Shown here: positions 1 to 36,435 of the stretch, in pieces
Layout: every line of letters begins with the position of its first letter
How positions within the stretch are numbered: position 1 is the stretch's first letter
Source: Myxococcales bacterium
GTDB lineage: Bacteria; Myxococcota_A; Polyangia; Nannocystales; Nannocystaceae
Direction: 5' to 3'
DNA length: 36,435 nucleotides
Assembly: GCA_014240065.1 (NCBI GenBank)
Contig: JAAZXR010000043.1
Span: 1-36,435, forward strand
Notes under the pieces: generated by a model
Database searches by the model: none
The model's input: only the letters and a program-made list of their open reading frames with translations
What the model was told of the DNA's origin: nothing
Program-made: the position numbers and the translations under genes

Positions 1-1
1 G

Positions 2-55
2 GCGGAAGAGCCCGCGGCGGCGGAAGAGCCCGCGGCGGCGGAAGAGCCCGCGGCG
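2..55 (+). repeat. Three perfect 18-bp tandem repeats coding AEEPAA
   Basis: The unit GCGGAAGAGCCCGCGGCG occurs three times head to tail with no mismatch and may continue upstream of the window. It is in frame and encodes a flexible acidic Ala/Glu/Pro linker. Perfect identity at wobble positions indicates recent duplication by slippage or recombination. Confidence 0.9.
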
Positions 56-421
56 AAGCCCGCTCCCACCGGCGACCCGGACCAGCTGGCCAAGCAAGGG
101 GCGTCGGCCCTCAAGAGCGGCAGCCGCAGCAGGGCGATCTCCTCGTACAAGCAGGCCCTCGCCGTGGACAAGCGACACGTCCCGTCACTCATCGGCCTGT
201 CGGACATCTACTTCGACTCGGGGAGCTACAGCACCGCGGCACGCTACCTGAGGCGCCTCACCTCGGCGCGGCCTTCGACCGGGAAATACCGGATCTTGTT
301 GGGCGACGCCTACTACAAGTCGGGCGCCTATGCGAAGGCGGTCACGCAGTACGAGAAAGCGGTCTCCTTGGGAGTCTCCGGCGCCGACCGGCGCCTCGCC
401 AAGGCCCAAAGCAAGCTCTAG
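2..421 (+). CDS. TPR-repeat protein, C-terminal part (5' end outside window)
   Basis: Only the last 139 codons are present; the frame is open from the window edge, so the true start lies upstream. The visible part opens with an Ala/Glu/Pro linker made of AEEPAA repeats, followed by about three helical repeats with TPR spacing (segments around ISSYKQALAVD, LIGLSDIYFDSGSYSTAARYL and YRILLGDAYYKSGAYAKAVTQYEKAV). The Gly/Ala-Tyr pattern and repeated 'A-x-x-x-Y-x-x-A' are typical of TPR helices, which mediate protein-protein contacts. In myxobacteria such tails often follow an N-terminal kinase or membrane domain, but nothing here shows which. The stop is only 7 bases from the end of the convergent serS. 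Function beyond protein binding is unknown. Confidence 0.8.
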   Translation, partial: AEEPAAAEEPAAAEEPAAKPAPTGDPDQLAKQGASALKSGSRSRAISSYKQALAVDKRHVPSLIGLSDIYFDSGSYSTAARYLRRLTSARPSTGKYRILLGDAYYKSGAYAKAVTQYEKAVSLGVSGADRRLAKAQSKL

Positions 422-428
422 GGGCGAC

Positions 429-1778
429 TCAACGCGGCCCGATGACCTCGGCGCCGACGATGGGCACGAGGGCCTCCGGGACGCGCACGCTGCCATCCGC
501 CTGCTGGTAGTTCTCGAGGATCGCGACCAGCGCCCGCGCGGTCGCCACCGCCGTCCCGTTCAGCATGTGGACATGCTGCGGCTTGGATTTCTTGCCGTCC
601 TCGCTCGACTCGCGGTACCGAATTTTGAGGCGACGAGACTGGTAGTCCGTGCAATTGGAGGTGGAGGTGACCTCACCGAAGTGTCCTCGGCCCGGCATCC
701 ACGCCTCGATGTCAAACTTGCGGTACGCGGGCCCCCCAAGATCGCCCGACGCGATGTCGAGCACCCGATACGGCAAGCCGAGCCCCTGGAACACCTCCTC
801 CTCGATCGCGAGCAGGTTGGCGTGCATGGCCTCGCTCACCTCGAGCGACCCCTCCGTGAACACGAACAGCTCGACCTTGGTGAACTGATGCACGCGGTAC
901 AAGCCCCGCGATTCTTGTCCGTGGGAGCCCGCCTCGGTCCGGAAGCAGTGCGACAGCCCCGCGACGCGCAGCGGTAATCGATCGATGTCGAGGATCTCGT
1001 CGGCGAGCATGCCCCCCAAGGTGATCTCCGCGGTGCCCACGAGACACAGATCCGAGTCGGCCACCGAATAGATTTGAGAAGACTCTCCGCGAGGGTTGAA
1101 ACCGAGACCGTCCAAGATCTGCTCACGCGCCAAGTCCGGGGTGACGTGCAGGGTAAAGCCATGCTTGCGGGCGATACCCAGCGCGTAGTGTTGCAACGCG
1201 AGGTCGAGCAGCACCGCCTCGTTGCGCAGGTAATAAAACTTTTGGCCCGCGACCCGTGCGCCGGCTTCAAAGTCCACCAGGTCGAGCGCCTCTGCCAGCG
1301 AGAGGTGGTCCTTGGGCTCAAAGCCCTCGGCCTCCATGTCGCGCGGCGTCCCCCACCTTCGAAGCTCACGGCTCCCATCTTCTCCGCCGATCGGCGTCTC
1401 GGGATGCGTGAGGTTCGGGACCTTGCGCCACACCTCCTCGCGGGCGCGCATGGCGGCGTCACGCGCCTCCCCCACGTCACGCGCGCGGTCTCGCAGCGCC
1501 CGGCCCTCCTCGATCAAAGGCGCCCTCGCCCCCGCTTGCTCCTCTTTAGGGAGCGCGCCCACCTTCTTCATGGCCGCCGCGTTCTCGTTTTGGCGCTGTC
1601 GCAGCGCCTCTTCTTCGCCAAGGCTGTCGCGATAGGTCTGATCGAGCGCGCGAAGACGCCGCACGGTCTCGCCGGCCCATCCCTCCTCCGGGAGGTCAGG
1701 GAACAAGCGCGCATTGCGCTGAGTCAGCGTCGTCTCGATGGCCTCGGGTTGTTCGCGCAGGAGTTTGATGTCGAGCAT
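429..1778 (-). CDS. serS: Seryl-tRNA synthetase
   Basis: Charges tRNA-Ser (and tRNA-Sec where present) with serine in the cytoplasm. At 449 residues it is close to the usual bacterial length (about 420-430). Residues about 35-110 are the charged helical N-terminal arm that grips the long variable arm of tRNA-Ser. The class II catalytic core follows: the TAE serine-binding loop at 249-251, motif 2 beginning FRTEAGSHG at 279, and motif 3 around 407-422 (NGTAVATARALVAILE). The ATG at 1778 starts with the canonical MLDIKLLRE. There is no Shine-Dalgarno; a -10-like TATGTT on the minus strand (1793-1788) lies 9 nt before the start, so a very short leader is possible. Convergent with the TPR gene. 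Confidence 0.97.
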   Translation of the reverse strand: MLDIKLLREQPEAIETTLTQRNARLFPDLPEEGWAGETVRRLRALDQTYRDSLGEEEALRQRQNENAAAMKKVGALPKEEQAGARAPLIEEGRALRDRARDVGEARDAAMRAREEVWRKVPNLTHPETPIGGEDGSRELRRWGTPRDMEAEGFEPKDHLSLAEALDLVDFEAGARVAGQKFYYLRNEAVLLDLALQHYALGIARKHGFTLHVTPDLAREQILDGLGFNPRGESSQIYSVADSDLCLVGTAEITLGGMLADEILDIDRLPLRVAGLSHCFRTEAGSHGQESRGLYRVHQFTKVELFVFTEGSLEVSEAMHANLLAIEEEVFQGLGLPYRVLDIASGDLGGPAYRKFDIEAWMPGRGHFGEVTSTSNCTDYQSRRLKIRYRESSEDGKKSKPQHVHMLNGTAVATARALVAILENYQQADGSVRVPEALVPIVGAEVIGPR

Positions 1779-1798
1779 CGCGGCCGCAACATAGCCGC

Positions 1799-1827
1799 TT
1801 GACCCCTCGTCTGTCTCCGTTCATGAT
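1799..1827 (+). promoter_or_regulatory. Candidate sigma70-type promoter for the small basic peptide
   Basis: TTGACC (1799-1804), a 17-base spacer, then CATGAT (1822-1827). Predicted transcription start is near 1834, giving a leader of about 15 nt that contains the AAGGA ribosome site. Found by eye; the -35 is good and the -10 weak. Confidence 0.4.
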
Positions 1828-1848
1828 GCCGGCCGCAAGGAAAAGACC

Positions 1849-1965
1849 ATGGCCTTTGGAGACAACCGAAAAACCCCCAAGATGAACAAACGCCGCGCCC
1901 AACTTCGCAAGAAGGCTCGCCTCGCCCGCAAGGCCGCCGCTGCCAAGGCCGCGCGCCAGTCCTAA
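1849..1965 (+). CDS. 38-residue highly basic peptide, unknown function
   Basis: ATG at 1849, stop TAA at 1963-1965, with the Shine-Dalgarno AAGGA at 1837-1841 and a promoter-like pair just upstream. The product begins MAFGDNRKTPKMNKRR, and 15 of 38 residues are Lys or Arg; the second half is an Ala/Lys/Arg helix (ARLARKAAAAKAARQ). No signal peptide or membrane segment. The composition suggests binding to RNA, DNA or the ribosome, but I do not recognise the family and this is inference. It sits alone between divergent serS and the PBP4 gene. Own promoter, good ribosome site and strong G/C wobble argue for a real gene. It resembles small ribosomal proteins such as bTHX only in being short and basic, not in motif. 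Confidence 0.6.
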   Translation: MAFGDNRKTPKMNKRRAQLRKKARLARKAAAAKAARQS

Positions 1966-2074
1966 GACGGCGGTTTTTGTCGGTCGCAGCGACGCGTAGG
2001 GCTCCACGCCCTGCCGCCGCGAATTCACGGTCGATACCCCTTAAAGTCTCCTCTGAGCCCTTTTTACGGGGGTT

Positions 2075-3844
2075 ATGGGAGCTATGGCCGTCAAATTTTG
2101 CGTCCTTCCCTCCGTTTTTTTGGAGGTTGAGCGGGCGCGACGTAGCGTCCTAAATATCCTCCCCCTCCACCCACTCGACCGCACCCAGCGCCGGGGATTG
2201 GCCCACGGCGCATTTGGCCTCCTGGCCTTCGTGTCCATGGCCACTTGGGTTGCGGGGCTAGGCGCAGTTCGCGCATCCGGTCACCTCCCAGGGCTCGCGG
2301 CCTTGGAGGGAGCGTCGGCTCCGCTGCACCTCGCGACCGCAACGACGCAGGCCAGCTGGCGAGCGCACGTCGAAAGTGCCCTCGCCCGGGTCGCGACCCG
2401 GTCTTCCCCGACAGACGAGCCGCCTCTCCCCGTCCTCGCCGGCACGGCGCCCACCCACGATCTGCCCTCGCTCGAGACCTCCGCTGACCCCACGCCAGCG
2501 TCGGCGAGCCTCCATCGGCGCCTGCGCCAGCTGGTGGCTCGGCTCCCCGCGCGCGCCTCCGCCAGCGTCCACGTTCGAGACCTCCGCAGCGGCCAGGTTT
2601 TGTTTGATCACGCGGGGGAGGTGCCTCGAAACCCCGCGAGCACCCAAAAGCTCCTCACGGCCGCCGCCGCCATCGAGCTGCTCGGCCCCGACTACCGCTT
2701 TGAGACGCGGCTGCACCGAGCCGGCGGCGTGGCCTACCTCGTCGGAGAGGGCGACCCGAGCCTGCTCCTCGCCGATCTGTACACCATGGTCAGCGAGAGC
2801 CACTTCGAACTCGATCCCGAGCCGATCCACACGGTGATCGTGGACGACAGCGCCTTCTCGGATCTCCGCTTCGGTCCGGGGTACGCGGCGGACGGACCCG
2901 ATCCGAGCTACCTCGCCCCGAGCAGCGCCTGCTCCGCCAACTTCAACACCGTGGAGGTCGTCGTCTCCTCCTCCAAGGACGGGGCGAATATTCAAGTGAC
3001 CCCGCGCAGCACGGCGATCACCGTTGAGGACCGCACCGCTCGAACGGGCGGACCGCTGCGGGTACACACGCGCGCCGCCGCGGACGGCGAGGGCACAGTG
3101 GTCGTGGTCCAAGGGCGGCCGCCGCGACCCGGCAGCGCGAAGACCATTCGGCGCCGGGTCCTCACCCCCTCCCTGTTTACTGGGGGCGTGGTCGCCAACT
3201 TGATCGCTGAGATTTACGATCAGCCCGCGCCCCGCGTCACCCGCGGCACCCTGGATGCCACCGCCCCCGTCCGCGCGACGCACCAATCCCGCAGGCTGGT
3301 CTCTGTCCTGCGCTCCGCGCTCACCTTCTCCAACAACTTCACGATGGAGCAGGTCCTCCGCACCCTGGCCTGGCGCGCCACCAGCGACCCGGGCACCTGG
3401 ACCGACGGCGTCCAACTCCTGAAGCGATACTGGCGCGCCATCGGTGGCGACGACGCACAGCTCGTCGTCGTCAACGGCGCGGGGCTCTCTCGCGAGGGCC
3501 GCATCGACGCCCGCGGTCTGGTGAGCGTCGTGGCGCAGATCCAGCGCCCCGGCACCCACGCCCACCTGCTCGCGTCGTCCATGGCGCGCCCCGGCGCCGA
3601 GGGCACGTTGCATGGCCGACTCGCGGACCTCGGCCCTGACCTGATCGCGAAGACCGGCACCCTCGCGCGGAGCAGCGCGCTCGCAGGGATGGTCCTCGAT
3701 GAACACGGGGAGCGCCCACTTGGCTTCGCCGTGCTCGTGGAGGGGGCGCCCCTGCCCGTCGCGCGCGCGTTCCAAGACAACCTCGCCCGAGCGCTGTATC
3801 GCCACCTGCATCTGGCCCCTGAGAGCTCGCCCCGGCGACCGTGA
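2075..3844 (+). CDS. dacB: D-alanyl-D-alanine carboxypeptidase/endopeptidase, PBP4 (peptidase S13) family
   Basis: A periplasmic serine hydrolase that trims peptidoglycan stem peptides and cuts cross-links. The three penicillin-binding motifs are in order: STQK with nucleophile S189 and K192 (nt 2639), SNN at 419-421 and KTG at 526-528. The wide gap between the first two motifs matches the extra domains inserted in the S13 family. A hydrophobic stretch at about residues 47-67 looks like a signal peptide or anchor. With the ATG at 2075 it is preceded by an unusually long N-terminal region, so the true start may be a later in-frame codon (2084 or an alternative start). A Pro/Ala/Thr-rich linker of about 80 residues precedes the catalytic domain. 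trpS follows after 32 bases and may be cotranscribed. Confidence 0.93.
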   Translation: MGAMAVKFCVLPSVFLEVERARRSVLNILPLHPLDRTQRRGLAHGAFGLLAFVSMATWVAGLGAVRASGHLPGLAALEGASAPLHLATATTQASWRAHVESALARVATRSSPTDEPPLPVLAGTAPTHDLPSLETSADPTPASASLHRRLRQLVARLPARASASVHVRDLRSGQVLFDHAGEVPRNPASTQKLLTAAAAIELLGPDYRFETRLHRAGGVAYLVGEGDPSLLLADLYTMVSESHFELDPEPIHTVIVDDSAFSDLRFGPGYAADGPDPSYLAPSSACSANFNTVEVVVSSSKDGANIQVTPRSTAITVEDRTARTGGPLRVHTRAAADGEGTVVVVQGRPPRPGSAKTIRRRVLTPSLFTGGVVANLIAEIYDQPAPRVTRGTLDATAPVRATHQSRRLVSVLRSALTFSNNFTMEQVLRTLAWRATSDPGTWTDGVQLLKRYWRAIGGDDAQLVVVNGAGLSREGRIDARGLVSVVAQIQRPGTHAHLLASSMARPGAEGTLHGRLADLGPDLIAKTGTLARSSALAGMVLDEHGERPLGFAVLVEGAPLPVARAFQDNLARALYRHLHLAPESSPRRP

Positions 3845-3876
3845 CCTTTGGCGGTCCCCGTGTCATCCTCGCGCCC

Positions 3877-4881
3877 ATGTCCGACGCGTCCGCACGGGTC
3901 CTCACCGGCATCCAGCCCTCCGGGACCATCCACCTCGGCAACTACTTCGGGGCCATCGCCCAGTGCATCGCGCTGCAAAACGAGTTCCCCGGCGAGAGTT
4001 TTTTCTTTATCGCCGACTACCACGCGCTCACGACCATCCACGACGGCGACCGCCTCCGCGAGCTCGTTCGCGAGCTCGCGGTCACCTACCTCGCCTGCGG
4101 GATCGATCCCGACAAGGCCATCTTGTATCGACAGTCCGATGTCCCAGAGGTCACAGAGCTGACCTGGCTCTTGTCCACGGTCACTGGTATGGGTCTGCTC
4201 GAGCGCGCCCACTCCTACAAAGACAAGGTGGCCCACGGCATCAAGCCCTCGGCGGGGTTGTTCTTTTATCCGGCGCTGATGGCCGCCGACATCTTGATGC
4301 CCAGGAGCACCCTGGTGCCCGTGGGAAAAGACCAAGTGCAGCACGTGGAGATGGCCCAAGATATGGCCACCCACTTCAACGAGCGATTCGCCGGCGGCGC
4401 GCCGGTGCTCGTGCGTCCCGAGGCTCGGCTCTCCAAGGCGGCGTACGTGCCCGGCACCGACGGGAAGAAGATGAGCAAGAGCTACGGGAACACGATCCCG
4501 TTGTTTGAGTCGGGCAAACGACTCAAGAAAATCGTGGGCCAAGTGGTCACCGACAGCACCAACTTGGGAGATCCCCTCGACGCGGCCACGTGTAATGTGT
4601 TCGCGTTGTTGAAGCTCTTCGCCGATGAAGGCGAGCTTGAGCGGATCGAAGGGTGGTATCGCGCGGGGAAACGAGAGGACGCCCCATTTGGATACGGCCA
4701 CGCAAAACAGCTGCTAGCTGCCCATATCGAGCAATTTTTCGCGCCCGCCCGCGCCCGCTACGAGCACCTGACGGCCCACCCCGAAGAGGTGGAGGCGGTG
4801 CTTCAACGCTCGGCCACCCGCGCCCGCGAAGTCGCGCAGAAAACGTTGTACGATTGTCGACGTGCCTGCGGACTTGTGTGA
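3877..4881 (+). CDS. trpS: Tryptophanyl-tRNA synthetase
   Basis: A class I aminoacyl-tRNA synthetase that attaches tryptophan to tRNA-Trp. From the ATG at 3877 it is 334 residues, the normal bacterial length. The HIGH-type signature is TIHLG at 17-21 inside PSGTIHLGNY, and the KMSKS loop is exact at 198-202. An in-frame start at 3841 exists but would add 12 residues overlapping the PBP4 stop and ahead of the canonical start of the fold (RVLTGIQPSG), so 3877 is preferred. The 3' end overlaps the next gene by 20 bases, which suggests translational coupling with the acetyltransferase. Confidence 0.96.
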   Translation: MSDASARVLTGIQPSGTIHLGNYFGAIAQCIALQNEFPGESFFFIADYHALTTIHDGDRLRELVRELAVTYLACGIDPDKAILYRQSDVPEVTELTWLLSTVTGMGLLERAHSYKDKVAHGIKPSAGLFFYPALMAADILMPRSTLVPVGKDQVQHVEMAQDMATHFNERFAGGAPVLVRPEARLSKAAYVPGTDGKKMSKSYGNTIPLFESGKRLKKIVGQVVTDSTNLGDPLDAATCNVFALLKLFADEGELERIEGWYRAGKREDAPFGYGHAKQLLAAHIEQFFAPARARYEHLTAHPEEVEAVLQRSATRAREVAQKTLYDCRRACGLV

Positions 4882-5743
4882 GTCCCGCGAACCGGGCGGG
4901 GATGATGCGTTGTTGGACTCGAGCGAGCTCGAGACAGTTTCGCTCGCGCGCCTCGCACTGACCCACCCACGCGGGCTCGCGGGGCTCGAGCCGCTGTTCG
5001 AACGGACCCACGGGGGGGGTGGCGCCCGCAACCCCGGCTGGCTCCCCATCAAGCTCAAGCGTGAGTGCGTAGACCTCAACGCCTCCTGTGTCGTGCGCAC
5101 ACCGAGCGTCGACGCGCGCGACCCCGCATGGCTCGGCTTCGCGCTCGTGGGTACGCCCCCTTCCCTGGCCCCCTGCGCGCGCATGAGCGGCATGGGGGTC
5201 GTGCCGAGATACCGCGGCCGCGGGCTCGCCCGCCGCATGCTCGCGCACATCCAACGGACGCTTCCATCGACACACGACAAGCTGCGCTGCCTGAGCGAGC
5301 CTCACAACCGCAGCATGTACGCCCACCTCGGCTTCGAAGAGTCCCACAACATCGCCACGCTCCTCCACTTCGGCGCGGGCGCCGACACAGCGCTCGCAGA
5401 GCCGCGTGACGCGCGCCCGGGACACGGCGAGGTCATCGCTCAGTGGCTCGACGAGACCTGGACGCACAGCCCCATCGAATCCAAGCGGGTGTGGCAGACC
5501 GACGACGGGCGCGCCTACCTCACCCGCGAGGGATGCTCGCTGCTCGTGCACCGCTTCGAGCTCGCCGACACCAGCGAGATCGAGCGCGGCGCCCTGATTC
5601 TCGACCGCCTCCGCGCGAGCGTGGAGCAAGGCACCCCAGTGCTCGTCTACGGCTGGCCCGACGACCCGGACGCCCTGCGCTCCATGGATCACCGCGGCTG
5701 GAAGGTGGCCCAACGCGCGTGCGTCATGGTGAGAAACTACTGA
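4862..5743 (+). CDS. GNAT-family N-acetyltransferase
   Basis: Acetyl-CoA-dependent transferase of unknown substrate, 293 residues. GNAT motif A is clear: VVPRYRGRGLARRML, with the R/Q-x-x-G-x-G acetyl-CoA pyrophosphate loop at about 116-121. The following strand and helix end in N149-x-x-MYAHLGFEE, the usual motif B region. The C-terminal 120 residues (with a WxxDDGRAYL segment) look like a second, degenerate GNAT-like half, so this may be a tandem GNAT. The start is GTG at 4862, inside the 3' end of trpS (20-base overlap). No signal peptide, so cytoplasmic. I cannot name the substrate. Confidence 0.82.
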   Translation: MPADLCESREPGGDDALLDSSELETVSLARLALTHPRGLAGLEPLFERTHGGGGARNPGWLPIKLKRECVDLNASCVVRTPSVDARDPAWLGFALVGTPPSLAPCARMSGMGVVPRYRGRGLARRMLAHIQRTLPSTHDKLRCLSEPHNRSMYAHLGFEESHNIATLLHFGAGADTALAEPRDARPGHGEVIAQWLDETWTHSPIESKRVWQTDDGRAYLTREGCSLLVHRFELADTSEIERGALILDRLRASVEQGTPVLVYGWPDDPDALRSMDHRGWKVAQRACVMVRNY

Positions 5744-5873
5744 TTCCAGACCCCCAGGCCGCCCCTGGCGGGTTCCGCGTGCGGCGGCCTGGACCCCCTC
5801 AACGCGCTCACCGTTCTTTGGTATGGTCCCGTCAGCGGCACCAGCATGCACCGCCGCCCCGATGGAGTTTGTG

Positions 5874-6731
5874 ATGCGACACCTTGTCTTTCTTACCCTG
5901 AGCAGTTCCCTCCTCTTCGCGATCCCTGGATGCGCAAAAGACCCTCTCGATACCTCCGGCGAGACCGCCGCGGACGGCACGACGGGCGACGGAACCACCG
6001 GGACCACCGGGGCCATGGACGACGGCAGCGCCGACATGGACGGTGGCATGACCGACGCGGGGACCTCCTCCTCCTCCACGGACGACGGCGCGGCCTTCTT
6101 GCCCGACGACGATTCCTCAAGCTCGAGCGGCGCGCCCGACCCCCTGCCCAACGGCAGCCAATGTGGTGGCGACGCCGAGTGTGAGTCTGGGATCTGCAAC
6201 CAGCCGTTCCCCGGGTTCGGCATCTGCTCCGACTGCCGCTCCGACAGCGAATGTCAGTCGAGCGGCGACGGCGTGAACTGCACCCTCAACGACTCCGGCT
6301 GGTACGCGTGTTCGGCGGGGAACCTCGGCGAGCAATGTGAATCGGACGCTGGCTGCGGCGACCCCCTCACCTGCGAGGAGATCGTCAACTTCGGCGGGTT
6401 CTTTGGGCTCACCGCATGCAGCAACTGCGCCGACACCAGCGAATGCGACGCCGACAATGTCTGCGCGCCCGTGGTGATGCTGGACGGCTTCGACCTCGGC
6501 GGCTACCGCGACTGTGTCGCGCCGGGCAGCATCCCGAACGACTCCATCTGCGACGACAACGCCGAAGGCGACGTGGCCTGCGCCGGGCTCTGCGCGCCCG
6601 TGGACACGGGATTCGCGGGCGCCATCGGCGTGTGCGGCGACTGCGAGACCGACGGGGACTGCGCCATGGGCCAGACCTGCGCGCCCGGTTCCTTGGGCCA
6701 AGGCGGCGTCGTCGGCAACTCCTGCCAGTGA
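5874..6731 (+). CDS. Cys-rich lipoprotein with Ser/Thr/Gly/Asp linker
   Basis: A 285-residue secreted lipoprotein. The first 20 residues form a type II signal peptide ending in the lipobox AIPGC, so C20 would be lipidated. A low-complexity region of Thr, Gly, Asp and Ser follows (about 25-85). The rest is a run of short Cys modules of the kind C-x3-5-C-x5-C (for example GSQCGGDAECESGIC, CSDCRSDSEC, QCESDAGCGDPLTC, CGDCETDGDC), likely disulfide-rich. This layout is common in Nannocystineae surface proteins; the function is unknown. ATG 5874 is chosen because GGAG at 5864-5867 lies 6 nt upstream and the signal peptide then has a normal length; earlier in-frame starts at 5823 and 5862 lack a ribosome site. 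A -10-like TATGGT lies at 5822-5827. Confidence 0.85.
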   Translation: MRHLVFLTLSSSLLFAIPGCAKDPLDTSGETAADGTTGDGTTGTTGAMDDGSADMDGGMTDAGTSSSSTDDGAAFLPDDDSSSSSGAPDPLPNGSQCGGDAECESGICNQPFPGFGICSDCRSDSECQSSGDGVNCTLNDSGWYACSAGNLGEQCESDAGCGDPLTCEEIVNFGGFFGLTACSNCADTSECDADNVCAPVVMLDGFDLGGYRDCVAPGSIPNDSICDDNAEGDVACAGLCAPVDTGFAGAIGVCGDCETDGDCAMGQTCAPGSLGQGGVVGNSCQ

Positions 6732-6846
6732 CCACGGCACAGCCGCGAGACCGCCGCACAGCACGCGAACATCGTTTTCGCGACACTCCCCAGGATTCGT
6801 GGGTGCGAATCCCCAACGTCGCTCGCCCCCGCTGACGCAGGCACAG

Positions 6847-6875
6847 TTGAACACCCGGTGGCTCCTTGCGACACT
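6847..6875 (+). promoter_or_regulatory. Candidate promoter of the vWA-like lipoprotein (leaderless)
   Basis: TTGAAC (6847-6852), 17-base spacer, GACACT (6870-6875). Eight bases separate the -10 from the ATG at 6884, so transcription should start at or within a base or two of that ATG. This spacing is what decides the start codon. Confidence 0.45.
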
Positions 6876-6883
6876 GGGGATGC

Positions 6884-8317
6884 ATGTTCGTGTATGGACG
6901 GTCGCTGCCCATCGTCGTTTCGACGGGGGTTCTCTTGGGTGTTTCGGCCTGCGGGCGGCCGACCTTGGTGCTCGACGCCGGAGCCGCGGATGGCGGCGCG
7001 ACGGACGCCACCCAAGGCGCCTCCTCCGCCGAGGACGCAGGCGACGATGGTGACCACGATGCCGACGGCGACCCAAGCGGCACCACCGGCGACGGCGACG
7101 GCGGCAGCGAACCGTGCGAATCGGCGAAGATCAGTTATCCCCACTCCCCCCTTTGCATGATGCTCGTGTACGACAAGACGGCGTCCATGTTTACGCCGGC
7201 CTTCGACGACGGCCAAGGTGGCCTCACCACGAAATGGGCGGCGCTGCATGACGCGACCGTCGACCTCATCCACGGCTATCCCCAGGAGCTGTTCTTGTTG
7301 GGGGCGCAGCTGGTGCCGCAGGCGGGCACGACCGACGAACTGAGCATCGACGCCTGCGCCGTCGTGGTCCCCCCCGACGCCCCGCTCACCGCACCGCCGA
7401 CCCAGGTGTTGAGCCACATCCCCATCGCCAACCCTTTCTCGAGCATGGAGGGGGGTGCCACCCCCACCGCGGCAGCCACACGGGCTGCCGCCTCCCACCT
7501 CATTGAGAACGATTGGCTAAACCTGACCAATGTCTCGTGCGGTCGGTATCTCATCGTCGTCACCGACGACGCCCCCAACTGCCGCCCCGATCTCGTCGAG
7601 GTTGCCATGCAGTGTGGGGACGATCCGGCCTGCGAACAGCCCGCGCTCGCCGACGCGTTGGAGACCTACGACGACACCGCCCCCTCCGCCACTGTGGACG
7701 CGAACGCGGCAGCGACCTTCGTGATCGGTCTCGACATCCTCGACTTCGATCCCATGTCGGGCATCGCGTGCACGAGCGACGCAGACTGCCCCGACGGCAC
7801 CGCCTGCTGCAGCGCCGCCCAGGGAGACACCAACTGCCCCGTCGACGGCACCTGCGCGCTGTTGCCAGGCACCGCCAAGAACGTGAATCCATCCGAGGCG
7901 TTGGCCGACTTCGCCGCGGGCGGCGATCACCCCAACCCGCCAGCCACCGGATACTACGACGTCACCGACGCCGTCGAGCTGCAGGCCGCCTTCGACCACA
8001 TCGTGGACTCCATCCCGATATGCCGCTTCAACATAGTCTCCACCTATGACTTCCCCGGCCTGCAGGACGAGGCGGTCACGGTGCTCTTTGGCGACCAAGG
8101 CGGTTACGGCCACTGCATCGACGCCGACGACAACCCGATCCCCAATTGCACCCCGGGGTTCTTGGACCTCGCGGACTGCGAGACCCAAGACGGCGTGGTG
8201 CGCATGGAGACCTCTCCTGAATCCTTACGATTTTTCGCCTGCGGGAGCGCCTGCGAGGCCTACAAGACCCACGGCGCCATCGAGTTTTTGTACGACGGCT
8301 GCGACGATCCGTGGTGA
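6884..8317 (+). CDS. Lipoprotein with von Willebrand factor A-like domain
   Basis: 477 residues from ATG 6884. The signal peptide ends in the lipobox GVSAC (C23), then comes an Ala/Gly/Asp-rich linker with a short GDGDGG run. The following domain resembles a VWA fold: the first strand LCMMLVYDKTASMF carries D-x-T-x-S where classical MIDAS has D-x-S-x-S, then a GGATPTAAATRAAASHL helix and a later strand RYLIVVTDDAPNC with Asp after the strand. VWA domains bind partner proteins, often through a metal. A Cys cluster (CTSDADCPDGTACC) and a C-terminal Cys-bearing region follow. A TTG at 6866 would add six residues; the promoter position favours 6884. Partners are unknown. Convergent with the frameshifted gene downstream. 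Confidence 0.78.
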   Translation: MFVYGRSLPIVVSTGVLLGVSACGRPTLVLDAGAADGGATDATQGASSAEDAGDDGDHDADGDPSGTTGDGDGGSEPCESAKISYPHSPLCMMLVYDKTASMFTPAFDDGQGGLTTKWAALHDATVDLIHGYPQELFLLGAQLVPQAGTTDELSIDACAVVVPPDAPLTAPPTQVLSHIPIANPFSSMEGGATPTAAATRAAASHLIENDWLNLTNVSCGRYLIVVTDDAPNCRPDLVEVAMQCGDDPACEQPALADALETYDDTAPSATVDANAAATFVIGLDILDFDPMSGIACTSDADCPDGTACCSAAQGDTNCPVDGTCALLPGTAKNVNPSEALADFAAGGDHPNPPATGYYDVTDAVELQAAFDHIVDSIPICRFNIVSTYDFPGLQDEAVTVLFGDQGGYGHCIDADDNPIPNCTPGFLDLADCETQDGVVRMETSPESLRFFACGSACEAYKTHGAIEFLYDGCDDPW

Positions 8318-8340
8318 GCGCCCGAAGGCGGCGCCACCAC
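8311..8340. terminator. Hairpin between convergent genes
   Basis: GTGGTG-(A)-GCGCC pairs with GGCGC-CACCAC around a 7-nt loop, an 11-bp stem with one bulged A. It starts inside the stop of the lipoprotein gene. No T-run follows on either strand, so it may act as a transcription stop without a U-tract or as 3'-end protection. Confidence 0.4.
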
Positions 8341-8385
8341 GATCATGGGCGACCGACTTGTCGCACGATCCGCCAACACTGACCC

Positions 8386-9328
8386 CTAAAACTGGAGGTT
8401 CACCCCGTAGGTGGGCGTGAACACCCGGGGCTGCCCCGGGAGCGGCCCCACGCCGCCCACGAACGGCGACCAGCGCCGCGCCGGCGCGCGCATGCCGACG
8501 CGGTAGTAGGCCTCCCCCATCGCGCGACGCTCCTTGAGTCCCTTCCCGAGCAACACGCCGCCCGTGGCGAGCAGGGGCGTGGACACGGCCAACGGGACCA
8601 GCAAGACCAGGCCGTAGCTAAGCGTGTTCAGTGACACGTAGATGGAAAATCCGGTCAGCGGCACGAAGACCCCGGTCAACACGCTCCCCGAGATGATCTT
8701 CGCCCGGGCGCGCCGTACGAGACGTTCGGAGGCCTGCAACGTCGGCGCCGTTGGATATTCGTATTCGTCCATGATGGGGTCCCCTTGTTTCCATCGCGCA
8801 CGCCAATAAAGCCCCACCCCGAGGAGCGCCCCGCCCGTCGCCGTAAAGATGATCCCGGGAATCGTGAAGGGCGCCATAAACCGGTCATAAAAGTCCCGTC
8901 TACCTTCGGCGCCGCCGGGGCGCTCGGCCGTGAACCAACTTGGCGCCGCCGCGATCAGCAACGGGACGCCGAGCCCCAACGAGATGCTCCCCCCGATGAT
9001 CATCCCGGTCCCCTTGCGAGGCACCGTGTGCAATCCAACCTCGGGCTCGAAGCTAGGAGCCGCGGGCGCAGCCACCTCCGGCGGTGCCGCCGCCTCGGGC
9101 GTGGGCGCCCACTCGACGCGCAGCACCGGCGTTGCTGCGCTCGACTCGGCGGGGGGCCTCCTCCGCCGCAGCCGCCTCCGCGGGCGCGGGGGCATCCCTC
9201 ACGACATGAACGCCCGCCGATATGGGAGACGCGGCATGAGCAGCCGGCGCGCCCGTCATCAGCGCCGCCACACCCACCGTGCACACGCCCAGCACCACAC
9301 GCCGTCGGGCTTTTAGGAATCCATGCAT
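8386..9328 (-). CDS. Exported multi-span membrane protein, interrupted by an apparent +1 frameshift
   Basis: Two reading frames together form one protein. The first, from ATG 9328, encodes a signal peptide (MHGFLKARRRVVLGV..., predicted cut after AHA) and an Ala/Glu/Pro linker. The second runs to the stop at 8386 and encodes the body, with about four hydrophobic segments (GTGMIIGGSISLGLGVPLLI, TIPGIIFTATGGALLGVGLYW, IISGSVLTGVFVPLTGF, LVLLVPLAVSTPLLATGGVLL). They join at a run of six G (plus strand 9151-9156; six C in the gene). Dropping one base makes a continuous 313-residue protein, reading ...AEEAP-AESSAAT... across the junction. The cause may be a sequencing error, a true mutation or phase variation. 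The function is unknown. It probably follows the lipoprotein gene at 10702 in one transcript (96-base gap). Confidence 0.7.
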
Positions 9329-9424
9329 GGGCAAGACGTCCCACGCTTCCCCGACGGGCACAACCCCGGCGGCCGCTCCCGACGATCTTTGCACCATCCC
9401 CTCGGGGTATCCGCCACGTGGCTC

Positions 9425-10702
9425 TCACTGCGCTGCGGAGTCGGGGGTGCACCACAGCTGCTCGGGGAACAGTTCGGTGCGCAACACCTCCACCCCATCG
9501 CGCGCCACGACGATCTCCAGGGGAGCCCCGCTCGCGGCCTCGCAATATCCGAGCTCCTCGCTCCTCGCGCGAAAATCGTGGACCAGCGATTCCAGCTGTC
9601 GCGCCACAGAGGTCGGCCGCGTGCGACCAAGCTCCCTCAAGGTCCCCCGCCCCGCGACGTAGACGACGCCCTGGGATGACTCCATCGCTGGCGTCTGCAC
9701 CGCGGCGACGCCGTACAGGTCGCCGTAGGCGTCAAGCACCCCATCGAGCGTATCCACGTCCTCCCTCAGCACCACGCGACGCCTCGGTACACACAGGTCC
9801 TCGACCGCCTCGAACAACAGCCGGGTCCGCGCGAGCCGGTCGAGGGCGCCGAGTGTTGGCTCCGCAGCCACGGTCTCCACACTGGCCTCAGCCAGCGCGT
9901 CCATCCACGCCTCGAAATCGCGGGCTGGCGCGCCGAGTTCGGCGAGGCAGGTGTCGCGATCGGGGTACCAAGGATCCACCCGGGTGAGCGTGACGGCCCC
10001 GTCGAGGGTCACCATGGGTGTGTCGACGCAGGCGTCCGCCTCCCGCGCACACGCCGTCAAACGCTCGTGCAGTGACGCCGCCGCCGACTGGCATCGGGCA
10101 TGGGCGGCGGACTTCTCAAGCGGCGACCTCTCCACCGACGCCCCCGCGAGCGCGCGCCACGAGGTGCGGCTCGCCAGGAGGGCTTGGGCCTGAGTGCGGA
10201 GCGTGTCCCCAAGGGTCTCGAGGGTCGCTCGGTGCCGCGCGATCTCCAGGGTCTCGTGCAGCGCCAGCCACTGGCGGAGCGGCTCACAATCTCCTGCTTG
10301 CCCCGCGCTCGTGCTCGCCGCGCGCGGCCCGAGCTCGCGTACGGTCACGGCGATCTCCGGTGACCCCGTGGTGGAGCCAGACCCCGAGGCCGCCGCCTGA
10401 CTGGAGATCCACGCTTCCATGGCGCCGCGCAGGCCGCGTGGAGCGCCGGCCGGTCCGCGAGAGACAGTCTCTACGCGCACAGATGAGGACCCTCGAACTG
10501 CCTGCTCAAGCTCTCTCGGATCGCCGAGGGTCTTCGAAGGTGGTGACCAGCGGGGCCGACCTCGCATCAACGCGGCTCCATCCCTCAGCGAGGGCTCACC
10601 CGCGATCTCGGAGGCATACGGGGCCGCCGCGGTGCAGGCGCAAGTTACGGAGAATCCGCCAAACACGCCCATCACCGCGCGCGTGGTCCAAGTTCGGGTC
10701 AC
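9425..10702 (-). CDS. Putative lipoprotein of unknown function
   Basis: 425 residues from GTG 10702. The N-terminus (positively charged, then AVMGVFGGFSVTCACTAAAP) is a signal peptide with a Cys at about 21-23, fitting a lipoprotein although the lipobox is not ideal. The rest is Ala/Arg/Glu-rich and largely helical, with several isolated Cys and a conserved-looking C-terminal half (LFEAVEDLCVPRRRVVLREDVDTLDGVL). I recognise no domain. A -10-like TAGTTT on the minus strand (10716-10711) lies 8 nt before the start and there is no Shine-Dalgarno, so a leaderless message is possible. Divergent from the CFI-box gene; the next gene downstream is the frameshifted membrane protein. Confidence 0.7.
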   Translation of the reverse strand: MTRTWTTRAVMGVFGGFSVTCACTAAAPYASEIAGEPSLRDGAALMRGRPRWSPPSKTLGDPRELEQAVRGSSSVRVETVSRGPAGAPRGLRGAMEAWISSQAAASGSGSTTGSPEIAVTVRELGPRAASTSAGQAGDCEPLRQWLALHETLEIARHRATLETLGDTLRTQAQALLASRTSWRALAGASVERSPLEKSAAHARCQSAAASLHERLTACAREADACVDTPMVTLDGAVTLTRVDPWYPDRDTCLAELGAPARDFEAWMDALAEASVETVAAEPTLGALDRLARTRLLFEAVEDLCVPRRRVVLREDVDTLDGVLDAYGDLYGVAAVQTPAMESSQGVVYVAGRGTLRELGRTRPTSVARQLESLVHDFRARSEELGYCEAASGAPLEIVVARDGVEVLRTELFPEQLWCTPDSAAQ

Positions 10703-10749
10703 GACGCCTCAAACTATGGTTGCTCACGCGCATTTTTCCAACATTCGTC

Positions 10750-10755
10750 TATACT
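10750..10755 (+). promoter_or_regulatory. -10 element (TATACT) of the CFI-box gene
   Basis: TATACT ends 7 nt before the ATG at 10763 and no Shine-Dalgarno is present, so the message is probably leaderless. No convincing -35 at 16-19 bases; the nearest TTG hexamer (TTGCTC, 10720) is 24 bases away. The region is A/T-rich compared with its surroundings. Confidence 0.4.
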
Positions 10756-10762
10756 TCAGCAG

Positions 10763-12466
10763 ATGATTCGAGCGTCAAAAGCGCTGCCGGGGCTGCTCGC
10801 GGTGGGCGCCCTTTGTGTGCTGTGCGTCCACGACGTGGCGGCGGCGGAGGAAGACACGAGCGTGGTGGCATTCCACTACAAGCCCGTCCCGGATCTCCAA
10901 ATTGCGATTTGGATCGAAGACGCGGACGGGAACTTCATCCGAGACGTGTTCATCACCCAGGCCACCGGCAAACTGGGCATCGGAAACCGGCCGGGGATCT
11001 GGAACTTCTTGTCCTCGTGGCGGTTCCCCTACGGTCCGCGCACCAACGTGCTCCCCGTGTGGGGTCATCATCGGGGAGTCACCTACCCGAAGATCGTCTT
11101 TCACGACCCAAAAGAGGGCTACCAAGACTCGCTCGGGTGGCACGAGAGCACCTCCTCCGACGAGAATTACTTTTGCAGGCCGCTCACCGCTGACGAGAAT
11201 GAGGTGATCCTCGACGTGATGAGCTGCCCCTCGCCGACCTCGTTTCACAGCGACAAGGGCATGTTCGTGGAGGGCGAAACCAGCGTCTACCCGCCGCGCA
11301 ACGACCTCCTCGAGGTCGATCCCGAGCGGGACCATCTCGACGTAGGGAGCTTCGCGGACCTCAACGATCTCGACGCCGTCACCGGGGCGACGCCGAGCGG
11401 CACGTCCCCCACGTTCGAGGCCATCACCCTCGCGCGCGATGACGTGGGAGAGGGGCCGCTCGTGGCGTGGATCGAGGTCAGCCTTGAGCACGACGAGAAC
11501 TCCAGCTGGGACTTCGACCGTGAGACAGACCACTACGTGGACACGAAGCTCGCGGGCTACGGCATCGAGTGGCTCGGGCAGCCCTCGGTGGTGTACCGCG
11601 TGGAGTTTTTACCGGGCGAGGCCGGGTATACGGTCACCGATTCGTTTTACGGCTACGGCTCCTTTGAGGGGGACAGCGGCGAAATCTCGCCGCCGGACGC
11701 GACCATCAGCGTCTCCGGCGGCAGCGGTGCGGATCGACTGCAACGCTTCTCCCATGACGGGAGGGAGGGCCGCTTCGGGATTGAGGCCTCAGGGTGGAGC
11801 CCGACCGACGGCGGCGGCGGCGGCGGCTCCGGTGGCTGCGCGACCGAACCCCTGCCCCCGGTGATCGACCTTCACGCCAGCCCTCGCACCTTCGACCAAG
11901 TCGAACTCAAGTTCGAAATGCCGGCAGGGATCCCGTCGGACATCGAATTGCATCGACTCAACGTCTACTATTACGTCGGAGAACAGGCCATGGACGAGTT
12001 CAGCCTCGACGCTGCGCTCGTACAAGAGTTCACGATCTGTGAGGACGCGGATGATCAAGAGTGCGACATCCACATCGAGGGCGGCCACGCCTCGCTCGCT
12101 GTCGATCAGCTGTGGGGCGACTACTCCTACCAATTCGCCGTGGTCTACGAGGATCGCTGCTCCTTCGAGAGCCAACCGGCGATGACCGAAGCCACCACAC
12201 CGTTGCAAAAATTCCAGACGATCGACAGCTTCTGCGTCATCGCGACGGCCGCCTGGGGCGCGTCGTGGTACGACGAGGTGGCGGCGCTTCGCAGCCTTCG
12301 CGACCGGGTGTTGAAGCCCAGCCGCCTCGGGAGCGCCTTCATCGGCGCCTACTACAGTTACGGACCGAGCGTCGCGTGGTGGCTGTCGAAGAACACCTAC
12401 GCGCGCGGGGTCACGCGGGTCCTGCTCTCCCCCCTCGCCAGCGCGGCCAAGCTCATCCCGCGGTGA
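10763..12466 (+). CDS. Secreted protein with DUF2271-like region and C-terminal CFI-box sorting domain
   Basis: 567 residues. Residues 1-28 are a Sec signal peptide (cut near DVAAA/EE). Residues about 35-140 (IAIWIEDADGNFIRDVFIT ... PVWGHHRGVTYPKIVF) resemble the periplasmic DUF2271 fold; this assignment is by eye. A Gly-rich linker (six Gly, then Ser-Gly-Gly-Cys) near 352-362 leads to a possible Fn3-like beta domain (about 365-480). The last 75 residues begin FCVIATAAWG at about 490 and contain the pattern L-R-x-x-R-D-R-x-L, then GAYYSYGPSVAWWL. This matches the CFI-box C-terminal domain (CFIATAAYG consensus), a putative protein-sorting tail whose machinery is not established. It is divergent from the unknown lipoprotein and convergent with the EAL-HDOD gene. 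Confidence 0.82.
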   Translation: MIRASKALPGLLAVGALCVLCVHDVAAAEEDTSVVAFHYKPVPDLQIAIWIEDADGNFIRDVFITQATGKLGIGNRPGIWNFLSSWRFPYGPRTNVLPVWGHHRGVTYPKIVFHDPKEGYQDSLGWHESTSSDENYFCRPLTADENEVILDVMSCPSPTSFHSDKGMFVEGETSVYPPRNDLLEVDPERDHLDVGSFADLNDLDAVTGATPSGTSPTFEAITLARDDVGEGPLVAWIEVSLEHDENSSWDFDRETDHYVDTKLAGYGIEWLGQPSVVYRVEFLPGEAGYTVTDSFYGYGSFEGDSGEISPPDATISVSGGSGADRLQRFSHDGREGRFGIEASGWSPTDGGGGGGSGGCATEPLPPVIDLHASPRTFDQVELKFEMPAGIPSDIELHRLNVYYYVGEQAMDEFSLDAALVQEFTICEDADDQECDIHIEGGHASLAVDQLWGDYSYQFAVVYEDRCSFESQPAMTEATTPLQKFQTIDSFCVIATAAWGASWYDEVAALRSLRDRVLKPSRLGSAFIGAYYSYGPSVAWWLSKNTYARGVTRVLLSPLASAAKLIPR

Positions 12467-12478
12467 GCTCCGGAGCGC

Positions 12479-12503
12479 GCGGGCTACTCCCGCAGCAGCC
12501 CGC
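12479..12503. terminator. Inverted repeat at convergent gene ends
   Basis: GCGGGCT (12479-12485) and AGCCCGC (12497-12503) form a 7-bp perfect stem with an 11-nt loop, overlapping the stop of the EAL-HDOD gene 13 bases after the stop of the CFI-box gene. No T-run. Confidence 0.35.
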
Positions 12504-13680
12504 CCATTTCACGCACCCACACGATGGCGTCGAGGTAGGCCTCCTGCACGCTCGGTCGATCCAGGTCCGGGAGCTGCGCGCGCTCAAAGTCTCCGAGTTC
12601 CTGAGCGACGACGGTGGCGAGGATCTCAGCCCCGGGCCCGCGACCCTCGAGCAGCGCCTCTCGAAGCGCTTCACTGCCGGGGAGCCCACCGAGCAGCGCG
12701 TTGAGGGGCCTGTCCATCAGCGCATCCAGCAACGAGAACATGCCCACCATAAAGAAAAATCCAGCGTGTTTTCTCCGGCTCCTCTGCGCGACGAGCTCGC
12801 TGGTCCGGGCGCGAATGAGCGCGGCGTCAAGCAGCACCGAGGGCTTCCCCTTCACGGTCGCGAGCGCGACCATCGACAGCCACTTTCGCACACCATCCTC
12901 GCCGAGTAACTCGAGCGCCCGCTGGACCTCACCCGTGATCTCACCGCGCCGGTAATGGACCGAGTTCGCCGCTCTCAACAGCCGATAGGTGAGCACTGGA
13001 TCCATCCGGATCACCCGATGGAGCGCCTTCAGGTCTCCCATGGCGGCGACCAAAAGCTCGGCGGAGCGCGACCGCCCCGCGGCGACCTCGCCTTCGTCGA
13101 CCACGTGCGGGCGCGACAAAAAGTAGCCCTGAAATCCCTGAGCGCCGGCGTGCCGACACCGCTCGAACGCCTCGCGGTTCTCCACGTGCGTGACGATCAC
13201 CGTCGAGTCGGGACACGACGCCACCACGGCCTCCAACGTCACCGCGCTCAGATCCCGCGCGTCGACCTTGATGAAGTCCGCGGTGCGACCAAACGCTGCC
13301 GCGCCCTCGACCTCACTCGCGCGGTCGATCGCGACTCGAAACCCACGCGAACGAAGCTCCGAGAGGCGCGCCAACGACGAGGCCGAGATCCCCCTCGACG
13401 CCTCGATCTCCAGCACCACAGCGTCCGCGGGTAAGCAGTCGGCCAAGCCGCTCTCGATCCAAGCCCCTGGGATATTGACGAACGCCAGCTTGCCTTCGCA
13501 GAGGCTGTGATCCCCCCCGTCGACGAAACCACGAAGGAGCAGCTGCGAGCTCGCGGCGTCGCGCGCGTCATCGCCTTCGCCCGGCCCTCGACGCACGGCG
13601 TCGCGAAACAACAGCTCGTATCCGATGACCGACAACCGGTGATCTACGATCGGCTGCCGAGCAATTCGGACCTGTACCAC
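12484..13680 (-). CDS. EAL-HDOD signalling protein, catalytically degenerate EAL
   Basis: 398 residues with the YuxH/CdgJ-type architecture: an N-terminal EAL-like domain (about 1-195) and a C-terminal HDOD domain (about 200-390). In the EAL part the signature position reads YELLFRDA (ELL at 22-24), and later strands (FVNIP, VLEIEAS, GFRVAIDRA, FIKVDARDL) follow the fold, but the metal-binding Glu/Asp set of an active cyclic-di-GMP phosphodiesterase is incomplete. It is therefore likely a binding or scaffold protein rather than an enzyme. The HDOD part keeps the helical core (DPVLTYRLLRAANS, ALELLGEDGVRKWLSMVAL). Known relatives act in motility or c-di-GMP signalling. The start is GTG 13680; the ribosome site is weak. 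Divergent from the phosphatase operon. Confidence 0.9.
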   Translation of the reverse strand: MVQVRIARQPIVDHRLSVIGYELLFRDAVRRGPGEGDDARDAASSQLLLRGFVDGGDHSLCEGKLAFVNIPGAWIESGLADCLPADAVVLEIEASRGISASSLARLSELRSRGFRVAIDRASEVEGAAAFGRTADFIKVDARDLSAVTLEAVVASCPDSTVIVTHVENREAFERCRHAGAQGFQGYFLSRPHVVDEGEVAAGRSRSAELLVAAMGDLKALHRVIRMDPVLTYRLLRAANSVHYRRGEITGEVQRALELLGEDGVRKWLSMVALATVKGKPSVLLDAALIRARTSELVAQRSRRKHAGFFFMVGMFSLLDALMDRPLNALLGGLPGSEALREALLEGRGPGAEILATVVAQELGDFERAQLPDLDRPSVQEAYLDAIVWVREMGGLLRE

Positions 13681-13824
13681 TCTCTCTCAATCGCCACCTG
13701 CGCCCCAATACTTGAGCGGTTCGCGCCCCCGCCGGGTGGGGTCCCGAGGAATGGTCGGCTGCCTCCGCGCAGAGCCACTCAACGCCTCCCGCTTCCGCCC
13801 CTGGCCCAGATTCGGACATCTCGT

Positions 13825-13830
13825 TACCAT
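13825..13830 (+). promoter_or_regulatory. -10-like TACCAT before the histidine phosphatase
   Basis: TACCAT ends 6 nt before the GTG at 13837, with no Shine-Dalgarno, which suggests a leaderless start for this operon. At the 17-base position the -35 is only TGGCCC, so the support is weak. Confidence 0.3.
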
Positions 13831-13836
13831 GGCGGC

Positions 13837-14556
13837 GTGCCGAGAATTCTCGTCGTCCGACACGCGCAGGCCTCGTTCATGAGCGCGAACTACGACCGCC
13901 TGTCCGACCTTGGCGTACAGCAGGCGCGTCGCCTCGCCGAGCACCTCGACGCGACGACATCCAAGGCGCGCCCGTTCGACGCCATCATCTCGGGGCCCGC
14001 CGAGCGTCATCAAGACACGGCGTCGATCCTTCGTGACCAGCTCGCGGGCGAGCGCTTGCGCGCGTCCGAGATCATCGGAGATCCGCGACTCGATGAGCAC
14101 GATCTGTCTTCCCTCGTCCGTGCGGTCCTGAGCGACCCCGCGCCCTCGGACCGGCTCGCCTCGCTCGCGCGAGACTTTGGTGCTGCCGACGGCCTCGCCG
14201 CCAAGTCGAAGGCCTTGCACAAGCTCACCGAACCCCTGGTCGCGGAGTGGATCGCGGGGACCCCCCGCGGCGAAGGCGTCGAACCGTGGCAGCAGTTCTC
14301 CACGCGCGTGCGCGAGGCCTTCGTCGACCTCACCACGCGCGGCGGGGCCTCACTGCTCGTGGTCACCTCCGTCGGCCCGCTCGCGGTCATGCTCGAGACC
14401 TGCCTCGGCGTGTCTCCCTTGCGGGCGTTTCAGACCGCGTGGCAGGCCCGCAACTCGAGCATGACCGAGTTCATCGCGGGCCCCCGCGGCGTCACCCTTC
14501 ACACCTTCAACCTCGTCTCGCATCTCGCCGAGGCCAGCACGCACACGCACCGATAG
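13837..14556 (+). CDS. Histidine phosphatase (phosphoglycerate mutase-like) family protein, second His replaced
   Basis: 239 residues from GTG 13837 (PRILVVRHAQASF). The phospho-accepting RHA motif is at 8-10 (H9). The second catalytic His, normally in an H-G-G-P loop, is absent: the strand LLVVTSVGPLAVML has Ser178-Val179-Gly180. A Ser-Gly-Gly variant is known in a large group of these proteins; Ser-Val-Gly is further removed. The ISGPAERHQDTASIL segment carries the conserved Arg and His of the family. Longer in-frame starts exist upstream but would add over 100 residues unrelated to the fold. It is first in an operon with the acyl-CoA dehydrogenase (15-base gap) and the APH kinase, a clustering seen in many bacteria. 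It may dephosphorylate the kinase product, or only bind it. Confidence 0.85.
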   Translation: MPRILVVRHAQASFMSANYDRLSDLGVQQARRLAEHLDATTSKARPFDAIISGPAERHQDTASILRDQLAGERLRASEIIGDPRLDEHDLSSLVRAVLSDPAPSDRLASLARDFGAADGLAAKSKALHKLTEPLVAEWIAGTPRGEGVEPWQQFSTRVREAFVDLTTRGGASLLVVTSVGPLAVMLETCLGVSPLRAFQTAWQARNSSMTEFIAGPRGVTLHTFNLVSHLAEASTHTHR

Positions 14557-14571
14557 ACAAGGAACCCAACT

Positions 14572-15777
14572 GTGGACTTTTTACCGCCCCCCACGATCCC
14601 TCCGCTCATCGAACAGCTCCGCGCCTTCATGGAGACCCACGTCTTGCCTGCGGAATCCGCCATGCACAACGCCTCGGTGTCTCTCTCGGACACGATCCAC
14701 CCGATCCAAGAGGCCGCCCGCGAGGAGGGGCTGTGGATGCCGCAGATCCCCAAGGAGCAGGGCGGGATGGGGCTGTCATTGCTCGAGCACGCCATCGTCA
14801 GCGAGGTCTTGGGGGAGAGCCCCCTCGGCCACTACGCCCTGAACTGCCAGGCGCCCGACGCCGGCAATATGGAGATCTTGATCGAGTATGGGAGCGACGT
14901 ACAAAAAGAGCGCTTCCTCGCGCCCCTCCTTCGCGGCGAGACCCGCAGCTGCTTCGCGATGACCGAACCCGAGCGGCCGGGCTCCAACCCCGTGTGGCTG
15001 AAGTCGCACGCGCGCATGGACGAAGATGAGTGGGTGATCAACGGCCACAAGTGGTTCACCACGGGCGCCGACGGGGCGGACTTTGTGATCGTGATGGTCC
15101 TGACCGATCCTGGGCAGAAACTCCACCAGCGGGCGAGCATGTTCGTCGTGCCGATGGATGCGGACGGGCTCACCCTCGTCCGCAACATCCCCGTGATGGG
15201 GGATGTCGGCCGCGAATGGGCGAGCCACGGTGAGCTCCGCTTCGACGGCTGCCGCGTCCCTGAACACAGCTTGCTCGGAGAGCGCGGCGGGGGGTTTTAC
15301 GTGGCGCAAGCGCGGCTCGGGCCCGGTCGGATCCACCACTGCATGCGGTGGATCGGCGTGTGCGAGCGCGCGCTGCGGATGATGTGCGAGCGCGCGGCGA
15401 CCCGTGAAGTGGCGCCCGACGACCCGCTCGGGAATCGCCAGACCATTCAAAACTGGATCGCCGAGAGCCGCGCGGAGATCGACGCCGCCCGCCTGCTCGT
15501 GCTGCGCGCCGCCTGGAAGATCCAGACCATCGGCGCGGGTTCCTCTCGGGCCGACATCTCCGCGATCAAGTTCTTCGTCGCGGACATCATGCAGCGGGTG
15601 CTCGACCGCTCCATCCAAACCCACGGCGCGCTGGGGATCACCGACGACACCGTGCTCTCTACTTTCTATCGTCACGAGCGAGGCGCGCGGATCTACGACG
15701 GCCCGGACGAGGTTCACAAGGGCGTGGTCGCGAGGAATATCCTGCAAGGCTACGGACTCAAGCGGCCCAAGAGATGA
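14572..15777 (+). CDS. Acyl-CoA dehydrogenase, ACAD10/11 (LvaC-like) type
   Basis: 401-residue FAD flavoprotein. The fold is clear: helical N-domain, the FAD-binding beta-domain motif CFAMTEPERPGSN (with the usual T-E-P/G-x-G-S), W-x-x-TGADGADF, and the C-terminal helical domain with QTHGALGITDD. At the position of the catalytic Glu of medium-chain dehydrogenases it has D376 in RIYDGPDEVHKG, the form seen in the ACAD10/11 clade. Start GTG 14572 has AAGGAA about 8-10 nt upstream. It overlaps the APH kinase by ATGA (15774-15777). In ACAD10/11 and Pseudomonas LvaA/LvaC, kinase and dehydrogenase act in turn on 4-hydroxyacyl-CoAs, the dehydrogenase-like enzyme removing phosphate. That role here is inferred. 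Ordinary alpha,beta-dehydrogenation feeding ETF is the alternative. Confidence 0.93.
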   Translation: MDFLPPPTIPPLIEQLRAFMETHVLPAESAMHNASVSLSDTIHPIQEAAREEGLWMPQIPKEQGGMGLSLLEHAIVSEVLGESPLGHYALNCQAPDAGNMEILIEYGSDVQKERFLAPLLRGETRSCFAMTEPERPGSNPVWLKSHARMDEDEWVINGHKWFTTGADGADFVIVMVLTDPGQKLHQRASMFVVPMDADGLTLVRNIPVMGDVGREWASHGELRFDGCRVPEHSLLGERGGGFYVAQARLGPGRIHHCMRWIGVCERALRMMCERAATREVAPDDPLGNRQTIQNWIAESRAEIDAARLLVLRAAWKIQTIGAGSSRADISAIKFFVADIMQRVLDRSIQTHGALGITDDTVLSTFYRHERGARIYDGPDEVHKGVVARNILQGYGLKRPKR

Positions 15778-16895
15778 CGGGCCCAGCGCGACACCCCCCG
15801 GCGCCTCCACCGGCGCTCGACGAAGCCGGTGACGAGCGTGAGGGAGAGCGGCTCGACAAGGTCGCCTTGGCGGCGTGGCTCTCCTCAAAGGGGCTCCTCC
15901 ACGCGGGCGCGCCGGTCGCGGTCCGTCAGTTCCGCGGCGGCTACTCCAACCTCACCTACCTCATCGAAGCGGGAGACGCGGCCTACGTATTTCGCCGGCC
16001 CCCCTTCGGGAACACTGTGCGCAGCGGCCACGACATGACCCGCGAGGTGCGGGTGCTCCGCGCCCTTGAAGGCGAGTTCAAGCAGGCGCCCAGGGTGGTG
16101 GCGGCGGCTGAGAACCTCCCGGCCCTTGGGGGCGCCTGCTACCTCATGGAGCGGGTCCACGGGGTCATCATCCGGCGTCGACTGCCGCGCGGACTCTCGG
16201 CCACGGAGGACACCATGCGGCGGCTGAGCGAGTCCATGATCGACACCCTCGCCCGCCTCCACACTGTGGACGTATCGCAGCCGCAGCTCGCAGCGCTCGG
16301 ACGACCGGAGGGATACGCCGAGCGACAAGTGGTTGGATGGACCGCGCGCTACGCCCGGGCCAAGACCGACGACCTCGAGGGGATGAAGCGCATGGCGCAG
16401 TTCTTGGCCGAGCGCCTGCCACCGATCAGCACGCTCCCTCCGAGCCTGGTCCACAACGACTTCAAATACGACAACCTCGTCCTCAACCCTGACAATATCG
16501 GCGACGTTCGAGCCGTGCTCGACTGGGAGATGGCGACCATCGGAGACCCGCTCATGGACCTCGGGACGACCCTAGGATATTGGGTAGAGGCGGGTGACCC
16601 CGCGCCGATCCAAGCGCTCGCGTTTGGACCCACCGCGCGACCCGGCAGCCTCACCCGCGCGGGGTTGGTCGCTCGTTATGCCGCCGCCCGCGGGGTGCCT
16701 GTCTTGGATCCCGTCTTCTACTATGTCTTTGGAATCTTCAAGATCGCCGTGATCATCCAACAAATCTATGCACGATTCGTCCGAGGGACGACCAAGGACA
16801 CGCGGTTCGCGGGGCTTGGCGCGGTGGTCGGCGTCCTCGCCACCCATGGCGCGAGCGTCTGCGACCGCGACAGCCTCGGGCCGCCGAGCCCGTAG
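15774..16895 (+). CDS. APH-family small-molecule kinase (LvaA / ACAD10-11 N-domain type)
   Basis: 373 residues, kinase-like fold. A glycine-rich turn FRGGYSNLTYLI is at 53-64, and Y71-V-F-R-R with the following helix gives the ATP pocket. The catalytic loop HNDFKYDN (H227, D229, N234) and metal-binding DWE (D250) in VLDWEMATIGDPLMDLG are intact, so it should be active. Despite the family name, this branch phosphorylates acyl-CoA hydroxyls rather than antibiotics, judging from mammalian ACAD10/11 and bacterial LvaA. The start ATG overlaps the dehydrogenase stop by 4 bases, so the two are co-translated, probably in fixed ratio. The first 25 residues are Pro/Glu-rich. No LvaB-like small partner is encoded nearby. 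Confidence 0.9.
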   Translation: MTGPARHPPAPPPALDEAGDEREGERLDKVALAAWLSSKGLLHAGAPVAVRQFRGGYSNLTYLIEAGDAAYVFRRPPFGNTVRSGHDMTREVRVLRALEGEFKQAPRVVAAAENLPALGGACYLMERVHGVIIRRRLPRGLSATEDTMRRLSESMIDTLARLHTVDVSQPQLAALGRPEGYAERQVVGWTARYARAKTDDLEGMKRMAQFLAERLPPISTLPPSLVHNDFKYDNLVLNPDNIGDVRAVLDWEMATIGDPLMDLGTTLGYWVEAGDPAPIQALAFGPTARPGSLTRAGLVARYAAARGVPVLDPVFYYVFGIFKIAVIIQQIYARFVRGTTKDTRFAGLGAVVGVLATHGASVCDRDSLGPPSP

Positions 16896-16899
16896 CCCC

Positions 16900-16928
16900 T
16901 TGGCGTGACAGCGCGTGGAGGGTACTGT
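16900..16928 (+). promoter_or_regulatory. Promoter of the esterase lipoprotein (leaderless)
   Basis: TTGGCG (16900-16905), exactly 17 bases, TACTGT (16923-16928), then 6 bases to the ATG at 16935. This is the best leaderless promoter in the window. GGAGG at 16917-16921 is 13 bases from the ATG, too far to be an ordinary ribosome site. Confidence 0.5.
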
Positions 16929-16934
16929 CGCCTC

Positions 16935-17924
16935 ATGCGCCGCACACTCACAGTATCTATCGTCTCCTTGCTCCTCGTGGGCTGCGGCGGCGACGCGGAG
17001 GACGCCTCCACCGACGGCGAGTCCGGGGACACCTCGACGTCGACCGGTGGAGATGGCGACGGTGACGGTGACGGTGACGGTGACGGTGACGGCGACGGCA
17101 CCCCAGGATGCAACGGTGGCGGGCTCAACTCCGGCGGCGACTACGTCCGTGATCTGCCGTTCGGCGGAATCACGCGGGAGTTTCAGATGCACCTCCCCGC
17201 CGACTACGACCCCGCGACGCCGACGCCGGTCGTACTCAATTTTCACGGGTTCGGATCCCAAGCCTCCGAACAGATCTTTTTCTCCAACATGAACGAGACC
17301 TCCGACGCCGAGGGGTTCATCGTCGTCTATCCGGAAGGACTCCCCAACGGAGGCAACGGGAGCCAGTCGTGGAACGCGGGATCGTGCTGCGCTGACGATC
17401 CGAGTCGAGACGACGTCGGCTTCGCGCGCGCCCTCGTCGACGAGCTCGACAACCTCGCCTGCATCAACCGGGACCAGGTCTTCTCCACCGGTATGTCCAA
17501 CGGCGGCTATATGTCTTATATGCTCGCGTGCGAGGCGCCCGATCTCATCGCCGCGGCCGCACCCGTCGCGGGCGCCCTCGGCATCTCCACCACGGCGTGC
17601 AATCCCGAGGAGGTCATTCCCCTGATCCATATCCACGGGACGGTCGATTCGCTCGTGCCCTACTCCGCGGCCGTCTCCAGCACCGACGCCTGGGCGGAGA
17701 AGGCCGGGTGCGTCGGTGACCCGGTGGAGGTCTACAATATGGGCATCGCGACCTGTGTCCGATGGGACGACTGCAGCCAAGGCGGCCCCGTCGAGCTCTG
17801 CTCCGTCGAAGGCATCGATCACTGCTGGCCCGGTCAGCTGTTTTGCCCGTTCGGATCCTCCACCGAAGACCTCATGTCCAACGAGGTCATGTGGGAGTTC
17901 TTCCAAGCCACCACCACCGGCTAG
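16935..17924 (+). CDS. Lipoprotein esterase, PHB depolymerase / feruloyl esterase-like alpha/beta hydrolase
   Basis: 329 residues. The signal peptide ends with lipobox LLVGC (C17), followed by a Ser/Thr/Asp linker and eight Asp-Gly dipeptides, then an alpha/beta hydrolase. The oxyanion region is LNFHGFGS, the nucleophile elbow G-M-S-N-G has S188, the acid is D238 in HGTVDSLVPY and the base is H296 in GIDHCWPG, so the triad is complete. This pattern is that of extracellular poly(3-hydroxybutyrate) depolymerase and LpqC/feruloyl-esterase-type enzymes; the true ester substrate cannot be read from sequence. Several Cys suggest disulfides. ATG 16935 is fixed by the lipobox length and the promoter; an ORF start at 16905 overlaps the -35. 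Convergent with thrB. Confidence 0.9.
   Translation: MRRTLTVSIVSLLLVGCGGDAEDASTDGESGDTSTSTGGDGDGDGDGDGDGDGDGTPGCNGGGLNSGGDYVRDLPFGGITREFQMHLPADYDPATPTPVVLNFHGFGSQASEQIFFSNMNETSDAEGFIVVYPEGLPNGGNGSQSWNAGSCCADDPSRDDVGFARALVDELDNLACINRDQVFSTGMSNGGYMSYMLACEAPDLIAAAAPVAGALGISTTACNPEEVIPLIHIHGTVDSLVPYSAAVSSTDAWAEKAGCVGDPVEVYNMGIATCVRWDDCSQGGPVELCSVEGIDHCWPGQLFCPFGSSTEDLMSNEVMWEFFQATTTG
17052..17099 (+). repeat. Hexanucleotide array coding (Asp-Gly)8
   Basis: Eight in-frame copies of GA(C/T)GG(C/T), mostly GACGGT, forming the acidic linker between lipid anchor and esterase domain. The core copies are identical, which points to slippage expansion. Confidence 0.9.
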
Positions 17925-17947
17925 GCGAGCGACGCCACCGCGCGCTG

Positions 17948-18898
17948 CTAGTGGAGCGGGGGCGACACCACGCGAGCGCCGCCGCTGATGGTGGCGACGC
18001 GCCCTTCCCCGCGGACGCCCGCCATGCGGTAGGTGTCGTCAAAGATCTGCAGCAGCGCCTTCGCGCGCTGAGGATCGTCGGTGAGCGCGAAGGTCGTCGG
18101 CCCCGCGCCGCTGATACTGCACGCGAGGGCCCCCGCCTCGAGGGACGCGGCCTTGGCGTCCCGGTACCCCGGGATGAGATCGGCGCGAACCGGCTCCACG
18201 AGGCGATCCACCATGGCCTCGCCTACCATCATGAGGTCATTTTCGTGCAGTCCGTGCACGAGCTGCGCGAGCCGAGCCGAGTTCTCCGCGACGGCGGCGA
18301 ATGGCACCGTCTCCGGCAGCGCCGCCCTCGCCTTCGCGGTGGGGACCTCGTGATCCGGCGTGTACACCACCACGTGACACGGGGTCGGGTTTGGCAGCCG
18401 CACGATCCGCAGTGGATCGAGCGCGGCGATCAGCACGATCCCCCCGTAGATGCACGGCGCCACGTTGTCGGGGTGCGCGGCGCCACAGGCGATCCGCTCC
18501 CCCTCCCGACAGGCCTCGACGAGCGCGTCCTTCCCCACCTGCAGGCCGAGCGCTCGCTCCACGGCGATCACCGCGGCGCAGGCGCTCGCGCCGCTCGAAC
18601 CAAGCCCAGAGCCGAGCGGTAAGCCCTTGCGGAGCCGCAGCTCGACCCCCGCGCCGGGCGCGTAGCGGTCGATGAGCTGTGTCGCGGCGACGCCCGCGGT
18701 GTTGCGCGACGCCTCGGTCGGCAGCTTCCCATGATCACCGTCGATATCGACGATGTGTACACCTGCGCGCTCACTGCGGCGAGCGAGGACGTGGTCGCCC
18801 GGAAGATCGAGCGCCAAGCCGACGCAGTCGTACCCCGGGCCGAGGTTCGAGACGGTCGCCGGCGCGAAGGCCTCAACCCATGGAGACGGAGCGCTCAT
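17948..18898 (-). CDS. thrB: Homoserine kinase (GHMP family)
   Basis: Phosphorylates L-homoserine with ATP on the path to threonine. 316 residues, the normal length for GHMP-type ThrB. N-terminal AFAPATVSNLGPGYD is the substrate-binding strand, the ATP-binding motif is GLPLGSGLGSSGASA, and the C-terminal motif is CSISGAGPTTFAL. The ATG at 18898 is chosen because it overlaps the upstream gene's stop as ATGA (18895-18898) and gives MSAPSPWVEAFAPAT; a start at 18922 would intrude into that gene. No thrA or thrC is in the window, so the gene is away from the classical thr operon. Its upstream partner is a DsbA-like lipoprotein, an odd pairing. Confidence 0.96.
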   Translation of the reverse strand: MSAPSPWVEAFAPATVSNLGPGYDCVGLALDLPGDHVLARRSERAGVHIVDIDGDHGKLPTEASRNTAGVAATQLIDRYAPGAGVELRLRKGLPLGSGLGSSGASACAAVIAVERALGLQVGKDALVEACREGERIACGAAHPDNVAPCIYGGIVLIAALDPLRIVRLPNPTPCHVVVYTPDHEVPTAKARAALPETVPFAAVAENSARLAQLVHGLHENDLMMVGEAMVDRLVEPVRADLIPGYRDAKAASLEAGALACSISGAGPTTFALTDDPQRAKALLQIFDDTYRMAGVRGEGRVATISGGARVVSPPLH

Positions 18899-19884
18899 CG
18901 TCGTAACGCGTCGTCGATCCACCCCTCGACGGTGCCACCGAAGAGCGCGGGGGTGTACTCGCGTCCGTTCACGAAGACCGCGGGCGTCCCGGAGAATCCA
19001 AGCGTGTCGCCATCTTTGCGATCCGCCTCGACAACCGCCAAGCCAGTCGACGCTTCGTAGTGCGCCTCGAACGCGGCCATGTCGAGGCCTATCTCCTTGG
19101 CGTAGCGCATGAGGTCATCGTCTTCGAGCGCGTCTTGATGCGCGAAGACCTGGTCGTGCATCTCCCAAAATTTTCCCTGGGCGAGCGCCGCCTCCGTCGC
19201 CACCGCGGCACGCTTCGCGCGCGGGTGCATGCTGAGCGGGAAGTGCTTGTAGATCAGCCGCGCCTGTCCGCGAAACTGCTGCACCGCCTGACGCAATACG
19301 GGCGCCTCGGCGCGACAGTGCGGGCACTCGAAATCTGCGAAGACGACCACTGTCACCGGCGCGCGAGGGTTCCCGAAGACAGGGCGCCCCTCCACCGGGA
19401 TCTCTCGCACACGCAGCACGTCCATCACCCCAACGACCTCCTCTTTCACGTCGCCCGGGGTCGCTCCCCCGGCGAGCCGGTCGGCCATGAACTGCGCGAC
19501 GATCATCGAGTCGCGACAGGTCGCGTCCTCATTGAGAGAGGTCGCGAGGCTGTGCGGCTTCCCGCAGGCGCTCGGCTCGGTGCTCAACAGCTGAAAAAAC
19601 ATCGTGCGCTGCGTGGGGCTCAGCTTCGCGAGATCCACCCCCGGCGCCTCTTCGATCGCGGGCGCGGCTTCAGCGGCGACGCCGACCTTCGCGGCGCCGA
19701 CCTTCGGGGTGTCGGCGCCCTCCCCGAAGTTGGTCTTTGGACCCCGACGACTCTCCCCGTCCGATTGCTGGGTGGGCGCCGATGGCGGGGCGCACCCGGG
19801 ACCGCACGTGGCGAACATTGCGAAAGCGAGGGGCGCCACGGAGGCGGACGCACGAAACGATCTGCGATGGGACTTGGGGCTCAT
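18895..19884 (-). CDS. DsbA/DsbG-like thioredoxin-fold lipoprotein
   Basis: 329 residues from ATG 19884, with GGAGG about 10 nt upstream. The N-terminus is a signal peptide with candidate lipobox ATCGPGC. After an Ala/Pro linker and a helical segment with Cys (STEPSACGKPHSL...ATCRDS), the C-terminal 170 residues are a thioredoxin fold: FADFECPHC with active-site C187-P-H-C190, helix, and the cis-Pro loop FSGTPAVFVNG. This fits a periplasmic or outer-face oxidoreductase that makes or repairs disulfides, apt beside the many Cys-rich envelope proteins here. It has the same arrangement as DsbA-type lipoproteins common in myxobacteria. An extended frame back to 20502 is antisense to etfB and is rejected. 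Translationally coupled to thrB. Confidence 0.9.
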   Translation of the reverse strand: MSPKSHRRSFRASASVAPLAFAMFATCGPGCAPPSAPTQQSDGESRRGPKTNFGEGADTPKVGAAKVGVAAEAAPAIEEAPGVDLAKLSPTQRTMFFQLLSTEPSACGKPHSLATSLNEDATCRDSMIVAQFMADRLAGGATPGDVKEEVVGVMDVLRVREIPVEGRPVFGNPRAPVTVVVFADFECPHCRAEAPVLRQAVQQFRGQARLIYKHFPLSMHPRAKRAAVATEAALAQGKFWEMHDQVFAHQDALEDDDLMRYAKEIGLDMAAFEAHYEASTGLAVVEADRKDGDTLGFSGTPAVFVNGREYTPALFGGTVEGWIDDALRR

Positions 19885-19940
19885 CTGGTCGGATCCTCCC
19901 GCCTGACCCTCAAAAAAACAGGATCTGCGCGGTGTGCGTG

Positions 19941-19969
19941 AAGCTAACGCAACATCGAGGCCGCCGCAA
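19941..19969 (-). promoter_or_regulatory. Candidate promoter of dsbA-like/thrB
   Basis: On the minus strand TTGCGG (19969-19964), 17 bases, TAGCTT (19946-19941). Predicted start near 19934, leader about 50 nt including the GGAGG ribosome site. Confidence 0.4.
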
Positions 19970-20020
19970 GCGAGGCTAGCGCCCGCAACTACCCTGAAGC
20001 CAATGAAGCCCCGCGGGGTC

Positions 20021-20049
20021 TTGACGCTGGGTCCGTGGCGGGCGATACC
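20021..20049 (+). promoter_or_regulatory. Promoter of etfBA
   Basis: TTGACG (20021-20026), 17 bases, GATACC (20044-20049), giving a start near 20056 and a 20-nt leader with GGGAGG at 20062-20067. A perfect palindrome CCCCGCGGGG (20009-20018) abuts the -35 and could be an operator. Confidence 0.5.
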
Positions 20050-20076
20050 CCCCTCGACTATGGGAGGCACCATTTC

Positions 20077-20895
20077 ATGAAAATTCTCGTGACCGTGAAG
20101 CGTATTCCCGACCCAGACGAGAGCTTGAAGTTCGCTGACGGCGGCGTCGATTACAGCTCGTCCAAGTGGGTCCCCAACGCCTTTGACGAGTACGCCGTCG
20201 AGACGGCGCTGCGGCTCGCCGAGGTCGCGGGCTCCAAAGACCGACTCGCAGAGGTGATCGTCATGAGCGTGTGCCCGCAAGGGCAGCGGCAACACGTCAC
20301 CCAGTTCCTCGCCATGGGCGCGGAGCGAGGGGTGGTCGTCGACGCCGACGACAGCACCTTGGACAGCATCGCGATCTCCAAGCTCATCGCCGAGGTCGCC
20401 CGACGGGAAGAGGTGGACCTCGTCGTCGCCGGCAAGCTCTCTCAAGACAACGAAGGCAACCAGATCCCGCAACGCGTCGGGGGGCTCTTGAACTGGCCCC
20501 AAGCGTGCTTCGCTGCGGAGGTCCGCCGTGACAAGGACGCCAAGGAGCTGACCGTGTCTCGCGAGGTCGACGACGGCGTCGAGATTAAGAAGATTCCGCT
20601 CCCTGCCGTTTTGTCGGTCGACCTCCGCGTCGTCCTCCCGACGTCAGTGAGCAATGGCGTCACGGCTGCCGACCACCGCTACCAAGAAGGTGCCCGCCTC
20701 GCCTCGCTTCGTGGGATCACAATGGCGAAGCGCAAAAAGGTGCAGATCTTCACGCCGGATGATCTCGGCGTTCAAAACAGCGGCTCGGAGACGACCCGAG
20801 CGATCAACCCACCACCGGCGCGACCGTCCGGACAGATGGTCGCTTCGGCGGAAGAACTCGTAGAGAAACTTAAGACGGAGGCAAAGGTACTGTGA
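20077..20895 (+). CDS. etfB: Electron transfer flavoprotein, beta subunit
   Basis: The small ETF subunit takes electrons from acyl-CoA and other dehydrogenases and, with EtfA, passes them to ETF-quinone oxidoreductase. 272 residues, a little longer than the usual 250-260. It opens MKILVTVKRIPDPDESLKF; the AMP-binding segment is around DLVVAGKLSQDNEGNQIPQRVGGLL, and KKIPLPAVLSVDL and RYQEGARLASLRGITMAKRK are family hallmarks. Start ATG 20077 has GGGAGG 9 nt upstream. The alternative at 20035 lies upstream of the predicted -10. It overlaps etfA by GTGA. Confidence 0.97.
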   Translation: MKILVTVKRIPDPDESLKFADGGVDYSSSKWVPNAFDEYAVETALRLAEVAGSKDRLAEVIVMSVCPQGQRQHVTQFLAMGAERGVVVDADDSTLDSIAISKLIAEVARREEVDLVVAGKLSQDNEGNQIPQRVGGLLNWPQACFAAEVRRDKDAKELTVSREVDDGVEIKKIPLPAVLSVDLRVVLPTSVSNGVTAADHRYQEGARLASLRGITMAKRKKVQIFTPDDLGVQNSGSETTRAINPPPARPSGQMVASAEELVEKLKTEAKVL

Positions 20896-21866
20896 GCAAC
20901 GTACTCGTAGTTTTGGAATTCTCGGACGGTACGCTCAAGTCGAGCTGCCTCCCAGGCATCACCTGCGCGAAGCAGATCGCGGACGCCAACGGTGGCGAGC
21001 TCCACTTCCTGGTGTTGGCGGCGGACCCCGCGGCGAGCGCCGAGGCCGTGGCGAGCGCCGGATTTGGCGCGAGCACGGTGCACACCATGGCCAACCCGGC
21101 GTTTGAGCCGTTCACAGCGGAGGCGTGGGCCGACGGGATCGTCGCGGCCGTGCGCGCGACCAATGCGGCGGTCGTCGGCGGCACCGCGAGCTCCTCGCTT
21201 CGCGACGCCCTCCCGCGCGCGGCGGCCCTCCTCGACGCCGCCTTAACCTCCGAGGTGACGGCTGTCGGCGCGGAGGCCGTGCTGACCCGCCCGATCTCCG
21301 CTGGACGCGCGCTGCTCGACCAGGCCAGCAGCGGGGCGGTGTCCTTCTTCACCGCGCGCGGATCGGAATTTCCGCCCGCGGAGGCTGGCGGCGCGGCGGC
21401 GGCCGTCGCGGCGCTCCCTCCCGCCGACGCCTCCACGCGCGGGGTCACCGTGGTGGACGTTCAAAAGACACAGAGCTCCCGCCCCGCGCTCAGCGAGGCC
21501 GAGGTCGTCGTGTCCGGTGGACGTGGGATGCGCGAAGGTGAAAACTTCAAAATGCTCGAAGAGCTCACCGACCTGCTCGGAGGCGCGCTCGGGGCGAGCC
21601 GAGCAGCGACCGACGCCGGCATGGTTCCGGCGGACCTCCAGGTCGGCCAGACCGGGAAGATCGTCGCGCCCGACCTGTACATCGCGGTCGCGATCTCCGG
21701 CGCCATCCAGCACCTCGCCGGGATGAAGGGCTCCAAGACGATCGTCGCGGTCAACAAGGACGAAGAGGCCCCCATCTTTCAGGTCGCGGACTACGGTCTC
21801 GTCGGCAAGTGGGAAGACGAGCTCCCGAAGATTCTTGAGCTCGTCAAGGCTGCGAAGGCCGGCTGA
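20892..21866 (+). CDS. etfA: Electron transfer flavoprotein, alpha subunit
   Basis: 324 residues. The N-terminal domain pairs with EtfB; the C-terminal domain holds the redox FAD, seen in the signature region [40 protein letters not shown] and the following [27 protein letters not shown], with [25 protein letters not shown] at the end. Start GTG 20892 overlaps the etfB stop as GTGA, so the subunits are made in balance. Likely electron donors include the acyl-CoA dehydrogenase coded 5 kb upstream. Confidence 0.97.
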
Positions 21867-21873
21867 GTTCATC

Positions 21874-21892
21874 ACCCGCCTTGTCGGCGGGT
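21874..21892 (+). terminator. Hairpin after etfBA
   Basis: ACCCGCC (21874-21880), 5-nt loop, GGCGGGT (21886-21892): a perfect 7-bp GC-rich stem 7 bases after the etfA stop. No T-run follows. Confidence 0.45.
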
Positions 21893-22012
21893 TCGGGGGA
21901 CGAGCCCCTCCCCCCTGGAGGGTCGCGCCCTTGGCCCGATCCGGACCAACCTGGCGGGGCGGGGCCGGGTAGGCAGCAGACACCGCGCGGCGTTGCTATG
22001 CTGTGCGTCGTC

Positions 22013-23647
22013 ATGCTCGACGACGCGCAGCAGGATCGCCGACGAACACAACCGTCGTTCGTGACCTTCGTCCTGGCGGGATCTCTGGCGCAGTTGTGTA
22101 TGAGCGCGCTCCTCGTCGGCGGCCTCTTCATCAGCAGCGAGCTCAGCGCGTCGACCCACGCCGGCCTCCAACTCACCTGCGGCGCCTCGGCCTTGCTCAC
22201 GATCGCGAGCGTCGCGGTCGCCCTCAGCATGGTCGGCCGCGAGGTGGCCGATCCAAGCCGACCGCTCACCTTCGTCCTCCGCTTCGGCGCGCCGCTCGCC
22301 ACGCTCGCGGCGTGGTGGTTCTTCATGCCTGCGGGCGCCGACTCCGCGAGCGCTGACCAGCTGCTCCAGCTCGTCCTCCCCACCGCAGCCCTCGGGTGGG
22401 CGGCCGCGTTGCTCGTCTCGGTCCTGTTGCGTCAGTCGCTGCGCTCTCACCAACATCAGCTGCGCGCGCGCTACGGCAGCGCCGACAGCGTGGCAGGGGG
22501 CCGCACCGAGAACCTGTCCGACGACCTCGGCCGCCTCGGCGGCTACGTCGCGCTCGCCATCGCCTTGATAATCGTCTCCATGTTCCTCGCCCATGTGGAC
22601 GCGGCCTACCTCAGGGCGCGCCCCTTCACGACCTCACTGGTCGCGTTCTTGGTCATCGGATCCATCGGCCTGGGGTACGCCGCCGGGCGTTTTTTTGGGG
22701 AGGTCTACGCGCGTACTCTGAGCTCCGTGACCGCTCGCTTCGAGCAGCTGGCTTCGGAGTCGGTCCTCGAGGCGAATCAGCCGCTGCGGACGCCGGTCGT
22801 CGAGGCGTTCGGTGGACTCTTTGCGGAGCTTGAGCGGCTGAGGATCCACCTCACGGACGAAATCTCTATTTACGAGCAGGCGCTCGAAAAGACCCGGGTG
22901 GCTCACCACGAGAAGGAACAATTTCTGGCGGCGGTGAGCCACGAACTCCGCACCCCCCTGAACTCTATTTGCGGATTTGCGCACCTCATGCTCGAAGACA
23001 CCGCCGGGGACCTCACCGCGGCTCAACGTGAAGACCTCCGGCTCGTGCGCGCCGGTGGCCACCAGTTGCTGGCGCTCATCGACGATATCGTTGACGTCAC
23101 CATGGTCGAGACCGGCGAATTCAGCCTCTCTCTCGAAGAGGAGGAGCTCGTGCCGCGCATTCGCGAGATCGTCTCGATCCACCGCCCCCTCGTACACAAC
23201 AGAGCCATCCAGCTGGAGTTCGAGGTCCGGGGGCCCGCGCGACGAATCACCTGCGACGGACGACGCATCGGGCAGGTCATCACGAACTTGCTCAGCAACG
23301 CGATCAAGTTTACCGAGCAAGGGAGCGTCACCGTCTCGTGCGACTTCGGGGCCGACGACGGGTCACTCACCATCGAGGTCAAGGATACAGGGGTGGGGAT
23401 CGGCGAGGACGGACTCAACGTCGTCTTTGAGGCCTACAAGCAGGTCGGTGAGATCAAAAAACGAAGCCGGGGCACGGGTCTAGGTCTGGCCATCTCCCGC
23501 GCTGTCGTCGAGCGGCACGGTGGTGAGATCTGGGCGACATCCTCCCTCGGCGAGGGCTCCTCCTTTTTCGCTCGACTCCCTCAAGTCGCTCGGCCCGCGA
23601 GCCCCGCTTCCTCACCAGACGATGTGGGAGGTGATGAGCGTGACTAA
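22013..23647 (+). CDS. Membrane sensor histidine kinase, catalytically complete
   Basis: 544 residues from ATG 22013. About six hydrophobic segments fill the first 225 residues with no large periplasmic loop, so it may sense the membrane itself. The kinase core is complete: H-box FLAAVSHELRTPLNS with phospho-acceptor H310, N-box IGQVITNLLSNAIKFTE, G1 VKDTGVGI, F-box VFEAYKQV and G2 GTGLGLAISRAVVERHGG. No receiver domain is attached and no response regulator lies in the window, so it is an orphan kinase apart from its partner. The start is uncertain: ATG 21998 and earlier codons are in frame, but a -10-like TATGCT (21997-22002) lies 10 nt before 22013. The 3' end overlaps the next kinase by 8 bases. 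Confidence 0.93.
   Translation: MLDDAQQDRRRTQPSFVTFVLAGSLAQLCMSALLVGGLFISSELSASTHAGLQLTCGASALLTIASVAVALSMVGREVADPSRPLTFVLRFGAPLATLAAWWFFMPAGADSASADQLLQLVLPTAALGWAAALLVSVLLRQSLRSHQHQLRARYGSADSVAGGRTENLSDDLGRLGGYVALAIALIIVSMFLAHVDAAYLRARPFTTSLVAFLVIGSIGLGYAAGRFFGEVYARTLSSVTARFEQLASESVLEANQPLRTPVVEAFGGLFAELERLRIHLTDEISIYEQALEKTRVAHHEKEQFLAAVSHELRTPLNSICGFAHLMLEDTAGDLTAAQREDLRLVRAGGHQLLALIDDIVDVTMVETGEFSLSLEEEELVPRIREIVSIHRPLVHNRAIQLEFEVRGPARRITCDGRRIGQVITNLLSNAIKFTEQGSVTVSCDFGADDGSLTIEVKDTGVGIGEDGLNVVFEAYKQVGEIKKRSRGTGLGLAISRAVVERHGGEIWATSSLGEGSSFFARLPQVARPASPASSPDDVGGDERD
23627..23635 (+). promoter_or_regulatory. Near-perfect Shine-Dalgarno inside the first kinase gene
   Basis: GGAGGTGAT matches the 16S anti-Shine-Dalgarno over nine bases and sits 8 nt (from GGAGG) before GTG 23640. 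It selects this start over ATGs at 23622 and 23634 and suggests strong coupled translation of the second kinase. Confidence 0.7.
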
Positions 23648-25613
23648 CGCTCCCCACGATCACCCCGATCCGGCGGCGACCAGGCGGACGGCGCTCGCGA
23701 CCGTCCGCCGTGCCCTCGGACTCGTCGGCATCTGCTGGATCTTGATGAGTATCCAGACTGTCGGATGGGTGCTGGCCATCACCAATCATGCCTCCCCCCC
23801 CGACCTCATCATTCGCAAGGTGCTCATGATCCATGGCATCGCCTTGGGCGGCATCGGGATCCTCAGCCTCGTCTTCGCGCCGCGACTGCAAGATTTCCCG
23901 CGACAGACTCACGGCCCAGGTGGGCGCGGATGGCTCCTGTCGTTTGTTGGGTTCCCAACGCTGCCGTTCGCGCTGCTGCTGCCGTGGACGATCGGCTCTC
24001 GCAAAAATCACCCTGGCGCAGATCCCTCCGCATTCCGCAGAGCGACCGGCCTTTTGACGGTCGCCTACGGAACGATCTCGACGCTCGCAGCCACGGCGAC
24101 CATCGCGATCGTTCACCTCGACACGGACGTGTCGTCTACCGCCGTGCTCCTCCTCGCGGGCGCATGCGTCGCGGCGACGGCGCCGTGGTCCGCGATCCTC
24201 GCGACGCGAAGTCAAGCGATCTTCGCTCCATTCCGTAGCCGGGTTCCTACCCATCCGGACGCGGCGACCTCCCCCTCTCTCACGCAACGGTTTGGCCTCC
24301 CTACCGCGGCGATCCTCATCGGGATGGTGTGCACACCGATCCTCGGCGGGACCGCCTACGTGGATGAAGCCAAGCGCGCGAGCGCGACCATCGAGGCGCG
24401 AAACGACGCTGCCGAGGCCTATGGACTGAGCGATGTGGCATCCGAGGCGACGCTCGGCAATTTTTTAGCGGGCCATCCAAACGTCGCGATCACCTTGCGC
24501 GGTCAGCGGTACGGGAAGATCAGCCTCTTCGGACGCGTGCCGAACGTCGACGACGAGGTCGTGATCCTCGGCGCCCCTGATCATCAGGTCATCGCGGCGA
24601 TCGAGCAGCCCGAGTTCTCCGGCGCCCTGTTGGCGCTGTTCGCGATCTTTTTCGGGGTCGGCATCGGCCTATTTACCGCGATCCGGGTGATGCGAAACCT
24701 CCACAACGATCTCGGGCTGGCCACGACACAGATTCGTAGAGTCGTCGAGGGTGGGCGGTTAGAAAAAAACTCGGAGACGCGACTCGCGAGCCCCGAAATC
24801 TCAGGGCTCGTCCACACGCTCAAGGGGCTGGTGGTTCGGATCACCGAGACCAATGTCGCCCGCTACGTGGCCATCGAGCGCGCGCAAGAGGCGGGGCGGC
24901 TTCGTAGCGAATTCCTCGCCAATATGAGCCACGACTTGCGCTCGCCGCTCAATTCCATCCTAGGTTTTTCGGAGCTGTTGCTCTCTGGAATCGAGGGGCC
25001 CCTCACCGACGACAACAGGGCGCTCGTTCAGACGATTCATGACAACGGCCGGGCGCTGCTCCAGCAGATTGACGACATCCTCGACACGGCGAAGATCGAC
25101 TCTGGGAAGCTCGATCTGCATCCAGAGCCCACCCCGCCCGCGACGCTCCTCGCGCGCGCTACCCGTCGGGCGAAGGCGCGATTCGTCCGCCACATCGACA
25201 TCGTCGCGAACCTCGTCCCGGGGCTCCCGCCTGTGTACATCGATCCCTTCCGGACGGTGCAAGCGATCGAAAATATCCTCGTCTTCGCCGGCGAGTCTCT
25301 CTCTGAGGGCACGCTCGTCGTCGACGTCACCCAACGTACCGACGACGACGAGATGCGCTACGTCGTTGTCAAGGTTCGCTCCCCGATGCCGGCGCCCTCC
25401 AACGCCGAACTCAGCGCGTTCCAGCGGGGGTTCTCGCGAGTTCCTGGCCACTCGGGTCTCGGGCTCTCTCTCCCGATCGCAGGGGCCATCTTTGAGCTTG
25501 GCATGGGGAGCCTCGACATCGGTGAAGAGAAGAATATGACGGTCTTCTCCATCTTCCTCCCGTCGCCACAGCGGCGCAAGAAACTGCGCCTCGACGTCGC
25601 CGCCGCGCCGTGA
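23640..25613 (+). CDS. Membrane histidine kinase homologue with degenerate ATP-binding domain
   Basis: 657 residues from GTG 23640. Six hydrophobic segments lie within the first 240 residues. An extracytoplasmic stretch of about 90 residues then ends at a seventh segment (LLALFAIFFGVGIGLFTAI), followed by a HAMP-like helix. The dimerisation/phosphotransfer region is intact: FLANMSHDLRSPLNSILGF with H431. The ATP-binding domain is not: where the N-box should give N-x-x-x-N-A it reads QAIENILVFAGESL, and the G1 D-x-G-x-G is replaced by VRSPMPAPS. Only a G2-like GHSGLGLSLP survives. It likely cannot bind ATP and may be phosphorylated by the neighbouring complete kinase in a heterodimer, or act as a scaffold. 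Coupled to the first kinase by an 8-base overlap. Confidence 0.9.
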   Translation: MTNAPHDHPDPAATRRTALATVRRALGLVGICWILMSIQTVGWVLAITNHASPPDLIIRKVLMIHGIALGGIGILSLVFAPRLQDFPRQTHGPGGRGWLLSFVGFPTLPFALLLPWTIGSRKNHPGADPSAFRRATGLLTVAYGTISTLAATATIAIVHLDTDVSSTAVLLLAGACVAATAPWSAILATRSQAIFAPFRSRVPTHPDAATSPSLTQRFGLPTAAILIGMVCTPILGGTAYVDEAKRASATIEARNDAAEAYGLSDVASEATLGNFLAGHPNVAITLRGQRYGKISLFGRVPNVDDEVVILGAPDHQVIAAIEQPEFSGALLALFAIFFGVGIGLFTAIRVMRNLHNDLGLATTQIRRVVEGGRLEKNSETRLASPEISGLVHTLKGLVVRITETNVARYVAIERAQEAGRLRSEFLANMSHDLRSPLNSILGFSELLLSGIEGPLTDDNRALVQTIHDNGRALLQQIDDILDTAKIDSGKLDLHPEPTPPATLLARATRRAKARFVRHIDIVANLVPGLPPVYIDPFRTVQAIENILVFAGESLSEGTLVVDVTQRTDDDEMRYVVVKVRSPMPAPSNAELSAFQRGFSRVPGHSGLGLSLPIAGAIFELGMGSLDIGEEKNMTVFSIFLPSPQRRKKLRLDVAAAP

Positions 25614-25754
25614 GATGGCGTGTGCCATTGCGCCCCGGAAGCAACGGCCTCCGCCCCGTCAAAATCCTGGGGCTGCGGGTCGCCACCAGCCACGCTCCCG
25701 CTTCGCGCGACAAAAGGAATGCCATCGGCCGAGATTTCAGGTACTCCTTGGATC

Positions 25755-25970
25755 ATGTCTCGTCGACCTCCTCGGCTCCACACCCTCCCTGACCGGCAAT
25801 GGCGCCAGCTCCTTCAAGAGGGCGGCGCGGGCGGCACCAAGACCTACGTGATGGAGGTGCCCGGCGGCAGCCTGGTGCAGGTTGTGTGCTCCGACGGCGG
25901 CCAGCCCATCGCCGTTGACGTTGTCTACGTGCCGGACGCCAAGGTCGCCGACTTCGGCACTCCCGAGTAA
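25755..25970 (+). CDS. Small protein of unknown function (71 aa)
   Basis: ATG 25755 to stop 25970. Starts MSRRPPRLHTLPDRQWRQLL, then a Gly-rich turn and two beta-strand-like segments (KTYVMEVPGGSLVQVVCSDG, PIAVDVVYVPDAKVADF). No signal peptide or membrane segment; one Cys. TACTCC at 25742-25747 lies 7 nt before the ATG and there is no Shine-Dalgarno, fitting the leaderless pattern seen elsewhere. An upstream in-frame start at 25620 would add 45 residues of low-complexity character. Codon bias supports coding, but I do not recognise it. It stands alone between the kinase pair and the O-methyltransferase. Confidence 0.5.
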   Translation: MSRRPPRLHTLPDRQWRQLLQEGGAGGTKTYVMEVPGGSLVQVVCSDGGQPIAVDVVYVPDAKVADFGTPE

Positions 25971-26015
25971 TCTGACGCGAGCCGCGGCGTCGTCCACGAG
26001 TCCCGACCACCGCGC

Positions 26016-26043
26016 TTGAGCATCCTGCTTGTCGTGCTACCGT
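26016..26043 (+). promoter_or_regulatory. Promoter of the O-methyltransferase (leaderless)
   Basis: TTGAGC (26016-26021), 16 bases, TACCGT (26038-26043), then 7 bases to ATG 26051. No Shine-Dalgarno. Confidence 0.5.
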
Positions 26044-26050
26044 CCTCGGC

Positions 26051-26704
26051 ATGGCCTTCATCGTCCCGGATGAAATCGAACGGTATATCCACGAGCACAC
26101 CTCTCCGCTCGGCGAGGTCTTTGAAGACCTCACGGTCGAGACCAACGACACGCTGGCTCATCCCCAGATGCAGGTTGGACGCATCGAGGGTCAATTCCTT
26201 CGGATGCTCGTCCACCTCTCCGGCGCGAAGCGAATCCTCGAGGTGGGGACGTACAGCGGCTACTCGGCGCTCGCGATGGCCTCGGCCCTCCCACCGGAGG
26301 GACAGATCATCACCTGCGATGTCGATCCGGTGGCCACCGCCGTCGCGCAGCGATACTTCGACGCGGTGGCGTGGGGCTCCAAGGTCACGGTGAGGCTCGG
26401 CCCGGCTCTTGACACCATGCGCGAGCTCATCGAGGGAGGTGAGCGCTTCGACATGGTCTTTATCGACGCGGACAAGACGAGCTACTCCAGGTACTTCGAC
26501 GCGGCGATGGAGCTGGTCCCAGTCGGCGGACTCGTCGTGGTCGACAACGCGCTGTGGAGCGGCGCGGTCCTCCGCCCCGAGACCGAAGACGCCCACGCGA
26601 TCCGCCGGCTGAACGCGAAAATCGCCGCGGATACTCGTGTGGAGCAAGTGCTGCTGTCCGTACGAGACGGGATCCACCTCGCGCGCAAGGTGCGAACAGC
26701 ATGA
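26051..26704 (+). CDS. SAM-dependent O-methyltransferase, family 3 (CCoAOMT-like)
   Basis: 217 residues, the usual length. The SAM pocket is RILEVGTYSGYSALAMA (61-77), followed by ITCDVDP, and the metal/substrate motif is MVFIDADK with D139; GGLVVVDNALWSG follows with the conserved Asp-Asn. These enzymes methylate catechol-like hydroxyls using Mg2+. The substrate in bacteria is usually unknown and nothing here reveals it. The start is fixed by the promoter spacing. 25 bases separate it from the MoxR gene, which has its own -10-like site, so they may or may not share a transcript. Confidence 0.93.
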   Translation: MAFIVPDEIERYIHEHTSPLGEVFEDLTVETNDTLAHPQMQVGRIEGQFLRMLVHLSGAKRILEVGTYSGYSALAMASALPPEGQIITCDVDPVATAVAQRYFDAVAWGSKVTVRLGPALDTMRELIEGGERFDMVFIDADKTSYSRYFDAAMELVPVGGLVVVDNALWSGAVLRPETEDAHAIRRLNAKIAADTRVEQVLLSVRDGIHLARKVRTA

Positions 26705-26719
26705 CCTGTCTTCATGGTC

Positions 26720-26725
26720 TACACT
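26720..26725 (+). promoter_or_regulatory. -10-like TACACT before the MoxR gene
   Basis: TACACT ends 7 nt before ATG 26733 (4 nt before ATG 26730), with no Shine-Dalgarno and no clear -35. Possible leaderless start of the four-gene operon, though readthrough from the methyltransferase is equally possible. Confidence 0.3.
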
Positions 26726-26732
26726 GTCGATG

Positions 26733-27698
26733 ATGGACATTCCTTCCAGCCCTCCACTCGTCGCCAGCAGCCCTCGGCAGCAGCTTTGGAAGGCCATCTC
26801 CGCGATCAGCGAGGTGATTCGCGGCAAGGAAGACATCACTGAGTTGGTCGTCACGGCCTGCGTCGCGCGTGGCCACATCCTCATCGAGGACATCCCCGGC
26901 GTCGGGAAGAGCACGCTCGCGAAGTGTATTGCCCGCGCGATCGGGGGCATATTCCGCCGCGTACAGTTCACCAGTGACCTGCTCCCTGCGGACGTCATCG
27001 GCACCAATATGTGGAAATCGTCGACCGAGAGGTTCGAATTTAAGCGAGGACCGCTGTTCGCGAATATCGTCCTCGCCGATGAGGTCAATCGAGCCCCGCC
27101 GAGAACCCAAAGTGCGCTGCTCGAGGCGATGAGTGAGGCTCAGGTCTCGGTGGACGGACAGACCATGCCGGTGCCCACACCGTTCACCGTGATCGCCACC
27201 CAAAACCCGCTCGAGCACCACGGCACCTACCCGCTCCCCGAATCTCAAAAAGACCGTTTTTTGATCCGTACACAGCTCGGATACGCCGACGCGGCGACCG
27301 AGTCGGCGCTCATCGCGGGATCCTCCGCCCCCGACGCGGACACCATCCAACAAGCCCTGAGCCTCGACTCCCTCGTCGGCGCGCAGGAGAACGCGAGTCG
27401 TGTCTTTGTTCACGACGACGTCGCCGACTTCGCCCAGCGACTGGTCGGCGCCACGCGCGACCATCCGAGCGTCGCTATCGGAGTCAGCACCCGGGGTGCC
27501 CTCGCTTGGATGTCTCTCGCCCGCGCGCACGCCTACCTTCACGGCCACGACCACGTCACTGTTCAGTCCCTCCAAGATCTAGCGATCCCCGCCCTCGCGC
27601 ACCGCCTCGCGATGTCGGAGCCGGGTGCTCACTCCGATATTCACCTCGCGGGAGAGCTCATCCGCGATCTACTCTCTACGGTCGCCGTGCCGACCTAG
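26733..27698 (+). CDS. MoxR-family AAA+ ATPase
   Basis: About 322 residues. Walker A GVGKST (56-61), Walker B LADEVNR (D116, E117), sensor 1 VIATQNP, the MoxR hallmark GTYPLPESQKDRF, and the C-terminal lid with VSTRGALAWMSLARAHA. MoxR proteins are hexameric chaperones that act with DUF58 and often VWA proteins to mature or switch envelope or metabolic complexes. Two adjacent ATGs (26730, 26733) are possible starts. It heads an operon in which DUF58 follows after 9 bases and the transglutaminase and glutaredoxin genes overlap in turn. That order, MoxR-DUF58-TgpA, is widely conserved. Confidence 0.95.
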   Translation: MDIPSSPPLVASSPRQQLWKAISAISEVIRGKEDITELVVTACVARGHILIEDIPGVGKSTLAKCIARAIGGIFRRVQFTSDLLPADVIGTNMWKSSTERFEFKRGPLFANIVLADEVNRAPPRTQSALLEAMSEAQVSVDGQTMPVPTPFTVIATQNPLEHHGTYPLPESQKDRFLIRTQLGYADAATESALIAGSSAPDADTIQQALSLDSLVGAQENASRVFVHDDVADFAQRLVGATRDHPSVAIGVSTRGALAWMSLARAHAYLHGHDHVTVQSLQDLAIPALAHRLAMSEPGAHSDIHLAGELIRDLLSTVAVPT

Positions 27699-27707
27699 GT
27701 CTGAGCC

Positions 27708-28700
27708 GTGACGATGGCCCCCACACCATCTCCTCCCCAACGGACGTCGCTGCTGCGCAAGCTGCTCACCGCGCGCGGTCGGAGCTTGGAGATTACCAAA
27801 GCGGGCTGGCTCTTCATCACGCTGACGATCTTGGTTGGTTTCGCCGCGATCAATTCCGGTTCTAACCTCCTGCACATCTTGTTCGGGGCCCAGATCGGCC
27901 TGGTCGTCATGAGCGGCGTCCTCAGCGAGTTTGTGGTCAAAAACGCCCGCGTCAGCCTAAAGCTCGGCGGCCGAGTCCACGCTGGCACCGACGCGTCACT
28001 GCAGGTGCAAATAACGAATCAACACGCCCGATATCCAATCCTCGCGGTGTCAATTGAGGCAGACGACCAAAGACCGCACGACGGCAAGATCGAGGCTGTT
28101 GTCGCCTTCGCGGTAGAGCCGGGAGAGACCTCGAATGAGCGTTCGCGGGTGCGATGCCCGCAGCGTGGACGGCATCCCCTGCCGCCGGCCGTCGTCGCCA
28201 CGCGGTTCCCATTTGGTCTGTTCGTAAAGCGCAAATTCCTCCCCGAGTCGCAATTGGTCACCGTGTTCCCCGCCCTCGTCGAGCGCGCTTCACCGCACGC
28301 GCCGGCGTTCACCGCGGACGCCCAAGGCGCGCACATACTGCTGCGCCGCGGACGCAGCGGAGACATCTACGAGCTCAGGGAGCACAGGGAGTCCGATCCC
28401 AGCTCCGTGATCAACTGGCCCGCGAGCGCCCGCCTCGCCTCGCTCATCGTGTGCGAGTACGAGGATAACAATCAAAGCTCCCTGATCCTCAGCTTGCGGC
28501 GAGGTCGCGGCGGCGAGGAAGACTTCGAGCACGCAGTCTCAGTCACCGGCACCGCCATCGTCGCTGAGATGCGCGACCGAGGGATCGATGTGGGCCTCCG
28601 GTACGGCGACGAGCTCGTCTTTCCTCCCTCCTCCGGACGCTCTCACGAAGACGCGATGCTGGGATTCCTGTCAACCGTCGGCCTGGGAGCAGGCGCGTGA
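27708..28700 (+). CDS. DUF58 domain-containing membrane protein
   Basis: 330 residues. Two adjacent membrane segments (about 32-70: AGWLFITLTILVGFAAI and HILFGAQIGLVVMSGVL) lead into a cytoplasmic or periplasmic beta-domain and the DUF58 core. The core carries G-R-S-G-D-I-Y-E-L-R-E-H-R-x-S-D-P-x-x-x-I-N-W-x-x-S-A-R, the family signature. DUF58 proteins are clients or partners of MoxR ATPases; biochemical role unknown. The start may be GTG 27708 or ATG 27714. It overlaps the transglutaminase gene as GTGA. This version ends soon after the core, so it lacks the VWA extension some members have. Confidence 0.92.
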   Translation: MTMAPTPSPPQRTSLLRKLLTARGRSLEITKAGWLFITLTILVGFAAINSGSNLLHILFGAQIGLVVMSGVLSEFVVKNARVSLKLGGRVHAGTDASLQVQITNQHARYPILAVSIEADDQRPHDGKIEAVVAFAVEPGETSNERSRVRCPQRGRHPLPPAVVATRFPFGLFVKRKFLPESQLVTVFPALVERASPHAPAFTADAQGAHILLRRGRSGDIYELREHRESDPSSVINWPASARLASLIVCEYEDNNQSSLILSLRRGRGGEEDFEHAVSVTGTAIVAEMRDRGIDVGLRYGDELVFPPSSGRSHEDAMLGFLSTVGLGAGA

Positions 28701-30874
28701 GCGGCGGCCCTGGCTCATCGTTGCTCCGTCATCCGCTGAAGCTTCGGACGACGCTGAGCGTCATCCTGGTGGTCCTCGCCGCGGCCTCGATTCGAATTGG
28801 AGGTGGCAGCACTCCGCTCGCGATGGCGCTCGCCGCTCTCGGCGTCGTCTTCGCGCTGCGGCGTCCGCCTATGGCAGATTCTACGGCCAGCCGCCGCGCT
28901 TGGACGTTCGTTATCTTGGCTGCGCTGGGGCTCTCCATCTGGCGCGCGATCGCGCTGCAGGATGTGCTGGACTCGGGCACGGACTTTTTGCTGCTCCTCT
29001 GCGTCCAGCGGCTCTTTAACCGGCAGCGAACCCGCGAGCATCAACAGATCATTCTCATCACCAGCGTGCTGCTCACCATCGGCGCGGTCATTAACGTCGA
29101 GGTGTCGTTCCCGGTTTTGCTCGTCGGATACCTCGTCACCGTCATCTTCTCGCTGATCATCAACCTCCTCATCGCCGAAGGCGAACGTCTCGGCCCGCGC
29201 GTGATGTACGACCTAGAGCGAATCGGTGAGCGTCGGCTTCGGCGGCTACTCATGGTCTCCGTTCAAGTGGCGAGCGTGGTCTTCGTGGGGGGCTTGGCGG
29301 TGTTCATTTTCTTCCCTCGCTTCGGCGCAGGTGTATTTCTTCGCGGTGCGCTACCGACGACCACAATCGCGGGATTCAGCAATCAGGTGCAGCTTGGCCT
29401 CTTCGGCACCATCAAAAACGACCCTCGGGTTGTGATGCGAGTCGCGCCGAGCCGGGCGACGGACGCGGGAGACTCCCTCGGTTGGTACTTCCGAGGCACC
29501 TCCTTTGATCGCTACGAAGCTGGTGAATGGAGCGCGTCGATGAGGGAGCCATCTCTCTCGCTGTCCCATCTCTGCGGCACCCATATCTTGGAGGAGAGAG
29601 GTTCGCCACGACTCGCGCCGATCGTGCCGGGTGTCGGTTGCCGTGATCGACTCAGCGCCACGAACGGGGGAAGCCGAGGAGAGCGCGCCGTTGTGTCGAC
29701 GATCACTCTGGAGGACATCGGCGTCAGCCTGCTATTTCTCCCCGACGTCCCGTCCGGCGTCCGAGTTAAAGCTCGCGGACCCCTTGACCGACTCTACCCC
29801 TCGCTCGGGATCGGAGATAAGTTCACCGTGACTCGGACGATACCTGGCCCCATCCGCTACCAAGCGATCTCGCGGCTGCACCTCCCCGCCGATCTCGAAC
29901 TCGCTGCAATCCCGATAGGGTCGCAAGACGTGGCCGATGAATTCCTCGCGACGCCCTTCATCTTCAGTCCGCAGTTTCGAGCCCTCGCGGCGTCCCTCAA
30001 GATCGACCACGACAGCCAGATCGGCGCGGTCCGGGCGGTCCTTGAGCACCTCAGCGCCTTGGAATACACTCTTGACCAGCCCGAGAGACCCTCCGATGAC
30101 CCGCGAGACCCGCTGGAGTACTTCCTGTTCGATGCCCGCGCAGGTCACTGCGAGTACTTCGCGACAGCCGCCGCGATGCTGTTGCGGGAGATGAAGATCC
30201 CCACTCGCCTCGTCAACGGCTACGTCGGCGGCACCCTCAACGAGTACGGAGGCTTCTACGCGGTGACACAAGCCGACGCACACTCGTGGATCGAGGTCTA
30301 CTTCGGTGAATATGGCTGGGTTCGCTTCGACCCTACGCCCGCGCACGGGCGCCGCGGAGCGACCTCGTCCCTCGCGTTCCCAAAACTCCGCCAATATCTC
30401 GACGCGCTGCGAAACAAGTACCTCGCCTACGTGATCGACTACAATCTTCGCACCCAGCTTGACCTCCTCTCTGAAGTCGGCCTCCAATGGCGCGACCAGC
30501 GGTTTCGCGTGGACAAGGAGCGCCTCACCCCCATCGTCGGGGCGACGCTCACCTTGTTGATGTTGCTGATCGCGGTCCGGATGCGCGCGCGAGGCCGCTC
30601 CACCCGCGAGGCGACAGCGCACATGAACTCAGTGCTCCGCGGCTTCGCGCAGCGTGGATTCGTGCGTGGTGAGGCGGAGACACCCCAGGCATTCGCCAAG
30701 CGCGTCACCGACGCTGGATTCCCGGAAGCTGCCCAGCTTGAGTCTTTCGTCGACGAATACGAGCGGCTCCGGTTCTCGAGCATCGGGGAGGGCCTATCTC
30801 CTCTCCCCGCGTCATTCCCTCTCACGGCGCGCCGACTTCGCCGCGCGACGAAGTCGTGGACACCGCCGCAATGA
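28697..30874 (+). CDS. TgpA-type transmembrane transglutaminase-like protein (DUF3488 / DUF4129)
   Basis: 725 residues. Five or six hydrophobic segments fill the first 210 residues (DUF3488-type). A large external domain follows, holding a transglutaminase/protease-like core with the triad C485 (AGHCEYFATA), H529 (DAHSWIEVYF) and D545 (RFDPTPAHG), all intact. A last membrane segment (VGATLTLLMLLIAVRM, about 615-630) precedes a cytoplasmic tail with the DUF4129-like pattern (RGETPQAFAKRV, ELESFVDEYERLRFS-type). TgpA in Pseudomonas is essential and has the same topology; the protein it modifies or cleaves is unsettled. Start GTG overlaps DUF58 by 4 bases and the stop overlaps the glutaredoxin gene by 4. 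Confidence 0.94.
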   Translation: MSGGPGSSLLRHPLKLRTTLSVILVVLAAASIRIGGGSTPLAMALAALGVVFALRRPPMADSTASRRAWTFVILAALGLSIWRAIALQDVLDSGTDFLLLLCVQRLFNRQRTREHQQIILITSVLLTIGAVINVEVSFPVLLVGYLVTVIFSLIINLLIAEGERLGPRVMYDLERIGERRLRRLLMVSVQVASVVFVGGLAVFIFFPRFGAGVFLRGALPTTTIAGFSNQVQLGLFGTIKNDPRVVMRVAPSRATDAGDSLGWYFRGTSFDRYEAGEWSASMREPSLSLSHLCGTHILEERGSPRLAPIVPGVGCRDRLSATNGGSRGERAVVSTITLEDIGVSLLFLPDVPSGVRVKARGPLDRLYPSLGIGDKFTVTRTIPGPIRYQAISRLHLPADLELAAIPIGSQDVADEFLATPFIFSPQFRALAASLKIDHDSQIGAVRAVLEHLSALEYTLDQPERPSDDPRDPLEYFLFDARAGHCEYFATAAAMLLREMKIPTRLVNGYVGGTLNEYGGFYAVTQADAHSWIEVYFGEYGWVRFDPTPAHGRRGATSSLAFPKLRQYLDALRNKYLAYVIDYNLRTQLDLLSEVGLQWRDQRFRVDKERLTPIVGATLTLLMLLIAVRMRARGRSTREATAHMNSVLRGFAQRGFVRGEAETPQAFAKRVTDAGFPEAAQLESFVDEYERLRFSSIGEGLSPLPASFPLTARRLRRATKSWTPPQ

Positions 30875-31299
30875 ACGCACCTCCATCCCTCACGCCGCGG
30901 CTTCGCCTGTACATGACGTGGACGTGCCCGTACTGCAAACGAGTACTCGATGCCATCGCCAAACTTGATCTCCAGGTCGAGCTCATCGACATCAGCGCGG
31001 TCGAAGAAGCGAGCGTCGACTTGCAGCAGCGACTAGGACGCGCGGTGGTTCCGGTGTTGCGGATCGAGGTCGACCAATGGGTACGTGAGTCCTCTGTCAT
31101 TGTGCATCGTCTGCGTGCGATGGCTGGGAGTCCATCTCCAGTTCCCGCGTGGGTAGTCCTCGGACTTGAACGGCTCGCCCCAGTCGCGTTTGGATGCCTC
31201 GCCGCGGGGCTGCTCTCATCGTCCGATGTGTGGAGGCCAGCCCTGGTCACCGCCGGCGCGGTGATCCTCGCGCTCCGTCTCGCGGCGCGGAAGCTGTGA
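30871..31299 (+). CDS. Glutaredoxin-like protein with C-terminal membrane segment
   Basis: 142 residues from ATG 30871, which overlaps the preceding stop as ATGA; a start at 30856 is in frame but less likely. The glutaredoxin fold is plain: RLYMTWTCPYCKRVLDAI with active-site CPYC, the cis-Pro loop VVPVLRI, and the glutathione-site ESSVIVHRL. Unlike a normal 80-residue glutaredoxin it carries an added C-terminal stretch with one or two hydrophobic segments (VAFGCLAAGLLSS, PALVTAGAVILALRL), so it is probably membrane-tethered. Its place at the end of the MoxR-DUF58-TgpA operon suggests it reduces or protects a Cys in that system, perhaps on the cytoplasmic face; this is inference. Confidence 0.9.
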   Translation: MNAPPSLTPRLRLYMTWTCPYCKRVLDAIAKLDLQVELIDISAVEEASVDLQQRLGRAVVPVLRIEVDQWVRESSVIVHRLRAMAGSPSPVPAWVVLGLERLAPVAFGCLAAGLLSSSDVWRPALVTAGAVILALRLAARKL

Positions 31300-31329
31300 C
31301 GCTCGCGCCGGACCGCCAGCGCGTCACAG
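31294..31329. terminator. Bidirectional inverted repeat between glutaredoxin and marR genes
   Basis: CTGTGACGC (31294-31302) and GCGTCACAG (31321-31329) form a perfect 9-bp stem with an 18-nt loop, spanning both stop codons of the convergent genes. No T-run, but placement suggests shared termination. Confidence 0.45.
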
Positions 31330-31788
31330 GTCTTCAAGATTCTCGCGGAGGCGCTCCGTCATCCCCACGAGTTCTTGCATCTGCTTGCGAGTGAAACCGT
31401 CAAAGGCCTCATCGAGGATCGCGTTGGACACCCTCAAAAATCTCTGAAATGCCCGGTACGCCTTCTTCGACGGGGAAACGAGGATCGCCCTCGAGTCCGT
31501 CGGATGCACATCACGCACCACCCATCCGCCCGCTTCGAGAGCACGAACAAACCGCCCAACGGTCACCTCTGAGAGGCTCATCTCCGCGGCGAGATCACGC
31601 GCGGTGAGCGGGTCCTTTTCCTGAAATAGAATCATGAGCGCGTTGGCCTGCGCCGGCGTCACCTTGTGCAGACGTTCACGCTCGAGCAGGGCTTGAATTC
31701 GACGCTCCAACCCCCGTTGAATGCGCGACAAATTCAACGCGGCGTCGGCTTGCGCGCGTCGATGTGCGATCTGTGCGCGAGAGGGCAC
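31324..31788 (-). CDS. MarR-family transcriptional regulator
   Basis: 154 residues from GTG 31788. Winged helix-turn-helix: LTARDLAAEMSLSEVTVGRFVRALEAGGWVVRDVHPTDSRAILVSPSKKAYRAF, with the recognition helix at SEVTVGRFVRALE and the wing D-x-R pattern (HPTDSRAI) typical of MarR. Flanking helices form the dimer and ligand pocket. Divergent from the thiolase/FadJ operon, with a near-perfect 16-bp palindrome over the operon's -10 region, so it most likely represses that operon and releases on binding an acyl-CoA or fatty acid; the ligand is inferred. Its own start is 5 nt from a -10-like hexamer. Confidence 0.93.
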   Translation of the reverse strand: MPSRAQIAHRRAQADAALNLSRIQRGLERRIQALLERERLHKVTPAQANALMILFQEKDPLTARDLAAEMSLSEVTVGRFVRALEAGGWVVRDVHPTDSRAILVSPSKKAYRAFQRFLRVSNAILDEAFDGFTRKQMQELVGMTERLRENLEDL

Positions 31789-31793
31789 ACCGG

Positions 31794-31822
31794 AGAGTCG
31801 CAGGCTACGCCGCCAAGTTCAA
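31794..31822 (-). promoter_or_regulatory. Candidate marR promoter
   Basis: Minus strand TTGAAC (31822-31817), 17 bases, GACTCT (31799-31794), 5 nt before GTG 31788. Same -35 and a near-identical -10 to the promoter at 6847-6875. Confidence 0.35.
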
Positions 31823-31861
31823 CCCCCGCGCTGCCCCCCTCGCGGCGTCCCGGGCGGTCGG

Positions 31862-31891
31862 TTGCAGAAATTTGATGAGCATGCTTATCTT
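31862..31891 (+). promoter_or_regulatory. Promoter of the thiolase/FadJ operon
   Basis: TTGCAG (31862-31867), 18 bases, TATCTT (31886-31891). Predicted start near 31898, leader about 19 nt with GGAGGA at 31904-31909. The region is markedly A/T-rich for this genome. Confidence 0.45.
31874..31889. promoter_or_regulatory. Likely MarR operator (16-bp palindrome)
   Basis: GATGAGCATGCTTATC is an inverted repeat with a perfect 8-bp centre (AGCATGCT) and one mismatched pair in 8. It covers the spacer and part of the -10 hexamer, where a bound dimer would block RNA polymerase. Size and symmetry are typical of MarR sites. Confidence 0.55.
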
Positions 31892-31916
31892 TTTAGAGTT
31901 TTCGGAGGAAATAAAT

Positions 31917-33122
31917 ATGCCAGCAGCAATGATCTACGACGCGGTCCGCACCCCTCGCGGCAAGGGGAAGAAGGGGGGCGCGCTCCATGGCGTCCGCCCC
32001 GTCGACCTCCTCGCCACCTCACTTCGGGCAGTCGCGGACCGCAATGAGCTCGACACGTCACGCGTGGACGACGTCGTCATCGGATGTGTCACCCAGGCCG
32101 GCGAACAGGGCGCATGCATCGCGCGTTTCGGCGCGCTCACGGCCGGCTATGATCAGCGCGCGTCGGGCGTGACCATCAATCGTTTCTGTGCGTCGGGCCT
32201 CGAGGCGATCAATCAGGGCGCCGCGATGGTGGCGTCGGGCTTCTACAACCTCGTGGTCTCGGGCGGCGTCGAGAGCATGTCTCGGGTCCCGATGGGCTCC
32301 GATGGCGGCGCCATCTGGGACCCTCAGACGCAGTGGGAGGTGGGGTCCGTCCCCCAAGGAGTGTCCGCCGACCTCCTCGCGACGGTCCACGGGTTTGACC
32401 GCGCCGAGGCCGACGCCTTCGCCGTGGAGAGCCAGCGGCGAGCGGCGTCCGCGAGCGAACACGGACGGTTCGATCGGAGCGTCATCCCCGTCGTCGATCG
32501 CAGCGGCTTGCCGATTTTGAGCGAGGACGAGTATCCGCGTCCCGGCACCACGACAGACGCGCTCGCCAAGCTCGCGCCCTCGTTTGAGATGATGGGACGC
32601 CAATTTGGGATGGACGCGCTCACCAAGGGGCGCTACCCCCACATCGACCGGATCTCCCACATCCACCACGCGGGAAACTCCTCGGGAATCGTGGATGGGT
32701 CTGCGGCGGTGCTCCTTGGGAGCGAGGAGTTCGGCGCTGCGCACGGCCTCAAACCCCGGGCGAGGATTCGCTCTTTCGCGTGTTGCGGAAGCGAGCCCGT
32801 GATCATGCTCGATGGCCCTCTGCCTGCCACACAGAAGGCGCTCGCGCACGCAGGTATGTCCATCAAAGACATCGATCTCTTCGAGGTCAATGAGGCCTTC
32901 GCGGCGGTGCCCATGACCTTCATGAAGCACTTTGACGTCTCCCCCGATCGCGTCAACGTACACGGGGGCGCCATCGCCATGGGCCACCCACTCGGTGCGA
33001 CGGGGGCCATGCTCCTCGGCACCCTCCTTGACGCCATGGAAGACAACGACGCGTCCACTGGACTCGTGACGCTGTGCATCGGCGGCGGCATGGGCGTCAC
33101 CACCATCATCGAGAGGACCTGA
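31917..33122 (+). CDS. Acetyl-CoA C-acyltransferase (thiolase, FadI/FadA-like)
   Basis: Last step of beta-oxidation: cleaves 3-ketoacyl-CoA with CoA to acetyl-CoA and a shortened acyl-CoA. 401 residues. The nucleophile is C91 in INRFCASGLEAI; the active-site segments VNEAFA, HGGAIAMGHPLGATGA (catalytic His) and CIGGGMG (second Cys) are all present. ATG 31917 is fixed by GGAGGA 8 nt upstream; the frame is open back to 31764, but that stretch crosses the promoter and marR start. The FadJ-like gene follows after 7 bases, so the two subunits of the oxidation complex are co-expressed under the divergent MarR regulator. Confidence 0.96.
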   Translation: MPAAMIYDAVRTPRGKGKKGGALHGVRPVDLLATSLRAVADRNELDTSRVDDVVIGCVTQAGEQGACIARFGALTAGYDQRASGVTINRFCASGLEAINQGAAMVASGFYNLVVSGGVESMSRVPMGSDGGAIWDPQTQWEVGSVPQGVSADLLATVHGFDRAEADAFAVESQRRAASASEHGRFDRSVIPVVDRSGLPILSEDEYPRPGTTTDALAKLAPSFEMMGRQFGMDALTKGRYPHIDRISHIHHAGNSSGIVDGSAAVLLGSEEFGAAHGLKPRARIRSFACCGSEPVIMLDGPLPATQKALAHAGMSIKDIDLFEVNEAFAAVPMTFMKHFDVSPDRVNVHGGAIAMGHPLGATGAMLLGTLLDAMEDNDASTGLVTLCIGGGMGVTTIIERT

Positions 33123-33129
33123 TCTGGCC

Positions 33130-35283
33130 ATGACTACGCAGGAATTTCAACACACCGCGCTCCGAGGGAGCATGGACCCCTCGTCTGGCGTCACCACGCT
33201 GACCCTCGCCATGCCCGGCAGAGCCAACGTCATCAACGCCGAGTTCGGCGATGGCCTCCGCGAGGCGCTCGCGTGGGCCCGCACCCACGACGATCTAAAG
33301 GGCATCATCCTCACCTCCTCCCACCGAGACTTTTGCGCGGGGGCCGACATCGACCGCCTGTTCGCGATGACCGATCCCGCGGAGCTGTACCAAGGCGTCA
33401 AGGAGCTCGGCGCCCTATTTCGCGACATCGAGACCTCCTCGGTGCCCGTGGTCGCCGCCCTCAACGGCACCGCCCTCGGCGGGGGATTGGAGCTCGCCCT
33501 CGCGTGTCATCATCGCGTCGCGATCGATACGCCCCGCACCAAGTTTGGGCTGCCCGAGGTTCAACTCGGCGTCATTCCAGGCGCGGGCGGGACCCAGCGC
33601 CTCCCACGCCTCATCGGGATCCAGGCCGCCACCGAATTGATCTTGCAGGGTAAAGAGCTGCGCTGCGCCCCCGCGCTGAAGGCGGGTGTGATCGACGCCC
33701 TGGTGGAGGGGGAGGACGAGCTGCGCGCCCACGCCCTCGCGTTTATCGCGAACAACCCTCGCGCCAAGCAACCATGGGACCAAAAGTCCCCGCGGATTCC
33801 TGGTCCGCAGCCGGGCTCTGGCGACGCCCGCAACATGTTGATGGCCGCCGCGGGGATGCTCCGAAAAAAGACGGCGGGGGTCTTTCGCGCGCCCGAGCTC
33901 GCCCTCTCCGCCATCTCCGAGGGGCTCGCGGTCGATCTCGACACGGGGCTCGACATTGAGGCGCGGTATTTTGTCGAGCTCGCCGTCTCCGACTCCTGCA
34001 AGGATATGATTCGGACGCTGTGGTACGGCCGCTCTGCCGCGCTCAAGTGCGAGGGCCTCCCGATCCACGAGGGCCCCCCCTTCAAGAAAGTTGCGATCAT
34101 CGGAGCCGGCATGATGGGCGCGGGGCTCGCCTTCGTCTGCGCCGACGCGGGCTACGAGGTCGTGCTCAAGGACGTCCATGAGGAGGCACTCGAGAAGGCA
34201 CGCGCGCACTTCGAGTCACAACTCAAGCGACGCAGGAAGCACCTCTCGCGGCCCGAGCGCGACGCGATCTTCGCCCGGTTGACCCTCACGCTCGAGCCGG
34301 GTCCGCTGCGAGACAGCGACCTCGTCATCGAGGCTGTGTTCGAGAATCTCGGGCTCAAACACGCCATCAATGAGGAGCTTGAGCCGCTGCTCGCGGAGGA
34401 CGGCGTGTGGGCCTCCAACACCTCCGCGCTCCCCATCTTTGATGTCGGCGCAAAAAGCCAGGCGCCGCAGTCCTTCATTGGGCTGCACTTTTTCTCTCCG
34501 GTGGAGCAGATGCCGCTGTTGGAGATCATCACGACCGCGAACACGAGCGACGCCGCGCTCGCGCGGTGTCTCGCGTTTTGCCAACGCATTAAAAAGCTCC
34601 CGGTCGTCGTCAACGACGGCTACGGATTTTACACCACCCGTGTTTTCTCCGCCTACATCATGGAGGGTGCCAACCTCGTCGCCGAAGGACATGACCCGGT
34701 GCTCATCGAGTGGGCAGCCCGCGCCGCGGGCATGGTGGTGCCACCGCTGCAAGTGTTCGATGAGGTCACGCTGACCCTGGGCGTCAAGGCAAACGAACAG
34801 GGCCGCAACTACCTCGGGGACGCAGTAGACTCTCCAGGCATGGATCTCGTCCGAGCGCTCGTCGCCGAAGGACGCACCGGAAAGGCGGACGGCGCCGGAT
34901 TTTACAACTACGAGGGCGGGAAGCGACGTGGACTTTGGGACAAGCTCGCGACCCACGCCTCCTCCTCTGGAGCGGACACGCTCGACGTGCCCGCGCTCCA
35001 GCGCCGCCTCCTCCTCGCGCAAGCGGTGCAGGCGGTGCGCTGTCTCGAGGGCGGGATCCTCCGCTCTGCCCGCGACGGTGACGTCGCCGCTGTCTTCGGG
35101 ATCGGCTTCGCGCCGCAGACCGGAGGACCCTTTGGCTGGCTCGATCGCCAAGACCTCACAGAGGTCATCGCCGAACTTGATGCCCTCTCCTCCGCCTGCG
35201 ACGAGCGCTTCGCTGCACCCGAGCTCCTTCGTGAGATGGCCGCCGAGGGGCGGCGTTTCTTCGACACGCCGCGCGCCGGCTAG
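33130..35283 (+). CDS. Fatty-acid oxidation complex alpha subunit, FadJ/FadB-like (enoyl-CoA hydratase / 3-hydroxyacyl-CoA dehydrogenase)
   Basis: 717 residues, two fused enzymes, matching the family length. The N-terminal crotonase domain has the oxyanion loop DFCAGADI and both catalytic Glu (E121 in GGGLELA, E143 in GLPEVQLG). From about 320 the NAD-dependent dehydrogenase starts with the Rossmann motif IGAGMMGAGLA; the catalytic dyad is H453 in LHFFSPVEQM with its partner Glu, and a C-terminal dimer domain follows (VVVNDGYGFYTTR). It hydrates trans-2-enoyl-CoA and oxidises the L-3-hydroxyacyl-CoA, handing the product to the thiolase encoded just upstream. The thiolase-then-alpha order resembles fadIJ. 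The ATG at 33130 has no strong ribosome site, so coupling to the thiolase is likely. Confidence 0.96.
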   Translation: MTTQEFQHTALRGSMDPSSGVTTLTLAMPGRANVINAEFGDGLREALAWARTHDDLKGIILTSSHRDFCAGADIDRLFAMTDPAELYQGVKELGALFRDIETSSVPVVAALNGTALGGGLELALACHHRVAIDTPRTKFGLPEVQLGVIPGAGGTQRLPRLIGIQAATELILQGKELRCAPALKAGVIDALVEGEDELRAHALAFIANNPRAKQPWDQKSPRIPGPQPGSGDARNMLMAAAGMLRKKTAGVFRAPELALSAISEGLAVDLDTGLDIEARYFVELAVSDSCKDMIRTLWYGRSAALKCEGLPIHEGPPFKKVAIIGAGMMGAGLAFVCADAGYEVVLKDVHEEALEKARAHFESQLKRRRKHLSRPERDAIFARLTLTLEPGPLRDSDLVIEAVFENLGLKHAINEELEPLLAEDGVWASNTSALPIFDVGAKSQAPQSFIGLHFFSPVEQMPLLEIITTANTSDAALARCLAFCQRIKKLPVVVNDGYGFYTTRVFSAYIMEGANLVAEGHDPVLIEWAARAAGMVVPPLQVFDEVTLTLGVKANEQGRNYLGDAVDSPGMDLVRALVAEGRTGKADGAGFYNYEGGKRRGLWDKLATHASSSGADTLDVPALQRRLLLAQAVQAVRCLEGGILRSARDGDVAAVFGIGFAPQTGGPFGWLDRQDLTEVIAELDALSSACDERFAAPELLREMAAEGRRFFDTPRAG

Positions 35284-35420
35284 CCCCCGCGCCGCATATC
35301 GCGCGATTTGGCCGCCGCGCGCGCACCGGCGTTGCCAGAATGTCATTCGGCGCTCCGACCCGGCGACTTTGGGGCGCGGGCTTCCCCACGAACTCCGCAT
35401 CGGTCGCCTTCCACGATGTG

Positions 35421-35450
35421 TTGGACGACCGCAGTCAGTGGCACTATCGT
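35421..35450 (+). promoter_or_regulatory. Candidate promoter of the last secreted-protein gene
   Basis: TTGGAC (35421-35426), 18 bases, TATCGT (35445-35450). Predicted start near 35457, about 20 nt before ATG 35477; only a weak TGGA serves as ribosome site. The rest of the 193-base gap holds nothing I can identify apart from a 10-bp palindrome ATCGCGCGAT at 35298-35307. Confidence 0.4.
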
Positions 35451-35476
35451 TGCAACGTCTGCCTGGACCCGTGCGT

Positions 35477-36435
<959 letters not shown>

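Follow-up and report, generated by a model that had tools for sequence, protein, structure and literature searches.

What would a protein with the fold of a histidine phosphatase do beside a kinase and a dehydrogenase that are expected to work through a phosphorylated intermediate? In the ACAD10/11 and LvaA/LvaC systems, the kinase makes a 4-phosphoacyl-CoA, which the acyl-CoA dehydrogenase (ACAD) converts to a 2-enoyl-CoA in a step that is redox-neutral overall (PMC12440821, PMC11342911). We addressed this question for an operon within a stretch of 36,435 nucleotides, here called the window. The first-pass annotation had described three tightly linked genes at this locus, the last two joined by an ATGA. 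Coordinates, strands and Pfam domains agree with that description: the genes for the histidine-phosphatase-fold protein (HP), the ACAD and the kinase (APH) all lie on the + strand, HP and ACAD are spaced by 15 bp, and the stop codon of ACAD overlaps the start codon of APH in the sequence ATGA (Table 1). A longer HP reading frame, starting upstream of the conserved start, is possible; the HP genes of relatives begin at the position that corresponds to 13837.

Table 1. Genes of the operon and the codons of their diagnostic residues, in window coordinates
Feature	Position	Strand	Evidence or remark
HP, histidine-phosphatase-fold protein, 239 aa	13837..14556	+	GTG start; PF00300, E 2e-16
R8-H9 of HP, RH motif with the nucleophile His	13858..13863	+	Kept in 69/69 members
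S178 codon of HP, at the canonical position of the second catalytic His	14368..14370	+	Alignment to 9mmh, 4ij5 and 5zkk
ACAD, ACAD10/11-type acyl-CoA dehydrogenase, 401 aa	14572..15777	+	GTG start; three ACAD domains (Pfam)
R248 ... H256-C-M-R259 of ACAD, matching R626, H634 and R637 of mouse ACAD11	15313..15348	+	Alignment; roles from PMC12440821
D376 of ACAD (YDGPDEVH), matching the catalytic Asp D753 of mouse ACAD11	15697..15699	+	Alignment and motif survey
APH, kinase of the ACAD10/11 - LvaA type, 373 aa	15774..16895	+	ATG start; PF01636, E 4e-45
D229 codon, catalytic Asp of the kinase (HNDFKYDN)	16458..16460	+	H, D and N of the motif (HxDxxxxN) kept in 102/102 kinase homologues
DWE metal-binding motif of the kinase	16521..16529	+	DWE in 96/102 and DWD in 6/102 homologues

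The host assembly comprises 4.7 Mb in 235 contigs and is 97.7 % complete, and Enhygromyxa salina is the nearest named relative as judged by the ACAD. The neighbours of the operon are an EAL-HDOD gene and, downstream, a gene for a PHA-depolymerase-like lipoprotein. The latter was considered as a fourth member of the operon and rejected, having no homologue in any other fetched locus. Genes of beta-oxidation are found elsewhere in the window, namely ETF (20035-21866), thiolase (31764-33122) and a FadB-like multifunctional enzyme (33130-35283).

The solved structures closest to the ACAD by sequence were 4hr3, mouse ACAD11 (8v3u/8v3v) and human ACAD11 (2wbi), matched with E values of about 1e-81, compared with 1e-42 for ordinary ACADs. 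In mouse ACAD11, D753 is the catalytic Asp and R626, H634 and R637 hold the 4-phospho group, and changes at these residues abolish the ACAD step (PMC12440821). All four have their counterparts in the ACAD of the window. Among 135 aligned ACAD sequences, the rows of the ACAD10/11 type kept all of them, except for one that reads HTMR and one that is truncated at the Asp. Ordinary ACADs carry a Glu at the position of the catalytic Asp (for example, YEGT in 1ukw), and the four ACAD10/11-specific residues do not occur in the genome's eleven other ACADs. The underlying genome search gave 13 matches, made up of the window's own ACAD and these eleven, one of which was matched as two halves of a single gene. 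An in-frame TAG is present in one of the eleven.

Phylogeny had been proposed by the first-pass annotation as a check on the kinship with ACAD10/11, LvaA and LvaC, and it supported that assignment. In a maximum-likelihood tree (quick search, SH-aLRT supports, no bootstrap), the ACAD10/11 type formed one clade of 98 rows that includes mouse ACAD11 (SH-aLRT 99), with the ordinary ACADs outside. By residues and phylogeny, the dehydrogenase of the window is thus clearly a member of the ACAD10/11 type. Within this type it falls into a bacterial clade of 86 rows (support 99), the sister of which is a clade of 11 rows (support 100) containing mouse ACAD11, 4hr3, and proteobacterial and Deinococcus genes. 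As far as the tree goes, the window's clade is therefore a different one from the clade that has been studied at the bench. The two also differ in the residue before the catalytic Asp, with YDGPDEVH in the window's clade and ADGPDEVH in the ACAD11/LvaC clade.

The kinase matched the kinase domain of ACAD11 (8v3u/8v3v, E 1e-36) as well as 3dxp and 9o56. Its APH motifs, HNDFKYDN (D229, N234) and DWE (D250), are intact, as had been stated earlier. In four distinct relatives (L077/L150, L153, L156 and L081), ACAD and kinase are fused in a single frame, with the ACAD first, which is the opposite of the order in ACAD10/11. These natural fusions support a joint action of the two enzymes. No fusion of HP with either the kinase or the ACAD was seen among the fetched loci.

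A survey of gene neighbourhoods, likewise proposed beforehand, found the arrangement to be conserved. The order HP-ACAD-APH recurs in other phyla, and the linkage of the three genes is therefore far beyond chance. Searching with the ACAD alone gave 80 loci, and at 21 of them HP lay directly upstream on the same strand, at a distance of 55-286 bp from domain to domain; these 21 belong to Myxococcota, Planctomycetota, Hydrogenedentota and Acidobacteriota. On plasmids and secondary replicons spanning Alpha-, Beta- and Gammaproteobacteria, Deinococcus and Streptomyces, HP was the immediate neighbour of the kinase in each of the eight regions read; seven of these also carried SDR and LvaC-type ACAD genes, and the eighth (Sulfitobacter) ACADs of another type. 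In Deinococcus deserti the HP and kinase genes share 4 bp, and in Pseudoalteromonas they share 1 bp. Taken by phylum, HP, a conserved accessory protein of no fewer than seven phyla, adjoins the ACAD or the kinase in Myxococcota, Planctomycetota, Hydrogenedentota, Acidobacteriota, Deinococcota, Actinomycetota and Pseudomonadota.

The converse search was started from HP alone and covered Myxococcota. An ACAD10/11-type ACAD or kinase was present within 4 kb and on the same strand for 31 of 40 HP genes (30 at full score and one cut by a contig end), and the remaining nine had neither nearby, which counts against the overall reading of the operon given below. Across 189 genomes, all of them Myxococcota, an ACAD10/11-type gene was found in 23/23 HP-positive genomes and in 77/166 HP-negative ones (Fisher p 1.1e-7, kinship not corrected). 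Moreover, of 29 sampled genomes in which no HP adjoins the ACAD-kinase locus, 27 had no HP at all. Since every sampled HP genome carries an ACAD10/11-type gene and nearly all of these HP-free loci belong to genomes that lack HP, HP depends on the pathway and the pathway does not depend on HP.

The AlphaFold2 model of HP (pLDDT 92.9, pTM 0.91) has the fold of a branch 1 histidine phosphatase, with PGAM5, the phosphoserine phosphatase 4ij5, 9mmh and PhoE as PDB matches (VIA Z 21-23, rmsd 2.0-3.3 over 170-196 residues). Of the full branch 1 catalytic set, the RH motif, the second Arg and the acidic residue are present and the second His is not: where SHGG is usual, HP reads TSVGP, with S178 at the end of strand 173-177. 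This loss had been overlooked in the first-pass annotation. A Ser occupied the position in 68/68 complete operon-type HP sequences, collected from genome contigs, plasmids and Myxococcota genomes; a few of these rows stem from identical or almost identical genomes. In the control set, 28/28 other PF00300 sequences from the host's own genome and its family, a few near-identical pairs among them, had His there. On the evidence of these alignments, the loss is specific to the operon-type HP family, and old.

In contrast to the second His, R8, H9, R57 and E87 were invariant in 69/69 operon-type members. We thus conclude that the HP pocket is under selection, and the idea of HP as a decayed pseudogene was rejected, these four residues being invariant across phyla. 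At the same time, the Ser in all 68 complete members makes a classical phosphatase role doubtful. What fits HP better would be a weak, specialised phosphatase or a regulator of the kinase that uses its phosphate pocket, and calling these proteins phosphatases in annotations may be a mistake. This bears on the role for HP that had been suggested earlier, either clearing stalled phospho-intermediates or sensing them: the loss of the second His in every complete member weakens the former, and the latter survives.

Taken together, the operon probably serves hydroxyacyl-CoA dehydroxylation of the ACAD10/11 - LvaA/LvaC kind, with HP as a dedicated accessory rather than a pathway step. From what is established for the family, the kinase would use ATP to phosphorylate a hydroxyacyl-CoA, probably at the 4-position. 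By analogy with the residue roles in ACAD11, Asp376 of the ACAD would then take the alpha proton while His256, Arg259 and Arg248 hold the leaving phosphate, and the products would be a 2-enoyl-CoA and Pi, formed without overall oxidation or reduction. The enoyl-CoA would presumably enter beta-oxidation. Given that HP keeps the phosphate pocket and the nucleophile His and has lost the second His, its most likely ligand is the phosphoacyl(-CoA) intermediate or a product of it. HP would then either restrain the kinase, much as the defective HAD domain of human ACAD10 does, or slowly remove the phosphate, the two being about equally probable. The retained nucleophile and acid residues count against a purely inert HP.

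The first of the more specific readings, which we hold to be quite possible though somewhat short of an even chance, is that HP is a partner subunit or regulator of the kinase, standing in for LvaB of P. putida or for the HAD domain of ACAD10. The position of HP directly beside the kinase gene in many phyla, including the two overlaps, fits such a partnership, and ACAD10 offers a precedent, in that its HAD domain, whose catalytic motif is incomplete and whose phosphatase activity is negligible, restrains the ACAD10 kinase (PMC11342911). This parallel is an analogy only, as the HAD and HP folds are unrelated. A further indication comes from LvaB, a small protein that P. putida needs; in P. citronellolis LA18T, HP is present and LvaB is missing (PMC6692424).

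We followed LvaB through the domain DUF6285 (PF19802), likely the LvaB family, an identification that we treat as a lead. At one locus (L159) a DUF6285 gene lies between the kinase and the ACAD, in the same order as lvaA-lvaB-lvaC, and 45 of 46 DUF6285-positive Myxococcota genomes also carry an ACAD10/11-type gene. No DUF6285 gene was present in the whole genome of the host, so that the absence of an LvaB-like partner noted in the first-pass annotation holds as far as this domain reports on it. Among ACAD10/11-positive Myxococcota genomes, DUF6285 and HP never occurred together: it was found in 0/23 HP-positive and 45/77 HP-negative genomes (p 7.5e-8, kinship not corrected). When plasmids were queried with a single DUF6285 sequence, nothing matched.

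While this mutual exclusion raised the possibility that HP replaces LvaB, that possibility is weakened by the absence of DUF6285 from all 50 genomes with a window-type ACAD, in 29 of which the locus lacks an adjacent HP. Because DUF6285 is missing from such genomes with or without HP, the exclusion may only mirror the kinase clade, and a role of HP as kinase partner would gain correspondingly less from it; DUF6285 is, besides, only likely to be LvaB.

A second reading, possible and slightly less favoured by us, is that HP is a working metabolite-repair phosphatase acting on stalled phosphoacyl-CoA or free phospho-acid, with the serine or another residue replacing the second histidine. The invariance of R8, H9, R57 and E87 would be needless for a pure scaffold, and the accessory character of HP, absent from most sampled genomes without it at the locus, suits a repair function. 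Such a role was also suggested for the P. citronellolis homologue, which was proposed to remove phosphate from 4-phosphovaleryl-CoA (PMC6692424). Against it stands the second His itself, which is one of the conserved branch 1 catalytic residues and is present in all 28 paralogues; besides, dephosphorylation would reverse the kinase step.

Rather unlikely, in our estimate, is that kinase and ACAD act on a substrate outside the 4-hydroxyacid pathway, such as an acyl group hydroxylated at another position or a different thioester. The substrate may indeed differ, because the window's clade, sister to that of the characterised enzymes, has its own Tyr before the catalytic Asp; in addition, no homologue of LvaD (SDR) or LvaE (CoA ligase) adjoining the operon was recognised among the window genes scanned. 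Nevertheless, all four phosphate-handling and catalytic residues are present. Finally, an ordinary fatty-acyl-CoA dehydrogenase beside an unrelated kinase and phosphatase has nothing in its favour other than the general ACAD fold and is ruled out for practical purposes, since the residues and the conserved neighbourhood speak against it and the tree contradicts it outright.

Returning to dehydroxylation with HP as a dedicated accessory, we note that the assignment of phosphoacyl-CoA dehydroxylation to human genes dates only from 2024-2025. The HP family is widespread in bacteria, has an invariant Ser in place of the catalytic His and is tied to one reaction; it thus offers a simple system in which to ask whether the phosphatase-like companion of the kinase, HAD in ACAD10 and HP here, removes, senses or limits the phospho-intermediate. 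More speculatively, and with considerable reserve, HP could be a new class of the histidine phosphatase fold, in which the Ser was fixed so that phosphate (or a stable phosphohistidine) is held and the hydroxyacyl-CoA kinase tuned, an independent bacterial answer to the need that is met by the defective HAD domain of human ACAD10.

A histidine-phosphatase protein beside LvaA and LvaC homologues has been published for Pseudomonas citronellolis (PMC6692424), and the trio is therefore known, not new. The levulinate cluster of strain LA18T (PCLA_07f0390-07f0396) resembles the window in its LvaA-homologue kinase, its LvaC-homologue ACAD, the histidine-phosphatase protein of its gene PCLA_07f0393, likened to HP by description, and in that no LvaB was found; it differs in having an SDR (the LvaD homologue), a nearby CoA ligase and transporter, and another gene order. 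In the literature searched, which covered few subscription journals, we found no other report on an HP-type phosphatase in such operons, and relative to that literature four points are new: HP is widespread, it depends on ACAD10/11-type genes, its second His has been lost throughout, and the ACAD belongs to a clade apart. The lvaABCDE operon of P. putida KT2440, set side by side by description, shares the LvaA/LvaC-type pair of kinase and ACAD with a phosphoacyl-CoA intermediate, but contains LvaB, LvaD and LvaE and is described without a phosphatase. Mammalian ACAD11 and ACAD10 have the same ACAD and kinase domains, the catalytic Asp and the HCMR/Arg residues; unlike in the window, where the ACAD belongs to the sister clade, the two domains are fused with the kinase first, and ACAD10 includes a HAD domain but lacks HP. 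The branch 1 histidine phosphatases (PGAM5, 4ij5, PhoE and 9mmh), in turn, share with HP the fold, the RH motif, the second Arg and the acidic residue, but keep the second catalytic His where the whole operon-associated HP family has Ser.

The window's ETF, thiolase and FadB-like genes all lie on one strand within 20 kb, and the product of the operon could feed these beta-oxidation genes. The PHA-depolymerase-like lipoprotein gene was not kept beside the operon in the relatives' loci that we read.

Genes for beta-oxidation and genes flanking the operon
Feature	Position	Strand	Location
ETF beta/alpha	20035-21866	same as operon	
thiolase	31764-33122	same as operon	
FadB-like multifunctional enzyme	33130-35283	same as operon	
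EAL-HDOD signalling protein	12484-13680	-	divergent, upstream of HP
lipoprotein resembling extracellular short-chain PHA depolymerases	16905-17924 (likely start 16935)		directly 3' of kinase

An APH kinase gene adjoined the DUF6285 gene in 15 of the 20 Myxococcota DUF6285 loci read (L201-L220), at L159 the DUF6285 gene lies between a kinase and an ACAD gene, and an ACAD10/11-type gene was present in 45/46 Myxococcota genomes with DUF6285. DUF6285 is likely the LvaB family, a partner of kinases from another clade.

At eight Myxococcota HP loci (L144, L145, L146, L149, L124, L137, L138 and L139), no ACAD10/11-type ACAD or kinase was found within 4 kb. Some of these HP genes lay near PhyH or di-haem oxidoreductase genes.

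ACAD and kinase were fused into single frames of about 784 to 852 aa at the Myxococcota loci L077, L150, L153, L156 and L081, four of which also carried HP upstream. In these fusions the ACAD domain precedes the kinase, an order opposite to that of mammalian ACAD10/11.
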